Positions 1 to 64,000 of a DNA stretch of 64,000 bases are shown here, piece by piece. Both the position numbers and the translations under genes were made by a program. Positions within the stretch are counted from its first letter, which is position 1; the number at the start of each line of letters is the position of its first letter. The stretch is taken from positions 1 through 64,000 of the forward strand of contig NZ_SNAQ03000026.1 of NCBI RefSeq assembly GCF_004375085.3. Direction: 5' to 3'. The notes below the pieces were generated by a model. That model did not search any database and was not told the DNA's origin. It saw only the letters and a program-made list of their open reading frames with translations. Source of the stretch: Lewinella sp. W8 (lineage in GTDB: Bacteria; Bacteroidota; Bacteroidia; Chitinophagales; Saprospiraceae).

Positions 1-1
1 A

Positions 2-109
2 CAAGCAATCAATGCCGTACGTAACAAAATCATCAAAGTCCTTTATGCCTGCCTGGAAAAAGACACTATGTATTGCAAAAAGTATCATCAAAACTTGCAA
101 GGACTATAG
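2..109 (+). CDS. IS110-family transposase, C-terminal end (partial)
   Basis: An open frame enters from the left edge and stops at a TAG at 107-109. It encodes about 35 residues, beginning QAINAVRNKIIKVLYACLEK. An AINAVRNK-type segment followed by a short basic tail is what I recall at the C-terminus of IS110/IS116/IS902 transposases from Bacteroidota. The DEDD catalytic domain and the Tnp20 domain body would lie outside the window. The sequence from 110 to about 240 would be the right-hand non-coding end of the element; no terminal repeat can be defined from one side. The family call rests on the tail only. Confidence 0.55.
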   Translation, partial: QAINAVRNKIIKVLYACLEKDTMYCKKYHQNLQGL

Positions 110-327
110 TAATCGGAGCAGCTCGTTACACTCGACAGCTTCGAGGAGCGCTCTGAGGAAGATCGTGAAGCCGGTCCTCGGAGCTGTCTTAGCGGGGCCA
201 TCGGCCCAGTTGCTGCTCAGAGGTCTCGGTTCTTGAAACAAGAAGCCTTGTAATTTTTACAAACTGAACAGCAATCAGCCGACAAGCTTCTAGCGCCTTC
301 TGTATCCTTCAGCCTCAAACCTAAATC

Positions 328-2037
328 CTAAATCACCCCCTCCCGCTTCAACTCCTTATCCGCAAAGTCCACCGCCCGGGCCGTCAGGGCCATGTAGGTG
401 ATGGAGGGGTTCTGGGTGCCGGCGCTGGTCATGCAGGCGCCGTCGGTCACGAAGACGTTCGGTACGGCATGCACCTGATTCCACTTGTTGAGCACGCTGG
501 TCCTGGGATCGCGGCCCATCCGGGCCGTGCCCATCTCGTGGATGCAGGCGCCGGGCGCCGTGGGAGCATTGTAGACGCTCACGTCTTCACAGCCCGCCGC
601 CACTAGCATTTCTTCCAAACAGGCAATGCCGTCTTCGCGGAGCTTCCGCTCGTTCTCCTTCAAACTGGCGTCAAAGCGGATGACGGGAATCCCCCACTGA
701 TCGGTATTCTCGGTGAGGTACATCCGGTTTTCGTGGTAGGGCAGCAGCTCGCCGAAGCAGGTGATGTTGAGGCGCCATTCGCCCGGACTGGTGATGGCCT
801 CCTTCAGCTCCGCCCCGGGGGCGGCGTTCGTGTTGATGCCCCGGGCCGCACCGCCCTGGTAGCCGAAGCCCCGTACGTAATCGTCGCGGCGGGTCGCCTC
901 GTCGATGTTCCGGAAGCGGGGGATGTAGAACCCACCCGGACGACGGCCCTTGTAGTACTTGTCTTTGAGGCCCGTGAAGACCCCGGAACCACCCATGCCG
1001 TAGTGGTGGTCCATCATATTGTGGCCCAGCTCTCCGCTGTCGTTGCCGAGGCCGTTGGGGAAGCGCTCGGATTTGGAGTTGAGCATGATCGCCGTACTGC
1101 CGATCGTGCTGGCGTTGCAGAACACGATGGTGCTGAAGTATTCCCGGCTTTCCTTCGTTTCGGTGTCGATGACGTTCACGCCCGTCACGCGCTGGGTGGC
1201 GTCGTCGTACTTCAGGCTGTGCACGATGCTGTTCGGGATGATCGTCAGGTTGCCCGTTTCGTTGGCCACGGGAATGGTGGCCGAAACGCTGCTGAAGTAG
1301 CCACCAAAGGGACAGCCCCGCCAGCAGCGGTCGCGGGCCTGGCACTGCCCCCGCGAGCCCTTGTGCAGGTCGGGATTGTACTGCGAGAGGTTCGCCACCC
1401 GGCCGGGCGTCACCGTCCGCTCGGGGAAGGCCGCTTCCACGGCCTGCTTGAAGTGATCCTCCATGCAGTTGAGCTCAAAGGGCGGGAGGAATTCTCCGTC
1501 CGGAACCTGCTTGAGCCCCTCCTTCTTACCGGAAACGCCCACGAATTTCTCGACGTAGCTGTACCAGGGAGCGATGTCCGCGTAGCGGATGGGCCAGTCG
1601 ACGGCGATGCCCTCCTTCATGTTGGCCTCGAAGTCAATGTCGCTCCACCGGTAGCAGTGGCGCCCCCACATGATGGATCGCCCGCCCACGTGGTGACCAC
1701 GAATCCAGTCGAAGCGCTGGTCCTCCTCGTAGGGGTATTCATCGTCCTTGTTGATCCAGTGCAGATTATCGGCGTTGACCCACCAACTGAGGCGGTTCTG
1801 CTTTTTGTAGTGCGCCTGAATTTCTTCCCGCGGAACACTGCCCTGGAACTCAAAATCCCAGCTGTCCATATTGGCCGTTGGGTAGTCACCGTGCTTCACC
1901 ATCCGGCCGCGCTCCAGCATCAGGACTTTGTAGCCCTTCTTGCAGAGTTCCATGGCGGCGAATCCTCCACTGATGCCCGAGCCAATCACGATGGCATCGT
2001 AGGTGACTTCCGCTTTTCCCTGGGAATTGAAATTCAT
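328..2037 (-). CDS. GMC-family oxidoreductase (FAD-dependent)
   Basis: The protein has 569 residues. The N-terminus carries the FAD Rossmann motif GSGISGG near residues 19-25, followed by an acidic strand end (MLERGR). A Cys-containing GCPFGG segment lies mid-protein. The C-terminus has the GMC_oxred_C signature with TDGACMTSAGTQNPS and the ALTARAVDFA helix. Related enzymes oxidise sugar or alcohol groups and pass electrons to a cytochrome or quinone; the substrate cannot be read here. It is a paralogue of the enzyme at 2908-4635 and shares its N-terminus (NSQG..EVTYDAIV). It lies downstream of that gene and the subunit-3-like lipoprotein, separated by a 269-bp gap holding a large hairpin repeat. 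No Tat signal is visible on this subunit, so export would have to be with the partner. Confidence 0.9.
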   Translation of the reverse strand: MNFNSQGKAEVTYDAIVIGSGISGGFAAMELCKKGYKVLMLERGRMVKHGDYPTANMDSWDFEFQGSVPREEIQAHYKKQNRLSWWVNADNLHWINKDDEYPYEEDQRFDWIRGHHVGGRSIMWGRHCYRWSDIDFEANMKEGIAVDWPIRYADIAPWYSYVEKFVGVSGKKEGLKQVPDGEFLPPFELNCMEDHFKQAVEAAFPERTVTPGRVANLSQYNPDLHKGSRGQCQARDRCWRGCPFGGYFSSVSATIPVANETGNLTIIPNSIVHSLKYDDATQRVTGVNVIDTETKESREYFSTIVFCNASTIGSTAIMLNSKSERFPNGLGNDSGELGHNMMDHHYGMGGSGVFTGLKDKYYKGRRPGGFYIPRFRNIDEATRRDDYVRGFGYQGGAARGINTNAAPGAELKEAITSPGEWRLNITCFGELLPYHENRMYLTENTDQWGIPVIRFDASLKENERKLREDGIACLEEMLVAAGCEDVSVYNAPTAPGACIHEMGTARMGRDPRTSVLNKWNQVHAVPNVFVTDGACMTSAGTQNPSITYMALTARAVDFADKELKREGVI

Positions 2038-2156
2038 GATCTGATTGACTTTAAGGATAATGTGTAGTAAAAAAATCAGGGCGACGACCCCGAGTTTTGC
2101 TTCGCAGCTACCTTCGGTGGTCGTAACTCGTCGGGGCCATCGATTCTAAATAGCAT

Positions 2157-2277
2157 GCGACGGAGCGCAGGTGCCAGGGGACAAGGAATGAAGGAAAGAA
2201 TGATTGAAGGATTGAATAATTCAGTCATTCACTCCTTCAATCCTTCAGTCACTTCCTTGGCACCTGCGCGCCGTCGC
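2157..2277. repeat. Long inverted repeat, GCACCTGCG family
   Basis: Two 20-bp arms, 2157-2176 and 2258-2277, are inverted copies with one mismatch. The sequence between them is itself partly self-complementary, built of GAAGGA/TCCTTC words. The right arm extended to 2279 matches 62716-62737 exactly over 22 bp. It lies in the gap between two co-directional genes and could form a strong hairpin in the transcript. It belongs to the dispersed family also seen at 22971, 33523, 43492 and 48107. Confidence 0.8.
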
Positions 2278-2306
2278 CCTCAGTAATCTGACAAAAGAAC
2301 CGTGGC

Positions 2307-2906
2307 TTAAATCGCCCAGGCCTTACCGCCGGTGAGTTCCTGCAGATCACCACAGGGGATGTACTCACCCGGAACCGGCTCGTAGGCCAGCATTGTCGTG
2401 GCAACTTCCTCCGAACCGAAGTAGCTGCCGATCACGGAAGACTTGACCTCGAAGTAGGTGTCGCGAATGGCCTGTTCATTCTCCGACTTGGCGGCCCAGT
2501 CCGTGTCCCGATTTTTAAACATCTCGTCCATTTCCTGGAGATAGGCGAGTGCCTCATCGTCCGATTTTTCGGCGAACCCGTCGGCGTTCATTTTGGCCAT
2601 CAGCAGACCGATGCCCTCGCGGGAGGCTGCCTGGGCTTCAGCGCCAAATACTTCGGCCACCATTTTGTCCATCGTAGCGGGTACACCGACGTCGAGCGCC
2701 CCCGGCGTGCCGTCGGAAGGAATCATCAGGTCGGCCACCCGGGAGATGAAACCGAATTCATCCTCACCAAAGAATTTTGGCGTGTAGGCTTCCGCCGCCA
2801 TTGCCGTATCGGCCTTACAGCCCGACAACAGGGCCGAGGCCACGGGCGCACTGATGGCCGCCCCGGTCAGGTAGGCGGTGTAGCGTAGAATTTCTCTTCT
2901 GTTCAT
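2307..2906 (-). CDS. Gluconate 2-dehydrogenase subunit 3-like lipoprotein
   Basis: The protein has 199 residues. It starts with a twin-arginine pair (MNRREILRY, R3-R4) and a hydrophobic stretch ending in a lipobox, LSGC with Cys30. This suggests Tat-exported, lipid-anchored delivery. The remainder resembles the Gluconate_2-dh3 family, small accessory subunits that accompany GMC flavoproteins. One base separates its ATG from the stop of the upstream GMC enzyme (2908-4635), so the two are translationally linked. The usual arrangement is a subunit-3 that carries its GMC partner across the membrane by Tat. No cytochrome subunit is encoded nearby. Confidence 0.8.
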   Translation of the reverse strand: MNRREILRYTAYLTGAAISAPVASALLSGCKADTAMAAEAYTPKFFGEDEFGFISRVADLMIPSDGTPGALDVGVPATMDKMVAEVFGAEAQAASREGIGLLMAKMNADGFAEKSDDEALAYLQEMDEMFKNRDTDWAAKSENEQAIRDTYFEVKSSVIGSYFGSEEVATTMLAYEPVPGEYIPCGDLQELTGGKAWAI

Positions 2907-2907
2907 C

Positions 2908-4635
2908 TTAGATATTCATCTTTTTGAGCTCATTCACCGCGTGGTCCGCAGCGCGGGCAGTAAAGGCCATATAAGTTAAGGAAGGATTGACGCAGGCCGC
3001 CGAGGTCATGAAGGCACCGTCCGTCATGTAGACGTTGGGGGCCGCCCAGAGGCGGTTATGCTTGTCCACAACGCTGTTGCGCTTGTTGGTTCCCATACGG
3101 GCCATCCCCATTTCGTGGATGCCCAGTCCGGGGTAACTGTGCGCGTTCCAGGTGTTGACGTTTTTGAAGCCGGCGGCTTCCAGCATTTCGGCCGCGTCGT
3201 TCATCATTCGGTCCACCATGGCGTATTCGTTCTCCTTCCAGGAGGCGTTGAAGGTCAGCGTCGGCAGTCCGTCCTTGTCCAGTTCGTCGCGGTTGATCGT
3301 CATCCGGTTATCGGAGTACGGCAGCGTCTCGGCAAAGGCCGTTACGCCCATTTGCCAGGGACCGGGAGCTACCATGGCCTCCTTCAGTCCGGGACCAACC
3401 TTGACGTTGAGTTCCCGTACGGAGCGCATCCAGTTCGTCCGGCTCGCCCCGCCCTGGTAACCCCAGCCGCGCACAAAGTCCTTGCTCTTGCTGGCGGCGT
3501 CTCCGAGGTTCTGGTAGCGGGGAATGTACACGCCGTTGGGCTTCCGCCCCTTGTAGTACTTATCACCGTACTCGTCCAGCACACCCCGGGCGCCCACCCG
3601 GAAGTGGTGGTCCATGATGTTGCCGCCGAGTTCACCACTGACGTCCAGGGGCATTTCTTCTTCGTGCTCCGTGTTCATCACGATGTAGCTGGAAGGAATG
3701 GCCGAGGCGCAGAGGAAGACCACCTTGGCGTAGAATTCGAGGTCCTCGCCGGTTTCGGTATCCCGTACGCGGACGCCCTTGGCCTTTCCGTTCTCCTTGT
3801 CCATGATGAGGCTGTAGACGGAGGAGTTGGGGCGCAGGGTCATGTTGCCGGTAGCTTCGGCTACTGGAATCGTGGACGACACACTGCTGAAGTAGCCGCC
3901 GTAAGGACAACCACGGATACAGCGGTTGCGGTACTGACACTGTCCGCGGGTCCCCTTGTGGATGGCGGGGTCGTAGGCCGTCAGGTGAGCTACCCGACCG
4001 GCGGTGATGACCCGGCCGCCCATGTTCTTGGCTACTCCCTGGCGGAAATGATCTTCGGCGCAGTTCAGAGGCATCATGGGCAGGAACTTCCCGTCGGGAA
4101 GTTGCGGAAGTCCCAGTAATTCTCCACTGATGCCGGCGAAGGTTTCTACGTAGTCGTACCACGGAGCAATATCGTCGTACCTAATGGGCCAGGGAGTACC
4201 AAAACCATCCTTAGCGTTGGCCTCGAAGTCCATTTGGCTCCAGCGGTAACTGTGCCGGCCCCACATGATGGAGCGCCCACCGACGTGGTAGCCACGAATC
4301 CAGTCAAATCGTTGGTCTTCGGAGTAGGGATGCTCATCGTCCTTGACGAACCACTTCTTGTGGGCCTGGCGGACGGTGTATCCCGTACGAATTTGCTTGA
4401 AGTAATGTTTTTCAATTTCTTCCTGGGGGACCTGGTTGTTGTGGGGTAGATCCCAATCGTCGAGGCTGGCCGTTTCGTAGTCTGCGACGTGCTTAACCAT
4501 GCGTCCCTTTTCCAGGACGAGGGTCTTTAACCCTTTCTCACACAGTTCTTTTGCTGCCCAACCTCCGCTGATCCCAGTACCCACCACGATGGCGTCGTAG
4601 GTGACTTCGTTGTCACCCTGAGAGTTAAACTTCAT
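2908..4635 (-). CDS. GMC-family oxidoreductase (FAD-dependent)
   Basis: The protein has 575 residues and is the first gene of the three-gene set. GTGISGGWAAKEL near residues 19-31 is the FAD-binding loop. GGRSIMWGRHSYRW, a GCPYGG cysteine segment and the C-terminal TDGAFMTSAACVNPS are shared with the paralogue at 328-2037. Length and motifs fit the gluconate/sorbosone-type GMC dehydrogenases that pair with a subunit-3 protein. The substrate is unknown; sugars, polyols or glucosides are typical of the family. It probably acts in the periplasm together with the lipoprotein encoded immediately downstream. Confidence 0.9.
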   Translation of the reverse strand: MKFNSQGDNEVTYDAIVVGTGISGGWAAKELCEKGLKTLVLEKGRMVKHVADYETASLDDWDLPHNNQVPQEEIEKHYFKQIRTGYTVRQAHKKWFVKDDEHPYSEDQRFDWIRGYHVGGRSIMWGRHSYRWSQMDFEANAKDGFGTPWPIRYDDIAPWYDYVETFAGISGELLGLPQLPDGKFLPMMPLNCAEDHFRQGVAKNMGGRVITAGRVAHLTAYDPAIHKGTRGQCQYRNRCIRGCPYGGYFSSVSSTIPVAEATGNMTLRPNSSVYSLIMDKENGKAKGVRVRDTETGEDLEFYAKVVFLCASAIPSSYIVMNTEHEEEMPLDVSGELGGNIMDHHFRVGARGVLDEYGDKYYKGRKPNGVYIPRYQNLGDAASKSKDFVRGWGYQGGASRTNWMRSVRELNVKVGPGLKEAMVAPGPWQMGVTAFAETLPYSDNRMTINRDELDKDGLPTLTFNASWKENEYAMVDRMMNDAAEMLEAAGFKNVNTWNAHSYPGLGIHEMGMARMGTNKRNSVVDKHNRLWAAPNVYMTDGAFMTSAACVNPSLTYMAFTARAADHAVNELKKMNI

Positions 4636-4788
4636 ATTAAAAAGATGCTTTATGCTTTTGCGGATACGTTCACTAATGACGACGGCAATTTACGAATAAA
4701 GTTTTGTCATCCTAAACCCCATGGGTATGAATGACGGCCGCCCAACTTTAGGCACCGAAGAATTATTGGGAAACTCCCGTAGAATCAC

Positions 4789-6324
4789 CTACTGAAACCA
4801 ACTCCTTACCCGTTCCCATACACCGGGTTTCTTTACCCGTGCCCGGGCGGGCGGGACCGAAATCTGCAAATGGATAAATTCGTCTGTGAAACCCCGGTTG
4901 GGGATGGATACGGGTGCCGGAGGGTGATCATTCAGGATGGGCGCCGGTGGTGGTGTATCCCTTTTACGGGGATCTAGTGGGCGAAAATTGTCCACCCGGA
5001 AAAAATACAGCTGATCGTATTCCGCCAGGGTATCCCGTACGCCTCGGTTACTCCAGATGGCTAGCTGATCCACGGGAACCCCGTAAATGGCGGCGATCTG
5101 CTGCAGGCTGGTGTCGGCGTTTCCGGCTACGGTGCTGTACTGATTGTAGTGGCGGTCTCCGTTCAGTTCACCCCGGTCGAGTAGCGGCGAGGACCACGGG
5201 AGGTGGAAGGAGCTTTCGGGACGGTCAGCGGCATACGTTTTCAGGTACTCCTTCATGGCGGGCATTACCCGGCTGGGGAGCCGGAGGCGATGGCCCCCGC
5301 GCATCCCCGGAAGATACCCCTTCAGGTACTGGGGGTTGAGCTCGATCACGACCTCCGGCCGCAGGCCGGTCACCTGGGCCACCCGGTGCAGGCTGATTGT
5401 CCGGTAAACGGTGATGGCCTCCGTGATCTGGAGGTCCAGCTCCATGGACGCAGCCTGGATATCGTGCTCGTGAAAGAAGGTCATGAGGTAGGTGGCCGCA
5501 ATGATGTTGGGCACGTAGTTGCGGGTTTCGCGCGGAAGGTGCCGACGTATTTTCCAGAAATCCCTGCTTCGACTCCGACGGAGGGCACGGTTGACGTTTC
5601 CCGGGCCACAGTTGTAGGCCGCCAGTGCCAGGGCCCAGTCTTCGTAACGTTCGTACTGGATTTTGAGGTATTCCAGTCCGGCGGCACACCCCAGCTCCGC
5701 ATCCAGTCGCTCGTCGAGCAGTTCATTGACGATCAGCCCGTGCTCCCGGGCGGTTCCGGGCATCAGCTGCCAAAGTCCGCCCGCTCCGGCGTGGCTGGTG
5801 GCGTAGGGCCGCAGAGCACTCTCCTGCACGGTGATGTATTTGAGGGAGAGCGGCATACCCGCCGCCCGCAGCTGTTCTTCAAAAACCGGAAAATAGCGGA
5901 TGGCCCGGGCGAGCAATCGCCGACTGGTGCGGGGCCAGTGTTCCAGATAGTTGATGATGCGGCGTTTGACTACGTCGTCCAGCCGGTGTTCCATCAGGGC
6001 GGTATCCAGTAAGGACAGACGGGCTTTGACCAGCGAATCGCTGATGGCCATGATGTGTGTTGCCTTAGCCTCCGTTGACATCCGCGCAAAACCCGTTCCG
6101 GTTAGCGTGGGTAAAACACAAAAACAGAAGCCCATCAACAGAAGAATCCGTTGGGGAGATCTCAAAGCTGGGGAAGAATAGTTCGGTGGACAAGATAACA
6201 AGGATTGGGAGAAGTAATGCTCCTCCTCCCGGTGCCGTCCCGGAATCTTTCCGAAAAAAGGTGAAATAATCATCAATTTCCGAAAAACCACAAATGCCTG
6301 ATAATCAATATTTTGATGTTTCAT
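4789..6324 (-). CDS. Membrane-bound lytic murein transglycosylase (MltD-like) with LysM-type tail
   Basis: A lytic transglycosylase SLT domain spans roughly residues 135-300. The catalytic Glu is in VQESAL (E168), followed by GLWQLMPGTAREHGL and ALAAYNCGPGNVNRAL. A LysM-like segment near residues 390-440 (NADTSLQQIAAIYGVP) would bind peptidoglycan. The family cleaves the MurNAc-GlcNAc bond and forms 1,6-anhydro ends in the periplasm. The longest frame adds about 55 N-terminal residues that look unlike a signal peptide. A TTG at 6165 would give a clean signal sequence (RSPQR then a hydrophobic run ending TGTGFA), and an ATG at 6135 is another option. The true start is therefore uncertain. The gene diverges from ssb. 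Confidence 0.85.
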   Translation of the reverse strand: MKHQNIDYQAFVVFRKLMIISPFFGKIPGRHREEEHYFSQSLLSCPPNYSSPALRSPQRILLLMGFCFCVLPTLTGTGFARMSTEAKATHIMAISDSLVKARLSLLDTALMEHRLDDVVKRRIINYLEHWPRTSRRLLARAIRYFPVFEEQLRAAGMPLSLKYITVQESALRPYATSHAGAGGLWQLMPGTAREHGLIVNELLDERLDAELGCAAGLEYLKIQYERYEDWALALAAYNCGPGNVNRALRRSRSRDFWKIRRHLPRETRNYVPNIIAATYLMTFFHEHDIQAASMELDLQITEAITVYRTISLHRVAQVTGLRPEVVIELNPQYLKGYLPGMRGGHRLRLPSRVMPAMKEYLKTYAADRPESSFHLPWSSPLLDRGELNGDRHYNQYSTVAGNADTSLQQIAAIYGVPVDQLAIWSNRGVRDTLAEYDQLYFFRVDNFRPLDPRKRDTPPPAPILNDHPPAPVSIPNRGFTDEFIHLQISVPPARARVKKPGVWERVRSWFQ

Positions 6325-6328
6325 TATC

Positions 6329-6360
6329 CGTTTTTAAACGTTTATATACGTATAAAAACG
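6329..6360. promoter_or_regulatory. AT-rich nested palindromes between the transglycosylase and ssb
   Basis: This AT-rich block contains the palindromes AAACGTTT (6336-6343) and ATACGTAT (6346-6353) inside an outer pair CGTTTTTA / TATAAAAACG. The word ATCCGTTT occurs on both sides (6327 and 6366). It lies in the divergent gap and abuts the longest possible start of the transglycosylase. It looks like a regulator-binding or promoter region; no known regulator site is recognised. Confidence 0.4.
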
Positions 6361-6537
6361 TAAGTATCCGTTTAATTGACGACTAGTGCTTGCGGCTGCC
6401 TTCACCTTTGCCATGTCACCAATGGGAAGGTTCTGATGCACTCAGATACCAACCGCTGGCGGCGCCTTCATCACGGGTCGCGTCAAAATGGATACCCACC
6501 CGGCGCGGCTATTAAATCATCGCATAATTCATTTATC

Positions 6538-7017
6538 ATGCAAGTACGTAATTCCATCACCCTCATCGGCAACCTCGGCAGTGATCCCCAAATGACTACC
6601 CTGCCCTCGGGCACCCTGGTCACCGAATTCTCCCTGGCCACCAACGACTACTACCGGGACCGGGAAGGCAACCGCCAGACCCGTACGGAATGGCACCGCG
6701 TCAAGGCCTACGGCAAGTTGGCGGAGCTGTTTGACCAGTACCTGGAGCGGGGCTCCCAGGTGGCCATTGTGGGCAGTATGCGCTACAACAAGTGGATCGA
6801 CAAATACGACCAGACCCGCATCACGGCCGAGGTAGTGGCCAATTCCTTCACCTTCCTGAGTCCGGGCAAAACGCAGGAAGCCGCCGAGCAGGAAGCGGCC
6901 CTGGTGGCCGAGCCCGAGCCCGCCAAGCCCGCCCCCAAGCGGGCTAAACGCTCGGCGACGAAAAAAGCCAAAGCCGTGGCTACCGCCCCGGCTGACGGCG
7001 ACGATCTCCCCTTCTAA
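6538..7017 (+). CDS. ssb: Single-stranded DNA-binding protein
   Basis: The protein has 159 residues when started at the ATG in MQVRNSITLIGNLGSDPQ. A longer in-frame extension back to 6376 has no SSB homology and was discarded. The OB fold covers roughly residues 1-105, with typical TEFSLATNDYYRD and TEWHRVKAYGKLAE segments. An Ala/Lys/Pro-rich linker follows, and the acidic tip DGDDLPF at the C-terminus recruits replication and repair partners. SSB coats single-stranded DNA in replication, recombination and repair. A terminator-like hairpin follows at 7167-7201. Confidence 0.95.
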   Translation: MQVRNSITLIGNLGSDPQMTTLPSGTLVTEFSLATNDYYRDREGNRQTRTEWHRVKAYGKLAELFDQYLERGSQVAIVGSMRYNKWIDKYDQTRITAEVVANSFTFLSPGKTQEAAEQEAALVAEPEPAKPAPKRAKRSATKKAKAVATAPADGDDLPF

Positions 7018-7166
7018 GCAACGGCTTGGGGGACCCCTTCTAACCTATTTTTTAACCCAGCGGTACTGGAAGGGACATTTTGCATCCGTTTGGTTCATCC
7101 GCCGCTACTTACGCCAAACTCAAACCTGGTAAGTCTTATCAACGTAAACAGCAGGATGGCCACACC

Positions 7167-7202
7167 ACCGGTATTTTCCTTCGGGGAAATGCCGGTTTTT
7201 TA
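7167..7202 (+). terminator. Intrinsic terminator of ssb
   Basis: A 13-bp stem with two wobble pairs (7167-7179 against 7184-7196) closes a four-base loop. It is followed by a run of T from 7196 to 7201. The T run overlaps the stop codon of the convergent nadC gene, so the two 3' ends are packed together. Confidence 0.7.
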
Positions 7203-8069
7203 TTTGACCACCTTGAGGCTAAGATCCAGGCTCGTGGCGGAGTGCGTCAGTGCCCCTACGGAAATGAAGTCGACCCCCGTCTGGGCGATCTCCCGGATGC
7301 TCTCCAGGGTGATGCCACCACTGGCTTCCACCTCATATTGTTTGTTGATGTGGGCCACGGCTTCGCGCATGATGGGCACCTCGAAATTATCGAGCATGAT
7401 GCGGTCTACCTGACCGACCTGAAGGACTTCCATGAGCTCCACGAGATTCCGCACCTCTACCGTGATGGGGAGTTCCATATTGTTTTCCCGGAAGAACTTC
7501 TGCACCCCCTCAATGGCCGCAGTAATGGAGCCCGCCGCATCAATGTGGTTATCCTTGATCATGATGCGGTCGTAGAGTCCGTCGCGGTAGTTGTGGCAGC
7601 CCCCCAGGCGGACGGCCCACTTCTCCAGAAAGCGGAGATTCGGCGTTGTCTTGCGGGTGTCCAGTACCTTAACGGGAAGATCTTCCACTTCAAAGGCGTA
7701 GCGATTGGAGAGGGTGGCAATACCGCTCATCCGCTGCATGGTGTTCAGCACCAGACGTTCGGCCCGGAGAAGGGCGCGGGAATTGCAGGTAACGAAGAAG
7801 GCTTCGTCTCCCACGTGCATCAGGTCGCCGTCGTTCATCCGCTGATCGAATTCAGCGGTAGGGTCAACGGCCTGAAAGATCATTTTGGCCACTTCCACGC
7901 CGGCAAGTACCCCGACGTCCTTGACCAGCAGTCGGGCGGTATCCCGGTTGGTGGCGGGAATGGTGGCTTCACTCGTGAAGTCGCCGGGGCCGACGTCTTC
8001 GGCAAGCGCCTCATCGATGAATTGCAGGATTCGTTGGCGGAAGGTTTCTGATATTTGAGAATCTGACAT
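7200..8069 (-). CDS. nadC: Nicotinate-nucleotide pyrophosphorylase (quinolinate phosphoribosyltransferase)
   Basis: The protein has 289 residues from MSDSQISETF; an upstream in-frame extension overlaps the divergent gene and is not conserved. Family motifs are EDVGPGDFTSEA at the N-terminus, LNTMQRMSGIAT, DTRKTTPNLRFLEKWAVRLGG and RIMIKDNHI. The enzyme converts quinolinate and PRPP to nicotinate mononucleotide, CO2 and PPi in de novo NAD synthesis. No nadA or nadB is in the window. A TACCTTTG -7-like box on the minus strand (8116-8109) lies about 40 bases before the start. Confidence 0.95.
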   Translation of the reverse strand: MSDSQISETFRQRILQFIDEALAEDVGPGDFTSEATIPATNRDTARLLVKDVGVLAGVEVAKMIFQAVDPTAEFDQRMNDGDLMHVGDEAFFVTCNSRALLRAERLVLNTMQRMSGIATLSNRYAFEVEDLPVKVLDTRKTTPNLRFLEKWAVRLGGCHNYRDGLYDRIMIKDNHIDAAGSITAAIEGVQKFFRENNMELPITVEVRNLVELMEVLQVGQVDRIMLDNFEVPIMREAVAHINKQYEVEASGGITLESIREIAQTGVDFISVGALTHSATSLDLSLKVVK

Positions 8070-8123
8070 AAGCACCAGCCGGTTTACTCGTATATTTATT
8101 TGGAAGCGCAAAGGTACGCGGAG

Positions 8124-8753
8124 ATGAAGGAAGTAGCCGAATTTTACCAGGACGCCCGCCGCCAGTGGGGAGAGGCAATCCACGATCAGTGGCCCGCCAT
8201 TGCGCGGGCCTACCGGGGACGCGCCTACCATAACCTGGAGCACCTCGGGGAAATGATTACCCACCTCACGGCCCTACCGGTTCTGCCGGCACCCGCGTCC
8301 TCGCCCACCTTTGCCATGGCCCTGATCTACCACGATTACGTGTACCGGCCCACCCGGGGAGATAATGAAGCGAAAAGTGCCGACGTTTGCGTGGAACACC
8401 TGAGCGGTACGGACGCTTCACTGACGCAGCTAGAGCGCTGCCGGCAACTCATCATGGCCACCAAAACCCATCGGCCCTCCGCCAGCGACGATGGCGGAGA
8501 AGCCCTCCTGATTGACTTGGACCTGGCGGTGCTGGCCCGTCCGGCCGAAAAATACCGGCAATACGTGAAGGCCATCCGCAAGGAATTCTGGATGTACCCC
8601 GGAGTGCTTTATCGCCCCGGCCGCATCAAGGTGCTGCGGCACTTCCTCGACCAGGAGCACATCTACAAAACGGCCTACGGCCGCGAACATTACGAAGCGC
8701 GAGCCAGAAAAAATCTGACCGCAGAACTCCGGCAACTCGGTGGGCAGCCCTAA
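8124..8753 (+). CDS. HD-superfamily metal-dependent hydrolase (COG4339-like)
   Basis: The protein has 209 residues from the first ATG; a TTG eight codons upstream is an alternative. The motif YHNLEHL (His36, His40) and the later YHDYVY (His70-Asp71) match the predicted HD-domain phosphohydrolases of the COG4339 type, whose substrate is unknown. It diverges from nadC. Its 3' end overlaps the stop of the convergent SCO1 gene by four bases. The function is inferred only from the metal-binding pattern. Confidence 0.75.
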   Translation: MKEVAEFYQDARRQWGEAIHDQWPAIARAYRGRAYHNLEHLGEMITHLTALPVLPAPASSPTFAMALIYHDYVYRPTRGDNEAKSADVCVEHLSGTDASLTQLERCRQLIMATKTHRPSASDDGGEALLIDLDLAVLARPAEKYRQYVKAIRKEFWMYPGVLYRPGRIKVLRHFLDQEHIYKTAYGREHYEARARKNLTAELRQLGGQP

Positions 8754-9445
8754 TTATTGAGCAGCAGTTCGATGTCCTTCATGAGGTAGTTTACTTCTTC
8801 CTCGTCCAGCCCGCTGGCGTAGGAGCGGACCCTACCCTCGCGGTCCAGGAGTACAATGTATCCACTGTGGTCAAATCCGCCGGGAGCCGCCGCGTTTTCC
8901 TCGGCGATGCTCATGTAGTCCTGATCCAGCTCGTAGATCTCGAACTTGTCGCCGTGCACAAAGCGCCAGCGATCCATGTCCGTAATGCCCAGTTTTTCGG
9001 CGTAGGCCTTCATCTTTTCCGGGGTATCCCGCTTAGGATCCACGGTGAAGGACAGCAGGGCAAAGTCGGGGTGATCGCCAAATTCCGCTTCCAGGCGTAA
9101 CATCTGGCCCTTCACTCTGGGGCAAATCGTCGGGCAGGAGGTAAAGAAAAATTCGGCGACGTGTACCTTCCCGAGGAAATCTTTATTCGATACCGGCCGG
9201 TTGAGTTGGTCCACGAACTGCCAGTCGCGCACGGGTTGCGGGTCAATTTTGCCCGTTACGGGGTCCGTCGGGTGATTTCCGGGGAAGCCCAGCGAGTCAA
9301 TCAGGTACTCTCCGGTTTTCGGATCCTGGGCGTGACGTCGGTAGTAGTCGGGCAAGTCGTTGTTTTCCCGGGTAATCAGGTTGCCGTCTCCGCACGCAAA
9401 AAACAGTACGGAAAAGCACAGGGGCAGGAATTGAGTAAGGCGCAT
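8750..9445 (-). CDS. SCO1/SenC-family copper/thioredoxin-fold lipoprotein
   Basis: The protein has 231 residues. A signal sequence ends at Cys18 (VLFFAC), which suggests lipidation. The thioredoxin-like domain carries the copper-binding pair in FTSCPTICPR (Cys104, Cys108) and a distal His in FDHSGY. SCO proteins deliver copper to the CuA site of cytochrome c oxidase or act as thiol reductants. No oxidase genes are adjacent. The first about 75 residues, with DPKTGEYLIDSLGFPGNHPTD, are a Bacteroidota-style extension before the fold. Confidence 0.9.
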   Translation of the reverse strand: MRLTQFLPLCFSVLFFACGDGNLITRENNDLPDYYRRHAQDPKTGEYLIDSLGFPGNHPTDPVTGKIDPQPVRDWQFVDQLNRPVSNKDFLGKVHVAEFFFTSCPTICPRVKGQMLRLEAEFGDHPDFALLSFTVDPKRDTPEKMKAYAEKLGITDMDRWRFVHGDKFEIYELDQDYMSIAEENAAAPGGFDHSGYIVLLDREGRVRSYASGLDEEEVNYLMKDIELLLNN

Positions 9446-9659
9446 GGTGGTAATGGAAGATTCAGTGCAAGAACCCCATTTTCCGGCAACTGGTTGTCAG
9501 GGAAACCTCATATCCTCCAACGGTTACGGATGGTCCATTATGGATTCGGACTTTTCCGGCGTCCCTACGGAAAACCACATGGAACCCTCTCCGAAATTTG
9601 CGTCCATCATTTTTCTGGTGCTGCTGGCCATTGTCCTTTGCCTGTAGCCCAAAAGACGA

Positions 9660-9689
9660 ATGCACCGTCGAGTGTCCTCAACGGTGCAT
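9660..9689. terminator. Hairpin downstream of the BlaI/M56 operon
   Basis: ATGCACCGT (9660-9668) and ACGGTGCAT (9681-9689) form a perfect 9-bp stem with a 12-base loop. On the minus strand it is followed by a short T-rich stretch (CGTCTTTTGG), about 40 bases past the M56 stop. It is probably the operon's terminator, with a weak U tract. Confidence 0.5.
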
Positions 9690-9726
9690 GCTTCCTAATA
9701 ACTCAACAACAATTCAACGGTCGTGA

Positions 9727-12255
9727 CTACCGCCCGTGAATTTTCATTTTAATGAAGTCCTCGGCGGAACTTCCTTTGTCTTTACGATTTTTGATGAACT
9801 CACCCGTCACGCCATGGATGCGCAGCTTGACCAGTTCCTTGGCGGTAACGTTCTTCAGGCCCGCCTCCTGAATGGACTGGGCGAATCGGGGAGTCACGCC
9901 ATGAATTCTGGCGCTGATGAAGTCCTGCATCCCCATGTCGGTGTAGCCCAGTTTACGCAGACCGTCGATGAACTCACCGTCCACGCCGTGGATGGTCGCG
10001 CTCTTCACGTCTTCGAAATTGGTGACTTCCAATCCGGTGGCCATGATGGCGTCCAGGCGCCGCTGGCTCACCCCGTGGATTTTAGCTCCGACGATTTCGT
10101 CCACCGTCAGGCTGGTGAAGCCATTTTTGCGCAACATCTGCACGTATTCACCGTCCACGCCGTGGATGGTCATCTGCTTGGCCTGATCCAGGGTAAGGTC
10201 ACCGAGACCGGCGGACTTCATGTCCGCAATCCGTCGGGTGGATACGCCGTGGATGCGGGCGGCAACAACCTCCTGGGCACTCAGGTTTTTGTAGCCCAGC
10301 TCATTGAGCTCATTCACGTAATCAACGTCAACGCCGTGAATGGACATCTCCAGTACCTGATCAAAATTGAGTCCCGTAAACCCGGCCTTGGCCATGCCTT
10401 CCAGGTAGCCGGGCTTAACGCCGTGGATTTTTGCCTTCACGAGGTCGTTCAGGCTCAGTTTCCCGAATCCGGCGTCGGCCATGTAGTTGATGTAATCTTC
10501 GGTGACGCCGTGAATCTGTAATTCCACCAGCTTGTTGAAGGGTACCTGTCCGTAGCCCCGCTGACGCAGTGCGGCCACCCGGCCCTGAATGTCCTTCAGG
10601 TCCTTGAAGAAGATGGCGGCTTCGAGCAGCGCCTCCTTGTCACCACCGTAGCCCTGGTTGTCGAGGTAGGTCAGGTATTCCTGATCCACGTCGGCCATGA
10701 ACAGCAACATCATTTCCTGGTCGTCAAATCCGCGGTATCCGAGGCGGTCCAGTTCCCGGGAAAAGGTGGGACTGGCCGTCCAGGTGAAGGTGCCGAAACC
10801 TTCGTTGCCTTCAAAGGTGCCCTTCATGCTCATCTCACCGGCCGTACGCCGGATGGCAAAGGAACCCACTTCCCCTCCCCGGGGCAGCCCTCCGGAGATT
10901 TCGCTCATGGCGAAACAGCGTTGGCTGTTCCAGTTCCAGTTATTACCGTTGCTGCGGTTCTTGGACATGAACTGGATGCAAATCTCATTACCCTCGATTT
11001 CTGCCGTCCAACTGTTCAGGGCGGCGTTAACGTCGGTGATCCGGGGGCGTACGGGCATCGGTGCCGGAGCGGGTACCGGCACAACGTTAAGGGTTGGCGT
11101 CGGGGCAGGAGCCGGCACGGTGGGCACCCCGGGGCTGACGGGTACCGGAGGAGCCGGCGTAGCGTTCGGGGTCTCCGCCGGGGAAACGGTCGGAGCCGGA
11201 GCCACCGAGACCACGGGGGCGGGTGCCGGCACCGGAGCGGCCGTCGGCGCGGGCGGCACCGGTGGTGCCGGAGATTGGGCTACGGCGTTAAATTGCAACA
11301 TCGACAGCAGGAACAGGGGCAGAATGCTCAGGTATTTCCAACCCGAGCGTAGGGAGGATCTTTTAGTTTTCATCATACTGATTCTTTTTTCCAGCAGCTT
11401 TTGGTTGTAGCTGGTGGTTAATCCAAGGGGTAAATTGGGAACGGCCACCTTCAGGAGGCTCATCTGATAATCAATGGGGTCTTCTCCCTGACGGAGGACT
11501 TCCGCGTCCGTCAGAAATTCCAGGTTGTTTTCAATCGCGGCGCGGTACCACCAGGCAAAGGGGTTAAACCACTGTACCACGACCAGGGCTTCGGCAATCA
11601 ATAAATCAAGACTGTGTCGCTGGCGGACGTGCACGGCTTCGTGCTGGACGATCTGGTGAAAGGTATCCGGGTCATAGCGGTTGGGGTTGAGGAAAACCCG
11701 GTTCCAGAAGGAGTAGGGAGCGGCATCCTCATCGATCTCCACCAGGTGAAAACCTCCGGCGTCAAATCCGGGGTTGCGCAGCACCTTCACCAGGAGGTAC
11801 CCCGCCTGGATGAGAAAATGTGCCCCAAAAACCACGAACCCGGCCAGATACACCCACCAAACGATGTTCCACCAGTCGACAGTCCGGGTGATCCGCTCCG
11901 CCGCGATGGGCGAAATGCTCGCCTCTTCGGCTACTTCCACCCGCTGGGCGGGAGGCTCAGCCCGTGCGGGCGCGTCCGTCTGCCCGGGGTTTTCCGCCAT
12001 CGCCGCAGACTTTGCCAACAACTCGGCGGTAGAGGTTTCGGCGGGCGCCGTGGTCGTCTCCGCTTCCACCGAAACGATATGGTTCTTTAAGGACCAGGCC
12101 GCCGGCACCGTTACCAACGGCAGGGTGAGCGAGGCCGCCAGACAGGCCAGCAGGATGTAGCGATTGAGCTCAAAGTGGGTCTCCCGCCGCAGCAAAAGCC
12201 AGTAATAGGCAAAGGAGGCCGCCAGCAACAGACCGGCGTGAATTAAATACATCAT
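9727..12255 (-). CDS. BlaR1/MecR1-like M56 metallopeptidase with C-terminal IHGV repeats
   Basis: The protein has 842 residues. The N-terminal part holds membrane segments (residues 3-23, 33-50, 131-152) and the zinc site HEAVH (205-209) in a BlaR1/M56 peptidase domain. A further membrane segment near residue 310 is followed by a Pro/Ala/Val-rich linker (about 330-405). The usual penicillin-binding sensor domain is absent. From about residue 560 to the end there are ten copies of an IHG(V) motif spaced 29 residues apart (IHGVxxxYVxxLxxxGY pattern). The start overlaps the blaI-like stop by four bases. In known systems the M56 domain triggers cleavage of the partner repressor on signal; what this repeat region senses or binds is unknown. 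Confidence 0.9.
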   Translation of the reverse strand: MMYLIHAGLLLAASFAYYWLLLRRETHFELNRYILLACLAASLTLPLVTVPAAWSLKNHIVSVEAETTTAPAETSTAELLAKSAAMAENPGQTDAPARAEPPAQRVEVAEEASISPIAAERITRTVDWWNIVWWVYLAGFVVFGAHFLIQAGYLLVKVLRNPGFDAGGFHLVEIDEDAAPYSFWNRVFLNPNRYDPDTFHQIVQHEAVHVRQRHSLDLLIAEALVVVQWFNPFAWWYRAAIENNLEFLTDAEVLRQGEDPIDYQMSLLKVAVPNLPLGLTTSYNQKLLEKRISMMKTKRSSLRSGWKYLSILPLFLLSMLQFNAVAQSPAPPVPPAPTAAPVPAPAPVVSVAPAPTVSPAETPNATPAPPVPVSPGVPTVPAPAPTPTLNVVPVPAPAPMPVRPRITDVNAALNSWTAEIEGNEICIQFMSKNRSNGNNWNWNSQRCFAMSEISGGLPRGGEVGSFAIRRTAGEMSMKGTFEGNEGFGTFTWTASPTFSRELDRLGYRGFDDQEMMLLFMADVDQEYLTYLDNQGYGGDKEALLEAAIFFKDLKDIQGRVAALRQRGYGQVPFNKLVELQIHGVTEDYINYMADAGFGKLSLNDLVKAKIHGVKPGYLEGMAKAGFTGLNFDQVLEMSIHGVDVDYVNELNELGYKNLSAQEVVAARIHGVSTRRIADMKSAGLGDLTLDQAKQMTIHGVDGEYVQMLRKNGFTSLTVDEIVGAKIHGVSQRRLDAIMATGLEVTNFEDVKSATIHGVDGEFIDGLRKLGYTDMGMQDFISARIHGVTPRFAQSIQEAGLKNVTAKELVKLRIHGVTGEFIKNRKDKGSSAEDFIKMKIHGR

Positions 12256-12614
12256 TTCTCCTGACTTTTGATCATTTTGAGGATGCGTTCCAGATCCTGA
12301 GCGTCCAGTTTTTGCTCCTTGGCAAAGTAGTTGACTAGCTTCATCGGGGAATCGTCGAAAAAGCCGCGCACCACGTCGTCCACCACTTCTTCCTGATAGT
12401 CTTCCTTACTCACCACGGCGAAATAGCGGTAGGCGTTACCCAGCTTTTCGTGGTCGACGAAACCCTTATCCTCTAGCAGCTTTACCATCGTGGATACGGA
12501 GTTGTAATGGGGCTTTGGGTCGGGTAATTGCTCGACAATCTCCTTGATGAAAGCCTTCTCCAGATGCCAGATGGCCTGCATGATCTGGGCTTCTCTTTTT
12601 GCGAGTTTTCGCAT
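12252..12614 (-). CDS. BlaI/MecI-family transcriptional repressor
   Basis: The protein has 120 residues with the winged-helix Penicillinase_R fold. KREAQIMQAIWHLEKAFIKEIVEQL is helix-turn-helix entry, and YNSVSTMVKLLEDKGFVDHE is the recognition helix and wing. The C-terminal dimerisation part includes DVVRGFFDDSPMKLVNYF. It is translationally coupled to the M56 sensor gene. Three dyads of TACTAAT..ATTAGTA type lie directly upstream, so self-regulation is expected. Release by proteolysis through the partner is known for the family, not shown here. Confidence 0.93.
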   Translation of the reverse strand: MRKLAKREAQIMQAIWHLEKAFIKEIVEQLPDPKPHYNSVSTMVKLLEDKGFVDHEKLGNAYRYFAVVSKEDYQEEVVDDVVRGFFDDSPMKLVNYFAKEQKLDAQDLERILKMIKSQEK

Positions 12615-12617
12615 AAC

Positions 12618-12678
12618 TACTAATTGATTAGTACAAAGGTAGTCCTAATGAATTAGTATTGCAACTAATCGATTAGTA
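12618..12678 (-). promoter_or_regulatory. Promoter with three BlaI-type operators
   Basis: The minus strand has a -33 TTG (12664-12662) and a -7 TACCTTTG (12641-12634) spaced 20 bases apart. Three 16-bp dyads overlay it: 12618-12633 (TACTAATTGATTAGTA), 12643-12658 (a weaker TCCTAATGAATTAGTA) and 12663-12678 (AACTAATCGATTAGTA). Their centres are 25 and 20 bases apart. They cover the -33, the spacer and the region after the -7. TACTA/TAGTA half-sites are characteristic of BlaI/MecI operators. Confidence 0.85.
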
Positions 12679-12708
12679 TTTAACGTTTGACCCGCCTTTA
12701 TTACCGTG

Positions 12709-14052
12709 CTAGAAGATCACCCGCAACCGCGTCCAACCGTCTTCCTCGGTCGCCAGCTGGTAAGTAGCTTCGTGCCCCTCTAGGATGTCTCGGGTGAGGG
12801 TCAGGCCCACTCCCTGCCCCGTGGGCTTGGTGCTGAAGAAGGGCGTAAAGACCTGATCCGCCACCTCCGCGGGGATCCCGGCTCCGTTGTCCGCAATGAC
12901 GAAGCCGGAGGGGTAACTGGAAGAAGTGATTTTGATGAAGCCTCCCCGCCCGATACTCTCCCGGGCGTTGGTCAGGGCATTGACGACCACCTGTTCGATC
13001 TGGGCGGCGTCGGCCTCAATGAAGGTAGGCTCGGCGGAGAGTTTATAGGTCAATTCGATGTCGGACTCCCGAAGGACCGATTCCATCACCTCCCCCGTGC
13101 GGTGCAGAAGTTCGTTCAGGTCGATCCGCTTTTTATCCGGTGCTGGCAAGCGCACCACCCGGGCGAATTTGCGCATGAAGCTGGTCATGTTCTCGGCCCG
13201 GTTGATGACGACGGGTAAGAATTCTTCGGAGAGTTCCGTCAAATCCTGGGGCGTATCCCGCGCCGTATCCAACAGGGTGCGCAGCACGGAGGTAATCGCC
13301 GCGTTGGAATTATTGACCTCGTGGGCCATCATCCGGATCACCTTGCCGTAGGCCTCCCGTTCCGCCGCCAGGATGTCGGTGGTGACGTCCTGAACGATCA
13401 GAAATCCGCGCTCAAACCCGCGGTCAATAAAGGAAGAATACTCGACGTGATAGCGGCGGTTGCCGGGGCCGATGAAGACCCGCGTCAGGTTATCGCGGGG
13501 GGGCTGAACCGTGGTACCGGTGGGAGGAATTTCCTGACTTTCTGGAATATTCGTTTGGGGGGCACCGGTGTGCAGGTGCAGTGCGGGCTCGAGGACAGCC
13601 GTGCGAAAATCCAGCTGCTTGCACTGGTTTTCCATCCAAGCGTTCATGGAGCTGACCCGCCCCTCAAAGTCCAGAATGACCACCCCCACTTCGGCCGCGG
13701 CCAGCAGCTGGTCCAGAAATTCCTCCTGCTGCCGACTGCTCACCCGTTCGGCCCGTAGTTGGTCGATCATCCGGTTGTATACATTTACCAACCGGTCCAT
13801 TTCGGCGCTTCCCGTTGGGGAGAGCTTGACGGTGAAGTCCTGGTCCGCCATGGCCTGTGCCCCCCGGCTCAGCAGGGCCACGGGAGCGATGATGGACTTG
13901 TACAACTTCATGGCCAGGTAGGCCGAGAAAAAGACGACGATCTCGACCAGCAGAAAGGAAAATCCGGTGGTGTCCAGGGCCATACTGACCGCAACGGCCA
14001 GGGCAACGTGAAGCACCAGAAGGTAAATGATATACTTAGCCGCGGAGGTCAT
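12709..14052 (-). CDS. Sensor histidine kinase (HAMP-PAS, NtrB/NtrY-like)
   Basis: The protein has 447 residues from ATG; a TTG eleven codons upstream is less likely. Two membrane segments lie near residues 5-25 and 32-50, with almost no periplasmic loop between them. They are followed by a HAMP-like region, a PAS domain (about 112-225) and the kinase core. The phospho-acceptor is His244 in MMAHEVNN. ATP-binding motifs include NALTNARESI, VIADNGAGIP and GVGLTLTRDIL. It very probably phosphorylates the sigma-54 regulator at 14690-16048, from which it is separated only by hsp20. The short loop suggests sensing in or near the membrane. Confidence 0.9.
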   Translation of the reverse strand: MTSAAKYIIYLLVLHVALAVAVSMALDTTGFSFLLVEIVVFFSAYLAMKLYKSIIAPVALLSRGAQAMADQDFTVKLSPTGSAEMDRLVNVYNRMIDQLRAERVSSRQQEEFLDQLLAAAEVGVVILDFEGRVSSMNAWMENQCKQLDFRTAVLEPALHLHTGAPQTNIPESQEIPPTGTTVQPPRDNLTRVFIGPGNRRYHVEYSSFIDRGFERGFLIVQDVTTDILAAEREAYGKVIRMMAHEVNNSNAAITSVLRTLLDTARDTPQDLTELSEEFLPVVINRAENMTSFMRKFARVVRLPAPDKKRIDLNELLHRTGEVMESVLRESDIELTYKLSAEPTFIEADAAQIEQVVVNALTNARESIGRGGFIKITSSSYPSGFVIADNGAGIPAEVADQVFTPFFSTKPTGQGVGLTLTRDILEGHEATYQLATEEDGWTRLRVIF

Positions 14053-14084
14053 TACTATTCTCTTTTCAGGATCAGGCCTCCGCA

Positions 14085-14117
14085 AGGTACGATTCCGTTC
14101 GTGGCGGAATCGTACCT
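14085..14117. other. Perfect hairpin between hsp20 and the kinase
   Basis: Arms 14085-14097 and 14105-14117 are exact inverted copies (13 bp, 7-base loop). No T run follows on either strand, so it may be a transcript-processing or attenuating hairpin rather than a terminator. Confidence 0.6.
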
Positions 14118-14132
14118 GTACTCAGCAACCGA

Positions 14133-14576
14133 TCATTCTACGGTTACGCGTTTAACGGGCTTTTCTTCCTCCGGGGGAAGGTCCCGAATGCTTAGGGTCA
14201 GCAGGCCGTTGGCAAACTTAGCCTTGATCTCTTCCCGATCAGCTCCCGGCTGCAGCAAGAACCGCTTCTCAACGGTCTCCATCCGGAATTGCTGGACGAT
14301 GTATTCGCCTTCGGACCGCTCCTCTTCCTGTTTCTTAGCGCTGACGATCAGGGTGTCGTTACGAACTTCCACCGTGATGTCCTCGCGGGAAAAACCCGGA
14401 AGTGCGATGTCAAAGGAAAGCAGGCCCTCGCTTTTGCGCACGTTTACGGGGGCATCGTCGGTATCGTGATAAAGATCAAAGACGGACTTACCCAAAAAGT
14501 GGCGGCTATGGGCATCGGGGTTCATCATCGGAAGACGACGATCCTCGCGGTAGGTTTTGATATCTGGGAATGCCAT
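14133..14576 (-). CDS. Small heat-shock protein, Hsp20/alpha-crystallin family
   Basis: The protein has 147 residues. The alpha-crystallin domain covers about residues 45-140. It has LLSFDIALPGFSREDITVEV, EYIVQQFRMETVEKRFLLQPG and the ANGLLTLSI segment, and ends with a PVKRVTVE tail. It is an ATP-independent holdase chaperone in the cytoplasm. It lies between the response regulator and the histidine kinase in the same direction, an unusual place that suggests shared control with the two-component system. Confidence 0.95.
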   Translation of the reverse strand: MAFPDIKTYREDRRLPMMNPDAHSRHFLGKSVFDLYHDTDDAPVNVRKSEGLLSFDIALPGFSREDITVEVRNDTLIVSAKKQEEERSEGEYIVQQFRMETVEKRFLLQPGADREEIKAKFANGLLTLSIRDLPPEEEKPVKRVTVE

Positions 14577-14689
14577 GGTTCGATGGTTTTGGCTAATGCA
14601 TTATTGCACCCGGAACCTACACCCTACCCTGCGCTATCGCGCTGATTTTCGTCACGTCAAAAGATGATTTCCACTACTGGACGGCAAGC

Positions 14690-16048
14690 TCAAAGGTTGA
14701 ATTTTTCAATTCTCCGGTAGAGGGCCGCCCGGGTCAGTCCGAGTTCACGCGCCGTTGCGGTGATCTCCCGGTCGTTTCGTTCCAGCGCGTTTTTGATCAT
14801 GCGCACTTCCATTTCTTCGAGCGTCATATCTCCGGAAAAAATGCTGTTCGGTTGCTTCTTGTTCCGCGACTGCATTTCCAAATCCTCTACCTGGATAACG
14901 GAGGTCGGTGCCAGGATGGTGACCCGCTCGATCAGGTTCTGGAGTTGGCGGACGTTTCCGGAGAAGGATTGCCGCTTCAACCAATCCTGAGCCGCGTTGC
15001 TGAAGGCCATTTCGGGTCGGTCGTAGCGCTTGCGGGCGCTGATCAGAAAGTGTTCCGCCAGCATCACGATGTCGGAGGGCCGCTCCCGCAGGGGCGGCAG
15101 GTGCAGGTGGATCAGGTTGATCCGGTAAAGCAAATCCTCCCGGAAGGTTCCGGCGGCGACCATCGAGTGAAGGTCCCGGCTGGTGGCACTCAGGATTCGC
15201 ACGTCGGTCGGCCGGGGTTTGCTTTCTCCCAGGCGCTCGTACTGTCGTTCCTGGAGTACCCGGAGTAGTTTGACCTGGGCGGCAGCGTCCAGGTCGCCGA
15301 TCTCATCCAGGAACAGGGTGCCTCCCTCGGCCAGCTCAAAGCGGCCGGCCCGGTCGCTGCGGGCGTCGGTGAAGGCACCCGCCTTGTGCCCGAAGAGTTC
15401 GCTTTCGAAGAGTCCGGCGGGTACTCCGCCGAGGTTGACGGCCACGAAGGGGCCACCCCGTCGCTGGGAGCTTTGGTGAATGGCTTCGGCCACCAGTTCC
15501 TTGCCCGTACCGCTTTCTCCGGTGATGAGCACGGAAGCCTGGGTGGCCGCCACCCGCCGGGCCTGATCCAGGACATCCAGCAGGGCCGGAGATTGACCGA
15601 TGATGCCTTCGAAAGGATCCTTGGCCTCACCCGAGCTTCCGGCACCTGCGGCCACGCCACCAAACGAAAAGGGAATCTTGTCAATGAGCATGCCAATGGC
15701 GTTGAGCAACTCATTATTGTCCCAGGGTTTAGCGATGAAGTCCCGGGCACCGGCCTTCATGCCTTCCACCGCCAACTGCACCGTGGCCCAGCCCGTCATC
15801 TGGATGACGGCGAGGTCCGGATAATTTGCCAGGATGGCCCGGAGCAGTTTCATCCCGTCTTTCCCGCTGGTATCAATGGTGAAGTTCATGTCCAGGAGCA
15901 CCAGGAGGGGCTTAAAGTCCTGGATGGTCTCCATGACGTCCGCGGGGTGATGGACGCTCCGGGGGCGGTAGCCGGCCCGCCGCAAGATCAATTCCAGACT
16001 CTTGCAAACGGTACGGTCGTCGTCGATGATGAGGATGGGATGGCTCAC
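14690..16048 (-). CDS. Sigma-54-dependent response regulator (NtrC family)
   Basis: The protein has 452 residues. A receiver domain with phospho-acceptor Asp53 (LLDMNF) is followed by an AAA+ domain with Walker A GESGTGKE and Walker B GGTLFLDEIGDL. A Fis-type HTH (TATARELGLTRAALYRRIEKF) is at the C-terminus. The sigma-54 contact loop reads GAFTDA in place of the textbook GAFTGA. Such proteins open sigma-54 promoters after phosphorylation. The ABC exporter operon lies just upstream in the same direction, and a sigma-54-like promoter precedes its first gene at 22787-22804, so that is the likely target. Confidence 0.95.
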   Translation of the reverse strand: MSHPILIIDDDRTVCKSLELILRRAGYRPRSVHHPADVMETIQDFKPLLVLLDMNFTIDTSGKDGMKLLRAILANYPDLAVIQMTGWATVQLAVEGMKAGARDFIAKPWDNNELLNAIGMLIDKIPFSFGGVAAGAGSSGEAKDPFEGIIGQSPALLDVLDQARRVAATQASVLITGESGTGKELVAEAIHQSSQRRGGPFVAVNLGGVPAGLFESELFGHKAGAFTDARSDRAGRFELAEGGTLFLDEIGDLDAAAQVKLLRVLQERQYERLGESKPRPTDVRILSATSRDLHSMVAAGTFREDLLYRINLIHLHLPPLRERPSDIVMLAEHFLISARKRYDRPEMAFSNAAQDWLKRQSFSGNVRQLQNLIERVTILAPTSVIQVEDLEMQSRNKKQPNSIFSGDMTLEEMEVRMIKNALERNDREITATARELGLTRAALYRRIEKFNL

Positions 16049-16078
16049 GGTGAGGGGGTTTAGGGGGCGAGGCAGTAA

Positions 16079-16471
16079 CTATTGATGGGGGGTAGCCGGA
16101 GGCGGCGGAGGCGTCGGTGCATCCTTTTTCAGGCGTTCCTTGATCATCCTCCCCCAGGCTTTCGCTTTGGCGGTGGCGGCCGCAGTGACGGCCGTCTGTT
16201 CAATGGAAAGTCGGTTACGTCGCACGTCCAGTTGCATCGTCAGGCCTTCCTCGGCGGAAAAAACGAGGATGCCTCCCGTCTGCTTTCCGTAAGCCGGACC
16301 CGCAACTTCCAGAAAGGCCGCCTTGAGCTCGGACGCATAGTTGTCGGTGGCCCGGACGGTGAATTCATACTGGTCGTTTTTGGTGGATTCATTGATCTTC
16401 AGCGACGTCCGCTGTGCCGACAAAGAAACTCCGACAACAAGTAGTAATAGGGTGAAGAATAAAGAACGCAT
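16079..16471 (-). CDS. Small secreted protein of unknown function
   Basis: The protein has 130 residues. A signal peptide (MRSLFFTLLLLVVGVSLSAQ) would be cleaved after AQ. The mature part is mixed alpha/beta with no recognised domain. It contains NESTKNDQYEFTVRATDNY and ends in a basic helix and a Pro-rich tail (APTPPPPPATPHQ). It sits between the exporter genes and the response regulator, 30 bases from the latter, and may be co-transcribed with it. A periplasmic role connected to the exporter is only a guess. Confidence 0.65.
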   Translation of the reverse strand: MRSLFFTLLLLVVGVSLSAQRTSLKINESTKNDQYEFTVRATDNYASELKAAFLEVAGPAYGKQTGGILVFSAEEGLTMQLDVRRNRLSIEQTAVTAAATAKAKAWGRMIKERLKKDAPTPPPPPATPHQ

Positions 16472-16505
16472 AGGAAGGTATTTTTTAGGGGAATTGGGAA
16501 GATAG

Positions 16506-16555
16506 AAAAAAGGGAGCTAGCGGAAAGATTGGCGTAAGGTATCCCGCCAGCTCCC
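16506..16555 (-). terminator. Intrinsic terminator of the ABC exporter operon
   Basis: A 12-bp stem with one mismatch (16544-16555 against 16512-16523) is followed on the minus strand by six T residues (16511-16506). It lies about 85 bases beyond the last permease stop and separates the exporter from the regulator genes. Confidence 0.8.
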
Positions 16556-16638
16556 GGAGAGGTCATCGTTCGGTACAACTCTGCCGACGATCGAGACTAG
16601 TAGTAAAAAGACTCAACATCACCTCCTCCATAGAGAGG

Positions 16639-17817
16639 CTATTCTTCGTGCAAAACGTTGGCCGGGTGCAGGCCGGCGGCCTGCCGACTGGGCACGATCG
16701 AGCAGACGGTTACGATCACCAGGATTGTGACGATCGCTGCGACGATGCCCCAGTAGAAAAATTTATCGGGAATCGGCGTCAAATCCAGCAGGGGTACCTG
16801 TACGGCAAAGAAGACGCCCAGCAGAAGGGCCGCACCGGCCACGATCAGGACTTCCAGGACAAACTGGGTGGTGACCAGGCCGGAGGAGGCCCCCATGGCC
16901 TTGCGCAATCCGATTTCTGCCCGGCGCCGACTGATCTGGGTGAAGAGGACGCCGAAGAGACCCAGGGCAATATTGATCAACAGGAAACCCGAAATCACGA
17001 TCAGAATTACCATAGGGATCACGATGGACCGGTTGGCCTTTACCCGGTCCTTGGCCATGTCCCAGATCACCACGTCGGTGTTCTTGGTATAGTTGACCAG
17101 CAGATTGTAGATTTTCTCCTCGGCCGCGGCCTTCTGGCCGGGCGCCATCCGGAGAATCATCATCTCGAAGGGATCATCATCTTCGAGGCGATCAATCTGA
17201 GGGTAGAAAGTCAGCGGGTAGTTCTCGGAGAAGTTGCTCTTGTACTTGAAGTCGCTGGTTACCCCGATGATCTGGTGCTCTCCCCCCAATTCCATGATGG
17301 TATCGATGATGGAGGCCGCATTGGGGTAATAACGATCCTTAAACTCCTTATTGACCACCATGGGACGGTACTTGGCGTTCTTGTCTTCTTCCGTGTACCA
17401 GCGACCGTCGATCAGGTCAACCTCCATGGTTTCCATGAAGTGTTCATCGACGAACATCATCTGGGTACTGATGTTTTGTCCGTTGATCAGGCTGTTGGTT
17501 TGCCAGGTGCTGCCACCGAAGGGGTTGACGTCTCCCAAAAAGGTAGCGTCTTCCACTTCGGGCATGGCCAGCAGATCCCGGCGGATGAGTTTCTGCGTTT
17601 CCAACACCACCAGGGAGTCCATATCATCCTGAAAATCCAGGCGGACCCCGATGGTGTCTTCGTAGTTGAAGCCAAGGGGAGAGCGGTAGCGCTCCAGGTT
17701 GTAGCTGATGAAGGTGTAGACGCCAAAGAGCACGACGAAGGCCAGCAGGATTTCCAGGAAGATCATTCCGTTGGCCCGGCGCTTATTCCACATCAAAGTA
17801 AATAGATGGCGAAACAT
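16639..17817 (-). CDS. ABC transporter permease, FtsX/MacB type (second)
   Basis: The protein has 392 residues from MFRHLFTLMWNKRRANG; an upstream in-frame ATG at 17868 lies within the preceding gene and is unlikely. The N-terminal membrane helix (about 20-40) is followed by a periplasmic MacB_PCD-like domain. Three C-terminal helices form the FtsX domain (FGVLFTQISRRRAEIGLRKAMGAS). Together with the permease at 17849 it would form a heterodimeric MacB-like channel. Such systems are mechanotransmitters that couple cytoplasmic ATP hydrolysis to periplasmic movement, not classical pores. Confidence 0.88.
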   Translation of the reverse strand: MFRHLFTLMWNKRRANGMIFLEILLAFVVLFGVYTFISYNLERYRSPLGFNYEDTIGVRLDFQDDMDSLVVLETQKLIRRDLLAMPEVEDATFLGDVNPFGGSTWQTNSLINGQNISTQMMFVDEHFMETMEVDLIDGRWYTEEDKNAKYRPMVVNKEFKDRYYPNAASIIDTIMELGGEHQIIGVTSDFKYKSNFSENYPLTFYPQIDRLEDDDPFEMMILRMAPGQKAAAEEKIYNLLVNYTKNTDVVIWDMAKDRVKANRSIVIPMVILIVISGFLLINIALGLFGVLFTQISRRRAEIGLRKAMGASSGLVTTQFVLEVLIVAGAALLLGVFFAVQVPLLDLTPIPDKFFYWGIVAAIVTILVIVTVCSIVPSRQAAGLHPANVLHEE

Positions 17818-17848
17818 AGTTTGATTATTTATTGGATGAGGAAATGGC

Positions 17849-19177
17849 TTAGCGGAGGGAATTGGCAACGTTGGTGCGGCTCATGCGGTAGGCCGGTAAA
17901 ATGCCCGACAGGAAGCCAAACATCAGTACCACCAACAGGAAGTAGAGGAATACCTCCGGCGAAGAAGACAGGCGGGTGATGCCCAGGACGTCCTGCTGGT
18001 TGACGTAGCTGATGAGCCCCAGGGCCAGGGCCATGCCGATCACTCCGCCGATGGCGGTCAGTACCAGGTTCTCAAAGATGAACTGCAGGAGGATATCGCG
18101 GGAGTTGGCCCCGAAGGCCTTGCGTACCCCGATTTCCGATCGGCGCTCCTGCACCCGGCCGTTGTTCAGGTTCACCAGGTTGATGAGGGGCAGCGCCACG
18201 AAGAGCAGAATCAGCACAATGATGGGAATGAAGAGGGTGCGGGTGGCCACTTTGGGGTCCCGTTCTCCCAGCAGGCCCATCGCGTAGCCCTCAAAGAAGG
18301 TAGAGTTAAACATCTCAATGGCGTCGTGGTAGCTGTCGGCCGGCATCTGATAATTTTCGGCGAAGCTGTTGATCTCATCCATGATGGCTTGCCTACCCTC
18401 CGGACTTTTGGCCAGAAAGACGGCGCCGAAACCACCATAAACTTCCGTAGAGGAAAGCTCGCGGGGGTCGGTGGTCGTTACGGGCATGTAGATATCGCCG
18501 GCAAACATGGGGCTGTCACTCAGGGGACGTTCCACGATCCCCCGGACGGTAAAGGTTTTTTCACCGAGGACCATCTCCTGGCCGATCACGCCTTCGCTCA
18601 CTTCTCCGAAGTATTCCCTGGCGGCCTTATCCGTAATGACCACCACCTGATTGGCGGACTCCACGTCGGCCTCGTAAAATTCCGTGCCGTGGCGGAAGTT
18701 GAAGTCGAATATCTCCCAGTAGGTGTGGGTGACGTAGTAGGAGTTCAGGGTAAACTTCCGCCCTTCCAGATAACCATCGATGTGGGTATTATCGTTGTAG
18801 AAAGCGTAGTTCACTGCGCCGTCCAGGTTGGTGAAGTGTTTTTCCAGGAAGGGATAGGCGATGGGGCCGTTGGACGTAGAGACGATGTCGTCTTCGTAGG
18901 TGTAGGAGGTATCGTAGCGCATCTCCCCGCCCTGCATGGCGATGGTGTCAATCCGGAGGATGGTGTCGGTTTCGGTGCGGGTCCGCTCGATCATGGGCAT
19001 GATGACCAGCTGGTCCCGATCGGTGAGGGGTTTATTGTTGCCCAGGATCGCGTCAAAGAGCGAGGTAAGCACCATCAGGATCATCAGCGTGAAGCTGATG
19101 CCGAAGAGGCTGACGAAGGTGTAAAATGGCTTGCGCTTGAGCACCTTCAGGGCGAGTAAGAAATAATTCTTGATCAT
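17849..19177 (-). CDS. ABC transporter permease, FtsX/MacB type (first)
   Basis: The protein has 442 residues. One N-terminal membrane helix (FVSLFGISFTLMILMVLTSL) is followed by a roughly 270-residue periplasmic domain. Three C-terminal helices include the FtsX signature NGRVQERRSEIGVRKAFGAN. It resembles its downstream neighbour in layout but not closely in sequence, so the pair probably works as a heterodimer. The substrate is unknown. Confidence 0.9.
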   Translation of the reverse strand: MIKNYFLLALKVLKRKPFYTFVSLFGISFTLMILMVLTSLFDAILGNNKPLTDRDQLVIMPMIERTRTETDTILRIDTIAMQGGEMRYDTSYTYEDDIVSTSNGPIAYPFLEKHFTNLDGAVNYAFYNDNTHIDGYLEGRKFTLNSYYVTHTYWEIFDFNFRHGTEFYEADVESANQVVVITDKAAREYFGEVSEGVIGQEMVLGEKTFTVRGIVERPLSDSPMFAGDIYMPVTTTDPRELSSTEVYGGFGAVFLAKSPEGRQAIMDEINSFAENYQMPADSYHDAIEMFNSTFFEGYAMGLLGERDPKVATRTLFIPIIVLILLFVALPLINLVNLNNGRVQERRSEIGVRKAFGANSRDILLQFIFENLVLTAIGGVIGMALALGLISYVNQQDVLGITRLSSSPEVFLYFLLVVLMFGFLSGILPAYRMSRTNVANSLR

Positions 19178-19225
19178 GATAAATGGATTTCTTGGTACGG
19201 GAAGAAAGGTGGACGATTTCCAGGC

Positions 19226-19954
19226 TTAGCTTACCCGTTCTCCGTCGCTGAGGCGAATCAGGCGGTGCGTCTTTTTGGCCATCCGTTCGTCGTGGGTCAC
19301 CATCACGATCGTCGTACCGAGGTCTTTGTTGAGTCGCAGCAGGATGTCCATGATCTCGTCGCCCATCCGGCTGTCCAGGTTACCCGTAGGCTCATCCGCC
19401 AGGATGATCTTGGGCCGCCCGACGATGGCCCGGGCAATGGCCACGCGCTGCTTCTGACCGCCCGACAGCTGGTTCGGGAAGTGAGACATACGGTTGCTCA
19501 GCCCTACGTGCTCCAGAGCCTCCTGGGCCAGGCGACGGCGTTCCTTCCCACCCACTTTCCGGTACAGCAGGGGAAGCTCCACGTTGTCGACCACCGACAG
19601 GTCATTGATCAGGTGAAAGCTCTGGAAAATGAAGCCCAGTTGTTCGTTGCGGAAACGGGCGATGTAGGAGCCGTTGTAATCCGTAATCCGCTCCCCGGCG
19701 AGGGTAACCGTTCCTTCGCTGGGCTCGTCGATGAGGCCCATGATGTTCAGCAGCGTGGACTTACCGCAACCCGAGGGGCCCATGATGCTCAGAAACTCTC
19801 CCGTCGGCACGGTCAGGTTCAGCTTGGAGAGGGCCAGCGTTTCGATGGTTTCCGTGCGGTAAAATTTACTTACTCCGTTGAGTTCGATCATGGGCATGGA
19901 TGCCGCGGAGGGCTTCATGGCCGGATCGAGGGAGGTGGAGGTGGAAGTAGACAT
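19226..19954 (-). CDS. ABC transporter ATP-binding protein (MacB/LolD type)
   Basis: The protein has 242 residues. Motifs: Walker A GPSGCGKST, Q-loop FQSFHLI, signature LSGGQKQRVAIARA, Walker B IILADEPTGNLD and the switch His in VMVTHDE. The first about 20 residues are Ser/Thr-rich and not conserved, so an internal Met before IELNGVSKFY could be the start. It drives the two FtsX-type permeases downstream and works with the MFP and TolC-like proteins upstream. Confidence 0.95.
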   Translation of the reverse strand: MSTSTSTSLDPAMKPSAASMPMIELNGVSKFYRTETIETLALSKLNLTVPTGEFLSIMGPSGCGKSTLLNIMGLIDEPSEGTVTLAGERITDYNGSYIARFRNEQLGFIFQSFHLINDLSVVDNVELPLLYRKVGGKERRRLAQEALEHVGLSNRMSHFPNQLSGGQKQRVAIARAIVGRPKIILADEPTGNLDSRMGDEIMDILLRLNKDLGTTIVMVTHDERMAKKTHRLIRLSDGERVS

Positions 19955-20024
19955 GGCGTGATAATTTATGGTGATGTTGCGGTGAAGGAAGTGGTCTTAT
20001 TGGGGTATTGGGTTGAGGTATAAT

Positions 20025-21521
20025 CTATTCTTCGCCCAGGGGCTGGTTATTGATGAAGTCCCACAGGGTCAGTCGGGCCAGCCGGGCGTAGGTGAGCCAG
20101 TAAGCCCGTAGGGTTGCGGCGTAGGCGCGGGTATTTTCGTCGCGGTTTCGCTGGGCCAGCGTCAGCTCGGTCAGGGGGATGGCCCCCAGGGTGTAGCTTT
20201 CCTGGCTGATGCGGAATCTTTCGTTGGCGAGGTCCTTGATTTCGGTGGCCAGCGCCAGTTCTTCCTGCACGATTTTCCACTGCTCCAGCAGCTGGAGCAA
20301 TTCGGAGGTAAGGTTCATCTCTACGCGCCGGCCGATTTCTTCGGTGAGGGCCCGTTCGCCCTTGGCGCGCTTGGTCAGTGCCCGGCGCTCCCCCCAGTCC
20401 AGGATCGGCATGGTAAGGTTGACGCTCAGGATGCGTTCGCTACGGGGGTCGGAGTAGATGGGCGCCAGCTCCAGGTCGTTGCGCACCAGTCCGAAACGGG
20501 CCTCCAGGTCGATGCGTGGCCCCAGGTCGCGCTTGATCTGATCGGCGTCCCGCGCGGCCTCCCGGTTGGCCAACCGGGCCCGCAGCAGCTCGGGGCGGCG
20601 GTCTTTGAGGAGGCGCAGGGCCTTCTCCGTCGTGATGGCGCTCTCCACCTCTCCTTCGGGCAGGGCGGGTTCGAGGAGCTCGTTTCCGTAGGTTTTACCC
20701 AGCAGCTGAAAAATGGCGGCGGACGCTGCGGCCACCAGTCGCTCGGAACGGCGCAGGTTCTGTTCGGCGCTGGCCAGCTCCAGCCGGAGTTGCACCAGAT
20801 CGCCCCGGTTAATTTTTCCCAGCTCAAACCGCTCCTCGGCGATGGAGTAGAGCCGTTCGTTCGCCGTTTTGTTGGTCTCGGCAATGCGGCGCTCCTGGTC
20901 GGCGGCGACCAGGTCAAAAAATCGGTCCGTTGCGATCAGCGCAGCTTCGGCCCGGGCCGCTTCCAGCTCCCGTTCGGAGACCAGTTGCCGCATGGGGAAC
21001 AGCTCGCGGTTCCACTTCAGGGGGTTGAAGGCCAGAATCGGCTGCAGGTAAGACAGGCGAATCGGCGCGCCGTTGTAGCTCTTCATGTCCAGGGCCAGGT
21101 TATCGGTCCGCTGCAGCCGGCTTTCCAGGGTAATTCTTCCACCCGTGGAGGCGATTTGCTGACTGGCGAAAAGACCGACAAAGGAGTTGTTCAGCTCGAC
21201 CTCCCGGAAGGCTACCGTTCCGTCTTCCTGGATCACCTCCGTGGAGGTTTGAAAGTAATTGGGGAAGTTGGCCACCAGGTCCAGCCGGGGCTTCAGCCCG
21301 GCGCGGAAGGCGTCCGCCTGCAGGCTGGCACTGCGCAGGTTTTGCTGGGCGATGAGCACGTCCGTGGCCTGTTGCGCCGCTTCCTTCTGGAGCATTTCCA
21401 GGGTCACCAGGTCGTCTTGGGCGAGGACGCAGGTGCCCAGCAGTACCGTAATCAGCAGGGTTAATCCGTAGCGCAGCATAGTATTATTTGGGCGTTCAAA
21501 ATTTTTCTTGTGCTTACTCAT
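20025..21521 (-). CDS. TolC-family outer-membrane efflux protein
   Basis: The protein has 498 residues. A signal peptide ends in VLAQ near residue 35, after a long basic n-region. An AAGGA box about 13 bases upstream supports this ATG. Two OEP repeats with long coiled-coil helices are visible, for example LVSERELEAARAEAALIATD and the C-terminal ENTRAYAATLRAYWLTYARL. It would form a trimeric outer-membrane duct docking onto the fusion protein encoded eight bases upstream. Confidence 0.9.
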   Translation of the reverse strand: MSKHKKNFERPNNTMLRYGLTLLITVLLGTCVLAQDDLVTLEMLQKEAAQQATDVLIAQQNLRSASLQADAFRAGLKPRLDLVANFPNYFQTSTEVIQEDGTVAFREVELNNSFVGLFASQQIASTGGRITLESRLQRTDNLALDMKSYNGAPIRLSYLQPILAFNPLKWNRELFPMRQLVSERELEAARAEAALIATDRFFDLVAADQERRIAETNKTANERLYSIAEERFELGKINRGDLVQLRLELASAEQNLRRSERLVAAASAAIFQLLGKTYGNELLEPALPEGEVESAITTEKALRLLKDRRPELLRARLANREAARDADQIKRDLGPRIDLEARFGLVRNDLELAPIYSDPRSERILSVNLTMPILDWGERRALTKRAKGERALTEEIGRRVEMNLTSELLQLLEQWKIVQEELALATEIKDLANERFRISQESYTLGAIPLTELTLAQRNRDENTRAYAATLRAYWLTYARLARLTLWDFINNQPLGEE

Positions 21522-21528
21522 GACGTGA

Positions 21529-22776
21529 TTATTCCTTGAGGCTGAAGCGGTTCATGGTTTCGTATTCCTCGGTGTCGGAGATGATGATTCGGTCGCCGGC
21601 CTTGAGGCCGTCCACGATCTCGACGAAGTCGCCGTTCCGCAGGCCGATGGATACGTCCCGGCGGTAGGCTTCCTGGCCGTTGAGCACGAAGATGGACTGC
21701 CGTTTCCCGCCCCGGAAGGCCGGTCCGTTACGGACCCGCAGGACATTCTCGCGCTTTTCCGTGATGGCCGAGAGTTCCGCCCGCATGTTGGGGCGCAGGG
21801 CCTCGTGGCTGGGGTTGTCCAGCTCCACGCGGAAGCGCAGGGTGTTGTCATTGACTTCGGGGAGGATGGCCGTTACCGTGCCCATGATGCGGTCTCGGGG
21901 CAGGCGCAGCTCCACGGGCATGCCGATGGTCAGCTGGTCGGCGTAGCGGTCCGAGCAGGTTCCCTCCACCCGGAAGCGGCCCAGGTCCGCGATGCGCGCC
22001 AGGGGCGCGCCTTCCTGCACCTGCTGCCCGATATTTTCGTTTACCCAGGTGACCACGCCGGCGCGGGGTGCCCGGACTTCGGTCTCCTTCATCCGGCGAC
22101 TCAGCTGGGCTACTTCCTTTTCTTCGATCCCTACTTCAAGCTCCAGCGCCCGCTTGCGGCCGGCAATGCTACTCTTGCGGTAGTTGAGCTCGTTTTCCAG
22201 CTTACTGTATTCCAGTTCGGTGATTTTCACCTTCAGGTCCGCGGCTTCCACCTCTTCGGCGGTGGCTCCGCCAACTTCGAGCAGTCGCCTGGCGTCGGCC
22301 AGCTGGGCCCGGGCGGCGGCCAGCTCCAGCTTTTTGATGTCGGTGTCGTAGGTGAGTTCCTTCAGGTCACGATCGTACTCCATCTTGAGCAACTCGACGC
22401 TGTTTTCCCGCACGGCCAACTGGTCGCGACGGCCCTCCAACTGCAGACGCACGTAATCGCGGTCCAGCGTCATCAGCAGGGCACCTTCTTCCACTTCCTT
22501 ACCGGCGGTCAGGTATACTTTTTCGATTTCGGTGGCGACCGGAGCATTGAGTTGTTCCTCAAAGGCCGGCAGGACCGTAGCCTGGGAGTTGATGGTGTTC
22601 AACACCTCCCCTCGTTCAACGGTCGCCATGCGCAGCGTATCCTCATCCATGGAGGGCCGCAGTGCCCGCAGACCCAACCACACCAGGGCAAAGGCGCCAA
22701 GTACGATAACTAAGTAGCGGAGAGCTTTGCCGCGCTTACGTTTACTGACTGTGCTTTGATCAATTGTTCGGTCCAT
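21529..22776 (-). CDS. HlyD/MacA-type periplasmic adaptor (membrane fusion protein)
   Basis: The protein has 415 residues from MDRTIDQSTVSKRKRGK. A 17-residue in-frame extension upstream overlaps the promoter and is rejected. One N-terminal membrane anchor (LRYLVIVLGAFALVWLGL) is followed by a biotinyl-lipoyl half (ATEIEKVYLTAGKEVEEGAL), a coiled-coil hairpin (about residues 110-210) and beta-barrel/MP domains. It links the inner-membrane FtsX permeases to the TolC-like protein. It is the first gene of the exporter operon. Confidence 0.92.
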   Translation of the reverse strand: MDRTIDQSTVSKRKRGKALRYLVIVLGAFALVWLGLRALRPSMDEDTLRMATVERGEVLNTINSQATVLPAFEEQLNAPVATEIEKVYLTAGKEVEEGALLMTLDRDYVRLQLEGRRDQLAVRENSVELLKMEYDRDLKELTYDTDIKKLELAAARAQLADARRLLEVGGATAEEVEAADLKVKITELEYSKLENELNYRKSSIAGRKRALELEVGIEEKEVAQLSRRMKETEVRAPRAGVVTWVNENIGQQVQEGAPLARIADLGRFRVEGTCSDRYADQLTIGMPVELRLPRDRIMGTVTAILPEVNDNTLRFRVELDNPSHEALRPNMRAELSAITEKRENVLRVRNGPAFRGGKRQSIFVLNGQEAYRRDVSIGLRNGDFVEIVDGLKAGDRIIISDTEEYETMNRFSLKE

Positions 22777-22786
22777 GCCCACAACC

Positions 22787-22804
22787 CAGCCAGAATCGTG
22801 CCAA
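22787..22804 (-). promoter_or_regulatory. Sigma-54-like (-24/-12) promoter of the exporter operon
   Basis: On the minus strand TTGGCACG (22804-22797), four bases and TGGC (22792-22789) match the -24/-12 consensus TTGGCACG-N4-TTGC with one mismatch. GG and GC have the required spacing. Transcription would begin at about 22777, almost at the adaptor's ATG, implying a leaderless or very short leader. The NtrC-type regulator encoded in the same cluster supports the assignment. Confidence 0.6.
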
Positions 22805-22970
22805 AAAATTAATCCACTAATAATCAAACACTTTTACATTAAAACTATTACGTAATTGTTCGATATCGGACAGTCTCTCGTGCAAAAACGAACATGAAGG
22901 GCTTCCGATGGGGTTTCAAAGAAGCTACCCAGACACATGGCCAAAGGGAAAAACCGTGGCACCCCGGCTG

Positions 22971-23000
22971 AGCACGAGGGTTCCATTTCATTGCACCTGC
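22971..23000 (+). repeat. Dispersed repeat, GCACCTGC family
   Basis: An AGCACGAGGGTTCC block and a following TGCACCTGC match the tandem copies at 48107-48167 at most positions. This is the most recognisable feature of the 334-bp gap (22777-23110), whose remainder holds the sigma-54-like site and otherwise unremarkable sequence. Confidence 0.6.
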
Positions 23001-23110
23001 ACGCCGTTGCGATGATCGGCTGACCACACCCAACACTCCATCTTTGGTGACGGAGCTTCCGCTAGTGACCATGCTTCCGGTATAATTCAAAATTTAAATA
23101 GTCAGGACAA

Positions 23111-23572
23111 ATGAAAACCATTGCCATCCGTTACGGTCTCTACTTTTTCGCCAGCCTCGTCGGGCTGTTTCTCATCAGTTATTTTGCGGGCATTGCCAGC
23201 AATCCCGATTTCCGGGTGATCAACGCCACCGCTCACCTCGTGATACTGTACTACGCCATTCGCAGTCTGAGGAAACGGTCACCGAAGACCCTGAACAACT
23301 ACGTCAGTGGCGTAGTGCAGGGAATGTACGTGGGCTTCGTGGGCACTTTGCTCTTCAGCATTTTCATGATGTTCTTCCTGATCCTGACGCCCTCCTTCCT
23401 CAGTGAACTGCAGGCGGCCACCAGTCTTGACGGTGCCCTCAGCCCCTTCACGGCGGCGGTCATCATTTTCATGGAAGGAGTGGGCATCAGCCTGATCGGC
23501 TCCTACCTCATGACGCGTTACGTCGACATGCGCATTGAGCGCAAGCGCGCCAATCCCGTTTACGCCCGCTAA
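23111..23572 (+). CDS. DUF4199-family membrane protein
   Basis: The protein has 153 residues with four predicted membrane segments: about 7-27 (YGLYFFASLVGLFLISYFAG), 38-52, 72-94 (VGFVGTLLFSIFMMFFLIL) and 112-132. The YVSGVVQGMYVGFVGTLLFS segment and layout match DUF4199, a family largely confined to Bacteroidota with no assigned function. The gene stands alone and runs into a convergent membrane-protein gene eight bases later. Confidence 0.75.
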   Translation: MKTIAIRYGLYFFASLVGLFLISYFAGIASNPDFRVINATAHLVILYYAIRSLRKRSPKTLNNYVSGVVQGMYVGFVGTLLFSIFMMFFLILTPSFLSELQAATSLDGALSPFTAAVIIFMEGVGISLIGSYLMTRYVDMRIERKRANPVYAR

Positions 23573-23580
23573 ACCAGGGT

Positions 23581-24918
23581 TCAGGGAATGATGGAAAAAT
23601 AGATTTCCCTTCCCGGAAACCATTGCATGCGATCTTGCGACAGTCGGTACCGGTCCACCATCAGCTGGTGTTCTCCCGGTGGTAGGTGATATACGGGGAT
23701 GATGCCCCTCAGTCCGTATTGTTTGCGCTCCGGGTGATAATAGAACCGGAGCGGGACTTCGGTATAGGTAGAGTCATTGATCCGGATGCGCCACAATTGC
23801 TGCATGCAGCCGAGAAGCTGCCCGGCATCGGAATCAAAGTTGACAATTTCACCCAACCGAAAGGCTCCCCTAAGCTTGGGCCCCGAATACTTTCCGGGTT
23901 CCAGCTCCGGGCATACTTTTTGGATGTTGGGATCGTGAAAGGCGGGTAGGTAGGGTAAGAAAACCGGCAGTAATCCATTATCGACGAACTGGGTGGGCAC
24001 ACTGGGGCGCTCCAGGTTCACCTCATCCACCTGGTCTTCATACACCTCGCTGCGATACCAGTATCCGGGCTCTTCATCCGGATTGTAGGCCACGTAAGAT
24101 TCCCCGACGTACTGGAAAGACATGGCGGTGAGTACCAGCAACAACAGGGGGATGGCCAGATAGGCCATTTTCCGGCCGAAGGGGTTATCCACCAGATTGT
24201 AGTAGATGGGCCGGTACACGTTAGCCAGGGTGATGAAACTCACGAGGCGGTAAAAGGGGTAGTAAATCTTGGCCGTCCAGCGCCAGCGCTTCAGGGCCCC
24301 CAGGGTGATGAAGTCAATGAAGTACAGTATCCCCAGACCAAGGAAAAAGGCCACCACCGGATTCGCAAAGGGCGATTGATTCGTTAGTGGGGTGCCCAGG
24401 ATAAACTGTAGGAATACCCGAAGAACAGCCACGAAGATTACGTACAGCAACATGCTGATGAGGCAGAACACCAGTAGGAAAACGTAGGCAAAAAGTACGC
24501 TACACAGATTTTCCAGCCTTTCGATGTACCGATCGAAAGAGCCAATTTTTTTCGCGAGATGATCCGCGAAACCCGATTGGAAATTCAACGCTGAGATGTC
24601 AATATCTCCGGAAACGGACCGCAAGCCGACGCAGGCGATCCAGAGTCCGCGGAGGGCGACGTGAATGATGAGTCCGGCCAGCAAAACGTAGTAGGCCGCC
24701 CGGAAGGTTTGGTAGGGCAAGACCAATAAATCAAAGGCCAGGCTGGTGTCCATCAGACGATCAACTTCGGCCTCCAGGGCGTGGTAGGGCTCCAGACCGG
24801 CGATGAGCAAAAAGACGGTAAAGCCGGAAATCAGCAGTTCCAACTGCCAGCTTTCCTGCTGCAGGTTATCCAACCACTTCGAGAGTGAGTTGGCTTGACG
24901 TTCACCGGGTCCCTCCAT
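23581..24918 (-). CDS. Multi-pass membrane protein of unknown function
   Basis: The protein has 445 residues. About six hydrophobic segments lie in the first 280 residues (near 27-43, 73-95, 145-175, 188-206, 222-238, 252-270). A soluble C-terminal half of about 175 residues follows, beginning YVGESYVAYNPDEEPGYWYRSE. The tail contains GIIPVYHLPPGEHQL, a beta-rich pattern. No recognised family. Two copies of membrane-plus-extracytoplasmic layout suggest a cell-envelope role; nothing more can be said. Confidence 0.7.
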   Translation of the reverse strand: MEGPGERQANSLSKWLDNLQQESWQLELLISGFTVFLLIAGLEPYHALEAEVDRLMDTSLAFDLLVLPYQTFRAAYYVLLAGLIIHVALRGLWIACVGLRSVSGDIDISALNFQSGFADHLAKKIGSFDRYIERLENLCSVLFAYVFLLVFCLISMLLYVIFVAVLRVFLQFILGTPLTNQSPFANPVVAFFLGLGILYFIDFITLGALKRWRWTAKIYYPFYRLVSFITLANVYRPIYYNLVDNPFGRKMAYLAIPLLLLVLTAMSFQYVGESYVAYNPDEEPGYWYRSEVYEDQVDEVNLERPSVPTQFVDNGLLPVFLPYLPAFHDPNIQKVCPELEPGKYSGPKLRGAFRLGEIVNFDSDAGQLLGCMQQLWRIRINDSTYTEVPLRFYYHPERKQYGLRGIIPVYHLPPGEHQLMVDRYRLSQDRMQWFPGREIYFSIIP

Positions 24919-24961
24919 GATTTAAAGGTAGAAGTTTCCGCTTTGATTTGGAAGCAGTCCC

Positions 24962-24990
24962 TTGGGCGTGCTCGCCTCTCCTTATCTTTG
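24962..24990 (+). promoter_or_regulatory. Bacteroidota-type promoter of trmB
   Basis: A -33 TTG (24962-24964) and a -7 TATCTTTG (24983-24990) are spaced by 18 bases, about 65 bases before the trmB ATG. Confidence 0.6.
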
Positions 24991-25055
24991 CCCGCCCAAC
25001 GCCAGTCCGGTCTCACGTGCTTGGCGTCCCTTAAATTTTTCGCAGTCCAGTTTTT

Positions 25056-25796
25056 ATGGCTACCCGCAATAAGCTTCAAAAATTTGCCGAGCTTCTACGC
25101 TTACCCAACGTATACGAAAACTTTGACCCCACCCGGCCCGCGCTCGTCGGCCTGAACGGTGCGCCGGTGGAGATGAAAGGAAAGTGGGCCAGCGATCACT
25201 TCAAGAACGACCACCCCATCACCCTGGAGCTTGCCTGCGGGCGGGGGGAGTATACCCTGGACCTGGCCCGTCAGTATCCCGACCGTAACTTTATTGGCGT
25301 AGACATCAAGGGTGCCCGCATCTGGCGGGGTGCCAAAAATGCTCAGGCCGAGGGCCTGGATAACGCCGCCTTCCTCCGCACCCGTATCGAGGTCATCGCG
25401 GCCTTCTTCGCCCCCGGCGAAGTGGACGAAATATGGATCACCTTCCCGGACCCCTTCCTCAAAAAAGGCAAAGAGAACCGGCGGCTTACCGCCGCTCGCT
25501 TCCTGCGGCAGTATCGCTACCTGCTGCGTCCCGGAGGCCTGGTACACCTTAAAACGGATAGCCGCGAGCTCTACGACTGGACCCAGGAAACCTTCGCCGA
25601 CCAGCCGGCCGTAGAGGTCCTCTACCACGATAACGACATCTACAGCAAACCCCTCCCCATCCCGGAGCTGAGCACGGAAACCTACTACGAAAAACTCCAC
25701 AAGGGCCTGGGAAAAACCATCACCTACACCCAGTTTCGCTTCCGCGCCGAAGGAGACATTGTCGGTGGCAAGGGGATTCCGGGGCTGGAGGTGTAG
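25056..25796 (+). CDS. trmB: tRNA (guanine-N7-)-methyltransferase
   Basis: The protein has 246 residues. A basic N-terminus (ATRNKLQKFAELLRLPNVYENF) is followed by the SAM-binding motif ELACGRGEYTLDLA, then FIGVDIKGARIWRGAKNA and the catalytic region WITFPDPFLKKGKENRRL. The enzyme methylates G46 of tRNA. The start is the ATG giving the conserved RNKLQKF opening. A single-gene unit, preceded by a good -33/-7 promoter. Confidence 0.95.
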   Translation: MATRNKLQKFAELLRLPNVYENFDPTRPALVGLNGAPVEMKGKWASDHFKNDHPITLELACGRGEYTLDLARQYPDRNFIGVDIKGARIWRGAKNAQAEGLDNAAFLRTRIEVIAAFFAPGEVDEIWITFPDPFLKKGKENRRLTAARFLRQYRYLLRPGGLVHLKTDSRELYDWTQETFADQPAVEVLYHDNDIYSKPLPIPELSTETYYEKLHKGLGKTITYTQFRFRAEGDIVGGKGIPGLEV

Positions 25797-25879
25797 GAGA
25801 AGGCTGAGGCTGAGGAGAAGGAAGAATAAAGAGGGAAGAAGGAAGAATAAAGAAGGAAGTGGCACTGCACCCTCGGAAT

Positions 25880-25983
25880 AGGCTTGCTCCACAAGCCGGT
25901 CTAAAGGGCCTAACCTAGTAATGATACGCTGTAAAAAGTCACCGTGCCGCCTAGACTCGGCGACCGGCTTGCGGAGCAAGCCT
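25880..25983. repeat. Inverted-repeat element
   Basis: Arms 25880-25901 and 25962-25983 are inverted copies with one mismatch over 22 bp and enclose a 60-base core, the layout of a small non-autonomous element or a large hairpin. It lies in the 359-bp gap 25797-26155. That gap also has a purine-rich stretch with two copies of GAAGGAAGAATAAAGA (25810-25860) and the 57-bp repeat at 26095. Confidence 0.75.
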
Positions 25984-26094
25984 GGTCCATTACTTTTCCA
26001 AAAACGGAATGCCCACGCTGCTTGAGGATTCTTTGTTTTCGGTGACACCCCATCGTCGACCTGAATTGGAGGAAAAGACAGAAGCGAAGGAGAA

Positions 26095-26151
26095 GGAAGT
26101 AGCGCTCATCGGGTGCGTCGGAGCGAAGCGTAGCTCATCCTATGTGTCGCG
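26095..26151 (+). repeat. 57-bp dispersed repeat, copy 1
   Basis: This sequence matches the reverse complement of 62614-62670 at 50 of 57 positions. It includes the self-complementary-looking core GCGTCGGAGCGAAGC. It abuts the 3' end of the gene at 26156. Confidence 0.8.
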
Positions 26152-26155
26152 AACA

Positions 26156-26704
26156 TTATTCTATGTGATGGATTCGAGCTATCCCAATGTAGTCATATAC
26201 GCTTACGTCTATTGCAGTGATAATTGTTCCATCAGCATCGCGGATGACGTTATAATCATGGTCCCTGAAAAAGGGATGGTCAAGGAAACTATGCAGATTC
26301 AAACCCAGAAAATAGAGCTTGCCGACGTGATGCTCAACGGTGTAGTCTTCCGATAGGCCCAGGTCATTTAATTGCTCCTGAAGAATGGCCCGAAAAAGTG
26401 CGGCGTATCCGATGCAGTTGGCTCGTTCATTGTTCCAAACGGACTCAGGATCCTGATCCGATTGGTCAAAAGTGAAGCGGAGGCGAGCGGCCGTCAGGTC
26501 TTGGGCTTGATCAATGAGTTCGTCGATATCCGCTTGACGAAAAGTGGTCGTTTCGTCAGCCATCACTGCCCCGTGAACGTAGGCAGACATTTGGTACTCA
26601 CGTTGTCCAACAGAGGTATATGAGATCGTCGCACGGAAAAGCATGCCTTTAGCCAGTACTAGAATGGCCAAAATAAACAAGGCTCTTTTCAAGATTTTAT
26701 TCAC
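26156..26704 (-). CDS. Transglutaminase-like protein (predicted), membrane-anchored
   Basis: The protein has 182 residues. An N-terminal hydrophobic helix (residues 8-24) acts as signal anchor. The segment NERANCIGYAALFRAIL places a Cys (Cys97) at the start of a helix. A His occurs in FFRDHDYNVI (His149) and an Asp in TIITAIDVSV (Asp166). This Cys-His-Asp order is that of transglutaminase-fold cysteine enzymes. The activity is not established and the overall family is not recognised. AT-richer codons than the neighbours and flanking repeats hint at later arrival. Confidence 0.55.
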   Translation of the reverse strand: MNKILKRALFILAILVLAKGMLFRATISYTSVGQREYQMSAYVHGAVMADETTTFRQADIDELIDQAQDLTAARLRFTFDQSDQDPESVWNNERANCIGYAALFRAILQEQLNDLGLSEDYTVEHHVGKLYFLGLNLHSFLDHPFFRDHDYNVIRDADGTIITAIDVSVYDYIGIARIHHIE

Positions 26705-27033
26705 GGTCTCTACATCATCTACGGTAAGGAAACGACCCGGAGTTTATTTATTGCCCTTCTTTGATCCAACTCTCTACGTTAAGGTACAGTTGGTGCAAAA
26801 AGTCGAACACCGTTCGGCGGACGAGCCGCTAACGGCGAAGCCGTTTTTGCCTCGGCCGACGAACTCCCCAGCAACCAGTAACTAGCAACTCGTCAACCAG
26901 CAACCAGCAACCAGAACATTCCTTATCTTTGCGCCTTCCAAAATGATCGCGGGGGAGATGCTGGTCCATTCGCAACTTTTTTCGCTGGCCATCACCTTTC
27001 TACGCACTACAGTATTCTGAATTTTCCCACCCC
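26705..27033. other. Gap upstream of glyS with tandem 7-mers
   Basis: CAACCAG occurs three times in perfect tandem at 26894-26914, with near copies just upstream. A TATCTTTG -7-like box follows at 26924-26931, without a clear -33 TTG at the right distance. No further gene is seen in the gap. Confidence 0.5.
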
Positions 27034-28608
27034 ATGTCTACGATTGCCGCTGACTTTAAGAAGCTAACCGCCCACGCCAAGGAGTACGGTTTTATTTACC
27101 AGAGTAGTGAGATCTACGATGGTCTGGCCGCCGCCTATGATTACGGTCCGAACGGGGTCTTGCTGAAAAACAACCTGAAGGAGTACTGGTGGCGAAGCAT
27201 GGTGCAGCTGCACGACAACATCGTCGGTATTGATGCAGCCATCTTCATGCACCCCAAAACCTGGAAGGCCAGTGGTCACGTGGATGCCTTCAACGATCCG
27301 CTGATCGACAACAAGGACAGCAAGAAGCGCTACCGCGCTGACGTGCTGATTGAGGACTTCATGGACAAAATTGAGGGTAAGATCAATAAGGAGATCGCTA
27401 AAGCGAAGAAACGCTTTGGCGACGACTTTGACGAAGCCCAGTTCCGGGAGACCAACCCCAACGTGCTGCGCTACGCCAAGCAGCACAACGAGATCGGTAC
27501 CCGCCTGGCGACCGCCATGACCAATGGCGATATGGCCGAGTTGAAACAAATTATCGAAGACCTCGGCATTGCCGACCCCGACACCGGCAGCAAGAACTGG
27601 ACGGACGTCCGTCAGTTCAACCTGATGTTCTCCACCCAGCTGGGTAACATCGCCGGCGAAGAGGGCAAACTTTACCTCCGTCCCGAAACCGCCCAGGGTA
27701 TCTTCGTCAACTTCGTCAACGTACAGAAGACCACCCGTCAGAAGCTTCCCTTCGGTATCGCTCAGATCGGTAAGGCCTTCCGGAACGAGATCGTCGCCCG
27801 ACAGTTCATCTTCCGGATGCGGGAATTCGAGCAAATGGAGATGCAATTCTTCATCCAGCCCGGCACCCAGATGGAATGGTACAAATACTGGAAGGAAACG
27901 CGCCTGAAGTGGCATAAGGCTCTTGGTCATCCCGCCGAAAAACTCCGCTTCCACGACCACGAAAATTTGGCCCACTACGCTGATGCGGCCGTAGACATTC
28001 AGTTTGAATTTCCCTTCGGCTTTAAGGAACTCGAAGGTATCCACAGCCGCACTGATTTTGACCTCGGTGCCCACCAGGAGCTCTCCGGCAAGAAGATGCA
28101 GTACTTCGATCCCCAGACGAAGGAAAGCTACGTTCCCTACGTACTCGAAACCTCCATCGGTGCCGACCGCCTCTTCCTGGCCACCATGAGCCACGCCCTG
28201 CGCGAGGAACAGGTGCCAGGTCAGGATGACCCGAACAAGCGCCGTGACGTACTGGCCCTGCACCCCGCCATTGCGCCCATCAAAGCGGCCATCATGCCCC
28301 TGAAGCGCAACGATGAGCGGTTGGTGAACATGGCCAAGGACATCTTCAACGACCTACGCTACCGCTTTGACGTGCAGTACGACGACACCGGTGCCATTGG
28401 TAAACTCTACCGTCGTCAGGACGCCGTGGGTACGCCCTTCTGCATCACGGTCGACTTCGACTCCCTCGCCGACGGCGAGGCCCCCGGCACCGTCACCGTC
28501 CGGGATCGCGACACCCTGGAACAGGCCCGCGTCAAGATCGAAGATTTGGCCGGCTTTATCGGCCCCAAGGTCGACATGGCCACGCTGCTGGCGGAGGCGG
28601 GGAAGTAA
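27034..28608 (+). CDS. glyS: Glycyl-tRNA synthetase (single-chain type)
   Basis: The protein has 524 residues and is a class II synthetase of the eukaryote/archaea-like alpha2 type rather than the alpha2beta2 GlyQ/GlyS form. Motif 2 region: FGIAQIGKAFRNEI followed by RMREFEQMEMQFF. Motif 3 region: ETSIGADRLFLATM. The C-terminal anticodon-binding domain starts near APIKAAIMPLKRND and includes YDDTGAIGKLYRRQD. It charges tRNA-Gly. It ends convergent to hemW across a short repeat-containing gap. Confidence 0.95.
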   Translation: MSTIAADFKKLTAHAKEYGFIYQSSEIYDGLAAAYDYGPNGVLLKNNLKEYWWRSMVQLHDNIVGIDAAIFMHPKTWKASGHVDAFNDPLIDNKDSKKRYRADVLIEDFMDKIEGKINKEIAKAKKRFGDDFDEAQFRETNPNVLRYAKQHNEIGTRLATAMTNGDMAELKQIIEDLGIADPDTGSKNWTDVRQFNLMFSTQLGNIAGEEGKLYLRPETAQGIFVNFVNVQKTTRQKLPFGIAQIGKAFRNEIVARQFIFRMREFEQMEMQFFIQPGTQMEWYKYWKETRLKWHKALGHPAEKLRFHDHENLAHYADAAVDIQFEFPFGFKELEGIHSRTDFDLGAHQELSGKKMQYFDPQTKESYVPYVLETSIGADRLFLATMSHALREEQVPGQDDPNKRRDVLALHPAIAPIKAAIMPLKRNDERLVNMAKDIFNDLRYRFDVQYDDTGAIGKLYRRQDAVGTPFCITVDFDSLADGEAPGTVTVRDRDTLEQARVKIEDLAGFIGPKVDMATLLAEAGK

Positions 28609-28611
28609 GCT

Positions 28612-28714
28612 GGTTAAGACGCTATGCGTCGAAAATGCCCCCTCTGCGCAATAGTCTCTCAGGTTAAGACGCTATGCGTCGAAAATGTGAAAAGGCCGAC
28701 GCACAGCGTCGAAA
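28612..28714. repeat. Two 26-bp direct repeats plus a degenerate third
   Basis: 28612-28637 and 28662-28687 are identical over 26 bp, offset by 50. Each contains the hairpin GACGCTATGCGTC. A shorter related GACGCACAGCGTCGAAA follows at 28698-28714. The block fills the gap between the convergent glyS and hemW genes; no T run is seen. Confidence 0.85.
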
Positions 28715-28723
28715 CCAAGGTCT

Positions 28724-29980
28724 TCACACCCAAAACGCATCCGCCGCAATCCCGTCCGCCAGTTTCCAACCGGTACGGCTGAGGGCGTAGACGGGAGCGG
28801 AGGGATCGATGGGCCGGAAGTAGCCGGCCGCCACGTTTTCTCGCTGACTCTTGACGAAGTGGGCCCGCTTTTCGGGGCCGAAGCGGTCTTCCAGGTTGGC
28901 GAGGGGAATCCCGACGGCCCGGCGCAGGCCGGTCATGACGTATTCGTTGTATTGGTCGGTATCGGTGAGGTGTTCCTGCTCGTAGAGCAGGCCTTCGGCC
29001 GCGGCGTAGGCCGCGGGGGAATCAATCTCGGGCCAGAGTTTAGCGTAGCGGTTGTTGTTGGCCACGTTCCAGCGCCGGCGGCGCTGCCCGTTAAAGCTGT
29101 GGGCTCCGGGACCAACGCCCAGGTAGGGCCGTCCGCTCCAGTATCCGCTGTTGTGGCGGGATTGCTGGCCCGGCAGGCAGAAGTTGGAAATTTCGTAGTG
29201 CTCATAGCCGGCCGCCGTGAGGCCATCGACGAGCATATCGAAGTGGCGGGAGAATTTGGCGTCGTCGGTATCGGCCACCTCACCGGTGGCTACCTGATGG
29301 CCGAGGGCCGTTTTGGGCTCCACGGTCAGGGCGTAGGAGGAGATGTGGTGCACCCCAAGGTCGGCGGCGATCCGGAGATTGTCGGCCCACATGGCGTCGG
29401 TCGTGGTCTGTCCGCCGTAGATGAGATCGATGCTGGAGTTGTGAAAACCAGCGGCCACCGTAGCGTCGATGGCCCGGCGGGCCTCCTCGGCGTTGTGGGC
29501 GCGGTTCATGAAGCGCAGGTCCTCCTCGAAGAAGCTCTGCACCCCGATGCTGAGGCGGTTTATCGGGGAGGCGGCCAACAGCTCAATGGTGGCCCGATCA
29601 AGATCGTCGGGATTGGCCTCGAGGGTGATTTCCGGGAAGCTTTGCTCCTGACCGGAATCCGTGGCACCCGCACTTCGCTGCATTCTATCAAGAATCGGCG
29701 ATCCCGACGAGCTGAACGGAACTCGGGACCGTTGCCCTAAATACTCCATCTCCACCAACACGGCAAAAATACGTTCGAGTTCCTCCGCCGTTAACAAGGA
29801 AGGCGTTCCGCCGCCGAAGTAAACGGAAGACACGGGCCCGGGGGGCAGTTCCTCCCGGCGTAAGCGCAGCTCCATTTCCAGGGCGTCGAGCACGGCACGG
29901 CGGGGCTTCAGGTTGGTGCTGAAGTGGAAATTACAGTAGCTACAGGCTTGTTTGCAGAAGGGGATGTGGAGGTAGAGCAT
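28724..29980 (-). CDS. hemW: Radical SAM haem chaperone HemW (coproporphyrinogen oxidase-like)
   Basis: The protein has 418 residues. The 4Fe-4S motif CxxxCxxC is in FCKQACSYCNF (Cys9, 13, 16). It is followed by VYFGGGTPSLL, ITLEANPDDL, RLSIGVQSF and the HemN_C-like C-terminus. HemW proteins deliver haem and lack the HemN oxidase-specific residues; assignment over true HemN is by the short N-terminus. Residues about 80-115 (29633-29743) form an extra Ser/Gly/Arg-rich stretch between IFAVLVEME and EITLEANP that the family normally bridges in a few residues. It may derive from a repeat insertion kept in frame. Confidence 0.9.
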   Translation of the reverse strand: MLYLHIPFCKQACSYCNFHFSTNLKPRRAVLDALEMELRLRREELPPGPVSSVYFGGGTPSLLTAEELERIFAVLVEMEYLGQRSRVPFSSSGSPILDRMQRSAGATDSGQEQSFPEITLEANPDDLDRATIELLAASPINRLSIGVQSFFEEDLRFMNRAHNAEEARRAIDATVAAGFHNSSIDLIYGGQTTTDAMWADNLRIAADLGVHHISSYALTVEPKTALGHQVATGEVADTDDAKFSRHFDMLVDGLTAAGYEHYEISNFCLPGQQSRHNSGYWSGRPYLGVGPGAHSFNGQRRRRWNVANNNRYAKLWPEIDSPAAYAAAEGLLYEQEHLTDTDQYNEYVMTGLRRAVGIPLANLEDRFGPEKRAHFVKSQRENVAAGYFRPIDPSAPVYALSRTGWKLADGIAADAFWV

Positions 29981-29981
29981 C

Positions 29982-30593
29982 CTACTGGTTGCGGGGGCGA
30001 CGGCGCTTGCCGCTGCGGCCCATCATCCGGTGGCCCTGCTTGCCCATCCGCTGGGCAGCCTTCATCTGACCGGACTGCTTGAGGGCCTGGTCCAGCATGT
30101 CCATCTGTTCCCGGATTTGGGGAATCTTGATGTTGGCCTCCTTGGCCTTTTTGAGGTACTTCTTGGCGGCAGAAAAGTTCTTCCGCTGAAATTCAATCTG
30201 GGCCAGCTGGAACTGGAGGGTCGCCCGTTCGGTGGGCGTAGGAATCTCGATGCTTTCCGCCTTGCGGAGCCAGGCTTCCCCGGCCACCATGTCCTTGCGG
30301 CTCAGCGCGATGTTGCCGCGCATCATGTAGTAAAAGGCCTGGTTGGCGCTGTAAAGCCAGGAGGGCTTGAGCGTCAGGTTCAGAATTTTTTCTGCTCCGT
30401 CAAAGTCCTGCACCTGAATCTTCTTTGCCGCCGGGGCTACCGTGCCCAGGAAGATGTAGCCGCCCAGCAGGATGAGCCCGGTGAGGACAAAGAAAATGCC
30501 GTACCAGATACCCATACTCACCCAGAGTGCAATGCCGCCCAGCAGGCAGACACCAATCAGGGCAAAGCGCAGGTAAGGAGGAATGACAACCAT
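29982..30593 (-). CDS. Membrane-anchored TPR-like protein
   Basis: The protein has 203 residues. Two membrane helices in the first 50 residues (FALIGVCLLGGIALWVSMG and FVLTGLILLGGYIFLG) are followed by helix pairs of TPR type (ANQAFYYMMRGNIALSRKDM, ATLQFQLAQIEFQRKNFSAA). A strongly basic, Met-rich tail ends RRRPRNQ. No named family. It is one base upstream of hemW and so probably co-transcribed with it. Confidence 0.7.
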   Translation of the reverse strand: MVVIPPYLRFALIGVCLLGGIALWVSMGIWYGIFFVLTGLILLGGYIFLGTVAPAAKKIQVQDFDGAEKILNLTLKPSWLYSANQAFYYMMRGNIALSRKDMVAGEAWLRKAESIEIPTPTERATLQFQLAQIEFQRKNFSAAKKYLKKAKEANIKIPQIREQMDMLDQALKQSGQMKAAQRMGKQGHRMMGRSGKRRRPRNQ

Positions 30594-30698
30594 AGTTTCT
30601 ATTTTTTTCGCGGAGGCCGCGACTTGTTTTCAGTTGGGAAAAGCAACAAAGAGGATAGTCCCCTTCCGAAGTAAACAGTTTCAGCGCGCAAAGTTTTG

Positions 30699-31565
30699 CT
30701 ACGCTACTTCAGCTTCATATTTCTTTTGGGCCCGTTTCGCGACAAAGACGGACAGCTCGTAGAGCACGTAAAGCGGCAGGGCAATCAAAATCTGAGTCAC
30801 CACGTCCGGCGGCGTCAGCAGGCTGGCCAGCACGAGAATGCCGATAAAGCTGTGCTTGCGGTATTTGCGCATGCCCTCGGCGGTCACCATCCCGAAGCGG
30901 GCCAGAAAGTGGATCACGATGGGCAGCTCGAAAATCAGGGCCGCCGGCAGGGTGAACATGACCATGAAGCTGATCATGGAGCCCATCTGCGGTTGGTTGA
31001 CGGCTCCGCCCACTTCAAAGCCCATCAGGAAGTTGGTGCCAAAGGGAGCAATCACGAAGTAGCCAAAAGCTACCCCCATGAAGAACAAGACCGAGCAAAT
31101 GAAGATTACGCCACGGGTGGCCTTCTGTTCTTCCTTATACAGTCCCGGACGAATGAAGGACCAAATCTCGTAGAAAACGTAAGGGAAGGCAATCACAAAA
31201 CCGCCCACGAAGGACATCTTGACCGCCGTGATGAACTGCTCGCCAAACTGTACGGCCTGGATGGGCACGTTGGGGCCCGTCATACACAGGGCTTCTCCGG
31301 CGTTCAGCTGGCCGGACAGCCAACAAAAAAACTGGTAGCTCGGAAAATCATCGTAGTTGGTGCCGAAGAGGACGTAACGGAAATACCACTCCCGAAAGAT
31401 GAACAGGACTACGCCGGCAATCGCAATCGCGATCAGGCTGCGCATGACGTGCCACCGAAGTTCCTCCAGGTGGTCCACGAAAGACATCTCCTTTTCTTCG
31501 GGCAGGACGGGCTTACCGTCGTCATCAAATTCCCAATCGTCAACGTTATGCTGGTCGAGTGCCAT
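30699..31565 (-). CDS. tatC: Twin-arginine translocase subunit TatC
   Basis: The protein has 288 residues with six membrane segments. Family motifs: MSFVDHLEELRWHVMRS near the N-terminus, FGYFVIAPFGTNFL, and the C-terminal ASLLTPPDVVTQILIALPLYVLYE. TatC recognises the twin-arginine signal. A candidate substrate (RR-containing subunit-3-like lipoprotein) is encoded at 2307. No tatA is in the window. An insert of about 30 residues in the first periplasmic loop (NYDDFPSYQFFCWLSGQ) is common in this phylum. Confidence 0.96.
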   Translation of the reverse strand: MALDQHNVDDWEFDDDGKPVLPEEKEMSFVDHLEELRWHVMRSLIAIAIAGVVLFIFREWYFRYVLFGTNYDDFPSYQFFCWLSGQLNAGEALCMTGPNVPIQAVQFGEQFITAVKMSFVGGFVIAFPYVFYEIWSFIRPGLYKEEQKATRGVIFICSVLFFMGVAFGYFVIAPFGTNFLMGFEVGGAVNQPQMGSMISFMVMFTLPAALIFELPIVIHFLARFGMVTAEGMRKYRKHSFIGILVLASLLTPPDVVTQILIALPLYVLYELSVFVAKRAQKKYEAEVA

Positions 31566-31601
31566 AGCGCGAAGGTAAGGTCTTTTTTAATCCTGCGTAC
31601 G

Positions 31602-32483
31602 TCATATTTCGCCCTGCATCCCCTGGACGAGATAATCCGCCACGGCGCGCTCGCTGTACTCCCACAGTCGGCGGGCCAGCTGCTCGTTGCGGGCAATGGA
31701 CGAGGGCTTGCGCAGGCACTGGTGTTCGTCAAAGTAACGGCCGGAAACCTCCCGGACCTCCGGGCTCGAAGCCAGGTACACCGAGGTATTGGCGCCCTTC
31801 TCCGGGGAGCTGGCGAAGGGTTTGTACATCGTCCAGACCGTACTCGTCAGCGCACCGGCTTTTTTGTTGGCCAGGCGGGTGCCCACCACGCCGGGATGGA
31901 GGCAGTTGGTGGTCAACTCCGTGCCGTAGCGGCGGTCCAGTTCCATGGTAAAGAGCACGTTGGCCAGTTTGCTCTGGGCGTAGGCCGCCGATCCGTTGTA
32001 GTTACGGGAGCCCTTTTCGCCCCGAAGATTTTCGAAATCCAGTACCCCCTTCTTGTGGAGGGCGCTCGAGACGTTGATCACCCGGCTGCAAAGACGGCAG
32101 CACTGCAGGGCCGGCAGAAGGTTGAGGGTCAGCAGAAAGTGCCCGAGGTGATTGACCCCGAACTGGAGTTCGTACCCTTCCTTGGTGCGTTCCAGGCGAT
32201 CCGTGTACACCCCGGCATTATTGATCAACACGTCCAGCTTCGGGTGCTCGGCCAAAAACTCCTGGGCGGCATCCCGAACGGAGGATAGATCCGCCAGATC
32301 CAGCGGCAGTGTGTCGATGTTTTCGTTGCCCGTTTTTTCCGCAATTTGCTGGGCCGTGCGTTGGGCCTTCACGTCGTCGCGGCAGGCCAACACCAAATGA
32401 GCACCGCGCGCCGCTAGGCGCTCGGCCGTCGCCCGCCCGATTCCATCGTTCCCTCCGGTAATTAGGATGGTTTTGGTGTCCAT
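31602..32483 (-). CDS. Short-chain dehydrogenase/reductase (retinol dehydrogenase-like)
   Basis: The protein has 293 residues. The NAD(P) motif TGGNDGIG is at residues 9-16, NNAG follows (DVLINNAGVY), a catalytic Ser lies in INVSSALH and the YxxxK pair is YAQSKLAN. Layout and length match the RDH/WWOX-like SDRs often seen in bacteria with unknown substrate. It ends 36 bases upstream of tatC on the same strand, which may reflect only chance proximity. Confidence 0.9.
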   Translation of the reverse strand: MDTKTILITGGNDGIGRATAERLAARGAHLVLACRDDVKAQRTAQQIAEKTGNENIDTLPLDLADLSSVRDAAQEFLAEHPKLDVLINNAGVYTDRLERTKEGYELQFGVNHLGHFLLTLNLLPALQCCRLCSRVINVSSALHKKGVLDFENLRGEKGSRNYNGSAAYAQSKLANVLFTMELDRRYGTELTTNCLHPGVVGTRLANKKAGALTSTVWTMYKPFASSPEKGANTSVYLASSPEVREVSGRYFDEHQCLRKPSSIARNEQLARRLWEYSERAVADYLVQGMQGEI

Positions 32484-32650
32484 CTGCGTTTCACCTGGGG
32501 CCGTTTTAGGTCATCCACCGGATGCCTGTTGCCCCTCGGCTTTCACTTAACGCAGACAGGGGGGTAAAGGGTTGAATCCGAAGGCTTAAGTTCTGGCGGA
32601 CCCACCCAAAGTGGGAAGGGGGAAACGCCAAGATTGTCGGCCGACCGCCC

Positions 32651-33373
32651 TTATCCCTTCTCGTTGGTTACCAGCGTGCCGACGTTCTCTCCGAACATGA
32701 TTTTCCGCAGGTTCGTGGGTTCATTAACGTCAAAGACGATGATGGGCATATTGTTTTCCGCACAGAGGGCAAAGGCCGCCTGGTCCATGATCTGCAGCCC
32801 CTTGCGCATCACTTCCTTAAAACTGATCCGGTCGTACTTCACCGCCGTGGGATCTTTCTCGGGGTCGGCGGTGTAGATACCGTCCACCCGGGTCCCCTTC
32901 AGGATGATGTCCGCGTCAATTTCGTTGGCCCGCAGGGCGGCGGCGCTATCGGTAGTGAAGTAGGGGTTACCCGTTCCGGCGCTGAATATCACTACCCTCC
33001 CCTTCTCCAGGTGCCGGATGGCCCGACGCCGGATGTAGGGCTCGGCAATTTGCTGCATTTCGATGGCCGAAATCAGTCGGGTGAAGATGCCCTGCTGTTC
33101 CATAGTGCTCTGCAGTGCCATCCCGTTGATCACGGTCGCCAGCATGCCCATGTAGTCTCCTTGGGTACGCTCCACGCCGGATTGGCTGGCCGATAGGCCG
33201 CGGAAAATATTACCGCCACCAATGACCACGGCCACTTCCACGCCAATGTCAATCAGCTCCTGAATTTGTTGGGAATAATACTGCAGCTTCTTGGGGTCAA
33301 TGCCGTATTGCTGGTCCCCCATCAGGGTTTCACCACTCAATTTCAGCATTACCCGGCGATATTTCAGGGCCAT
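32651..33373 (-). CDS. pyrH: UMP kinase
   Basis: The protein has 240 residues of the amino-acid kinase fold: [12 protein letters not shown] at the N-terminus, [30 protein letters not shown] and the C-terminal [12 protein letters not shown]. It phosphorylates UMP to UDP in pyrimidine synthesis. The frr gene that commonly follows pyrH is absent here. A TATCTTCG -7-like box lies on the minus strand at 33399-33392. Confidence 0.96.
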
Positions 33374-33522
33374 GTCAGGGATGATTTGGCGCGAAGATAG
33401 GAACGGGGGAAGGAATGAGGGGCCAGTGCCCGCCCAACGTTTAAATTTCTGGTGGTCTGCTGCTGGAATTCGTGGTCAAACGAAGGGATCAGGTAGAAGT
33501 TCTCCCTGACCGCAAAAAAGGG

Positions 33523-33541
33523 GGGCGATCACCGCAGGTGC
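33523..33541 (-). repeat. Dispersed repeat, GCACCTGCG family (19-bp exact match to 48163-48181)
   Basis: Read on the minus strand, this 19-mer (GCACCTGCGGTGATCGCCC) is identical to 48163-48181. It lies in the 259-bp gap before the lipoprotein gene. Confidence 0.75.
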
Positions 33542-33632
33542 CGGGACGTGGGTAGCGCCAAAAAAATGGGGGATTAAGCTAAACTACGCGCTGGCTTCGT
33601 TTAGTTAGTCCCAGTAAAATCCCCCGCTAATT

Positions 33633-34175
33633 TTGCGATTACTACTTTTCTCCCTCTCGGTTATTCTCCTCGCCTTCGGCTGTCAACGCAGTACCGACGG
33701 TACCCGCCTGCTGGAAGTCACCTACCCACCCATCGATTTCGTCATCCCCGCCGGCCAGCCCAACTTTCAAACCCTCGTCATCGCTCAGGACGGACTGGCC
33801 ACCCGCTTCGTCGAAGAAATGATGGCCAACAACGTTGACCCCAGCGACATCGACCTCGTGGGAGGGCTGCGGGGCCGCGTCACCAGCCTCGACGGGCAGG
33901 ACCTCGGCGAACTCGAACGCATCGAGCTGCGGGCCTGCCCCATCGGGCAGCCCAACGGCTGCAATCAGTTTGACATCCTCTTCAGTGTCGATGATCTCTT
34001 CCGTCGCCGCGATCAGGTCGTCAACCTCAACCCCGGCCTGAGAAACTTCCGTAACCTCTTCGTGGGCAACGATAACATCCGCATCGAGATCGTCCTGACT
34101 CCCGGACTGACGACCTCCATCACCGTCGAGGCACGACTGGAATGGTCCGTCACCGCCATCGGGGATCTGGATTAG
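33633..34175 (+). CDS. Hypothetical lipoprotein
   Basis: The protein has 180 residues and starts at TTG. The signal sequence (MRLLLFSLSVILLAFGC) begins immediately, so this start is well supported despite the rare codon. Lipobox AFGC predicts lipidation at Cys17. The mature part is beta-rich (TYPPIDFVIPAGQ, IRIEIVLTPGLTTSITVEARLEW) with a Cys pair in LRACPIGQPNGCN. It has the feel of a surface beta-sandwich, but no family is recognised. Confidence 0.7.
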   Translation: MRLLLFSLSVILLAFGCQRSTDGTRLLEVTYPPIDFVIPAGQPNFQTLVIAQDGLATRFVEEMMANNVDPSDIDLVGGLRGRVTSLDGQDLGELERIELRACPIGQPNGCNQFDILFSVDDLFRRRDQVVNLNPGLRNFRNLFVGNDNIRIEIVLTPGLTTSITVEARLEWSVTAIGDLD

Positions 34176-34181
34176 GATCAA

Positions 34182-34698
34182 GGCTGTAGGATGAAGGATG
34201 GAGGACTTTGGTTTCGGGATAAAACGTTCATCGATTGCAACTCCCTAGAGTGTTCGGACGCCATTTCACTCAGCTACGCCTTCGCGAAACAGGCTTCCGA
34301 CCACCTTTCAACCCTGGTCGGAATAGTAAACTGTGCGGACATTGGCCGGACAGTTTCTGGTCCGAACAGTGGAGTTAATTGTTTAAAGGCCAAGTATTCC
34401 GGAGCTCGTCCGCCCAGGCGCGAGGAACGAACTGACTGGCCGGCCGAGCGGAGGCAACGAGTGCCCCAGTCGGTGGGCTAACCCCTCATTGCTCGCGTTC
34501 CGGCCAACGACCTGGTGTCGCTTTTCCCCGAAAAGCGACCATACCAACCATGAGGATTCCGCTACTCTATGATCTCTAGTCTTCTTTTCCCGGTAAATAT
34601 TGAACCCGCAATCCTTTACCGGTTGGGTTGCCTTTCGGGCTTGTCCGGCTGGCCAGACGGAAAAAGGAAACTCCATTGATGGGCAAAAGAAACCCCAC
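34182..34698. other. Long gap with hairpins, no convincing gene
   Basis: Short frames here have no family resemblance or codon bias. A 9-bp perfect hairpin lies at 34517-34539 (GTCGCTTTT / AAAAGCGAC), and CCGGTAAA / TTTACCGG face each other at 34590-34622. Either could shape the 3' end of the helicase transcript, which terminates towards this gap. Confidence 0.45.
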
Positions 34699-37302
34699 CT
34701 ACTTCACCAAGGACAGCTTCATTCTTTTCACCCGATCCGCCAGCTTTTCGCTGCTGATGCGTTCGCGCATCCGGTCCACGATGAGCAAGAAACTGAAGGG
34801 AGTAGCCTTGGGGGGCCGGGTGAACAGGATGTTGAGTTGCTGGAGCCGGGCCAGGGCCTCCCGTAACCGGGCCTCCTGCAATTGGAACGTCATGATCTCG
34901 TCGTAGGCCTGGCGCAACAACAGATTATCGGGCTCGTAATCAGTGAAGACGTCAAAGAAGAGTTGGGAACTGCTCTGCAGGTGCTTATCTTTTTTCTTCT
35001 TCCCCGGATACCCCTTGAAGATCAGTCCGGCAATGGCCGCAATGTCCCGGAAGCGTCGCTTGGCCATTTCGGTGGCGTTGATCCCCGCGTTGAGGTCCGT
35101 CATCAGGTCATTGTCGTCAAACAGTCCACTGCCCAGCGCCTCCTCCACGGGGATGGACTGGTCACTCAGCAGTTCAAAGCCGTAATCGTTGATCGCGATG
35201 GTGAAGGTCAGCGGCGCAAACTGACTGATCCGGTAGGCAAACAGGCTGGCCAGTCCTTCGTGAATCCCCCGTCCTTCGCAGGGGTACATGATCAGGTGAT
35301 AGCCCTCCACATCCTGGAAATATTCGATCAGCAATTCATCCGTTCCCGGCATGGCGGAGCGTTCCACCTGAAGATCCCTCAGCGGGGCCAGTTTGAGCAA
35401 TTCATCGTCGTAGTAATCTTCGCGTTTCAGCGCATCCATCGCCCGGCGCAGCTGGTGAGACAACTGGCTGGACAGCTGAATCCGCCCACCCCGCCAGGTG
35501 GGAATTTTTCCCTTCTTCGCCCGGCTCTTGCGCACCAGTGCTTCGGTACCCTGCACCTTCACGAGCTTGAGGGCCCGCCCGGCAAACCAGAAGGTGTCCC
35601 CTACTTTGAGGCTGCTGATGAAATATTCCTCCACCGATCCAATGTATCCGCCCCGGACGTACTTGACCATCAGCACCTGATCGCTTACGATGGCACCGAT
35701 ACTCAGGCGGTGCATCATCGCAATCCGGCGGCTATCGACCCGATAAAGGCCATCCTCCACCACCACCTTATGGTATTCATCGTAAGCACCCAGGCTGTCA
35801 CCTCCCGTAGTAATAAAGTTGAGGCACCAGGAAAATTCCTCCTCGGAGATGGAAGAAAAACAGTAAGTCTGACGAATTTCCGGTAGGATGTCCTGCGGAC
35901 GGAACCCCTCCGACACCGCCAGGGTCACCAGGTACTGTATCAGCACGTCGAAGCTCCGCAGATAGGGTAACCGGCTTTCTACCACCTTCTGCTCGATGCA
36001 GGTCCGAAGGGCGGAGGCTTCCAGGATTTCCAGACTGTGGGTCGGCACGAAGTAGATGGTGCTCCGGGCCCCGGGCCGGTGGCCCGACCGGCCGGCCCGC
36101 TGTAAAAAGCGCGCCACTCCCTTCGGGCTGCCAATCTGCACGATGGTCTCTACCGGCCGGAAATCCACCCCCAGGTCCAGGCTGGACGTACACACTACGG
36201 CTTTGAGGGTCCCGGTGTGGAGGGCATCCTCCACCCAGTCCCGGGTTTCCCGGGCAATGCTGCCGTGGTGCATGGCAATGGCGCCCGCCAGATCGGGGTC
36301 CGCCTCCAGGAGGCGGTGGTACCAGATTTCGCACTGGGCCCGGGTGTTGGTGAAGATGAGGGTAGACCCGGAGTCGTAAATGATCGGAATCACCTTTTCC
36401 AGCATCGTAATGCCCAGGTGACCGGCCCAGGGAAAGCGCTCGATTTTATCGGGCATGAGGGTGATCACCTCCGTGTTTTTCTCGTGCCGGGCCCGGATGA
36501 TCCGGCCGGGATTGGGGTGCTTCTTCTCGGGTAGATGCCCCAGCAACACGTCCCGCGCTTCCTCCAGGTTGCCGATGGTGGCCGAAATTCCCCAGGTGCG
36601 GAAGGCGGGGCCGCGCAGCCCCCGCAGTCGGCTCAGCGCCAGCTCCAGCAAGACGCCCCGTTTGGAGCCCAGTAGTTCATGCCATTCGTCAGCCACCAGT
36701 ACCCTCAAATCCGCGAACAGCTTTTCGTAGCCCTTGCTGGCCAGCAGCAGGTGGAGGCTTTCGGGGGTGGTGATCAGGATTTGGGGCGGCGTCTTTCGCT
36801 GTCGGGTCCGCTCTTTGGTGGAGGTGTCTCCGGAACGGATGGCGATGTCCCAGTCGAGGCCAAGCTCGGTAGCGGCGCGCTGCGCCGCCGCCTGGATTTC
36901 CCGCGTCAGGGCACGGATCGGCGTAATCCAGATGGCCCGCAGGCCGGGTGGTTTTACTTTGCGCCCTGGTGAATCCTGGCGCCCCGCGCGCCGTCGCCCG
37001 TCCGACTGCGTCAGGCCGGGCAAGCCCGTCTCAGGCGTTAAGTCCGCCCCCACCGTCGAGTCCACTGGTTCGGTTGGCCGCGTCTGCTCCCCCAGATATT
37101 CCAGGAGAATGGGCAGCATCAGCGAATAGGTCTTTCCGCTTCCCGTCGGGGCGTTTACCAGGCCGCTTTCTCCCTCCAGGTAGGCCCGCCAGGTCGTTTT
37201 CTGGAAGGGGTATGGCGTCCAGCCCTGGTCCGCAAACCAGCGTTCACCGCGCGCTACGAGCGCGTCAATCGGACTTGATGATGGAGGTACTTTCGGGGGC
37301 AC
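34699..37302 (-). CDS. Lhr-like DEXH-box helicase (ligase-associated type)
   Basis: The protein has 867 residues. Walker A APTGSGKT is at residues 51-58, the DEXH box reads DEWHE, and motif VI is QRAGRSGHRPG. A long C-terminal region follows, with a DUF1998-like/winged-helix part. The layout matches the helicases found with a DNA ligase and a metallophosphoesterase. Neither neighbour is present here, so the subfamily is inferred from sequence feel only. Residues about 73-118 (36949-37086) are an Arg/Pro/Gly-rich insertion between LLEYLG and LRAIWITPIRAL, a spot that is tight in the family. The insertion contains a GCGCGCCGTCGCCC word shared with the repeats at 2258 and 62716. Confidence 0.85.
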   Translation of the reverse strand: MPPKVPPSSSPIDALVARGERWFADQGWTPYPFQKTTWRAYLEGESGLVNAPTGSGKTYSLMLPILLEYLGEQTRPTEPVDSTVGADLTPETGLPGLTQSDGRRRAGRQDSPGRKVKPPGLRAIWITPIRALTREIQAAAQRAATELGLDWDIAIRSGDTSTKERTRQRKTPPQILITTPESLHLLLASKGYEKLFADLRVLVADEWHELLGSKRGVLLELALSRLRGLRGPAFRTWGISATIGNLEEARDVLLGHLPEKKHPNPGRIIRARHEKNTEVITLMPDKIERFPWAGHLGITMLEKVIPIIYDSGSTLIFTNTRAQCEIWYHRLLEADPDLAGAIAMHHGSIARETRDWVEDALHTGTLKAVVCTSSLDLGVDFRPVETIVQIGSPKGVARFLQRAGRSGHRPGARSTIYFVPTHSLEILEASALRTCIEQKVVESRLPYLRSFDVLIQYLVTLAVSEGFRPQDILPEIRQTYCFSSISEEEFSWCLNFITTGGDSLGAYDEYHKVVVEDGLYRVDSRRIAMMHRLSIGAIVSDQVLMVKYVRGGYIGSVEEYFISSLKVGDTFWFAGRALKLVKVQGTEALVRKSRAKKGKIPTWRGGRIQLSSQLSHQLRRAMDALKREDYYDDELLKLAPLRDLQVERSAMPGTDELLIEYFQDVEGYHLIMYPCEGRGIHEGLASLFAYRISQFAPLTFTIAINDYGFELLSDQSIPVEEALGSGLFDDNDLMTDLNAGINATEMAKRRFRDIAAIAGLIFKGYPGKKKKDKHLQSSSQLFFDVFTDYEPDNLLLRQAYDEIMTFQLQEARLREALARLQQLNILFTRPPKATPFSFLLIVDRMRERISSEKLADRVKRMKLSLVK

Positions 37303-37341
37303 AGTATCCCCGTAACGGCTTCGGGCGGACTTAGGTTTACC

Positions 37342-38691
37342 CTATTCGCAGCCCATATCCTCTTTGCTCTGTTGATCGCTGTTGGGGAAGCAGTTTCCGC
37401 TCAGCACGGACTCCGGAACGTAGCGCTGGAGATTGGGGTCATAGAGCCCCTCGGCCAGGAATTCCGTCAGGTCGTCAATTTCCGCTTCCGTCATGTTGAG
37501 GGGGTGGAAATAATCGGAAATATTAGCCAGGGGCACCCGGTTGTTTTCCGGCACGCCATCGTTGAAGTATTCCACCACTTCCCGGAGGCTGGTTTTGCTG
37601 CTTCCGTGGAAATAGAAGGGCATGTCCTTGGTGTTGTAGACCTGCGGCACCTTGAATTTATAGTAGTCTTCGGCCCGGCGCGTAAAGTCGCCCCGACCGA
37701 GGTTGCGCGTATCGTCGATGCTGGTCCGCAGTCCCCCGATATCACAAAGGTCGTTCACTCCGATGGCGTGGAAGACGTTGCCGTTGAGGGCCGGTCCGTC
37801 GTGGCAGCGGTAGCAGCCCGCCTTACCGAAGAAGAGCAGAGCGCCGCGTTTTTGTTGTTCGGTCAAAGCCAGCTTCTCGCCCCGGAGCCAGTCCTGCCAG
37901 GGTGCCTGGTTCGGCAAGAGGGTACGGAGGTAGGCCGATAACGCAAAACTGACGGCAATCCGTCCGTAGCGGGCATCCCCCTGAAAATCCGGAAAGGCCC
38001 GGTCGAAGAACCGACGGTAACCGAGGGTATCCAGCAGGTAATCGTCCGTGCTCATGCGGTGCGTAACCGTTCCTTCGATGTTCTGGGCTTCCAGTCCGTC
38101 CAGGCCCAGGTGATTGACTTCCGTGGCGGGGTCAAATACCCCCCAGACGTCTTCCACCTCGGCGTTGGCGCCGTGGGCGCCGAAGCGGCCCGCCCACATG
38201 GAGTTGGTCACGTAGGCCACGCCCAGCATCGAAAGGGGGCGAGCCCCCTGTGCGTCGATGTCTTCTTCGTCAAAGTTAGCGTCGTCCATGATGCGGCCAG
38301 TCCCCTTTTCCCCGAAACCGATTCCGCCGTCGGCAATCCCCTGAGCGGCACCGGCTGTGAAGGCCGCGTCGGCCACGTGGCAGGTGGCACAGCTGAAGGT
38401 GCGCAGGCTGCCCTCCGTCAGCGCGTCCCGGCCCAGGGCCGTTTCGTGAAACAAGAGTTTACCCAACTCCACTTTCTCGGAGGTCAGCGGATTTCCGATG
38501 CCGGCGGGTATTCCCCCCAGGTTACGACTGTCGGGGAGCATGTAATAACTCAAATCCCCCTCGGGGCTGAGGCGCAGCAGGGTGCGCTCCAACTGGTTGT
38601 CCAGGGACGAGACGGTTTCATCCTGCGTACAGGAAGTTACCAGCACTACGGCCAGTATCGCGATTAGTAGTTTAGGGGAAGTGGAAAACAT
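37342..38691 (-). CDS. Di-haem cytochrome c peroxidase (CcpA/MauG family) lipoprotein
   Basis: The protein has 449 residues. A signal sequence ends at Cys21 (VTSC, lipobox). Two haem c sites are visible: CATCH at residues 101-105 and CYRCH at 293-297. The ELGKLLFHETALGRDA segment before the first haem is typical. The family reduces H2O2 with electrons from cytochromes, or oxidises other substrates as in MauG. Its stop lies 39 bases before the helicase start, but the two roles are unrelated. Upstream gap 38692-38995 is AT-rich, with no further gene. Confidence 0.92.
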   Translation of the reverse strand: MFSTSPKLLIAILAVVLVTSCTQDETVSSLDNQLERTLLRLSPEGDLSYYMLPDSRNLGGIPAGIGNPLTSEKVELGKLLFHETALGRDALTEGSLRTFSCATCHVADAAFTAGAAQGIADGGIGFGEKGTGRIMDDANFDEEDIDAQGARPLSMLGVAYVTNSMWAGRFGAHGANAEVEDVWGVFDPATEVNHLGLDGLEAQNIEGTVTHRMSTDDYLLDTLGYRRFFDRAFPDFQGDARYGRIAVSFALSAYLRTLLPNQAPWQDWLRGEKLALTEQQKRGALLFFGKAGCYRCHDGPALNGNVFHAIGVNDLCDIGGLRTSIDDTRNLGRGDFTRRAEDYYKFKVPQVYNTKDMPFYFHGSSKTSLREVVEYFNDGVPENNRVPLANISDYFHPLNMTEAEIDDLTEFLAEGLYDPNLQRYVPESVLSGNCFPNSDQQSKEDMGCE

Positions 38692-38995
38692 CTGAGATTA
38701 CGAATTCTTAGGGGAACCGGGGAAAAAACAAAGGTCGTGACTGCAAATGCCCAGTTGAGGGCGCCATGGGCACACAAATATAATCATTATGTCAGGGCGT
38801 TGCGTCATGTTCGAATGTTTAACAAAGAATCAATAAAAAACGTGATTCCTTACCCCACAATTTGTTTTTTATGTACATTGTCAGCCCTATGAGTTGAACA
38901 ATTGTTGGCAACTCCGTCGCCTTCCCCCGCTTTTTTACGCCCTCCGCTCCTTTATACCCCTTCCGCGACATTCGTTTCCCCTTTCCCGATATTTT
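38692..38995. other. AT-rich divergent gap upstream of dprA and the peroxidase
   Basis: The 304-bp gap includes AT-rich stretches around 38775-38880, suitable for divergent promoters. No -33/-7 pair with clear spacing, operator or RNA gene could be picked out. Confidence 0.35.
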
Positions 38996-40096
38996 ATGCA
39001 TCCGGACACTTATTACCGGTTGGTGCTCAGTCGCGTCCCTAACGTAGGCCAGAAGCTTTTCCGTCAGTTAATCGATCATTTTGGTAGTGCGCGTGATGCG
39101 CTGGGCGCGGACGCAGGTGCCCTGTGTACCCTGGAGGGCATTGCCGAAGTCACGGCCGCCGGCTTTGCGGACTGTAGCGCTTACGAACGCGAGGCCGAGG
39201 AAATTCTGCACTTTGCCGACGCTCACGATATTGAACTGCTCTGCTGCCTGGACGAGCACTACCCGCACCGGCTCCGCGGAGTCACCGGCATCGCTCCCTT
39301 CCTCTACCATCACGGCACCACCGATTTCAGCAATCCCCGTAGCCTGGCCATCGTGGGCACCCGCCAGATGAGCGGGCCCGGGGCCCGCCAGGTCGACCGG
39401 CTGCTCGATCCCCTCGTGAACTTTTCTCCCCTGATCGTCAGTGGACTGGCCTACGGCGTGGATGCCTACGCTCACCGTCGGTGCCTGCAGATCGGCTTGC
39501 CGACCCTGGCGGTCATGGGCAGTGGCTTCCAGCACGTATACCCCGCCGCCCACGCCCGGCTGGCCCGGCAAATGGCCGACCAGGGCGGCGGGGTACTGAC
39601 CGCCTATCCCCACTGGCGCAAACCCGAGCGGGAACACTTCCCGGCCCGTAACCGGATCGTCGCCGCACTGTCCGACATGACGGTGGTCGTGGAGTCCGCC
39701 CAGCAGGGTGGTTCCATGATCACCGCCCGGATGGCCCATGAACTCGGCCGGCCGGTGGGGGCCTGCCCCGGACGGGGCGGTGACCCGCTGAGCGCGGGTT
39801 GTAACGACCTGATCAAACGGGGGAAGGCCCACCTGGTGGAATCCGGCGAAGACCTCACGGCGCTGCTTTCCTGGAAGGGGGCGGCCGCCGGCCGCCAACG
39901 ACGGCTATTCGACGACCTGGAACCCGATGAGCTGCAGCTCATCGACGAATTGCGCGACCGGGAGGCCGTAGAAATTGACCAACTGCGACTCTCCCTACAA
40001 TTCCCCCCCGGAAAATTGGCCGGATTACTCCTCGGACTGGAAATGAAGGGACTGATTGCCGGACTCCCCGGACACCGCTACCGGCTTTCGGGATAA
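38996..40096 (+). CDS. dprA: DNA processing protein DprA
   Basis: The protein has 366 residues from MHPDTYYRLVLSRVPNVG; an in-frame extension to 38894 is not conserved. An N-terminal helix-hairpin-helix/SAM-like region is followed by the Rossmann core: IVGTRQMSGPGA, VSGLAYGVDAYAHRRCL, MGSGFQHVYP, FPARNRIVAALSD and VVESAQQGGSMITARMA. A C-terminal winged-helix (DRDAVEIDQL-like) completes it. DprA loads RecA on incoming single-stranded DNA in natural transformation. No other competence gene is in the window. Confidence 0.95.
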   Translation: MHPDTYYRLVLSRVPNVGQKLFRQLIDHFGSARDALGADAGALCTLEGIAEVTAAGFADCSAYEREAEEILHFADAHDIELLCCLDEHYPHRLRGVTGIAPFLYHHGTTDFSNPRSLAIVGTRQMSGPGARQVDRLLDPLVNFSPLIVSGLAYGVDAYAHRRCLQIGLPTLAVMGSGFQHVYPAAHARLARQMADQGGGVLTAYPHWRKPEREHFPARNRIVAALSDMTVVVESAQQGGSMITARMAHELGRPVGACPGRGGDPLSAGCNDLIKRGKAHLVESGEDLTALLSWKGAAAGRQRRLFDDLEPDELQLIDELRDREAVEIDQLRLSLQFPPGKLAGLLLGLEMKGLIAGLPGHRYRLSG

Positions 40097-40139
40097 CGCA
40101 GACAACCCCCCATCCGGTTCGCTCCGCTATCTTTGCGCC

Positions 40140-41315
40140 ATGAGTAAGCTGATCATTCCACGACTACTGATTTTATCCCTGATGGCTACGTTGCTGGTCG
40201 CCTGTCCACCGGCCCCCCAGGGAACCGTCAGTTCACCCGCTCCCACCCCCTCCGTAACGACGCCCACCGCACCGGCGACGCCCGATCCGGCGGCACCCCG
40301 CCGCCCGAAAAACATCATCCTGCTCATCGGGGATGGCATGGGAGTAACGCAGATTTCTGCGGGACTCTACATGAACAACAATCACCTCAACCTGGAGCGC
40401 TTTCCGTTCATCGGTCTGCACAAGAGTTACAGTTCCGACAATCTGGTGACGGATTCTGCCGCGGGGGCAACCGCCTTCAGTGCGGGCATAAAAACCTACA
40501 ATGGGGCCATCGCCGTTGACCCCGATACGCTGCCCGTACCCACCATTCTGGAGATGGCTGAAGAACGGGGCCTGGCGACGGGTCTCGTGGCCAGCTCCTC
40601 CATCGTGCACGCTACGCCGGCGAGCTTCATTGCGCACAACCGCCTGCGCAGGAACTACGAGGAAATCGCCACGGACTTCCTTAAAACGGAAATTGACTTC
40701 TTCGTGGGTGGCGGCCTCAACTACTTTGAAAACCGCAAGAGCGACGAGCGCAACCTGAGTGAGGAACTGCGGTCACGTGGATACCGGATCGAAAACTTCG
40801 TCAAGTCGGACCTGAAGAAGATTCGCCCCAGTACGGCCACCAATTTCGGCTTCCTCACCGCCAATGCGGAACCCCTGCCCAAAGCCCAGGGCCGCGACTA
40901 CCTGGTGCCCGCCGCCAAGATGGCCGTGGACTTCCTCAACGCCCACGATCGTGACAATAAGGGCTTCTTCCTCATGATTGAGGGCTCCCAGATCGACTGG
41001 GGCGGCCACGCCAACGACAGTCCGTACATCATCTCCGAGATGCTGGAGTTCGATGAAGTCATTGGGGAGGTTCTCAACTTTGCCCAGCGCGACGGGGAGA
41101 CCCTCGTCATCGTCACCGCCGACCACGAAACGGGCGGCTACGCGATCAATACCGGCTCCACCATGGGAGACATTCAGGGGGCCTTCACCTCCGATTACCA
41201 CACCGCTGACCTGATCCCCGTGTTCGCTTACGGTCCGGGGGCCGAGCGGTTTTCGGGCATCTACGAGAATACCGCGATTTTCGAGAAGATGAAAAATTTA
41301 TTTGGCTTCGATTAA
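40140..41315 (+). CDS. Alkaline phosphatase family lipoprotein
   Basis: The protein has 391 residues from MSKLIIPRLLIL; the in-frame upstream region overlaps dprA. A signal sequence ends at Cys22 (LLVAC), then a Pro/Thr/Ala linker. Catalytic motifs: LLIGDGMG (metal-binding Asp65), VTDSAAGATAFS with nucleophile Ser106, and VTADHETGG. PhoA-type enzymes hydrolyse phosphate monoesters outside the cytoplasm. No Pho-box-like regulation can be seen. It lies 43 bases after the dprA stop. Confidence 0.92.
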   Translation: MSKLIIPRLLILSLMATLLVACPPAPQGTVSSPAPTPSVTTPTAPATPDPAAPRRPKNIILLIGDGMGVTQISAGLYMNNNHLNLERFPFIGLHKSYSSDNLVTDSAAGATAFSAGIKTYNGAIAVDPDTLPVPTILEMAEERGLATGLVASSSIVHATPASFIAHNRLRRNYEEIATDFLKTEIDFFVGGGLNYFENRKSDERNLSEELRSRGYRIENFVKSDLKKIRPSTATNFGFLTANAEPLPKAQGRDYLVPAAKMAVDFLNAHDRDNKGFFLMIEGSQIDWGGHANDSPYIISEMLEFDEVIGEVLNFAQRDGETLVIVTADHETGGYAINTGSTMGDIQGAFTSDYHTADLIPVFAYGPGAERFSGIYENTAIFEKMKNLFGFD

Positions 41316-41363
41316 ACCAGCCTTGTTCGCTGGCATCCAATGTCCGCAACAAAAAATGACAAG

Positions 41364-42194
41364 ATGCAAAGATTATTAATGACCCTGCTGGCCGTACTGG
41401 TGCTGTCTACCGCAGCCATGGCTCAACGGGGAAAAGGAGGTATGGACCTGCGCCAACTGGACCTCACGGAAGAGCAAAAAACGGAGATCAAGGCCATCCG
41501 GGAGGCGGCAAAGGCTAAAGCCCAGGCCCTGCGCCCCGCCGAGGGTGAGGCTCCCGACCGGGAGGCATTACGGGCCATCAAGGAGGAGACCCAGACGGCC
41601 ATGATGAAGGTACTGACCGCCGAGCAACGCGCCCAACTGGAAACCCAACGGGCCGCCCGCAAGGAAGCCTGGGAACAGGTGGACAAGAAAGCCATGCGCG
41701 CCGAGCTTAAGGAACACCGCGAGGAAGAAGTGATGCCGGTGCTGCGCGCCGCACGCGCGCAACTGGATGCCTTCATCGACGCGGAAGACAAAGTAACCAT
41801 CGACCGACTACGGGAGGTGTTCGCCGACCGGGCGGGCAAAAAAGCCATGCACCCCCGTGGCGGCCACCGTGCGCCGGCCCAGGGAGAAAAGGCGGAAGCA
41901 CGCCGCGAAAAAATGGAAGCCTGGCGGGCCGAGCACGAAGAAGATATTGCCACCCTGAAGGCCCTGACGGAAAAGTACCGGGAAGACATTTCCCGCATCC
42001 GCGAGCGACTCGCCCCCCAAATGAAAACCTGGGGAGAGGAGAAGCGTGCCATCGTAAATGAATACCTCCCAGAAGAACTCCAGCGGGGAGAGAAGCCCCG
42101 CAGAACCCGGGAGAACGCCCGGGAGAAGAAGGGCAAAACCAGGGAGCGCCGTGGTGGCAAGGGAGCTGCCGGATTCCTGCTGATGAAAACCTAA
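41364..42194 (+). CDS. Secreted Glu/Lys/Arg-rich helical protein (Spy/CpxP-like)
   Basis: The protein has 276 residues from MQRLLMTLLAVLVLSTAAMAQ (signal peptide); an ATG 24 bases upstream is possible. The mature protein is almost entirely charged helix, with LDLTEEQKTEIKAIREAAK, a motif reminiscent of the LTxxQ helices of Spy/CpxP chaperones. A second such helix follows (VLTAEQRAQLE). The C-terminus is strongly basic (RKTRENAREKKGKTRERRGG). A periplasmic chaperone-like role is inferred from the motif alone. Confidence 0.65.
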   Translation: MQRLLMTLLAVLVLSTAAMAQRGKGGMDLRQLDLTEEQKTEIKAIREAAKAKAQALRPAEGEAPDREALRAIKEETQTAMMKVLTAEQRAQLETQRAARKEAWEQVDKKAMRAELKEHREEEVMPVLRAARAQLDAFIDAEDKVTIDRLREVFADRAGKKAMHPRGGHRAPAQGEKAEARREKMEAWRAEHEEDIATLKALTEKYREDISRIRERLAPQMKTWGEEKRAIVNEYLPEELQRGEKPRRTRENAREKKGKTRERRGGKGAAGFLLMKT

Positions 42195-42265
42195 CCACCC
42201 CCAACGGCGTTTTCATTTCGCCCCCCCTTGCTGGCTCTGATGCCCGGTCTTCATGACCAGCCGAA

Positions 42266-42313
42266 ACTGACCCCGCCGCGAACTTTTTGGGTTTGCGGCG
42301 GGGTCAGTGTTTT
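42266..42313 (+). terminator. Strong intrinsic terminator
   Basis: A GC-rich stem of 12 or more perfect pairs (42267-42279 against 42295-42307), extended by G-T pairs towards the loop, is followed by GTTTTGT. It would end the transcript of the Spy-like gene. Confidence 0.8.
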
Positions 42314-42407
42314 GTAAAAAGGGAATATTTTAAAATGGCATGCCGCCGCTCTTTTTGTACATTCGCATCCGTGTCAAGGCACGCCCCCTAACTCATCAAA
42401 ACGTTTC

Positions 42408-43466
42408 ATGCAAGTGCAAACTTCCATTCAAAACAGCGCTGAAGAGCTCAAACAATCTCTCCGGAACTGGAAAGCTATCGTTGCGAAGTACCAAAAAGCC
42501 AATACCGGCCGGGCCATCGGCCAGCTGTTCAGCAGCTTCGGGCCCTTCATCGCGCTTTGGGTTGCCATGTACTTCAGCGTCGATTATTCCATCTGGCTGA
42601 CGATGGGTCTCGGGGTGATCAATGCCTTCTTCCTGGTCCGCATTTTCATCATTCAGCACGACTGCGGCCACTACTCCTTCCTGAAAAAACGTAAAGTCAA
42701 CGACGCCATCGGCTTCGTTTGCTCCTTCTTCAGTTCCATTCCCTACACTTACTGGGCACGGGTGCACAGTTTCCACCACGGACACACCGGGCAGTTGGAG
42801 CACCGGGACATTGGTGACATCGACTTCCTCACCGTAAGCGAATACCGGGAGCTGAGCCGCTGGGGCCGCCTGAAGTACCGCATCTTCCGTCACCCCGTCG
42901 TGCTGTTCGTAATCGTACCCATCATCTACCTCGGGGTTGCGCTGCGCGTTCCACGGATCAATTTTGAGGGTTGGAACCCCATTCACCGCAAGCAGCACAT
43001 CAACAACATGTTGATCCTCGCCGTATACGTTGGCCTGGGCTTTCTGCTGGGCTGGAAGGCCTTCCTGATCGTTCAGGGGTCCATCATCTTCTTCTTCGGC
43101 ATCATCGCCTTCTGGTTCTTCTACGTTCAGCACCAGCACGAGCACACCTACATGCAGTGGTCAAAAAACTGGGACTACCTGACCGCCGCCATCAAAGGGG
43201 CCACCTTCTACAAGCTTCCCCGCTTCATGCACTTCCTGACGGGCAACATCGGCTACCATCACATTCACCACCTGAGCAGCCGGATTCCCAACTACAACCT
43301 CCGCCGTTGCGCCAAGGAAAATCCCATCCTGCAGCGTTATGTAACCAAGATCTCTTTCGTGCAGAGCCTGCCCATGATGTTCAACAAACTGTGGGACGAA
43401 GAAAAGCAGCGCATGATCACCTTCCGCGAATTTTACCGTTCGGAGGCAGCCATGGTTCGCGCCTAA
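42408..43466 (+). CDS. Membrane fatty acid desaturase
   Basis: The protein has 352 residues. Three histidine boxes of the di-iron desaturases are present: HDCGH (residues 84-88), HSFHH (120-124) and, near the C-terminus, HHIHH in GYHHIHHLSS. Four membrane helices surround them (for example IALWVAMYFSVDY and FLIVQGSIIFFFGIIAFWFF). It inserts a double bond in acyl chains of membrane lipids, probably as a cold or fluidity response. Positional specificity cannot be deduced. Confidence 0.92.
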   Translation: MQVQTSIQNSAEELKQSLRNWKAIVAKYQKANTGRAIGQLFSSFGPFIALWVAMYFSVDYSIWLTMGLGVINAFFLVRIFIIQHDCGHYSFLKKRKVNDAIGFVCSFFSSIPYTYWARVHSFHHGHTGQLEHRDIGDIDFLTVSEYRELSRWGRLKYRIFRHPVVLFVIVPIIYLGVALRVPRINFEGWNPIHRKQHINNMLILAVYVGLGFLLGWKAFLIVQGSIIFFFGIIAFWFFYVQHQHEHTYMQWSKNWDYLTAAIKGATFYKLPRFMHFLTGNIGYHHIHHLSSRIPNYNLRRCAKENPILQRYVTKISFVQSLPMMFNKLWDEEKQRMITFREFYRSEAAMVRA

Positions 43467-43491
43467 GGACCCTGCTTAAGAACGCATCACG

Positions 43492-43561
43492 GGGCGCCGA
43501 AGCGCAGGTGCATAGCTATAACCAAATAGCCATGCACCTGCGCTCCGGCGCCCTTCTTTTT
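43492..43561 (+). terminator. Very long terminator hairpin built from a dispersed repeat
   Basis: Arms 43492-43519 and 43526-43553 pair over 28 bp with two mismatches around a six-base loop, followed by TTCTTTTTTG. The arm contains the GGAGCGCAGGTGC word of the dispersed family. It lies between the convergent desaturase and permease genes. Confidence 0.85.
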
Positions 43562-43581
43562 TGCGGAACCCCGAGCAAATA

Positions 43582-44820
43582 TTATTCCTCGTGGATGGAC
43601 GCCTCAATCTGTTGCGCCCGCCAGGCCGGCAGCAGGGAGGCCAGGAAGCCGATGATCAGTACCGTGCCGGCCACCACCGGGAAATCAAGCCAGCGGAAGG
43701 AGATCGGATAGGCCTCCGTCATCATTCCCGGCAGACTGATGAGACCGTAATTTTTCTGCAGAATGTAGAGCCCCGCCGCCAGTAAAAAGCCCACCCCGAT
43801 TCCCAGGCTGCAGAGTAAGAGGCCGACCCGCAGGAAGATGCCACGGATGTCTCGCCGCGTCATGCCCAGGCTCTTGAGGATGGAAATGTCCCGCTTCTTT
43901 TCCAGCACGATCATCCACAGCGCCCCGACCAGGTTGAAGCTGATCAGGATCATCATCAGGCAAACGATCGCGAAGCCGACCCACTTTTCCACCTGCATCA
44001 GTTTCAGGATACTGTTTTCCTGCTGGTAGCGATCCTTGACGGTGAAGTCTGCCCCCATGTACTCCTGGATGCGGTCGTAAGTGTCCTGAATGTCGTAGCC
44101 GGGCGCAAGCCTTATTTCCAACGCGCTGACGATTCCTTCCTCCACCGACAGCAATTCCCGGGCCTCCTCCAGGTCAATCAGGACCGCCTGGTTTTCGAAG
44201 GCTTCCTGGCTGCGGATGATCCCCGCCGGCTGAAAATTTCGGCGGATGTAGGGCGCGCGCCCGGAGGTCAGCATCCCCCCGCCCCGCGGGCGGGGCTTGG
44301 ACATCAGCACCGTCAGTGGAGAGAACTCATTCAAAGGGTCAATGCCCAGGACGATGGAGAGCTGGTTACCGACGATGGCACCGGAGATTTTTCGGCTCGG
44401 CAGGTGCAGGTCATAGCTGCCATCCTGGACCATGGTGTCAATGCCGTTGATCTCCGCATAACGGTGATCAACCCCCTTGACGCGGCCAAACGCCTGCTTG
44501 TCATCGTAGAGAAAGCCGGCCGTTTCCTCCAGCGTCTGGGACACCACCAGAACACCATCCAGGGCGTACAAACCCCGTAAGGTCTCCTCATCCATCTCAA
44601 AGGTTTTGCCTTTGGTGGTGGTGATGCGCACGTCAGGGTTGAGGTTATTGAACAGGCCAAGGAACAGATCCTCAAAACCATTAAATACACTCAACAGCAA
44701 AATCAATGCTGCGGCCCCGATGGCCACGCCGAAAGCCGCAATCAGGGTAATGATGTTGATTGCGTTCGTTGACTTACGGGCAAAGAGGTAGCGCCAGGAA
44801 ATCCGTACCGGAAGGTTCAT
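43582..44820 (-). CDS. LolC/LolE-type ABC permease (lipoprotein release family)
   Basis: The protein has 412 residues. The N-terminal helix and SWRYLFARKSTNAINIITLIA opening match LolC/E. A periplasmic domain of about 215 residues follows, then three C-terminal helices with the FtsX signature (LEKKRDISILKSLGMTRRDI). LolCDE extracts lipoproteins from the inner membrane for transfer by LolA, and a lolA gene is encoded 1 kb away. No LolD ATPase is adjacent. Confidence 0.88.
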   Translation of the reverse strand: MNLPVRISWRYLFARKSTNAINIITLIAAFGVAIGAAALILLLSVFNGFEDLFLGLFNNLNPDVRITTTKGKTFEMDEETLRGLYALDGVLVVSQTLEETAGFLYDDKQAFGRVKGVDHRYAEINGIDTMVQDGSYDLHLPSRKISGAIVGNQLSIVLGIDPLNEFSPLTVLMSKPRPRGGGMLTSGRAPYIRRNFQPAGIIRSQEAFENQAVLIDLEEARELLSVEEGIVSALEIRLAPGYDIQDTYDRIQEYMGADFTVKDRYQQENSILKLMQVEKWVGFAIVCLMMILISFNLVGALWMIVLEKKRDISILKSLGMTRRDIRGIFLRVGLLLCSLGIGVGFLLAAGLYILQKNYGLISLPGMMTEAYPISFRWLDFPVVAGTVLIIGFLASLLPAWRAQQIEASIHEE

Positions 44821-44967
44821 GGAGGTAAAGGTAGTTGATTTGTCCGCTTCCCCACGGGAAGCCGGTGGGTCATTTAGCGAAAAGAAGCTAACGACTATTT
44901 TACCGAAGCGGAACTAAATTTTACCCCTTGCCTCTACTGGCCAGGACGCCAGCACGACCTTTAGTGC

Positions 44968-45111
44968 TAGGCCGTTCCGTGAATTAATCCTTTGGCTCTC
45001 AAGTCCTTGAATTTTTCAGTAGCGGCAAGGCATGCCTTGCCGCTACCATTTGCCCCTCTGAACTGCCGCGATTCCGCAGGAATCGCTTATGAAACCGCAC
45101 GGAAAAGCCTA
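44968..45111 (+). mobile_element. MITE-like element, copy 1
   Basis: The element is 144 bp. Its ends are the imperfect 13-bp inverted repeats 44968-44980 and 45099-45111 (TAGGCnnTTCCGT). Flanking 10-bp direct repeats CCTTTAGTGC (44958-44967 and 45112-45121) abut the ends exactly, the signature of a target duplication. It contains a perfect 28-bp palindrome at 45019-45046 and a GCGATTCC/GGAATCGC hairpin. It has no coding capacity. It is inserted at the 3' end of marR; the duplicated bases regenerate the stop codon. The opposite-facing copy is at 51736-51879. Confidence 0.9.
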
Positions 45112-45114
45112 CCT

Positions 45115-45570
45115 TTAGTGCAGCCGTCCCAGCAACTCATTGAGCTGTTCCACTTCTTCCGGGGTCAGACGCTCACTGATGAGGTGATCCAGCCGGTTGC
45201 GGGTTTTGCCAATGCGTTCGAAGAGTTGCAGACCTTTCGGGGTGATGCGTACCTGGTTGCTCCGGCGATCCACCTGAGAAGGAGTTTTCTGCAGGAGCTG
45301 CTTTTTCTCCAATCTTTCGATCAGACGGCTGGCGTCGGACATCTTGTCGGCCAGCGAACGCCGGACTTCCAGAATGGAGAATGATCGATCTTCCTGTTCG
45401 GCCAAAAACCGCAGGATGGCGTACTGTTTGGGCGTCAAATCAAACGGCTGTAAGAATTGACGGATTCCGTTACTAAGCCAGCTACAGGACTGGAGGAGGT
45501 TATGGCGCAACAGCGTGTAGGGATCGGTGTCCTGCGACGCCGAGGCGAACCTCATACTATGCTTGCTCAT
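45115..45570 (-). CDS. MarR-family transcriptional regulator
   Basis: The protein has 151 residues from MSKHSMRFAS; 23 extra in-frame codons upstream are unlikely. The winged helix has LTPKQYAILRFLAEQEDRSFSILEVRRSLADKMSDASRLIERLEKKQLL, then DRRSNQVRITPKGLQL as the wing. MarR proteins are usually repressors of stress or efflux genes and bind near their own start; no target is evident. The MITE at 44968-45111 sits immediately downstream, with the stop inside the target duplication. Confidence 0.9.
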   Translation of the reverse strand: MSKHSMRFASASQDTDPYTLLRHNLLQSCSWLSNGIRQFLQPFDLTPKQYAILRFLAEQEDRSFSILEVRRSLADKMSDASRLIERLEKKQLLQKTPSQVDRRSNQVRITPKGLQLFERIGKTRNRLDHLISERLTPEEVEQLNELLGRLH

Positions 45571-45859
45571 CGAGAAATGATTAAAAAGCTTGTTGGTTAG
45601 TAATACGCTGAGCTTGGCTAATTCAAAAAAGCAAAACACAAAACTTCAAAAAGCGTGCCAAAATGTTTTAAACGTGTTCTAACAACTGGTTTTATTTAAT
45701 CAATACTCTCGCTGGATTGGTAGGCAAAGAATAAAGTTAGCTTGCAAATTGTTGTACCTACCGCATAAATTTCATCTGGTTTAACGTCCCATTAACGATA
45801 AGGTATTACACCTATTCTGCCCCCGGAGCGTTTAGTGGAGGAACGTAAAGAACGATCCC

Positions 45860-46546
45860 ATGCACAAACTATTTTTCGTTTTGCTACTGGTGGTAACGAC
45901 GGCTTTCAGCGCGAACGCCCAAACCAATTACTACACTTCCGCCAAGGATAGTGATCCGGAAGCCGTGAAACTGCTCAGCAGTATCCGGGCCAAATACGAC
46001 GGCTTTAGCTCCATGAAGGCCAACTTCCAACTGGACATTGCCATCCCGGGCCAACCGGTGGAAAAGCAGGCGGGCGTCATCAGTCGGCAGGGAGAAAACG
46101 TTCGCTTCGTGCTGGGAGACCAGGAGGGCATCATTAACGGCGAGGCTGCCTACATCATCATGCACCGTAACAAAGAGGTGCAGATCAACGACCTTCCGGA
46201 CCCCGAAGAAACCACGGGAGTGCTTACGCCCCAGACCCTGTTCAACTTTTACGAAGGTGATCAGTACGTTCTGGCCGTTCAGGGAACGGAAAAAGTGGGC
46301 AACCGGAGCCTGAAAATCATTGAACTGAAGCCCCTGGACCGGGAGAACAGCGAGTTCACGAAGCTCCGCCTCCTGGTGGATGCCGCCAAAAAGGAGCTGG
46401 CCGTAGTGAAGGCCTTTTCCCGCGACGGCACCAATTTCACCTTCACCCTCGCCGAAACTCAGGGCAACGTGAACTTACCCGCCAAAACCTTCGTGTTCAG
46501 CAAAACGGATTTTCCCGGCTACCACGTGGAGGACCTGCGGTTCTAG
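45860..46546 (+). CDS. lolA: Outer-membrane lipoprotein carrier LolA
   Basis: The protein has 228 residues. The signal peptide ends in ANAQ near residue 21. The mature protein has the LolA pattern: LLSSIRAKYDGFSSMKANFQ, then GVISRQGENVRFVLGDQEGIIN and VLTPQTLFNFYEGD. It ferries lipoproteins through the periplasm to the outer membrane. It lies in the same neighbourhood as the LolC/E-like permease. A solid terminator follows. Confidence 0.9.
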   Translation: MHKLFFVLLLVVTTAFSANAQTNYYTSAKDSDPEAVKLLSSIRAKYDGFSSMKANFQLDIAIPGQPVEKQAGVISRQGENVRFVLGDQEGIINGEAAYIIMHRNKEVQINDLPDPEETTGVLTPQTLFNFYEGDQYVLAVQGTEKVGNRSLKIIELKPLDRENSEFTKLRLLVDAAKKELAVVKAFSRDGTNFTFTLAETQGNVNLPAKTFVFSKTDFPGYHVEDLRF

Positions 46547-46577
46547 CCATCGGCGCACGTAAAGACCAACCCCAAAG

Positions 46578-46613
46578 ACGGGGGCGACAGCAAACAATGT
46601 CGCCCCCGTTTTA
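46578..46613 (+). terminator. Intrinsic terminator of lolA
   Basis: A perfect 12-bp stem (46578-46589 and 46598-46609) with an eight-base loop is followed by TTTTAA. Confidence 0.85.
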
Positions 46614-46657
46614 ATTACAGCATACGGGAAGCGATTCTTTTCCCTAACCCTTTTCGT

Positions 46658-48037
46658 ATGCGTCCAACAATCGTAATCGCCGGAGCTACCGGTTTCATTG
46701 GCCGATGGTTCATTGAGCGGTACCACACCAAATACCGCATCATTGCCCTCAGCCGGGATGAGATGGAACCCGACCCCGATTACGATAAGGCGGAGTGGCG
46801 GCAGGTGGAGCTGTACTCGCTGTCCAGTACGGAGGCCGCACTGCGGGGAGCCGATCTGGCCATCTATCTGGTGCATTCCATGCATCCCTCCACCCGGCTG
46901 CACCAGGGGGCCTTCGAAGATACGGACCTGCTGCTGGCCGACAATTTTGCGCGGGCGGCCCGCGCCAACGGGCTCCGCCAAATCATCTTCATGGGCGGCA
47001 TTCTGCCGGGGGAGGAAGACGATTATGAGCTCAGCCGGCACCTGCGGAGTCGGCGGGAAGTTGAGATTACGCTGGCCAGTGCCGGCGTGCCCGTCACGGC
47101 CCTGCGGGCCGGCATCATTGTGGGCAAGGGAGGTTCCTCCTTCCGCATGATCCGGAAACTGGTGGAACGGCTGCCGGTGATGATTTGTCCGGCCTGGTGT
47201 ACTTCCGAAACCCAGCCCGTCGCTCTGGAAGACGCTCTCAAGATGATCGATTATTGCCTCGATCGGCCGGAAGCCTTTGACCAGGCCTACGACATCGGCG
47301 GGCCCGGGCAGACGACCTATATGGACATGCTAAAAACGGTGGCGGAACTGATGGACAAACGGCGGATCATCCGGCCCGTGGGAATGTTCAGTCCGGGCTT
47401 GTCCAAGATGTGGGTCAGTTTCTTTACCGACAGCAGTCGGGCCCTCGTCTCTCCCCTAGTGGAGAGTCTGCGCCACACCCTGGTGGCCTCCGACAATGAA
47501 TTACTGCGGGCGTTCCCCGACCGGATCGGTTTTCGCAAGGCCGCCCACCGGGCACTATACGGCAAGGAAGACTTTCCCGAAGTACCCAGGAGGAAAAAAT
47601 CTGCCCACCGGGAAAAGAATACCGTGCGTAGCGTGCAGCGGCTGCCTAATCCCGCCGGGCATACGGCTACCTACGTTGCGCGCATCTACCAGCGCTGGCT
47701 GCCCATCCTTTTCCGAACGCTGATCCGCGTAAAAACGGAAGGAGATTTATCGACCTTCTTCCTGTGGGGTATTCCTTTGCTTCGCTTGCAGTTCATTCCG
47801 AGCCGGAGTGACGATGACCGCCAGCTGTTCTACATCATTGGCGGTCGGCTGGTGCGGCGGAAAGACTACGGCTGGATGGGATTCCGGCGAGTACTGAACG
47901 GGGAGTACATTATTTCCTCCATCCACGAATTTGTGCCGGCACTTCCCTGGTTCCTGTACGTGCTCACCCAGGCAAACGCTCACCGGTGGGTGATGTATCG
48001 CTTCGGGCGGTACCTGGAGCAAGGCAAGGCAGAATAG
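46658..48037 (+). CDS. Atypical SDR/NAD(P)-binding protein with C-terminal extension
   Basis: The protein has 459 residues. The N-terminal half is an extended SDR (IAGATGFIGRWF, NAD(P) loop; SMHPSTRLHQ; IIFMGGIL), similar to NmrA/YwnB-like nucleotide-sugar or quinone reductases. The C-terminal 150 residues include an aromatic-rich segment (WLPILFRTLIRVKTEGDLS, LPWFLYVLTQANAHRWVMYRFGRYL) not found in short SDRs, resembling DUF2867-type tails. Substrate unknown. Confidence 0.78.
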   Translation: MRPTIVIAGATGFIGRWFIERYHTKYRIIALSRDEMEPDPDYDKAEWRQVELYSLSSTEAALRGADLAIYLVHSMHPSTRLHQGAFEDTDLLLADNFARAARANGLRQIIFMGGILPGEEDDYELSRHLRSRREVEITLASAGVPVTALRAGIIVGKGGSSFRMIRKLVERLPVMICPAWCTSETQPVALEDALKMIDYCLDRPEAFDQAYDIGGPGQTTYMDMLKTVAELMDKRRIIRPVGMFSPGLSKMWVSFFTDSSRALVSPLVESLRHTLVASDNELLRAFPDRIGFRKAAHRALYGKEDFPEVPRRKKSAHREKNTVRSVQRLPNPAGHTATYVARIYQRWLPILFRTLIRVKTEGDLSTFFLWGIPLLRLQFIPSRSDDDRQLFYIIGGRLVRRKDYGWMGFRRVLNGEYIISSIHEFVPALPWFLYVLTQANAHRWVMYRFGRYLEQGKAE

Positions 48038-48106
48038 GCGCTGACCGCCCACCCATAATGAGTACCCATAGTCCGGCGACAACCGATAATGACGGTGCTC
48101 CAGCAG

Positions 48107-48181
48107 AGCACACGGATTCCATTACATTGCATCCCGGCAGAGCACGGGGATTCCGTTGCACTGCACCTGCGGTGATCGCCC
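48107..48181 (+). repeat. Two tandem copies of the GCACCTGC repeat
   Basis: Copy A 48107-48133 (AGCACACGGATTCC...) and copy B 48141-48167 (AGCACGGGGATTCC...) are offset by 34 bases. Copy B runs on into the 19-mer shared exactly with 33523-33541. Similar sequence is at 22971-23000. Confidence 0.7.
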
Positions 48182-48239
48182 AAATTGGCTTCCGACCCCA
48201 CCAACACAACCCAGGGCGGGCAAATGCGTTTCATTGGGC

Positions 48240-49052
48240 ATGAAAAACATCCAGCTAAACAACGGACTTCACATGCCCCAACTCGGTCTGGGCGTATGGC
48301 AAAGTGACAACGGGCAAGAAACCATCAACGCCATTCACTGGGCCCTGGAGGCGGGTTACCGACACGTGGACACCGCCAAGATTTATAAAAATGAGGAGGC
48401 CGTCGGGAAGGCCCTCAAAACGGCTTCCGTACCACGGGAAGACGTGTGGCTGACCACCAAGGTGTGGAACGACGACATCCGGGCCGGACGTACGATCCAG
48501 GCCACGGAGGAATCCCTGAAGCGGCTGGACACCGACTACGTGGACCTGATGCTGCTCCACTGGCCGGTAGATGGCTACGAAACCGCCTGGCGAGAGCTGG
48601 AAAGCCTGCTGGTGGACGGTAAGGTGCGCGCCATTGGGGTGAGCAACTTTATGCCCGAGCACCTGAACGACATCCTGGAACACGGAGAAATTGTTCCCGC
48701 AGTTAACCAGATTGAATACCATCCCTACCTGGTACAGGCCGACGCGATCAGTCTTTGTGATGAGCACAAAATTGCCATTACCGCCTGGAGCCCACTGATG
48801 CAGGGCAACTTCAAGGATGAGCCCTTATTTGCCAAAATTGGGGAAGCGCACGGGAAAACCGCCGCCCAGGTAGTACTGCGCTGGTGTTTACAAAACGACA
48901 TCATTGTTATCCCCAAAAGCACCAACCAGGGACGGATTCAACAGAACGCGGATCTCTTTGATTTTGAGCTTACGGAAGAGGAAATGGTGGCCATTGATGA
49001 GTTAGAACGCGGCAAGCGTTTTGGTCCGGACCCGAGAAATTTTGATTTTTAG
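48240..49052 (+). CDS. Aldo/keto reductase
   Basis: The protein has 270 residues from MKNIQLNNGLHMPQLGLG; an extension back to 48156 reads through the repeat and is rejected. Catalytic tetrad: Asp in HVDTAKIY with Tyr, Lys in LTTKVWND and His in MLLHWP. The NADPH-binding end has IVIPKSTNQGRIQQN. Such enzymes reduce aldehydes and keto sugars (2,5-diketogluconate reductase type). A possible link to the sugar-oxidising GMC enzymes is not supported by position. Confidence 0.93.
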   Translation: MKNIQLNNGLHMPQLGLGVWQSDNGQETINAIHWALEAGYRHVDTAKIYKNEEAVGKALKTASVPREDVWLTTKVWNDDIRAGRTIQATEESLKRLDTDYVDLMLLHWPVDGYETAWRELESLLVDGKVRAIGVSNFMPEHLNDILEHGEIVPAVNQIEYHPYLVQADAISLCDEHKIAITAWSPLMQGNFKDEPLFAKIGEAHGKTAAQVVLRWCLQNDIIVIPKSTNQGRIQQNADLFDFELTEEEMVAIDELERGKRFGPDPRNFDF

Positions 49053-49078
49053 CCGATTTTTCCATTCAAGCCTACCAA

Positions 49079-49561
49079 ATGAACCTCACTTTTCATTTAC
49101 TCGAGAACACCACCACGCCCTTTTTTCACGAAATCTTCCATTCTTCCTTTTACGTTCCCCCCGGTGAGCCGGCCCTTCCCATGGAGGCCATCCATCAACC
49201 GGAACTGCGGCGCTACTATGAATACTGGGGACGGGAGGGAGACCTCGGTTTTGTCGTGATGCTGGATGGAGAGCAAATCGGGGCCGTATGGTCTCGCCGC
49301 TTCCCGGACGAAGCGCCGGGTTACGGTTTCGTGAGCAACGACATTCCGGAGCTGGGCATTGCCATCAAACGGGGCTACCGCGGACGTGGCATCGGCGACC
49401 GCCTGCTGGCCCACTTCCTGGACGCCCTGCGGGAACGGGGAGATAAACAGGTATCCCTCAGCGTGCACGGAGACAACCACGCCGCGCAGTGGTACCAGAG
49501 AATGGGCTTTCGCACCGTTGCCTTCGACGGCAAGACGATGACGATGGTGCTGGACCTGTAA
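49079..49561 (+). CDS. GNAT-family acetyltransferase
   Basis: The protein has 160 residues. The acetyl-CoA motif is IAIKRGYRGRGIGDRLLAH, with a C-terminal VSLSVHGDNHAAQWYQRMGF. It transfers an acetyl group to an amine of unknown substrate. It lies 26 bases after the aldo/keto reductase and could share its transcript. Confidence 0.9.
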   Translation: MNLTFHLLENTTTPFFHEIFHSSFYVPPGEPALPMEAIHQPELRRYYEYWGREGDLGFVVMLDGEQIGAVWSRRFPDEAPGYGFVSNDIPELGIAIKRGYRGRGIGDRLLAHFLDALRERGDKQVSLSVHGDNHAAQWYQRMGFRTVAFDGKTMTMVLDL

Positions 49562-49611
49562 AACATCGTGGGGCGAAAGTGGGTATAAAGTAAAAACCCA
49601 TTTCGACCACC

Positions 49612-50145
49612 ATGTCCAGACAAAAACCCAAAACACTACTAAAATTCGCCGTAGTGGGCGGCTGCATTGCCGCCCTGGTAATTTTTGCGGGCATTTATCT
49701 TCTGGGCAGCATCAGCCAGGTGGAGAGCCTGGAAAACATGAAGGAAATTCGTCCGACCTTACGGTTTACGGCCAACGGAGTCATTACGGTATCCGCCACC
49801 ATTATGGCGCTAATGCTGACCCTGCTTTCCTTCAGTTCCGACACCGATAAACAACTCAAATCCTGGCACTACGACCGCATCCACTGGATCACTCGCTTTG
49901 CCGTAGGCACCTTCGTAATGGGGTTGGTTCTGCTCATGACGCTCAACCTTCCCCTGGTCAATGCGAAAGAATCCTTACGGGGTTTCTACACCACGATTTA
50001 TTATTTGAGCATTGGTTATGTGTCCCTGCTCGGGGGAGGCATCGTCTGCGTAATCTTACTGTTATACCAGGCGACTACCGACATCATTATGCTCAAGCGC
50101 CCCAACGACGAGGGGGAACATCTCTTCCGGGAAGAGTCCAGCTAG
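49612..50145 (+). CDS. Four-helix membrane protein of unknown function
   Basis: The protein has 177 residues. Hydrophobic segments lie near residues 11-32, 56-74, 95-114 and 127-150. The N-terminus is basic (MSRQKPKTLLK) and the tail acidic. Hydrophobic helices 2-4 contain ATIMALMLTLLSFSS and TFVMGLVLLMTLNLPLV. No family recognised. The gap to gltA (50146-50427) shows no further gene. Confidence 0.65.
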   Translation: MSRQKPKTLLKFAVVGGCIAALVIFAGIYLLGSISQVESLENMKEIRPTLRFTANGVITVSATIMALMLTLLSFSSDTDKQLKSWHYDRIHWITRFAVGTFVMGLVLLMTLNLPLVNAKESLRGFYTTIYYLSIGYVSLLGGGIVCVILLLYQATTDIIMLKRPNDEGEHLFREESS

Positions 50146-50427
50146 CGCCCGGCGGGATGGATGCTTTCCTTCCTCCGTATTGCCCAATTCTTGCCTACCT
50201 TCTCCTGGCCGGGGCAAACGGTAATTGGCCCAGGGGCCCCATTCGGCAAATAATGGCGGCGAAAATGTGGTTTCAACGTCATAATTCCCGTTATTTGCCG
50301 GCTAATCTTCCTCCCTCTGGAGTCGCTCGTCAACAGTGCGCCCCGGAATACGTTAGAGAAGCTAATGGTTTCGTAGATGAAACCTGCCAACAATCCACAG
50401 AACACAACCTAACCGCTGACTAAACCA

Positions 50428-51726
50428 ATGGATTCCCTCAAAAAGAAGTTTGCCGAAAAAGCCCTTGCTCTATTTACCGAATTACGCGCCATCAATAAGG
50501 AGCACGGAGAAACCAAATTAGACGAAGTAGTACTTCGGCAAATCACGGGCGGTGCCCGTGGCATCAAGATGATGCTCTGGGAAACCAGTCAGCTGGACGC
50601 CCAGGAGGGCATTCGTTTCCGCGGATACTCCATCCCCGAGATCAAGAAGCTCCTGCCCAGCGGGCCGCAGGGAGAACCCAAGCCGGAAGGCCTGTTCTGG
50701 CTGATGCTTACCGGCGAAATCCCCACCGAAGAGGAAGTCAACGGACTGACCGCCGAATGGCACAAGCGCTCCGAGGTGCCCCAGCAGGTGTTTACCACGC
50801 TGGACAGCATGCCCACGGACACCCACCCCATGACCCAATTTACCATTGGCATCATGGCCATGCAGCCCGAGAGCGTCTTTGACCGGCGTTACGCCGAGGG
50901 CCTGCCCAAGACCGAATACTGGGATGCCGTCTACGAAGACAGCATGAATCTCATCGCCCGCCTTCCCCGCGTAGCGGCCTACATCTATCGCCGGACCTTC
51001 AAGGGAGGAGAACACATCGCCCCCGATCATAGCCTGGACTGGAGCGCCAACTTCGCCCATATGCTCGGCAGTGATGACGAAGATTTCCGCAGCCTGATGC
51101 GCCTCTACCTGACCATTCACGCCGATCACGAGGGCGGTAACGCCTCGGCCCACACCGTTAACCTCGTAGGGTCCACCCTGAGTGATCCCTACCGTTCCTT
51201 TGCCGCGGGCATGAACGCTCTGGCCGGTCCCCTGCACGGTCTGGCCAATCAGGAGGTGATCAAGTGGATCTTTGAGATGATTGACAACCTCGGCACCAAG
51301 ACGCCCACCAAGGAGCAAATTGCCGACTACGTCAACGACACCCTCGCCCAGAAAAAAGTTATTCCCGGATACGGACACGCCGTACTGCGGGAGCCCGATC
51401 CCCGCTTCGTGGCCCAACGCCGCTTCGCCGAACAATACATCAAGGACAGCGAACTCATCGAGACCGTCTGGAAAATCTTTGACGTAGTGCCGCCGATCCT
51501 GCAGGGTCTGGGGAAAGTCAAAAATCCCTGGCCTAACGTTGACGCCCACTCGGGTGCCCTACTGGTGCATTACGGCTTTTCCGAATACAGCTACTACACC
51601 GTACTCTTCGGCGTGAGCCGGGCACTGGGTGTACTGGCGGCCGGAATCTGGAGCCGCGCGCTGGGCATGCCGCTGGAGCGGCCGAAATCCGTCACCAGCG
51701 ACTGGATCAAGCAGCAGCTGAAGTAG
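50428..51726 (+). CDS. gltA: Citrate synthase
   Basis: The protein has 432 residues. Active-site residues are in ADHEGGNASAHTV (His), GYGHAVLREPDPR (His) and NVDAHSGALL (Asp). The N-terminal opening with ARGIKMMLWETSQLDAQEGIRFRGYSIPE looks like the eukaryote-type Si-citrate synthases seen in Bacteroidota. It condenses oxaloacetate and acetyl-CoA into citrate. Monocistronic, with a MITE copy directly downstream. Confidence 0.95.
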   Translation: MDSLKKKFAEKALALFTELRAINKEHGETKLDEVVLRQITGGARGIKMMLWETSQLDAQEGIRFRGYSIPEIKKLLPSGPQGEPKPEGLFWLMLTGEIPTEEEVNGLTAEWHKRSEVPQQVFTTLDSMPTDTHPMTQFTIGIMAMQPESVFDRRYAEGLPKTEYWDAVYEDSMNLIARLPRVAAYIYRRTFKGGEHIAPDHSLDWSANFAHMLGSDDEDFRSLMRLYLTIHADHEGGNASAHTVNLVGSTLSDPYRSFAAGMNALAGPLHGLANQEVIKWIFEMIDNLGTKTPTKEQIADYVNDTLAQKKVIPGYGHAVLREPDPRFVAQRRFAEQYIKDSELIETVWKIFDVVPPILQGLGKVKNPWPNVDAHSGALLVHYGFSEYSYYTVLFGVSRALGVLAAGIWSRALGMPLERPKSVTSDWIKQQLK

Positions 51727-51735
51727 GTCTTTGTA

Positions 51736-51879
51736 TAGGCTGTTCCGTAAGGTTTCATCAGCGATTCCTGCGGAATCGCGGCAGTTCAGAGGGGCAAATG
51801 GTAGCGGCAAGGCATGCCTTGCCGCTACTAGGAAATTCAAAGACTTGATGGCCAAAGGGTTAATTCACGGACCAGCCTA
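51736..51879 (-). mobile_element. MITE-like element, copy 2
   Basis: This 144-bp element has the same length and internal order as copy 1 (44968-45111) but faces the other way. Inverted ends: 51736-51748 and 51867-51879, with the same 28-bp palindrome at 51801-51828. The flanks GGTCTTTGTA (51726-51735) and GGCCTTAGTA (51880-51889) match at 8 of 10, an ageing target duplication. It begins 10 bases past the gltA stop and could supply its terminator hairpin. Confidence 0.85.
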
Positions 51880-52068
51880 GGCCTTAGTACTAGGCTGTTT
51901 ACTGTGGTTTCAGTAGCGGTCCCCCGGGTGAACATTGTTTAGGTCCGAAGGGGAAAAACAGCTCCCGGAAACACGATTATTCCCTTACATTTGGCCGAGA
52001 ATGGAGGGCTGGCCGCTTTCGTGACCAGCCCTCCATCACTTTGCGGAACTAATCAGATAAATTGCCTT

Positions 52069-52458
52069 ATGAATATTCCCGATCATCTACTGTACACCGA
52101 AGAGCATGAGTGGGTGCTGATTGAAGGAGATACCGCTACGATCGGCATCACCGATTACGCTCAGGATGCCCTGGGAGAACTGGTCTACGTGGAAGTGGAC
52201 ACCGTAGGGGAAGAACTCGCCCAGAACGACGTCTTTGGCACGGTGGAAGCGGTTAAAACGACCAGTGACCTCTTTATGCCCGTAGCGGGTACGGTTAAGG
52301 AGTTTAACGCCGAGCTCGACGAATCCGATGGAGACAATCCCACCATCATCAACGAAGATCCCTACACCAAGGGATGGATCGTCAAGGTTGCCCTCGCGGA
52401 CCCCGAAGACCGGGAAGGATTGCTGACCGCGGAAGAGTACCGGGCTCTGATTGCATAA
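52069..52458 (+). CDS. gcvH: Glycine cleavage system H protein
   Basis: The protein has 129 residues from MNIPDHLLYTEEHEW; an extension to 51991 is not conserved. The lipoyl-lysine is Lys63 in FGTVEAVKTTSDL. ITDYAQDALGELVYVEVD and the C-terminal GLLTAEEYRALI are typical. H protein shuttles the aminomethyl group among the P, T and L subunits; none of these is in the window. It is 27 bases upstream of vanZ-like and probably co-transcribed with it. Confidence 0.95.
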   Translation: MNIPDHLLYTEEHEWVLIEGDTATIGITDYAQDALGELVYVEVDTVGEELAQNDVFGTVEAVKTTSDLFMPVAGTVKEFNAELDESDGDNPTIINEDPYTKGWIVKVALADPEDREGLLTAEEYRALIA

Positions 52459-52485
52459 TTTTTTTGTGGACGTACACCACAAATC

Positions 52486-52875
52486 ATGCCAGGCGCATCT
52501 AACTCCCGAAAGCGCCAGCCACAACGGTGGTTTGCCATAATTTATGGACTCCTGTTGGTCGTAGTTAGCCTCGCTCCCAGTGACCGCTTGCCAACAATAC
52601 CCGACTGGAGTAAGCTTTTTTCCCCAGATAAGGTAGGTCATTTTGGTGCTTACGCCCTTTTTGCCCTATTATTGTCAGTCTCTTTTCCCGCCGAAAGGCA
52701 AAAGAGGTTCCTTTGGTCTTTCCTGATTGCGGTCGCCTTCGGCGGCGTCATGGAGATTGCCCAGGGAATTTCGGGAACGGGAAGACATCTCGATCCGGTA
52801 GACATGGTGGCCAACACCCTGGGTGCCGGTCTGGGAACGCTGCTGGCCTACTGGTGGTGGCGCAAACGACGATAA
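52486..52875 (+). CDS. VanZ-family membrane protein
   Basis: The protein has 129 residues with four membrane segments. The motifs SPDKVGHFGAYALFALLLS, FGGVMEIAQGISGTGRHLDPVDMVANTLGA match the VanZ-like family, whose role outside glycopeptide resistance is unknown. It lies in an apparent gcvH-vanZ-tonB row with short spacing. Confidence 0.85.
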   Translation: MPGASNSRKRQPQRWFAIIYGLLLVVVSLAPSDRLPTIPDWSKLFSPDKVGHFGAYALFALLLSVSFPAERQKRFLWSFLIAVAFGGVMEIAQGISGTGRHLDPVDMVANTLGAGLGTLLAYWWWRKRR

Positions 52876-52925
52876 CTATACCGCTTCGGCGGTAAACGAA
52901 TAACTTTTTTAAAATCCCCAAAGTC

Positions 52926-53855
52926 ATGGATATATCAGTATCTGGTGGCACTCTGGCGATAGTCCTCGGTTTGATTCTCGCGGCTATGGTGGGCTTGATC
53001 TTCTTTATGAGAAAGGTCTACGCCAACCGGACCGAGAAGGCACTTTCCGGAGCCTATAATGAAGAGGATGCGGAAAACACTTCGTACATCGCCAACCGTG
53101 CTAAGTACGAAAGTCTGGACGTATTCGGCCTGAGTTCTACTTTCTTCAATTTTGGTTTAGCACTGGCTGTGGGGCTTTCCCTCCTCGCTTTTGGTTGGAC
53201 GCAGTACGAAAAGGCAATCTACATTCCTGACGGCGCGCTTGAACTGGAAGAAGAGATTGAGGTAGAGCCTCCCCGCACCGCAGAGCCCCCTCCCCCACCA
53301 CCTCCTCCCCCACCACCGGTGATTGAAGAGGTTCCCGAAGAGGAGCTCATTGAAGAAGACCCGCCGGAATTTGAGGATATGTCCGTTGACGAAGAAACCG
53401 TGATGGAAGCCCCACCCGAAGTAGTGGAAGAAAAGGCTCCGCCACCACCTCCTCCCCCACCACCGCCACCACCGGCGCCTGAGGTAGAGGAAATCTTCAA
53501 GGTCGTAGAGCAGATGCCGTTGTTCCCCGGTTGTGATGACCTGGGCAGCTACGCCGAAAAGAAAGCCTGCGCCGACAAAAAGATGCTCGAGTTCATCTAC
53601 GGTAACATCAAGTACCCCGCCATCGCCCGCGAAAACGGCGTCGAAGGCATGGCCGTTGTTTCTTTCGTTGTGGAGAAAGACGGTACGGTCACCGACGCCA
53701 AGGTGGTGCGCAATCCCGGTGCTAAAACCGGTGAGGAAGCGCTCCGCGTGGTAAACCTGATGAATTCCAAAGGTCTTAAGTGGACGCCCGGCAAGCAGGG
53801 TGGACGGAACGTACGCGTTCAGTTCAACCTCCCCGTGAAGTTCAAGCTTGAGTAG
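52926..53855 (+). CDS. TonB-family energy transducer with two membrane segments
   Basis: The protein has 309 residues. Membrane segments lie at about residues 10-28 and 77-95, separated by a charged loop; ordinary TonB has one. Two long proline runs (about residues 118-128 and 176-187) alternate with Glu-rich stretches. The C-terminal TonB domain has VEQMPLFPGCDD, IKYPAIARENGVEGMAVVSFVVEKDG and GLKWTPGKQGGRNV. It would transmit proton-motive force to outer-membrane transporters. ExbB/ExbD are not nearby. The codons of the two proline runs are near-identical tandem CCA/CCT/CCC repeats. Confidence 0.9.
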   Translation: MDISVSGGTLAIVLGLILAAMVGLIFFMRKVYANRTEKALSGAYNEEDAENTSYIANRAKYESLDVFGLSSTFFNFGLALAVGLSLLAFGWTQYEKAIYIPDGALELEEEIEVEPPRTAEPPPPPPPPPPPVIEEVPEEELIEEDPPEFEDMSVDEETVMEAPPEVVEEKAPPPPPPPPPPPPAPEVEEIFKVVEQMPLFPGCDDLGSYAEKKACADKKMLEFIYGNIKYPAIARENGVEGMAVVSFVVEKDGTVTDAKVVRNPGAKTGEEALRVVNLMNSKGLKWTPGKQGGRNVRVQFNLPVKFKLE

Positions 53856-53878
53856 TACTACTGTACTTACCTCAACCC

Positions 53879-53922
53879 GGAAAGCCGGAGCGTCGCCTCG
53901 TCGATGCTCCGGCTTTTCTTTT
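53879..53922 (+). terminator. Intrinsic terminator of the gcvH-vanZ-tonB row
   Basis: AAAGCCGGAGC (53881-53891) pairs with GCTCCGGCTTT (53906-53916), 11 bp, followed by TCTTTTGC. The rest of the 302-bp gap to the photolyase start shows only a GCAGGTGCCAGG word near 54016, related to the dispersed family. Confidence 0.85.
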
Positions 53923-54157
53923 GCTCTTACTTCCCACCGTGAATAAGTCAAAGCATCACTTCCCGCTTCTCCCGGGTTCTCCGGTACTTAGGGAGTGCAC
54001 TGATGCTGGCCGGAGGCAGGTGCCAGGCAGCGCAGTAGGGCCGTGTTTATGCCCCTACTCCGGCCTGCTTGCTCCCGGACCGAAACCCGAATTCTCCCCT
54101 TCCACCTTTTTCCCGCTCCACGGGTGAACCAAAGCCCGACTCGGTCATTAGGCTTCC

Positions 54158-55510
54158 ATGGAAACGAGCTGTAGTATTTTCTGGCACCGTCGCGATTTAC
54201 GGATTGAGGATAACGCCGGTCTTTATCACGCCCTGAAGGGGGACGCCCCCGTGCTTCCCATCTTCATCTTCGACCGCAACATCCTCGACAAGCTGCCCAA
54301 TCCTCAGGATGCTCGCGTGGAGTTCATCCACGACAGTCTGGTCGCCCTGGCGGAAGCATACCAGGAACACGGCGGAGATCTCCGGGTGTTTTACGGGTTT
54401 CCGGAAGAGATTTGGTCCAAGCTACTGGAAGAATACAGCCCCACGGCGGTGTACACCAACCGCGACTATGAGCCCTACGCTAAAGAGCGCGACGCTGCGG
54501 TTGCCCGGCTATTGGACGATGCCGGCATCCCCTTTAACACCTACAAAGACCACGTCATCTTCGAAAGTGAGGAAGTCTCCAAAAACGATGGCGGTCCCTA
54601 TACCGTCTACACCCCGTACATGCGCAAGTGGCGCACACGCCTGGAAGACCGGAAAAGCACCTACGAGGGCCAAACCATATCCTACTTTCTTAAACCCTAC
54701 CCAACGGAGAAATACCTCCGTAATCTCCTGCTGGGAAAAAGTGAGGTAAGCATCCCTGGTCTGAAAGATATGGGTTTTGCCCCCACCGAGCTTGAAATAC
54801 CACCAACAAGCGTTCCCCGCTCCCTGATCCGGCGGTACGACGAGCAGCGCAACTTCCCGGCCATTGAAGGAACCAGCAGGCTGGGACTACACTTCCGTCA
54901 CGGTACCATCTCCATCCGGGAAAAGGCCCTCCGCGCACGAGGGCTGAACGAAACCTACCTGAAGGAACTCATCTGGCGAGACTTTTACTCCAATATACTG
55001 CAGGCCTTTCCCCGGGTCGCCCACGAGGAGTTCAAGCGGGACTACGCGGGCATACCCTGGAGAAATGACCCCGATGAATTTGCCGCCTGGTGTGCGGGCA
55101 AGACCGGAGTTCCCATCGTAGATGCCGGTATGCGGCAACTCAACCAGAGCGGCTTTATGCACAACCGGGTAAGAATGATTGTGGCCAGTTACCTTACCAA
55201 ACACCTGCTCATTGACTGGCGGTGGGGAGAGGCCTACTTCGCCGAAAAACTGCTCGACTTCGATTTGGCCAGTAACAATGGCGGATGGCAGTGGGCCGCG
55301 GGTTGCGGAACCGACGCCCAGCCCTATTTCCGGATTTTTAATTACGAGAGCCAGCAAAAAAAGTTTGATCCCGACTATACCTACGTCAAAGAATGGGTGC
55401 CGGAATTCGGCACTCCCGAATACCCCAAAGCCCCCCTGGTAGAACATAAGTTCGGCCGCGAACGCGCCCTGGAGGTTTACAAAAAGGCATTGGCGGAAGC
55501 GCGGGGTTGA
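54158..55510 (+). CDS. phrB: Deoxyribodipyrimidine photolyase/cryptochrome family
   Basis: The protein has 450 residues. N-terminal antenna-binding alpha/beta domain (IFWHRRDLRIEDNAGLYHAL) and a helical FAD domain: EGTSRLGLHFRHGTISIR, LIWRDFYSNILQ, GVPIVDAGMRQLNQSGFMHNR, NNGGWQWAAGCGTDAQPYFRIFN. This looks like a class I photolyase or close cryptochrome relative. It would repair UV-made pyrimidine dimers with blue light. Distinguishing CPD from 6-4 type is not possible by eye. Only the region just after the start lacks a clear promoter. Confidence 0.92.
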   Translation: METSCSIFWHRRDLRIEDNAGLYHALKGDAPVLPIFIFDRNILDKLPNPQDARVEFIHDSLVALAEAYQEHGGDLRVFYGFPEEIWSKLLEEYSPTAVYTNRDYEPYAKERDAAVARLLDDAGIPFNTYKDHVIFESEEVSKNDGGPYTVYTPYMRKWRTRLEDRKSTYEGQTISYFLKPYPTEKYLRNLLLGKSEVSIPGLKDMGFAPTELEIPPTSVPRSLIRRYDEQRNFPAIEGTSRLGLHFRHGTISIREKALRARGLNETYLKELIWRDFYSNILQAFPRVAHEEFKRDYAGIPWRNDPDEFAAWCAGKTGVPIVDAGMRQLNQSGFMHNRVRMIVASYLTKHLLIDWRWGEAYFAEKLLDFDLASNNGGWQWAAGCGTDAQPYFRIFNYESQQKKFDPDYTYVKEWVPEFGTPEYPKAPLVEHKFGRERALEVYKKALAEARG

Positions 55511-55583
55511 AACCAGAAAAGGTACCGCTCTTCCGGGAAGTGGTTGAGACGAAAAAAACCAACCAATGTGGCTTAGTGTGGGG

Positions 55584-55614
55584 TTGACACTAAGGAAGGA
55601 GCCCCTTACTTTCG
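55584..55614 (+). promoter_or_regulatory. Promoter of the outer-membrane protein gene
   Basis: A TTG at 55584-55586 and a TACTTTCG -7 box at 55607-55614 are 20 bases apart, ending 21 bases before the ATG. Confidence 0.55.
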
Positions 55615-55635
55615 TCTTCCCATATCCAAAAAACC

Positions 55636-56880
55636 ATGAAGCTCCTTTTTTCCGCGGCCCTTCTGTGCCTTGTCGTAACTTTTTTGCCTGCGCAACAACG
55701 ACTCAATCTGTTCACCGACTGCGAGTGTAACCGAACCTTGCTCATGCAGCAAATTGACTACGTCAACCACACCATTGATCCGGCGGGAGCGCAAATCAAT
55801 CTCTTTATCGTCACCAACCGCCTGAGCAACGGTGGCCGGGTCTTCAACCTTCGGTTCAAGGGACAGGAAGAACTGGAGGGTAATACCCTCAGTTTTGACG
55901 TTGCCACCACTCCGGTAATGACCTCCCTGGAAATTGATCAGGTCCTCACGGACCGCATCGAGCTGGGCCTGGCGGGCTTTCTCGCCGGGACCGAGTACGC
56001 CAACCTCATCACACTGGAAGCAACGGCCCCCGAAGCCGTTCCGGATACCGCTGCGGTAGCCGATACGGAAACCGAAGACAACTGGAATAACTGGATCTTT
56101 GAAATCTGGAGCAACTTCAGTACTAATGTGGAAAGTCAGCGGAGTAACAGTTCCCTCCGCCTGGGTTTTGAAGCAGACCGCACCACACCTGAGTGGCGTA
56201 TCCGCTTTCGGCCTAACTTTTTCTACCAAACCCGTTCCCAAACCGTTACCGACTCGGATGGAGAAACGGAAGTATTGACCTCCGTTCGCAGGGACGCCTG
56301 GTTCAATGCCTCGGTGGTGCGGAGCATCAGCGACCATTTCTCCGTTGGGCTGTTTAACAGTATGACCTCTTCGACGTTCCGGAATATCGACCTTGGCGTG
56401 TGGGTAGCCCCGGCCATTGAGTACAACTTCTTCAGCTACGATGAGGTCCCCTTTAAGGAATTCACCATTGCCTACCGGGTCGGTTGGACGAGGAATGTGT
56501 ACACCGAAGAAACGATATTCTTCGAGACCGAAGAAAGCCTGGCCCGGCAGGTAGTGGACCTCGATTTACGGGTACGCCAGCGTTGGGGACAAATCTTTGC
56601 GGGCGTTTCCGCCGGCAACTTCCTCCAGGATTTCAGTAAAAATCGCCTGGCGTTGAGTGGACGTGCTAACGTAAGGCTCATCAAGGGACTGTCCTTCAAC
56701 GTCGGTGGTAGCTACGAGATCATCAACGACCAGATCAGCCTGCCCCGGGGGGAGGCTAGCGTTGAGGACGTATTACTGGGACAGGCGCAACTGGCCACCA
56801 ACTTCAGCGCCGATGTCCGCTTTGGCCTCAGCTATACCTTTGGGTCCTTATTTAACAACGTGATCAATACGCGCCTCTAG
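55636..56880 (+). CDS. Probable outer-membrane beta-barrel protein
   Basis: The protein has 414 residues. A signal peptide (LLFSAALLCLVVTFLPAQ) precedes a periplasmic-looking domain with a CEC pair (TDCECNRTLL) that reads as a small beta domain. From about residue 155 on, the alternating hydrophobic/aromatic strands (WRIRFRPNFFYQTRSQ, FKEFTIAYRVGWTRN, LSFNVGGSYEIIND) fit a barrel of ten or so strands, ending RFGLSYTFGSLFNN. No named family. Single gene with its own promoter. Confidence 0.7.
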   Translation: MKLLFSAALLCLVVTFLPAQQRLNLFTDCECNRTLLMQQIDYVNHTIDPAGAQINLFIVTNRLSNGGRVFNLRFKGQEELEGNTLSFDVATTPVMTSLEIDQVLTDRIELGLAGFLAGTEYANLITLEATAPEAVPDTAAVADTETEDNWNNWIFEIWSNFSTNVESQRSNSSLRLGFEADRTTPEWRIRFRPNFFYQTRSQTVTDSDGETEVLTSVRRDAWFNASVVRSISDHFSVGLFNSMTSSTFRNIDLGVWVAPAIEYNFFSYDEVPFKEFTIAYRVGWTRNVYTEETIFFETEESLARQVVDLDLRVRQRWGQIFAGVSAGNFLQDFSKNRLALSGRANVRLIKGLSFNVGGSYEIINDQISLPRGEASVEDVLLGQAQLATNFSADVRFGLSYTFGSLFNNVINTRL

Positions 56881-56924
56881 TAGACGACCATCTACCCTCC
56901 CCTCCAGAGGGATACACGTAGAAA

Positions 56925-56956
56925 AGGCCGAAATTTCTTCAGTGAAATTTCGGCCT
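56925..56956. terminator. Bidirectional terminator between convergent genes
   Basis: Arms 56925-56937 and 56944-56956 pair perfectly over 13 bp around a six-base loop. On the minus strand a CCTTTTC tail follows, so it serves secG best; it also ends the beta-barrel gene transcript. Confidence 0.8.
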
Positions 56957-56994
56957 CCGTATATCCCCGGGATTACGGGGTAGCTCCGCGCGGA

Positions 56995-57246
56995 TTAAAG
57001 TCCTCCTGCGCCGGACTGAGAAGAAACGGCCAGTGCCGTCATGATGCAAAGGGCAAACAGCGCTGCGGCGAGGCCCCAGGTAATTTTTTCAATTACGTCA
57101 GTTGAACGGGACGCACCCAGCATCTGGTTGGCCTGTGAGCCACCAAAAGTAGAGTCGATGCCACCACCTTTGGGGTTCTGGATAAGCACAACGAGCATGA
57201 GCAGCAGACAAACAACGCCGGTCAGGATAGTTAAGAGATTGACCAT
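56995..57246 (-). CDS. secG: Preprotein translocase subunit SecG
   Basis: The protein has 83 residues with two membrane helices (residues 4-22 and 55-75) around the conserved NPKGGGIDSTFGGSQANQMLGA loop. SecG assists SecYEA protein export. It follows the 288-residue gene by six bases on the same strand. Confidence 0.95.
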   Translation of the reverse strand: MVNLLTILTGVVCLLLMLVVLIQNPKGGGIDSTFGGSQANQMLGASRSTDVIEKITWGLAAALFALCIMTALAVSSQSGAGGL

Positions 57247-57252
57247 GGGGAC

Positions 57253-58119
57253 TTAAAGTTTTTCCTTCAATTCATTAATGAGGCCCGCAAAGATCGTCTT
57301 TTTCTCTGGATAAAGCAACTCCAGACGTTGGTACATCTTAATGGCGTTCTGATATTGCCCCTGTTGGACGAGAAGTTTGGCCAGGGTTTCGCTGGCTACG
57401 GCTCCGTGAGTCGTGACGCTATGTCGGGCGATTGCGGTAACCTTTTCTTCCGTGCTCATGGTCTGCTGCTGTTTCAGCCTGCGCAGTCTTCTCAGCCGGT
57501 CCGATAAGGTGGAAGGCATACCGGCCGGTGGCTGGTCGGTCAAAAACCGTTCCGGTCGCTCGGGACGTATTTCTCCGGCAACCCCGGGGCCCTCAATCGG
57601 GAAGATCGGTGTAGCATCCATGAAACTGACCGCCAGGTTGACCCAGTCATCAATACCCGGAGTGTCCGGGCCGGTAGGATTCGGCATCATGGGGGGAACC
57701 ACTGCGGCTTCCATTTGTGGTTCTTCCTCTTCGAAGTAGTCCGGGACACTGTCCACGGAAGGTTCCGCAGTAGTCTTAGGGTTGGGCAGCTCAAGTTCCC
57801 GGGAGGGGCTGGCCGGTGCTTCTGCCGGCAGGATCAGCTCCTCCAGGTCCCGCAACTCGAGCGTCTCCTCGCCGTCGCCAAAACTCCGGATTTCCTGCAC
57901 GAGGTCGTAAAGGTGTGCCCGGTCAAACATCGCGGCTGCGCATCGGCTCAGGTAAGCTTCTTCTTCGGGATGCCCTTCCAGGATGGATTTTAGCAGGAGC
58001 ATCAGGCGGACGTTCGGAGAATAGGGGTAGCTCAACGCCAAAGCCTGTAGTTCGGCCAGGGGCACCGAAACCAGCCGTTGGGGCTGGTTGACACTCTCCA
58101 AAAAGGTTTGACGATCCAT
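57253..58119 (-). CDS. Hypothetical protein, helical C-terminus with acidic linker
   Basis: The protein has 288 residues. The N-terminal helices (LAELQALALSYPYSPNVRLMLLLKSIL, YLSRCAAAMFDRAHLYDLVQEI) look repeat-like. A Pro/Glu-rich linker (about 95-165) follows. The C-terminal part has LRRLRRLKQQQTM and a TPR-like pair (ASETLAKLLVQQGQYQNAIKMYQRLELLYPEKKTIFAGLINEL). It resembles proteins encoded next to secG in other Bacteroidota, but I know no role for them. Confidence 0.65.
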   Translation of the reverse strand: MDRQTFLESVNQPQRLVSVPLAELQALALSYPYSPNVRLMLLLKSILEGHPEEEAYLSRCAAAMFDRAHLYDLVQEIRSFGDGEETLELRDLEELILPAEAPASPSRELELPNPKTTAEPSVDSVPDYFEEEEPQMEAAVVPPMMPNPTGPDTPGIDDWVNLAVSFMDATPIFPIEGPGVAGEIRPERPERFLTDQPPAGMPSTLSDRLRRLRRLKQQQTMSTEEKVTAIARHSVTTHGAVASETLAKLLVQQGQYQNAIKMYQRLELLYPEKKTIFAGLINELKEKL

Positions 58120-58376
58120 CTTATAACACCCTGATCAATAAATATTTACAAATATTTCTTTACGGCCTAATGAAGGTTGCCAAGGCAACAAATATTTCAT
58201 CGAATCTGAAACACATCCGCCTATCCCCCGCCAAGTCATCTTTATCACCACAATACGTCAATATGGCTTCCAGGCGAGAAATATGGGCAGGTGCTAAAGG
58301 TCGAGATTAGTTATCAGAAATCAAACTATTGGCCGAATTGCTGGGCCTTTCTTCGATAAAAAAGTCCTCTAGAGCA
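58120..58376. other. AT-rich gap upstream of the small RNA
   Basis: Three AAATATTT words (about 58148-58196) and the palindrome GTTGCCAAGGCAAC (58176-58189) lie just upstream of the 288-residue gene start. No coding frame of substance is present. Confidence 0.4.
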
Positions 58377-58406
58377 TTGATTTTTAAAAGGATCGGCCTA
58401 TCTTTA
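58377..58406 (+). promoter_or_regulatory. Promoter of the candidate small RNA
   Basis: TTG at 58377-58379 and TATCTTTA at 58399-58406 are spaced 19 bases apart, the Bacteroidota housekeeping pattern. The expected start is at about 58412. Confidence 0.55.
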
Positions 58407-58411
58407 CCATT

Positions 58412-58507
58412 ACGAAGGGGCTGATTGGTCAATCACCTTTCGTTAAGAATTTGTGTTGTTCATAGTGTTTGTTATGTAGCCTTCCTCCATGAGCGAAGGC
58501 TTTTTTT
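58412..58507 (+). ncRNA. Candidate structured small RNA
   Basis: The sequence begins with a long hairpin: ACGAAGGG (58412-58419) pairs CCTTTCGT (58436-58443) with one G-T pair, and TGATT/AATCA continue around the loop GGTC. A U/G-rich linker (58444-58477) follows, then a terminator hairpin AGCCTTC (58478-58484) / GAAGGCT (58495-58501) with seven T. The promoter is placed exactly so that the transcript would start at the hairpin. It has no coding frame and lies 109 bases before an ArsR gene, ending in its own terminator. The family is unknown; a 6S-like or regulatory RNA is possible. Confidence 0.6.
58478..58507 (+). terminator. Intrinsic terminator of the candidate small RNA
   Basis: A 7-bp perfect stem (58478-58484 and 58495-58501) with a 10-base loop is followed by TTTTTTT. 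Confidence 0.85.
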
Positions 58508-58615
58508 ATACCCAATTCCCAAGCATTATGGGGCTAACATAGGGTCATATTCCCTGAATAGATGTATTTTTGTTTATCCTTCAGAGCGTTTATAGAGAAC
58601 AAATAGTTTAATATA

Positions 58616-58954
58616 ATGGCAAAACCGAAAAAAGACCGCATCGTCCTGGGTCAGGGCGATGGAGAGATCAACATTGACTACACCAACCTAAGATCCGCAG
58701 TATTAGTCCTCAGAGCCATTAATCACGAATTGCGGCGCAGCATCATCGATTTACTGGAAGAGAACGAACGTATGACCGTAACGGAGATTTACATCCGTTT
58801 GCGGATTGAGCAGTCCGTAGCCTCGCAGCACCTCGCAATTTTGCGTAAAGCTGGCGTCGTTTCCCCCCACCGGGAAGGCAAATACATTTTCTACAGCCTG
58901 GAGAAAGAGCGGCTTTCCCAGATTGCCCAGCTGGTAACGGAGCTCGCCGAATAA
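58616..58954 (+). CDS. ArsR-like winged-helix regulator (first)
   Basis: The protein has 112 residues. The core NHELRRSIIDLLEENERMTVTEIYIRLRIEQSVASQHLAILRKAGVVSPHREGKYIFYSL is the ArsR/SmtB winged helix. No CxC metal-binding motif is seen in helix 3, so the signal is not metal by sequence. The N-terminus (KPKKDRIVLGQGDGEINIDY) is an extra charged arm. A TATTTTTG box at 58565-58572 may be its -7. The neighbour at 59193 is a distant paralogue. Confidence 0.85.
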   Translation: MAKPKKDRIVLGQGDGEINIDYTNLRSAVLVLRAINHELRRSIIDLLEENERMTVTEIYIRLRIEQSVASQHLAILRKAGVVSPHREGKYIFYSLEKERLSQIAQLVTELAE

Positions 58955-58993
58955 CCACTTCTCGGCAAAAACAGACCGTTTTCTAGTCAAAAC

Positions 58994-59047
58994 ATACCGG
59001 TATCCGCCAAACATATTTGTTTGGCTCACATTTTTATACCATCTTTG
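58994..59047 (+). promoter_or_regulatory. Promoter with two palindromes before the second ArsR gene
   Basis: ATACCGGTAT (58994-59003, perfect) and CCAAACA-TATT-TGTTTGG (59007-59024) sit side by side; the second covers a -33 TTTG (59016-59019). A -7-like CATCTTTG ends at 59047. These are plausible regulator sites, possibly for the two ArsR proteins. Confidence 0.5.
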
Positions 59048-59192
59048 TTGCTGATGACGCTATCCCTCAGTTTTGTTCGCGTCAACGAGCAACCAATTTG
59101 TTTATCGGCTCGGACTCGACTTTCACCCGTTATTGAATTCATCCCCTGAACACACTATTCGAGTATCCGGCCATCGAATTTTTTATGTTTTG

Positions 59193-59528
59193 ATGGAGCC
59201 TTCTACCAATCCCATGATTTCAAGCGCGGAGCTGGAAACTTCTACCGAAGTTTTACGGGCCCTGGCCCATCCGCTGCGCATGAAAATCCTGGAGTTCATT
59301 GATCGCAATGAAATGATCAACGTTAATCGTATCTACAGTTCCCTCCAGTTAGAACAATCGATTACCTCCCAACATCTCCGTATTCTACGGCACGCCGGGT
59401 TGGTGGAGACCGAGCGTCGGGGCAAGTTCATTCATTATCGCCTGCGGTACAAGAAGCTCAAGAATACCATCAGCGCCATCAGGGACTTCCAGAGTAAGAG
59501 TCAGAACTCCAAGGCCTCCCGTAACTAA
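59193..59528 (+). CDS. ArsR-like winged-helix regulator (second)
   Basis: The protein has 111 residues from MEPSTNPMISSAELE; the longer frame from 59073 runs through the promoter region. Core: VLRALAHPLRMKILEFIDRNEMINVNRIYSSLQLEQSITSQHLRILRHAGLVETERRGKFIHYRL. It lacks a metal-binding CxC. Similarity to the first regulator is clear in the recognition helix (EQSxxSQHLxILRxAG). It is convergent with lspA. The tail is Lys/Ser-rich. Confidence 0.85.
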   Translation: MEPSTNPMISSAELETSTEVLRALAHPLRMKILEFIDRNEMINVNRIYSSLQLEQSITSQHLRILRHAGLVETERRGKFIHYRLRYKKLKNTISAIRDFQSKSQNSKASRN

Positions 59529-59585
59529 GCATCAGGAATTGGGCTCCTTAAGTATTTCGTGTTTCTGTATTCCCGACGGCCTCTC

Positions 59586-60227
59586 TCATTCTTCCTCTCC
59601 GTTTCTTGCTTCGTCTTTTCTCCCCGAAGAACGGTAGTAGTACAGCAGTAGTACGACCACTCCCAGGGAAATGGCCACATCCGCTACGTTAAATACGGGG
59701 CGAAAGAACAAGAATGCCTGTCCACCAACCAGCGGCATCCATTCTGGGTACTGTCCGTAAAAGAGTGGAAAATAGAGCATATCCACCACCCTGCCGTAGA
59801 GTAAGGGCGCGTATCCACCTTCCGCGGGAAGAAAGGTCGCTACCCCGCCATGGAAAGAAGACTCCGAGAAAAGAACTCCGTAGAACACACTATCGATGAT
59901 GTTGCCCAGTGCCCCGGCCTGCACTAACGAAAACCCGATCAGTAACCAATTGCTCACCTGCTCCCTGATGAGACGAAAAAGGTAGACAAAAAGCACCCCG
60001 ACGGCCGCAATACGAAACAGACTGAGAAAGAGTTTCCCGTATTGACCTCCCAGGCTGATCCCGAAGGCCATCCCGTTATTTTCCACGAAATGGATCAGTG
60101 CCCGATCAAAACCCAGGATGCTGAATTCTTCCCCGTAGGCCATATTCGTTTTTACCCAAAATTTTGTCCCCTGGTCAATCACCAGGACGACAAAAAGGGT
60201 TAACAGCACAATCCTTCTTCGGCTCAT
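59586..60227 (-). CDS. lspA: Lipoprotein signal peptidase (signal peptidase II)
   Basis: The protein has 213 residues with four membrane helices. Catalytic aspartates: Asp112 in GNIIDSVFYG and Asp183 in FNVADVAIS; the Asn-rich NNGMAFG is conserved. It is longer than the E. coli enzyme because of an insertion (residues 115-170) with FLPAEGGYAPLLYGRVVDMLYFP, as is common in Bacteroidota. It cleaves prolipoprotein signal peptides at the lipobox. Many lipobox proteins are encoded in this window. Confidence 0.95.
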   Translation of the reverse strand: MSRRRIVLLTLFVVLVIDQGTKFWVKTNMAYGEEFSILGFDRALIHFVENNGMAFGISLGGQYGKLFLSLFRIAAVGVLFVYLFRLIREQVSNWLLIGFSLVQAGALGNIIDSVFYGVLFSESSFHGGVATFLPAEGGYAPLLYGRVVDMLYFPLFYGQYPEWMPLVGGQAFLFFRPVFNVADVAISLGVVVLLLYYYRSSGRKDEARNGEEE

Positions 60228-60305
60228 AGAAAAAAATCAGCCTTCCCACCACATGGGCGGAAAGGCCGGCAATTTACGTAATCGACTTTGGGCTTACCAA
60301 CGATC

Positions 60306-60674
60306 CTAGCGATTCTGCTTGGCGTGGATGCTCAGGGTAGTATGGGGAACGATCCGTAACCGCTCCTTACTAATTAATTTTCCGGTGACCCGGCAAATGC
60401 CGTACACCTTGTTCTGAATTCTCAGCAGGGCATTTTCGAGGTGCTGAATGAGTTTACGCTGGCGATTGGCCAGATTATGCGTGTCTTCATTCACCATGGA
60501 GGACGTGCCGTCATCCAGGCCCCGGACCTTACCGTCTTCACTGTTCGTTTGTTCCGAAAGCTGTTGCAGGTAAAAGTCCAGCTGCTTACGCGCTTCCTCT
60601 AGTTTATTTTCAATGATCAGACGGAACTCTTCTAATTCTTTATCGCTGTAACGCGTTTGCTCTTTGGATTCCAT
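60306..60674 (-). CDS. DksA/TraR-like protein without zinc cysteines
   Basis: The protein has 122 residues from MESKEQTRYSDKELEEF; the longer frame from 60788 is not conserved. A coiled-coil (about residues 10-50, 75-95) is followed by YGICRVTGKLISKERLRIVP. This keeps the fold of the TraR/DksA zinc finger but only one of its cysteines. It lies 78 bases upstream of lspA, an arrangement I recall as conserved in Bacteroidota. DksA proteins modulate RNA polymerase with ppGpp; whether this one does is not known. Confidence 0.8.
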   Translation of the reverse strand: MESKEQTRYSDKELEEFRLIIENKLEEARKQLDFYLQQLSEQTNSEDGKVRGLDDGTSSMVNEDTHNLANRQRKLIQHLENALLRIQNKVYGICRVTGKLISKERLRIVPHTTLSIHAKQNR

Positions 60675-60935
60675 GGCATCGTAATTGTGTAGATAGCGAG
60701 AACAATTTTGCCCCCAAGGTGCAACGATCAAATTAATCAGTTTCGCAAAACCGAAGATCATTTCCACTTGTTCGGGAAAGCGTTGCAAATATACGGAGAC
60801 TCCTTGTTGAACTAGACAATTCTTTTAAGCTTTTTACCTCAATAAGAAGATTTGACCGCCAAAGACACCCCTTGCCAAATAAACCTTCTTTTCCGGAGGA
60901 AAGAACCCAAGCTACCGGCAGTAAATTTTCCCTAA

Positions 60936-61835
60936 TCAGTAGTGGCTGGCACTCCCTACCCTGCCCCGAATCATGGGAAGGGGCATCCAGGGGCGACTGC
61001 GCCGCAGCCAGTTGCCACGGCTGCATTTTTCCCGGATGATGAACGTCCGGTTAAGCCAGGTCTGACCGTCAATTTCCACGGGTCGGTCAACGTAGTTAAC
61101 CTCAAACTGATCGGTGGACGCTCGAAGTTCGATCTGGTCATCTTCCGTGCGCAGATCACCGTCCTGGTCAAAGATGGGCCAGGCACTACGGCTGTTGTCG
61201 GGGAAAAAGACCCGCTCAATGTGGCCCGTGGAAACCGCCCGGAAACGCCGCTGTGCTTGTTTTTCTTCGGGGTAGACGAAAACGCCACTGGCGTTACTAT
61301 GAAAGAGGAGCTGCTCCCAGCGGACGGGCAGATTCCCCTCGCCAAACTCCAGCCGGAACAGGTCACCGGCCTTTAGGTAGGGGCTGTAGTAGAGACCGTC
61401 CGACCGGACCTGATAGGTGGAAGAACGATCGTTGACTTTGATGCTGACGTTGTCCGGCACCTTACCGGCACTGGTCTGTAGTCGGAAAGAGAGGTAACCC
61501 GCGGCGGGAATTTCGATGGACCACACCTCCCCCACCAGTTGGCCCGCAGAAAATTCGAGGGCACTGTTTCCCTGGAGATCTTGCACCAGATTCGGGGTGG
61601 AAACGGATTTGGCGGTCATGCCTTCTGCCCGGCTCCGCTGCCAACGCTCGGGGGCAAAGTAGCCGTTCCATTCCCGGGCGCCACAACCAAGATCGTAGTA
61701 CGTGAAGCTACTCCCTCCCCTGGCCTGAACGTCTGACATCGCCCCCCCTTGCGCCCACAAGTATCCCGACTCCCCGGCGGGGAGTAGTATGAAAGCCATA
61801 CAACAGACTGCAATGTAGCAGAAGCGCATGTTCAT
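60936..61835 (-). CDS. Secreted protein of unknown function
   Basis: The protein has 299 residues. A signal peptide precedes WAQGGAMSDV. The rest is mostly beta-strand: a sandwich-like part with WSIEIPAAGYLSFRLQTSAG, SGVFVYPEEKQAQRRF and RTFIIREKCSRGNW, ending in a basic Arg-rich stretch. No family recognised. A cell-surface or extracellular location is inferred from the signal. Confidence 0.6.
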   Translation of the reverse strand: MNMRFCYIAVCCMAFILLPAGESGYLWAQGGAMSDVQARGGSSFTYYDLGCGAREWNGYFAPERWQRSRAEGMTAKSVSTPNLVQDLQGNSALEFSAGQLVGEVWSIEIPAAGYLSFRLQTSAGKVPDNVSIKVNDRSSTYQVRSDGLYYSPYLKAGDLFRLEFGEGNLPVRWEQLLFHSNASGVFVYPEEKQAQRRFRAVSTGHIERVFFPDNSRSAWPIFDQDGDLRTEDDQIELRASTDQFEVNYVDRPVEIDGQTWLNRTFIIREKCSRGNWLRRSRPWMPLPMIRGRVGSASHY

Positions 61836-62049
61836 AGTAGGGATGACGTGTAACTTGTGGGTTTAGAAAAAATCGCTGAGGGGAAAATCTCTTCAAATAT
61901 ACCACCCGTGCGCAAATAAGGGGGAACGGCAACAACTATTTAGGGAACGGTTGCATAATATTTCTATAAGTCGGCGGGGTAATTTGCGTGAACACTTTGG
62001 GTTTTTTCACGCTTTCTCTTCGATTATTTCAGGAAAAAAGCCCGGCCCG

Positions 62050-62514
62050 ATGCGCCCCAAAAGACTTGAATTCACCAGTATTGTCCCCCGTTCTCTGGAA
62101 GAAACCTGGGATTTTTTCAGCCGACCGGAGAACCTGGAAAAGCTCACGCCGGAAGACGTTTCCTTTAACATCCTCTCGCCGGTGCAGGGAGTAAAAATGT
62201 ACGAGGGGATGATCATCCAGTATCGGGTGAGTCCGTTTCCGGGCTTCTCCACCGACTGGGTCACGGAAATCACCCAGATCAAGCATCATCACCACTTCAT
62301 CGACGATCAGCGGGTGGGCCCCTTTGCCCTTTGGCACCACCAGCATTTTTTCCAATCGCTCGGCCCCAACCGGACGGAGATGAAGGACATCCTGCACTAC
62401 GCCGCTCCCCTGGGTCCGTTGGGTACCCTGGCGGATCTGATTTTTGTGAACCGACAGGTGCGCGGAATCTTCGAAGCCCGGGAAGCCGCGATTAAGCGCT
62501 TATTCCCAGAATAA
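62050..62514 (+). CDS. SRPBCC (START-like) ligand-binding protein
   Basis: The protein has 154 residues from MRPKRLEFTSIVPRSLEETWDFFSRPENLEKLTPEDVSFNI, the classic START/polyketide-cyclase-like opening. A central HHHHFIDDQRVGPFALWHHQHFF follows, and the C-terminal helix (REAAIKRLFPE) closes the cavity. Related proteins bind hydrophobic ligands; some are cell-division inhibitor-like (SRPBCC in NAD-epimerase fusions). No ligand can be named. The start at 61951 adds an unconserved leader. Confidence 0.85.
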   Translation: MRPKRLEFTSIVPRSLEETWDFFSRPENLEKLTPEDVSFNILSPVQGVKMYEGMIIQYRVSPFPGFSTDWVTEITQIKHHHHFIDDQRVGPFALWHHQHFFQSLGPNRTEMKDILHYAAPLGPLGTLADLIFVNRQVRGIFEAREAAIKRLFPE

Positions 62515-62613
62515 GTTGGAGGATTCAGGATTTAGGACCTAGGATTAAGCACCTTAATTTCTCCTGAATCCTAAATCCTTCAGCCTAAACCCTTTGGCCT
62601 CCCCAAGCGCAGT

Positions 62614-62670
62614 CGCAACACATCGGAGGAGCTCCGCTTCGCTCCGACGCCTCCGATGAGCGCTACTTCT
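62614..62670 (-). repeat. 57-bp dispersed repeat, copy 2
   Basis: Reverse-complement match of 26095-26151 at 50 of 57 positions; same CGTCGGAGCGAAGC core. Confidence 0.8.
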
Positions 62671-62715
62671 TTATTCACTTACTCCTACATCCTTCGGCCT
62701 AAATCCTAACCACAT

Positions 62716-62737
62716 GGCACCTGCGCGCCGTCGCCCC
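62716..62737 (+). repeat. Dispersed repeat, 22-bp exact match to 2258-2279
   Basis: Identical to the right arm of the long hairpin at 2157-2277, 60 kb away, here without the partner arm. Confidence 0.85.
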
Positions 62738-62901
62738 TGCCTTAATTCAGCAATTCCGACGGGCGGATCATCAATCGGGGGCGTATCGTAAAATTTGTCC
62801 CGCCGTGCACAGGATAATGCCCGAAACTGTCCGGTCGGCGAACTGAAACCGCCGAAAAAAACGTTAGTTTTACCACGGTTCCTTCCCCGGCCACTCCCCA
62901 A

Positions 62902-64000
62902 ATGACTTTGACTATGCGTTGGTTGCTATTTTCTGTACTGTTCATTTCTTCCCTCACCGTTTCCGCTCAGCTGAATCAGCTGGCGCAGCAGTATTACCGC
63001 GACGGAGAGTTTGAAAAATCCGCCGAGCTCTACCTGCAACTGGCGGAGGAGCGACCCGGCAACAGCTTTTATTTTGACCGTTACCTCTCCAGCCTGCTGC
63101 AGCTCGAGCGCTTTGAGGAAGCCGAATCGGCCATCAAGAAACAGCTCCGCAAGAGTCCCAAGGAAGTCTCACTGTACGTAAAGTACGGGCAGCTCAAGGA
63201 GCAACTCTTTGACGAGAAGGGGGCCAAAGAGCAGTACGAGAAGGCCATTGAAGAGCTTCCCGCCGATCAATTCCGCGTCACCCAACTGGCCAACGCCTTC
63301 ATCGGCCTGACGAAGTACGAGTACGCCATCCAAACCTACCAGAAGGGAACGGAAATGCTTAAGGGACGGGCTAATTTCTCCTACTACCTCGGAGACCTCT
63401 ACCGCCGCAAGGGCGACATTGGCCCGATGGTCAGCAACTACCTGGACGCCCTGGAGGCCGATCCCAAACGGATTCGGCAGGTCCGGTCCTACTTCCAGCG
63501 CTTCCTCGACAAGGAAGGCCTGCTGGAGGCCCAAAAACAACTCTACGCCCGGATTCAGGATAGCGACGCCAAGGACCCCACCTACCCGGAATTACTCGCC
63601 TGGGTGTTCATCCAGCGCAAAGACTACAAGGCCGCCCTGCGGCAGGCCCGGGCGCTGGATCGCCGCCTCGACGAAACCGGTGAGCGGGTGCTCAACATCG
63701 GCCGGATGGCCGCCAACGCCAAGGACTACGAAACGGCCATCGATGCTTTTGACTACATCACGGACAACAAGGGGGAAGCCAATCCCCTCTACCTGGAGGC
63801 CAAACGCGAGGGACTACTGACCCGCCGCCGGGCCATCACCGACGGCTACGATTACTCCCGCGAAGACCTGCTGGTGCTGGAAGAAGCCTACGTCAACTTC
63901 CTCAATGAGTTTGGTACCAATCCCGCCTCGGCCCGCATCGCCATCCAACTGGCCGAGCTGGAAGCCCTCTACCTCAACAACCTGAACGAAGGCATCCGGA
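62902..64000 (+). CDS. Tetratricopeptide-repeat protein (3' truncated by window)
   Basis: An open frame from 62902 (or the ATG at 62914, MRWLLFSVLF) runs off the right edge, at least 366 residues. A signal peptide ends in VSAQ near residue 25. It is followed by serial TPR-like helix pairs: LAQQYYRDGEFEKSAELYLQ, FDRYLSSLLQLERFEEAESA, YAIQTYQKGTEMLKGR, YETAIDAFDYITDNKGEAN. The protein would be periplasmic or outer-membrane-attached. Function unknown; many such proteins scaffold envelope machines. Confidence 0.8.
   Translation, partial: MTLTMRWLLFSVLFISSLTVSAQLNQLAQQYYRDGEFEKSAELYLQLAEERPGNSFYFDRYLSSLLQLERFEEAESAIKKQLRKSPKEVSLYVKYGQLKEQLFDEKGAKEQYEKAIEELPADQFRVTQLANAFIGLTKYEYAIQTYQKGTEMLKGRANFSYYLGDLYRRKGDIGPMVSNYLDALEADPKRIRQVRSYFQRFLDKEGLLEAQKQLYARIQDSDAKDPTYPELLAWVFIQRKDYKAALRQARALDRRLDETGERVLNIGRMAANAKDYETAIDAFDYITDNKGEANPLYLEAKREGLLTRRRAITDGYDYSREDLLVLEEAYVNFLNEFGTNPASARIAIQLAELEALYLNNLNEGIR

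What the first reader, a model, noticed from the sequence alone, without database searches (positions are those of the whole stretch)
9727..12255. BlaR-type M56 sensor with ten 29-residue IHGV repeats in place of a beta-lactam-binding domain
Seen: HEAVH at residues 205-209, a Pro/Ala/Val linker, then ten IHG(V) motifs at 29-residue period filling the last third. Known: BlaR1/MecR1 proteins end in a penicillin-binding domain. Inference: the repeats form a solenoid that senses or binds something else, so the pair would be a protease-triggered switch with a new input.
Basis: partly seen in the sequence, partly recalled or inferred. Interest (0 to 1): 0.8.

Follow-up and report, generated by a model that had tools for sequence, protein, structure and literature searches.

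The report
Self-regulating membrane protease with periplasmic solenoid
This gene pair is a relative of the bacterial antibiotic-sensing switch BlaI/BlaR1 in which the antibiotic-binding part is replaced by a small beta domain plus a long helical-repeat rod; the same module occurs in several bacterial phyla, usually as a separate secreted protein controlled by the same repressor, so the rod appears to be a product of the switch as well as, possibly, its sensor.

Summary
A BlaI-like repressor (12252-12614, -) is followed by an 842-aa M56 protein whose tail has ten IHG motifs (nine IHGV), period 29. 414-498, two conserved Cys) before the repeats. AlphaFold2 gives a confident 6-strand domain plus two-helix solenoid (pLDDT 93). 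No Pfam or NCBIfam family covers the tail.

The beta+solenoid unit also occurs as a separate secreted protein in Myxococcota, Acidobacteriota, Alphaproteobacteria and other Bacteroidota, often directly downstream of blaI-M56 (17 of 20 myxobacterial loci). The M56 tree needs at least 5 fused/split changes. Putative BlaI operators precede the operon: three ACTAATNNATTAGT sites in Neolewinella, and a tandem TACGAANNNNTTCGT pair around TTGACA in myxobacteria. In five myxobacterial genomes where the secreted gene lies elsewhere, the same tandem operator sits 35-47 bp before its start codon. So the unit is a predicted output of the circuit, not only a new sensor.

TAL-effector resemblance is a fold analogy; the sequence match failed controls. 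The stimulus is unknown; envelope stress is the best guess. I found no prior description in the papers searched. New variant of the BlaI/BlaR1 kind.

The parts
12252..12614 (-). blaI-like repressor gene (120 aa, Penicillinase_R family)
   Evidence: Pfam PF03965 E 2.6e-30
9727..12255 (-). M56 membrane protease with beta + IHGV-solenoid tail (842 aa)
   Evidence: Pfam PF05569 E 4.1e-11 at residues 183-294; ORF
11629..11643 (-). zinc-binding HEAVH motif, residues 205-209
   Evidence: HExxH and ExxxD in all 19 M56-containing orthologues scanned
11506..11520 (-). ExxxD (EFLTD, residues 246-250), presumed third zinc ligand
   Evidence: conserved in all 19; role from knowledge of M56
11275..11340 (-). 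last hydrophobic segment, residues 306-327, ending in AVA-Q (signal-peptidase-like motif)
   Evidence: AxA in most Neolewinella orthologues; cleavage untested
11044..11274 (-). Pro/Ala/Val-rich linker, residues 328-404
   Evidence: sequence
10762..11016 (-). beta domain, residues 414-498, six predicted strands, Cys426 and Cys447
   Evidence: AF2 pLDDT mostly about 90 or more, one loop 62; both Cys invariant in A1
9730..10761 (-). alpha solenoid, residues 499-842, two 9-residue helices per 29-aa repeat; IHG motifs 581-841
12619..12632 (.). putative BlaI operator ACTAATTGATTAGT
   Evidence: exact palindrome; present in seven Neolewinella/Lewinella species
12644..12657 (.). putative BlaI operator, one mismatch
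12664..12677 (.). putative BlaI operator ACTAATCGATTAGT

Best explanation
It is an autoregulated, BlaI/BlaR1-like signalling operon. BlaI binds three palindromes in front of its own operon and keeps it low. The M56 protein sits in the inner membrane with its zinc site facing the cytoplasm and its beta + IHGV solenoid in the periplasm, on a Pro-rich linker. An envelope signal acting on the tail activates the protease, BlaI is cut, and the operon is derepressed. The main gene product raised is the beta-solenoid module itself, here as the tail of the protease and elsewhere as a free secreted protein. The module is therefore both a predicted output and the likely sensing or feedback part. Shown by computation: operon, active-site motifs, fold prediction, operators, fused/split recurrence, and operator sites at moved partner genes. 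Inferred: BlaI binding and cleavage, periplasmic sensing, the nature of the signal, and what the solenoid binds.
For: BlaI and M56 matches. HExxH and ExxxD in 19/19 M56-containing orthologues. Tail predicted at pLDDT 93. Stand-alone relatives carry signal peptides and lie just downstream of blaI-M56 in all nine non-fused loci of the first genome scan, in 17/20 myxobacterial loci and in two further Bacteroidota loci. Split M56 proteins have their own repeat tail but no beta domain; fused ones have the beta domain and, with one exception, no partner. At least 5 fused/split changes on the M56 tree. Operators: three palindromes conserved in seven Neolewinella/Lewinella species, whose exact matches in the 6.2-Mb genome lie only at this operon and one paralogous blaI-M56 operon. 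Myxobacterial composite operator in 61/193 genomes, reversed control zero in every genome. It lies 35-47 bp upstream of the start codon of the moved partner gene in five genomes.
Against: No experiment. No ligand or stimulus identified. In Acidobacteriota 13 of 20 beta-repeat loci had no blaI-M56 found beside them, three of them on short contigs; two such genes lie near ECF sigma/anti-sigma genes, so the module is not exclusive to this circuit. The AVA-Q site after the last hydrophobic segment could allow the tail to be released, which would argue against direct sensing. Operator-gene links come from pattern matches; regulation is not measured.
Confidence: 0.6

Rival explanations
1. The tail is purely cargo/output: M56-BlaI sense something through the membrane part or the TM2-TM3 loop, and the beta-solenoid is a protective or scaffolding periplasmic protein, released after the AVA-Q site.
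For: Stand-alone secreted versions under the same operator, even when the gene has moved; AVA-Q motif; no other target clustered with these operators in the window genome.
Against: Split M56 proteins still keep their own periplasmic repeat tail; fusions to M56 recur, which favours physical coupling.
Confidence: 0.25
2. Pure new-input sensor: the solenoid only binds a ligand and controls other target genes.
For: Same position as the BlaR1 sensor domain; a few myxobacterial genomes have extra operators before a beta-lactamase-family hydrolase or a DUF5916 protein.
Against: In most genomes the operator is found only at the operon and/or at the beta-solenoid gene.
Confidence: 0.12
3. The repeats are TAL-effector-related nucleic-acid-binding repeats.
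For: Profile match E 5.6e-11 to TAL effectors; the best natural fold matches are TAL effector and mTERF chains.
Against: Profiles from other repeats of this family do not find TAL effectors; one finds DotG/IcmE repeats equally well. Single stretches are weak. The five-repeat model has Z about 6 and no Foldseek match under 0.001. The tail is predicted to be outside the cytoplasm.
Confidence: 0.03

Closest known systems
BlaI/BlaR1 and MecI/MecR1 (Staphylococcus, Bacillus)
   Same: BlaI-family repressor, M56 protease with HExxH, extracytoplasmic C-terminal domain, palindromic operators at the own promoter.
   Different: No penicillin-binding/class-D-like domain detected; beta + solenoid tail instead; operators mostly only at the operon and the solenoid gene; no beta-lactamase target found in the window genome.
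M56 proteins with other tails, e.g. the paralogue in the same genome (contig C2) with a LiaG/DUF4097-like tail
   Same: Same BlaI type, same triple operator, same membrane part.
   Different: Different periplasmic tail.
TAL effector / BurrH and mTERF solenoids
   Same: Two-helix superhelical repeats; HG-V/L-TP-like motif in part.
   Different: 29-aa rather than 33-35-aa repeats, extracytoplasmic, no reproducible sequence relation.

Membership tests
Peptidase M56 (BlaR1 type) | M56 profile match with HExxH | tested here: met
   PF05569 43 bits against cut-off 31; HEAVH 205-209; ExxxD conserved
BlaR1/MecR1 beta-lactam sensors | C-terminal penicillin-binding / class-D-like sensor domain | tested here: not met
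   No Pfam match after residue 294; NCBIfam blaR1_generic matches only 199-268 at 12 bits, cut-off 400; tail predicted as beta + solenoid
BlaI/MecI repressors | Penicillinase_R winged helix | tested here: met
   PF03965 E 2.6e-30
BlaI/MecI repressors | Palindromic operators at the own promoter | tested here: met
   Three conserved palindromes; binding not tested
BlaI/BlaR1 system | Repressor cleaved by the M56 protease on stimulus | not testable with these tools
   Needs experiment
TAL-effector-like repeats | Reproducible sequence relation to TALE repeats | tested here: inconclusive
   positive; negative or equally good to unrelated repeats; Pfam TAL model not among the families listed for A3 members
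TAL-effector-like repeats | TALE/mTERF-type solenoid fold | tested here: inconclusive
   Best Z 6.2, rmsd 5.7 over 138 residues; such values may mean only a common arrangement

The most novel reading that the evidence does not exclude
A self-titrating envelope circuit: the secreted beta-solenoid protein binds the repeat tail of the M56 protease and holds it off (negative feedback). When it is drawn away to damaged envelope, the protease cuts BlaI and more solenoid protein is made. In Neolewinella the two parts have fused.
Probability: 0.25. Interest if true: 0.75.

Novelty: new variant of a known kind. Interest (0 to 1): 0.6.

Why it matters
BlaI/M56 systems are known mainly from beta-lactam resistance, and what other M56 tails do is largely unknown. 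Here a recurrent three-part arrangement (repressor, protease, beta-solenoid) spans at least four phyla, with predicted operators, a defined candidate output and natural fused and split forms. That makes the input and coupling testable. The tail belongs to a widespread repeat family with no model in Pfam or NCBIfam.

Tried and rejected
TAL-effector homology: suggested, rejected as shown homology after controls; TAL sequences were not fetched. Any known domain for the tail: none. Downstream SCO1-like gene as an operon member: shared by only some Neolewinella species. A fixed fourth gene downstream in myxobacteria: none found. The contig-C22 operator-like site in the window genome lies inside or beside rpsL and is taken as chance. 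Foldseek hit to the designed nanocage 8v2d: a designed protein, not followed. Paper searches gave no description of this module. Alphaproteobacteria sample: only the starting genome of 289 matched at E 1e-30. A reversed-repeat alignment was built as a further control but not searched.

Full report
The finding is real. The minus-strand ORF 9727-12255 encodes an 842-residue protein that starts where a 120-residue BlaI-family repressor (12252-12614) ends. Pfam assigns only the M56 domain (residues 183-294) and Penicillinase_R to the repressor; nothing covers the tail, and the BlaR1 NCBIfam model reaches only the protease part. Ten IHG motifs are present, nine of them IHGV, spaced 29 residues (last step 26); lag-29 identity is far above shuffles (the test sequence also held the appended BlaI), and lag 58 is higher still, so repeats alternate in type. 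HEAVH (205-209) and a downstream ExxxD occur in all 19 M56-containing orthologues scanned. Hydropathy and charge suggest the BlaR1-like topology with the tail outside; the only cysteines besides one in TM2 are two invariant ones in the tail, consistent with a periplasmic disulfide (inference).

AlphaFold2 on the tail with 17 relatives gives mean pLDDT 93, six strands and then a regular two-helix solenoid. Foldseek and VIA-align place it loosely with TAL-effector and mTERF solenoids. A five-repeat model alone gives Z about 6 and no Foldseek match below 0.001. A profile search matched TAL-effector sequences at 5.6e-11, but three other profiles of the same repeat family did not, and one matched DotG/IcmE repeats just as well. 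I treat this as a fold analogy with a short shared motif. DNA binding is unlikely for a periplasmic domain.

The window is from a Neolewinella-like genome: the nearest named relatives are Neolewinella and Lewinella. The tail is conserved in most sampled genomes of the genus and in a few other genera of the family. A scan of 85,000 species genomes with the repeat profile gave 16 loci in Bacteroidota, Myxococcota, Acidobacteriota and Alphaproteobacteria (one labelled Comamonas looks myxobacterial). Outside the fused forms the beta-repeat unit is a separate protein with a signal peptide, and in all nine such loci it is encoded immediately downstream of blaI and an M56 gene. In the seven of these genomes that were searched whole, the only other matches are the repeat tails of the adjacent M56 proteins. 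In sampled genomes the profile hit 47/146 Myxococcota, 38/247 Acidobacteriota and 46/296 Bacteroidota at differing thresholds; many of the Bacteroidota hits are a repeat-only membrane protein in another family.

Linkage was checked on fetched regions. Of 20 myxobacterial loci, 17 have the order blaI, M56 with repeat tail, beta-repeat protein. Of 20 acidobacterial loci, six have a blaI-M56 pair with the beta-repeat unit fused or adjacent, one has a pair nearby on the other strand, and 13 have none found, three of these on short contigs. Some of the remainder lie near ECF sigma/anti-sigma genes or a TPR-like gene. Fused and split forms are nearly exclusive: M56 proteins with a partner lack the beta domain, fused ones have it and lack a partner, with one locus having both. 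A tree of the M56 domain needs at least 5 fused/split changes (quick method, several long branches). Repeated fusion is good evidence that the two proteins work together.

Regulation was inferred from DNA. Upstream of blaI in seven Neolewinella/Lewinella species lie three copies of ACTAATNNATTAGT. In the whole 6.18-Mb genome the exact matches occur only here and at one paralogous blaI-M56 operon, each with a cluster of three sites at up to one mismatch; scattered one-mismatch sites are within chance. That paralogue has a LiaG/DUF4097-like tail instead. In 14 myxobacteria two different palindromes flank a TTGACA box. The composite pattern occurs in 61 of 193 Myxococcota genomes with no reversed-control hit in any. 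Most genomes have it only once; wherever the position was compared with the profile hits it lies at this type of operon. In five genomes where the beta-repeat gene is elsewhere on the chromosome (G719, G747, G751, G691, G697), a second copy lies 35-47 bp before its start codon. A sixth moved copy (G626) lies in a genome where the pattern is not found at all. A few genomes have the operator before a PF00144 beta-lactamase-family secreted protein (G748, G1055) or before a DUF5916/CBM9 protein (G615, and a near-identical protein in G635; G722 also has an extra site, target not scanned). These targets look envelope-directed.

The best reading is therefore an autoregulated BlaI/M56 circuit whose principal predicted output is the beta-solenoid module, which in this window is the protease's own tail. 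Sensing by the tail, BlaI cleavage and the signal remain inference. The AVA-Q motif after the last hydrophobic segment leaves open that the tail is released. The BlaR1 mechanism used as the model is that summarised in PMC7593790. No earlier description of this module was found in the papers searched, but that library omits most subscription journals. I rate it a new variant of a known kind, interest 0.6.

Noticed in passing
L191 (window genome, contig C2, about 155.7-157.9 kb): Second blaI-M56 operon with the same three-operator array and a LiaG/DUF4097-like tail; its BlaI shares most of the recognition-helix region, so the two operons may cross-regulate.
   Followed up: partly
window genome contig C77:17334-17349: Variant palindrome TACGAATTGATTCGTA near another M56 gene, probably an operator of different specificity.
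   Followed up: no
L068, L070, L073, L078 and similar (another family of the same phylum): About 240-300-aa single-TM proteins with the same class of 29-aa repeats (no IHG), several next to a CheY-like response regulator and an outer-membrane-barrel-like protein.
   Followed up: partly
L125 and L132 (Acidobacteriota): Secreted beta-repeat proteins near ECF sigma and anti-sigma genes, suggesting the module serves other envelope signalling systems.
   Followed up: partly
L216, L252: BlaI-type tandem operator upstream of a secreted PF00144 beta-lactamase-family protein in two myxobacteria.
   Followed up: partly
12709-16048: Histidine kinase, Hsp20 and NtrC-type response regulator genes upstream of blaI; the kinase and regulator are conserved next to the operon in several Neolewinella species.
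   Followed up: no
8750-9445: SCO1/SenC-like gene downstream on the same strand; shared in only two of the six relatives examined.
   Followed up: partly

Follow-up and report, generated by a model that had tools for sequence, protein, structure and literature searches.

A 144-bp MITE at the stop codon of marR in Lewinella sp. W8 represents a new family with a palindromic 10-bp target and a hairpin that receives a second mobile element

Is the 144-bp segment that abuts the end of marR in Lewinella sp. W8 a mobile element and, if so, how does the gene survive its presence? In the window analyzed here (the whole 64,000-nt stretch, positions 1 to 64,000 of contig NZ_SNAQ03000026.1), the segment occupies 44968-45111 and was originally predicted to be a MITE with exact 10-bp target duplications, inverted ends, a perfect 28-bp palindrome and no transposase inside. 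Each of these features was found as described. The 10-mer CCTTTAGTGC abuts the segment on both sides as left (44958-44967) and right (45112-45121) target-site duplication (TSD), and the two ends, TAGGCCGTTCCGTG and CACGGAAAAGCCTA, are complementary at 12 of 14 positions; the left terminal inverted repeat (TIR) lies at 44968-44981 on the plus strand, with the family consensus TAGGCTGTTCCGTG, and the right TIR, which reads TAGGCTTTTCCGTG on the minus strand, at 45098-45111. The palindrome, hereafter SL2, was confirmed at 45019-45046 and assigns this copy to the subfamily with ..AAGGCATGCCTT.., and the ORFs of the 144 bp include no transposase. The original prediction overlooked a second hairpin, SL1 (GCGATTCCGCAGGAATCGC, in short form GCGATTCCnnnGGAATCGC; 45068-45086), the fixed SL1-21-SL2 architecture created by a 21-nt spacer of constant length between the two hairpins (45047-45067), and a second element that inserts at the palindrome in other copies.

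The marR-family regulator gene (45115-45639, minus strand) has an intact C-terminus. It ends in ..CGG CTG CAC TAA, and the right-hand CCTTTAGTGC encloses this stop codon (TTA on the plus strand, TAA on the minus strand); its protein ends in ..LLGRLH*, compared with ..LLxRLK/R* in most congeners. The proposal that marR survives the insertion by virtue of a duplicated target that holds its stop codon was thus borne out, and the same pattern recurs in other copies. Downstream of marR lies a gene for an FtsX/MacB-like permease (43582-44820, minus strand), and this adjacency is conserved in all 17 congeneric loci read (L270-L286). The MITE is present in none of the 17, which are too diverged for an empty site to be delimited at the level of single bases; the marR-ftsX intergenic length after subtraction of the MITE and one TSD (~140 bp) falls within the range of the congeners.

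A genome search for the 144-bp unit and for a full-size IS with the same ends, as proposed in the original prediction, recovered the former but not the latter, for which contigs above about 3 kb were covered. The segment is present in the genome (6.18 Mb, 91 contigs) in 40 or more complete or partial copies, with identities from 100% down to 78%, a lower bound that comes from scoring 40 of 92 candidates. Most copies measure exactly 144 bp between their outer ends, and the match ends at the inverted repeats (TAGGCtgTTCCGTG), most of the best copies being full 1-144 matches. A search with the TIR pattern returned 63 matches in this genome, compared with 11 for a reversed control. The 10-mers flanking full-length copies are identical on average at 8.43 of 10 positions, versus 3.77 when the left flank of one copy was combined with the right flank of another (2000 re-pairings, highest value 4.76). 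At least 7 of the 10 flanking bases agree at the exact predicted offset in 28 of the 41 copies examined, and identity is 4-6/10 in several older copies. The TSD length is constant at 10 bp across independent copies, and the target consensus, cgtYTARacg, is itself palindromic. A second copy in the window lies at 51736-51879 in the opposite orientation; its left TSD, GGTCTTTGTA (51726-51735), overlaps the final base of the stop codon of the citrate synthase gene and is identical at 8 of 10 positions to its right TSD, GGCCTTAGTA (51880-51889). Directly beside this copy, CTAGGCTGTTTACTGTGGTTTCAGTAGCGG at 51890-51919 is a remnant of another MITE end. Elsewhere, a mosaic MITE (L077:411-1028) has a palindrome arm ..GGAAATTT in its left half and a different arm, CATACCTTACCGCCTAC, in its right half with the ~480-bp second element, described below, between them, which suggests recombination between copies.

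The target consensus accounts for the position of the insertion in marR. Since YTAR consists of C or T followed by TAA or TAG, insertions on stop codons are tolerated, the duplication restoring the stop. In about 10 of 34 copies a stop codon falls on the YTAR core, making the marR insertion one of a series for which the target core and tolerance together account. When distances were taken from simple ORF calls, the start of nine copies lay exactly 3 bp past a stop codon, the distance at which TAA or TAG forms the core of the 10-mer, and that of one copy at -3. Stop codons make up 14.5% of the non-coding YTAR sites in the window, so that 10 of 34 copies is a modest excess (P = 0.02); perhaps there is a slight preference for stop codons beyond the core and tolerance.

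The interior of the element is a rigid doublet, SL1 - 21 nt - SL2, which also occurs with quite different arms outside recognizable MITEs. In a set of 20 doublets, 97.5% of cells are paired, and 9 of the 12 pairs in SL2 have changed on both sides; the observed measures were reached by none of 500 shuffles, a result that is not a probability as the sequences are related and the examples were chosen. In the younger subfamily (20 copies), substitutions per site amount to 0.5% in SL2 and 0.6% in the SL1 stem versus 4-6% elsewhere, and paired TSDs differ by 10-12%. In the older subfamily (8 copies), SL2 alone is spared and the SL1 stems decay like the remainder. Such preservation may reflect gene conversion, or selection acting on either the host or the element. 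Self-templated correction of adjacent SL2 arms was not supported, as pairing in split palindromes was not clearly poorer than in unsplit ones (broken outer pairs at 6.7% and 4.5%, respectively). It is possible, if doubtful, that the hairpins act at gene ends as a conserved element, either RNA or protein-binding, with a role in processing, termination or chromosome organization, and that host-level selection maintains this MITE-borne element; such a role would concern the copies after insertion and is compatible with their being MITEs. The compensated changes in SL2, the low stem divergence of the younger subfamily relative to other positions and to the TSDs (~11%), and the location of most copies between tandem or convergent genes would be in keeping with it. 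However, the element matches no Rfam family and contains neither a promoter nor an intrinsic terminator, the restriction of strong matches to 3 of 21 genus genomes argues against an essential host function, and the decay of SL1 stems in the older subfamily is as fast as that of other positions. Upstream of some standalone doublets, a hairpin or half-hairpin around CGGTACCGCTCTG is common to three loci (L078, L081 and L220).

Related families exist in congeners. A covariance model of the doublet gave many matches in the Lewinella sp. W8 genome, 23 in a congener that is 55% complete (G010) and 11 in another (G002), and few or weak matches in the other relatives. The elements of G002 and G010 are symmetric, TIR - SL1 - SL2 - SL1' - TIR, with ends YAGGGTGTTCCg and 10-bp TSDs, some of them exact and some with 1-2 differences (TTATCAGACG/TTATTAGACG, TCTCTTAGCT/TCTCTTAGCC); exact TSDs flank congener subfamilies of 143, 166-167 and 209 bp (TATTTAGGAG, CATTTAAGCA, TTTTTAAGGG, TGTTTAGTCC and CCTCTCGTAG). 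At the loci read in these two genomes (L339-L358), YAGGGTGTTCC-ended subfamilies of 59, 89, 143, 166-167 and 209 bp were seen, some with different interiors. None of the 20 congeners searched yielded the 144-bp form. The family would thus span at least three species, and comparison of these sequences suggests that the branch leading to Lewinella sp. W8 lost one copy of SL1 and expanded.

What moves the element? Searches by TIR pattern recovered no full-size IS from this genome, from the TIR-flanking regions of the two congeners or from TIR matches in 120 relatives; TIR pairs spaced as in an IS were nowhere convincing, and in flanks of up to ~3 kb convincing paired ends were confined to elements just 59-209 bp long. 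A multi-copy IS collapsed into contigs of ~2.5 kb or shorter could have escaped the search. Based on the 10-bp TSD and the 5'-YA ends, the mobilizer would most likely be of the IS4-family type. The MITE shows two marks by which that family is recognized, a TSD roughly one helix turn long and 5'-NA ends, and its YA.. ends, with T as the ninth base, agree with those of IS4Sa, for which CA------T ends and 8-10 bp repeats have been described in a family with TSDs of ~10 bp (PMC2266710). The ends of the congener elements, CAGGGTGTT.., fit CA------T (PMC2266710); in contrast, those of the window species start with TA rather than CA, and no transposase is linked to the MITE. A single IS4-type (YREK) transposase was found in the genome (PF01609, C91:161214), and it was rejected as the mobilizer, as its best candidate ends, CATTAAGC.. 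/ CATTCAGC.., are not TAGGC. We take an ISAs1-type transposase to be an alternative mobilizer.

Alternatively, the unit could be a REP/BIME-like palindrome pair moved in single-stranded form by a RAYT (Y1 tyrosine transposase), with the TIRs and TSDs being secondary. SL2 starts with GTAG, as tagged REPs do (PMC3733652), the doublets lacking recognizable MITE ends would fit such a pair, and seven Y1_Tnp proteins are encoded in the genome. Like REPIN or BIME doublets, the hairpins are GTAG-initial palindromes in pairs, intergenic and downstream of genes (PMC3733652). We nevertheless consider this origin very improbable: the SL1/SL2 motif is present within 1.5 kb of none of the seven Y1_Tnp genes, one of which stands amid another REP family; exact 10-bp duplications, found in many copies, are not expected of RAYT/IS200-type transfer; and the GTAG tag of REPs, described as unpaired (PMC3733652), is here part of the SL2 stem. 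The MITE differs from such doublets in its 10-bp TSDs, its TIRs, the paired GTAG and the lack of a RAYT linked to the hairpin pair, and a RAYT was discarded as mobilizer after no Y1 transposase gene was seen to be flanked by the same hairpins. A palindrome pattern search across genome contigs gave mostly unrelated cyanobacterial and chance matches; among the former, GTAGCGGCA-N10-TGCCGCTAC palindromes are repeated many times in contigs of Microseira wollei and other cyanobacteria (L094-L172) and are perhaps GTAG-type REPs. Finally, a coincidental inverted repeat beside a chance 10-bp repeat, which has nothing in its favor beyond the view of a single copy, is practically inconceivable, since the architecture recurs with matching ends and TSDs at 40 or more places in the genome.

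Taken as a whole, the observations are very probably best explained by a MITE copy that is mobilized in trans by a DDE transposase and has a structured SL1-SL2 interior that serves as the landing site of a second element. Copy number, end-to-end matches, TSDs in many independent copies, the common target consensus and the parallel families of congeners all argue for a MITE. It would be a transposase-less DNA transposon moved by a cut-and-paste enzyme whose cut is staggered by 10 bp around cgtYTARacg, and insertion on a stop codon would return the stop to the gene through the duplication. Its structured cargo, SL1 - 21 nt - SL2, may descend from a symmetric ancestor, TIR-SL1-SL2-SL1-TIR, of the kind still present in two congeners. 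The family is new within a known kind of element: like other bacterial MITEs it is short and non-coding, has TIRs and TSDs, and exists in many intergenic copies with no transposase, but it differs from them in that no parental IS was found, in its fixed two-hairpin cargo with compensated arms, and in a hairpin that hosts another element. What adds to its interest is that its target falls on stop codons, that its hairpins are preserved and that a second element is nested in it. The 10-bp palindromic target is of unusual clarity and coincides with stop codons at no cost to the genes, and the family's near-substitution-free hairpins beside drifted TSDs make selection on, or homogenization of, the structure of a selfish element testable. 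The docking at a palindrome of an element whose ends match those of an IS110-type and probably RNA-guided transposon offers a natural system in which to study IS110 derivatives that lack a transposase, as well as the nesting of mobile DNA.

The second element is non-coding, ~440-485 bp long, and splits SL2 at its center in several MITE copies. Counting MITE copies and standalone doublets together, it is present at about 15 places (L031-L035, L071, L073 and L075-L082; for example, C1:96276-96905), in both orientations, and is mostly flanked by 4-bp direct repeats of the palindrome center (CATG, once ATTT, and CATG/CATA at one site). Its ends of ~25 bp, TGTgGGwTrGCryArAGTTrTAmc, are also found on both sides of a 2368-bp element (C11:564007-566374; L227:1508-3875) that sits in a split MITE palindrome with AATT on both sides and encodes an IS110-family transposase (NF033542, E = 4e-68). 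This transposase has no match in the genome other than itself, and no relatives of the protein were found in viral contigs. Judging from the shared ends, the 2368-bp element is likely parental to the ~480-bp one, a relationship that falls short of proof because the two are unrelated beyond those ends; the IS110 gene itself could be nested in the 2368-bp element.

Elements of the IS110/IS1111 group are known to insert in REP palindromes, for example ISPa11 and ISPpu9 (PMC1525189, PMC11187229), and are guided by RNA (PMC11187229; see also PMC11208160 and PMC11208158). The second element resembles these in its position at the center of a REP-like palindrome and in the same-ended 2.37-kb element with an IS110-family transposase; it differs in that its common form is non-coding, ~460-485 bp long, with ~25-bp inverted ends and in both orientations. 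We tentatively suggest, as a rather unlikely scenario, that the ~460-485-bp form derives from an IS110 element, lacks a transposase, provides or makes use of a guide RNA and is directed in trans to REP-like palindromes, with the MITEs acting as mobile landing pads and both travelling as nested units. The ~480-bp element holds two hairpins that are also arrayed, in BIME-like fashion, on either side of a RAYT-like gene (C1:168-171 kb), and these constitute a third layer of nesting. In that array (C1:168.2-171.1 kb; L089:680-3560), the RAYT-like Y1 transposase gene lies amid alternating hairpins of the types GTTTCC..GGAAAC and GTCGCC..GGCGAC. The same hairpin types build a tandem array of ~157-bp units adjoining a tRNA gene (C33:11.8-12.6 kb; L088:790-1560), and a hairpin of the RAYT-associated type, GTGTCGCTTTTCCCCGAAAAGCGACCA, lies in the window at 34513-34546.
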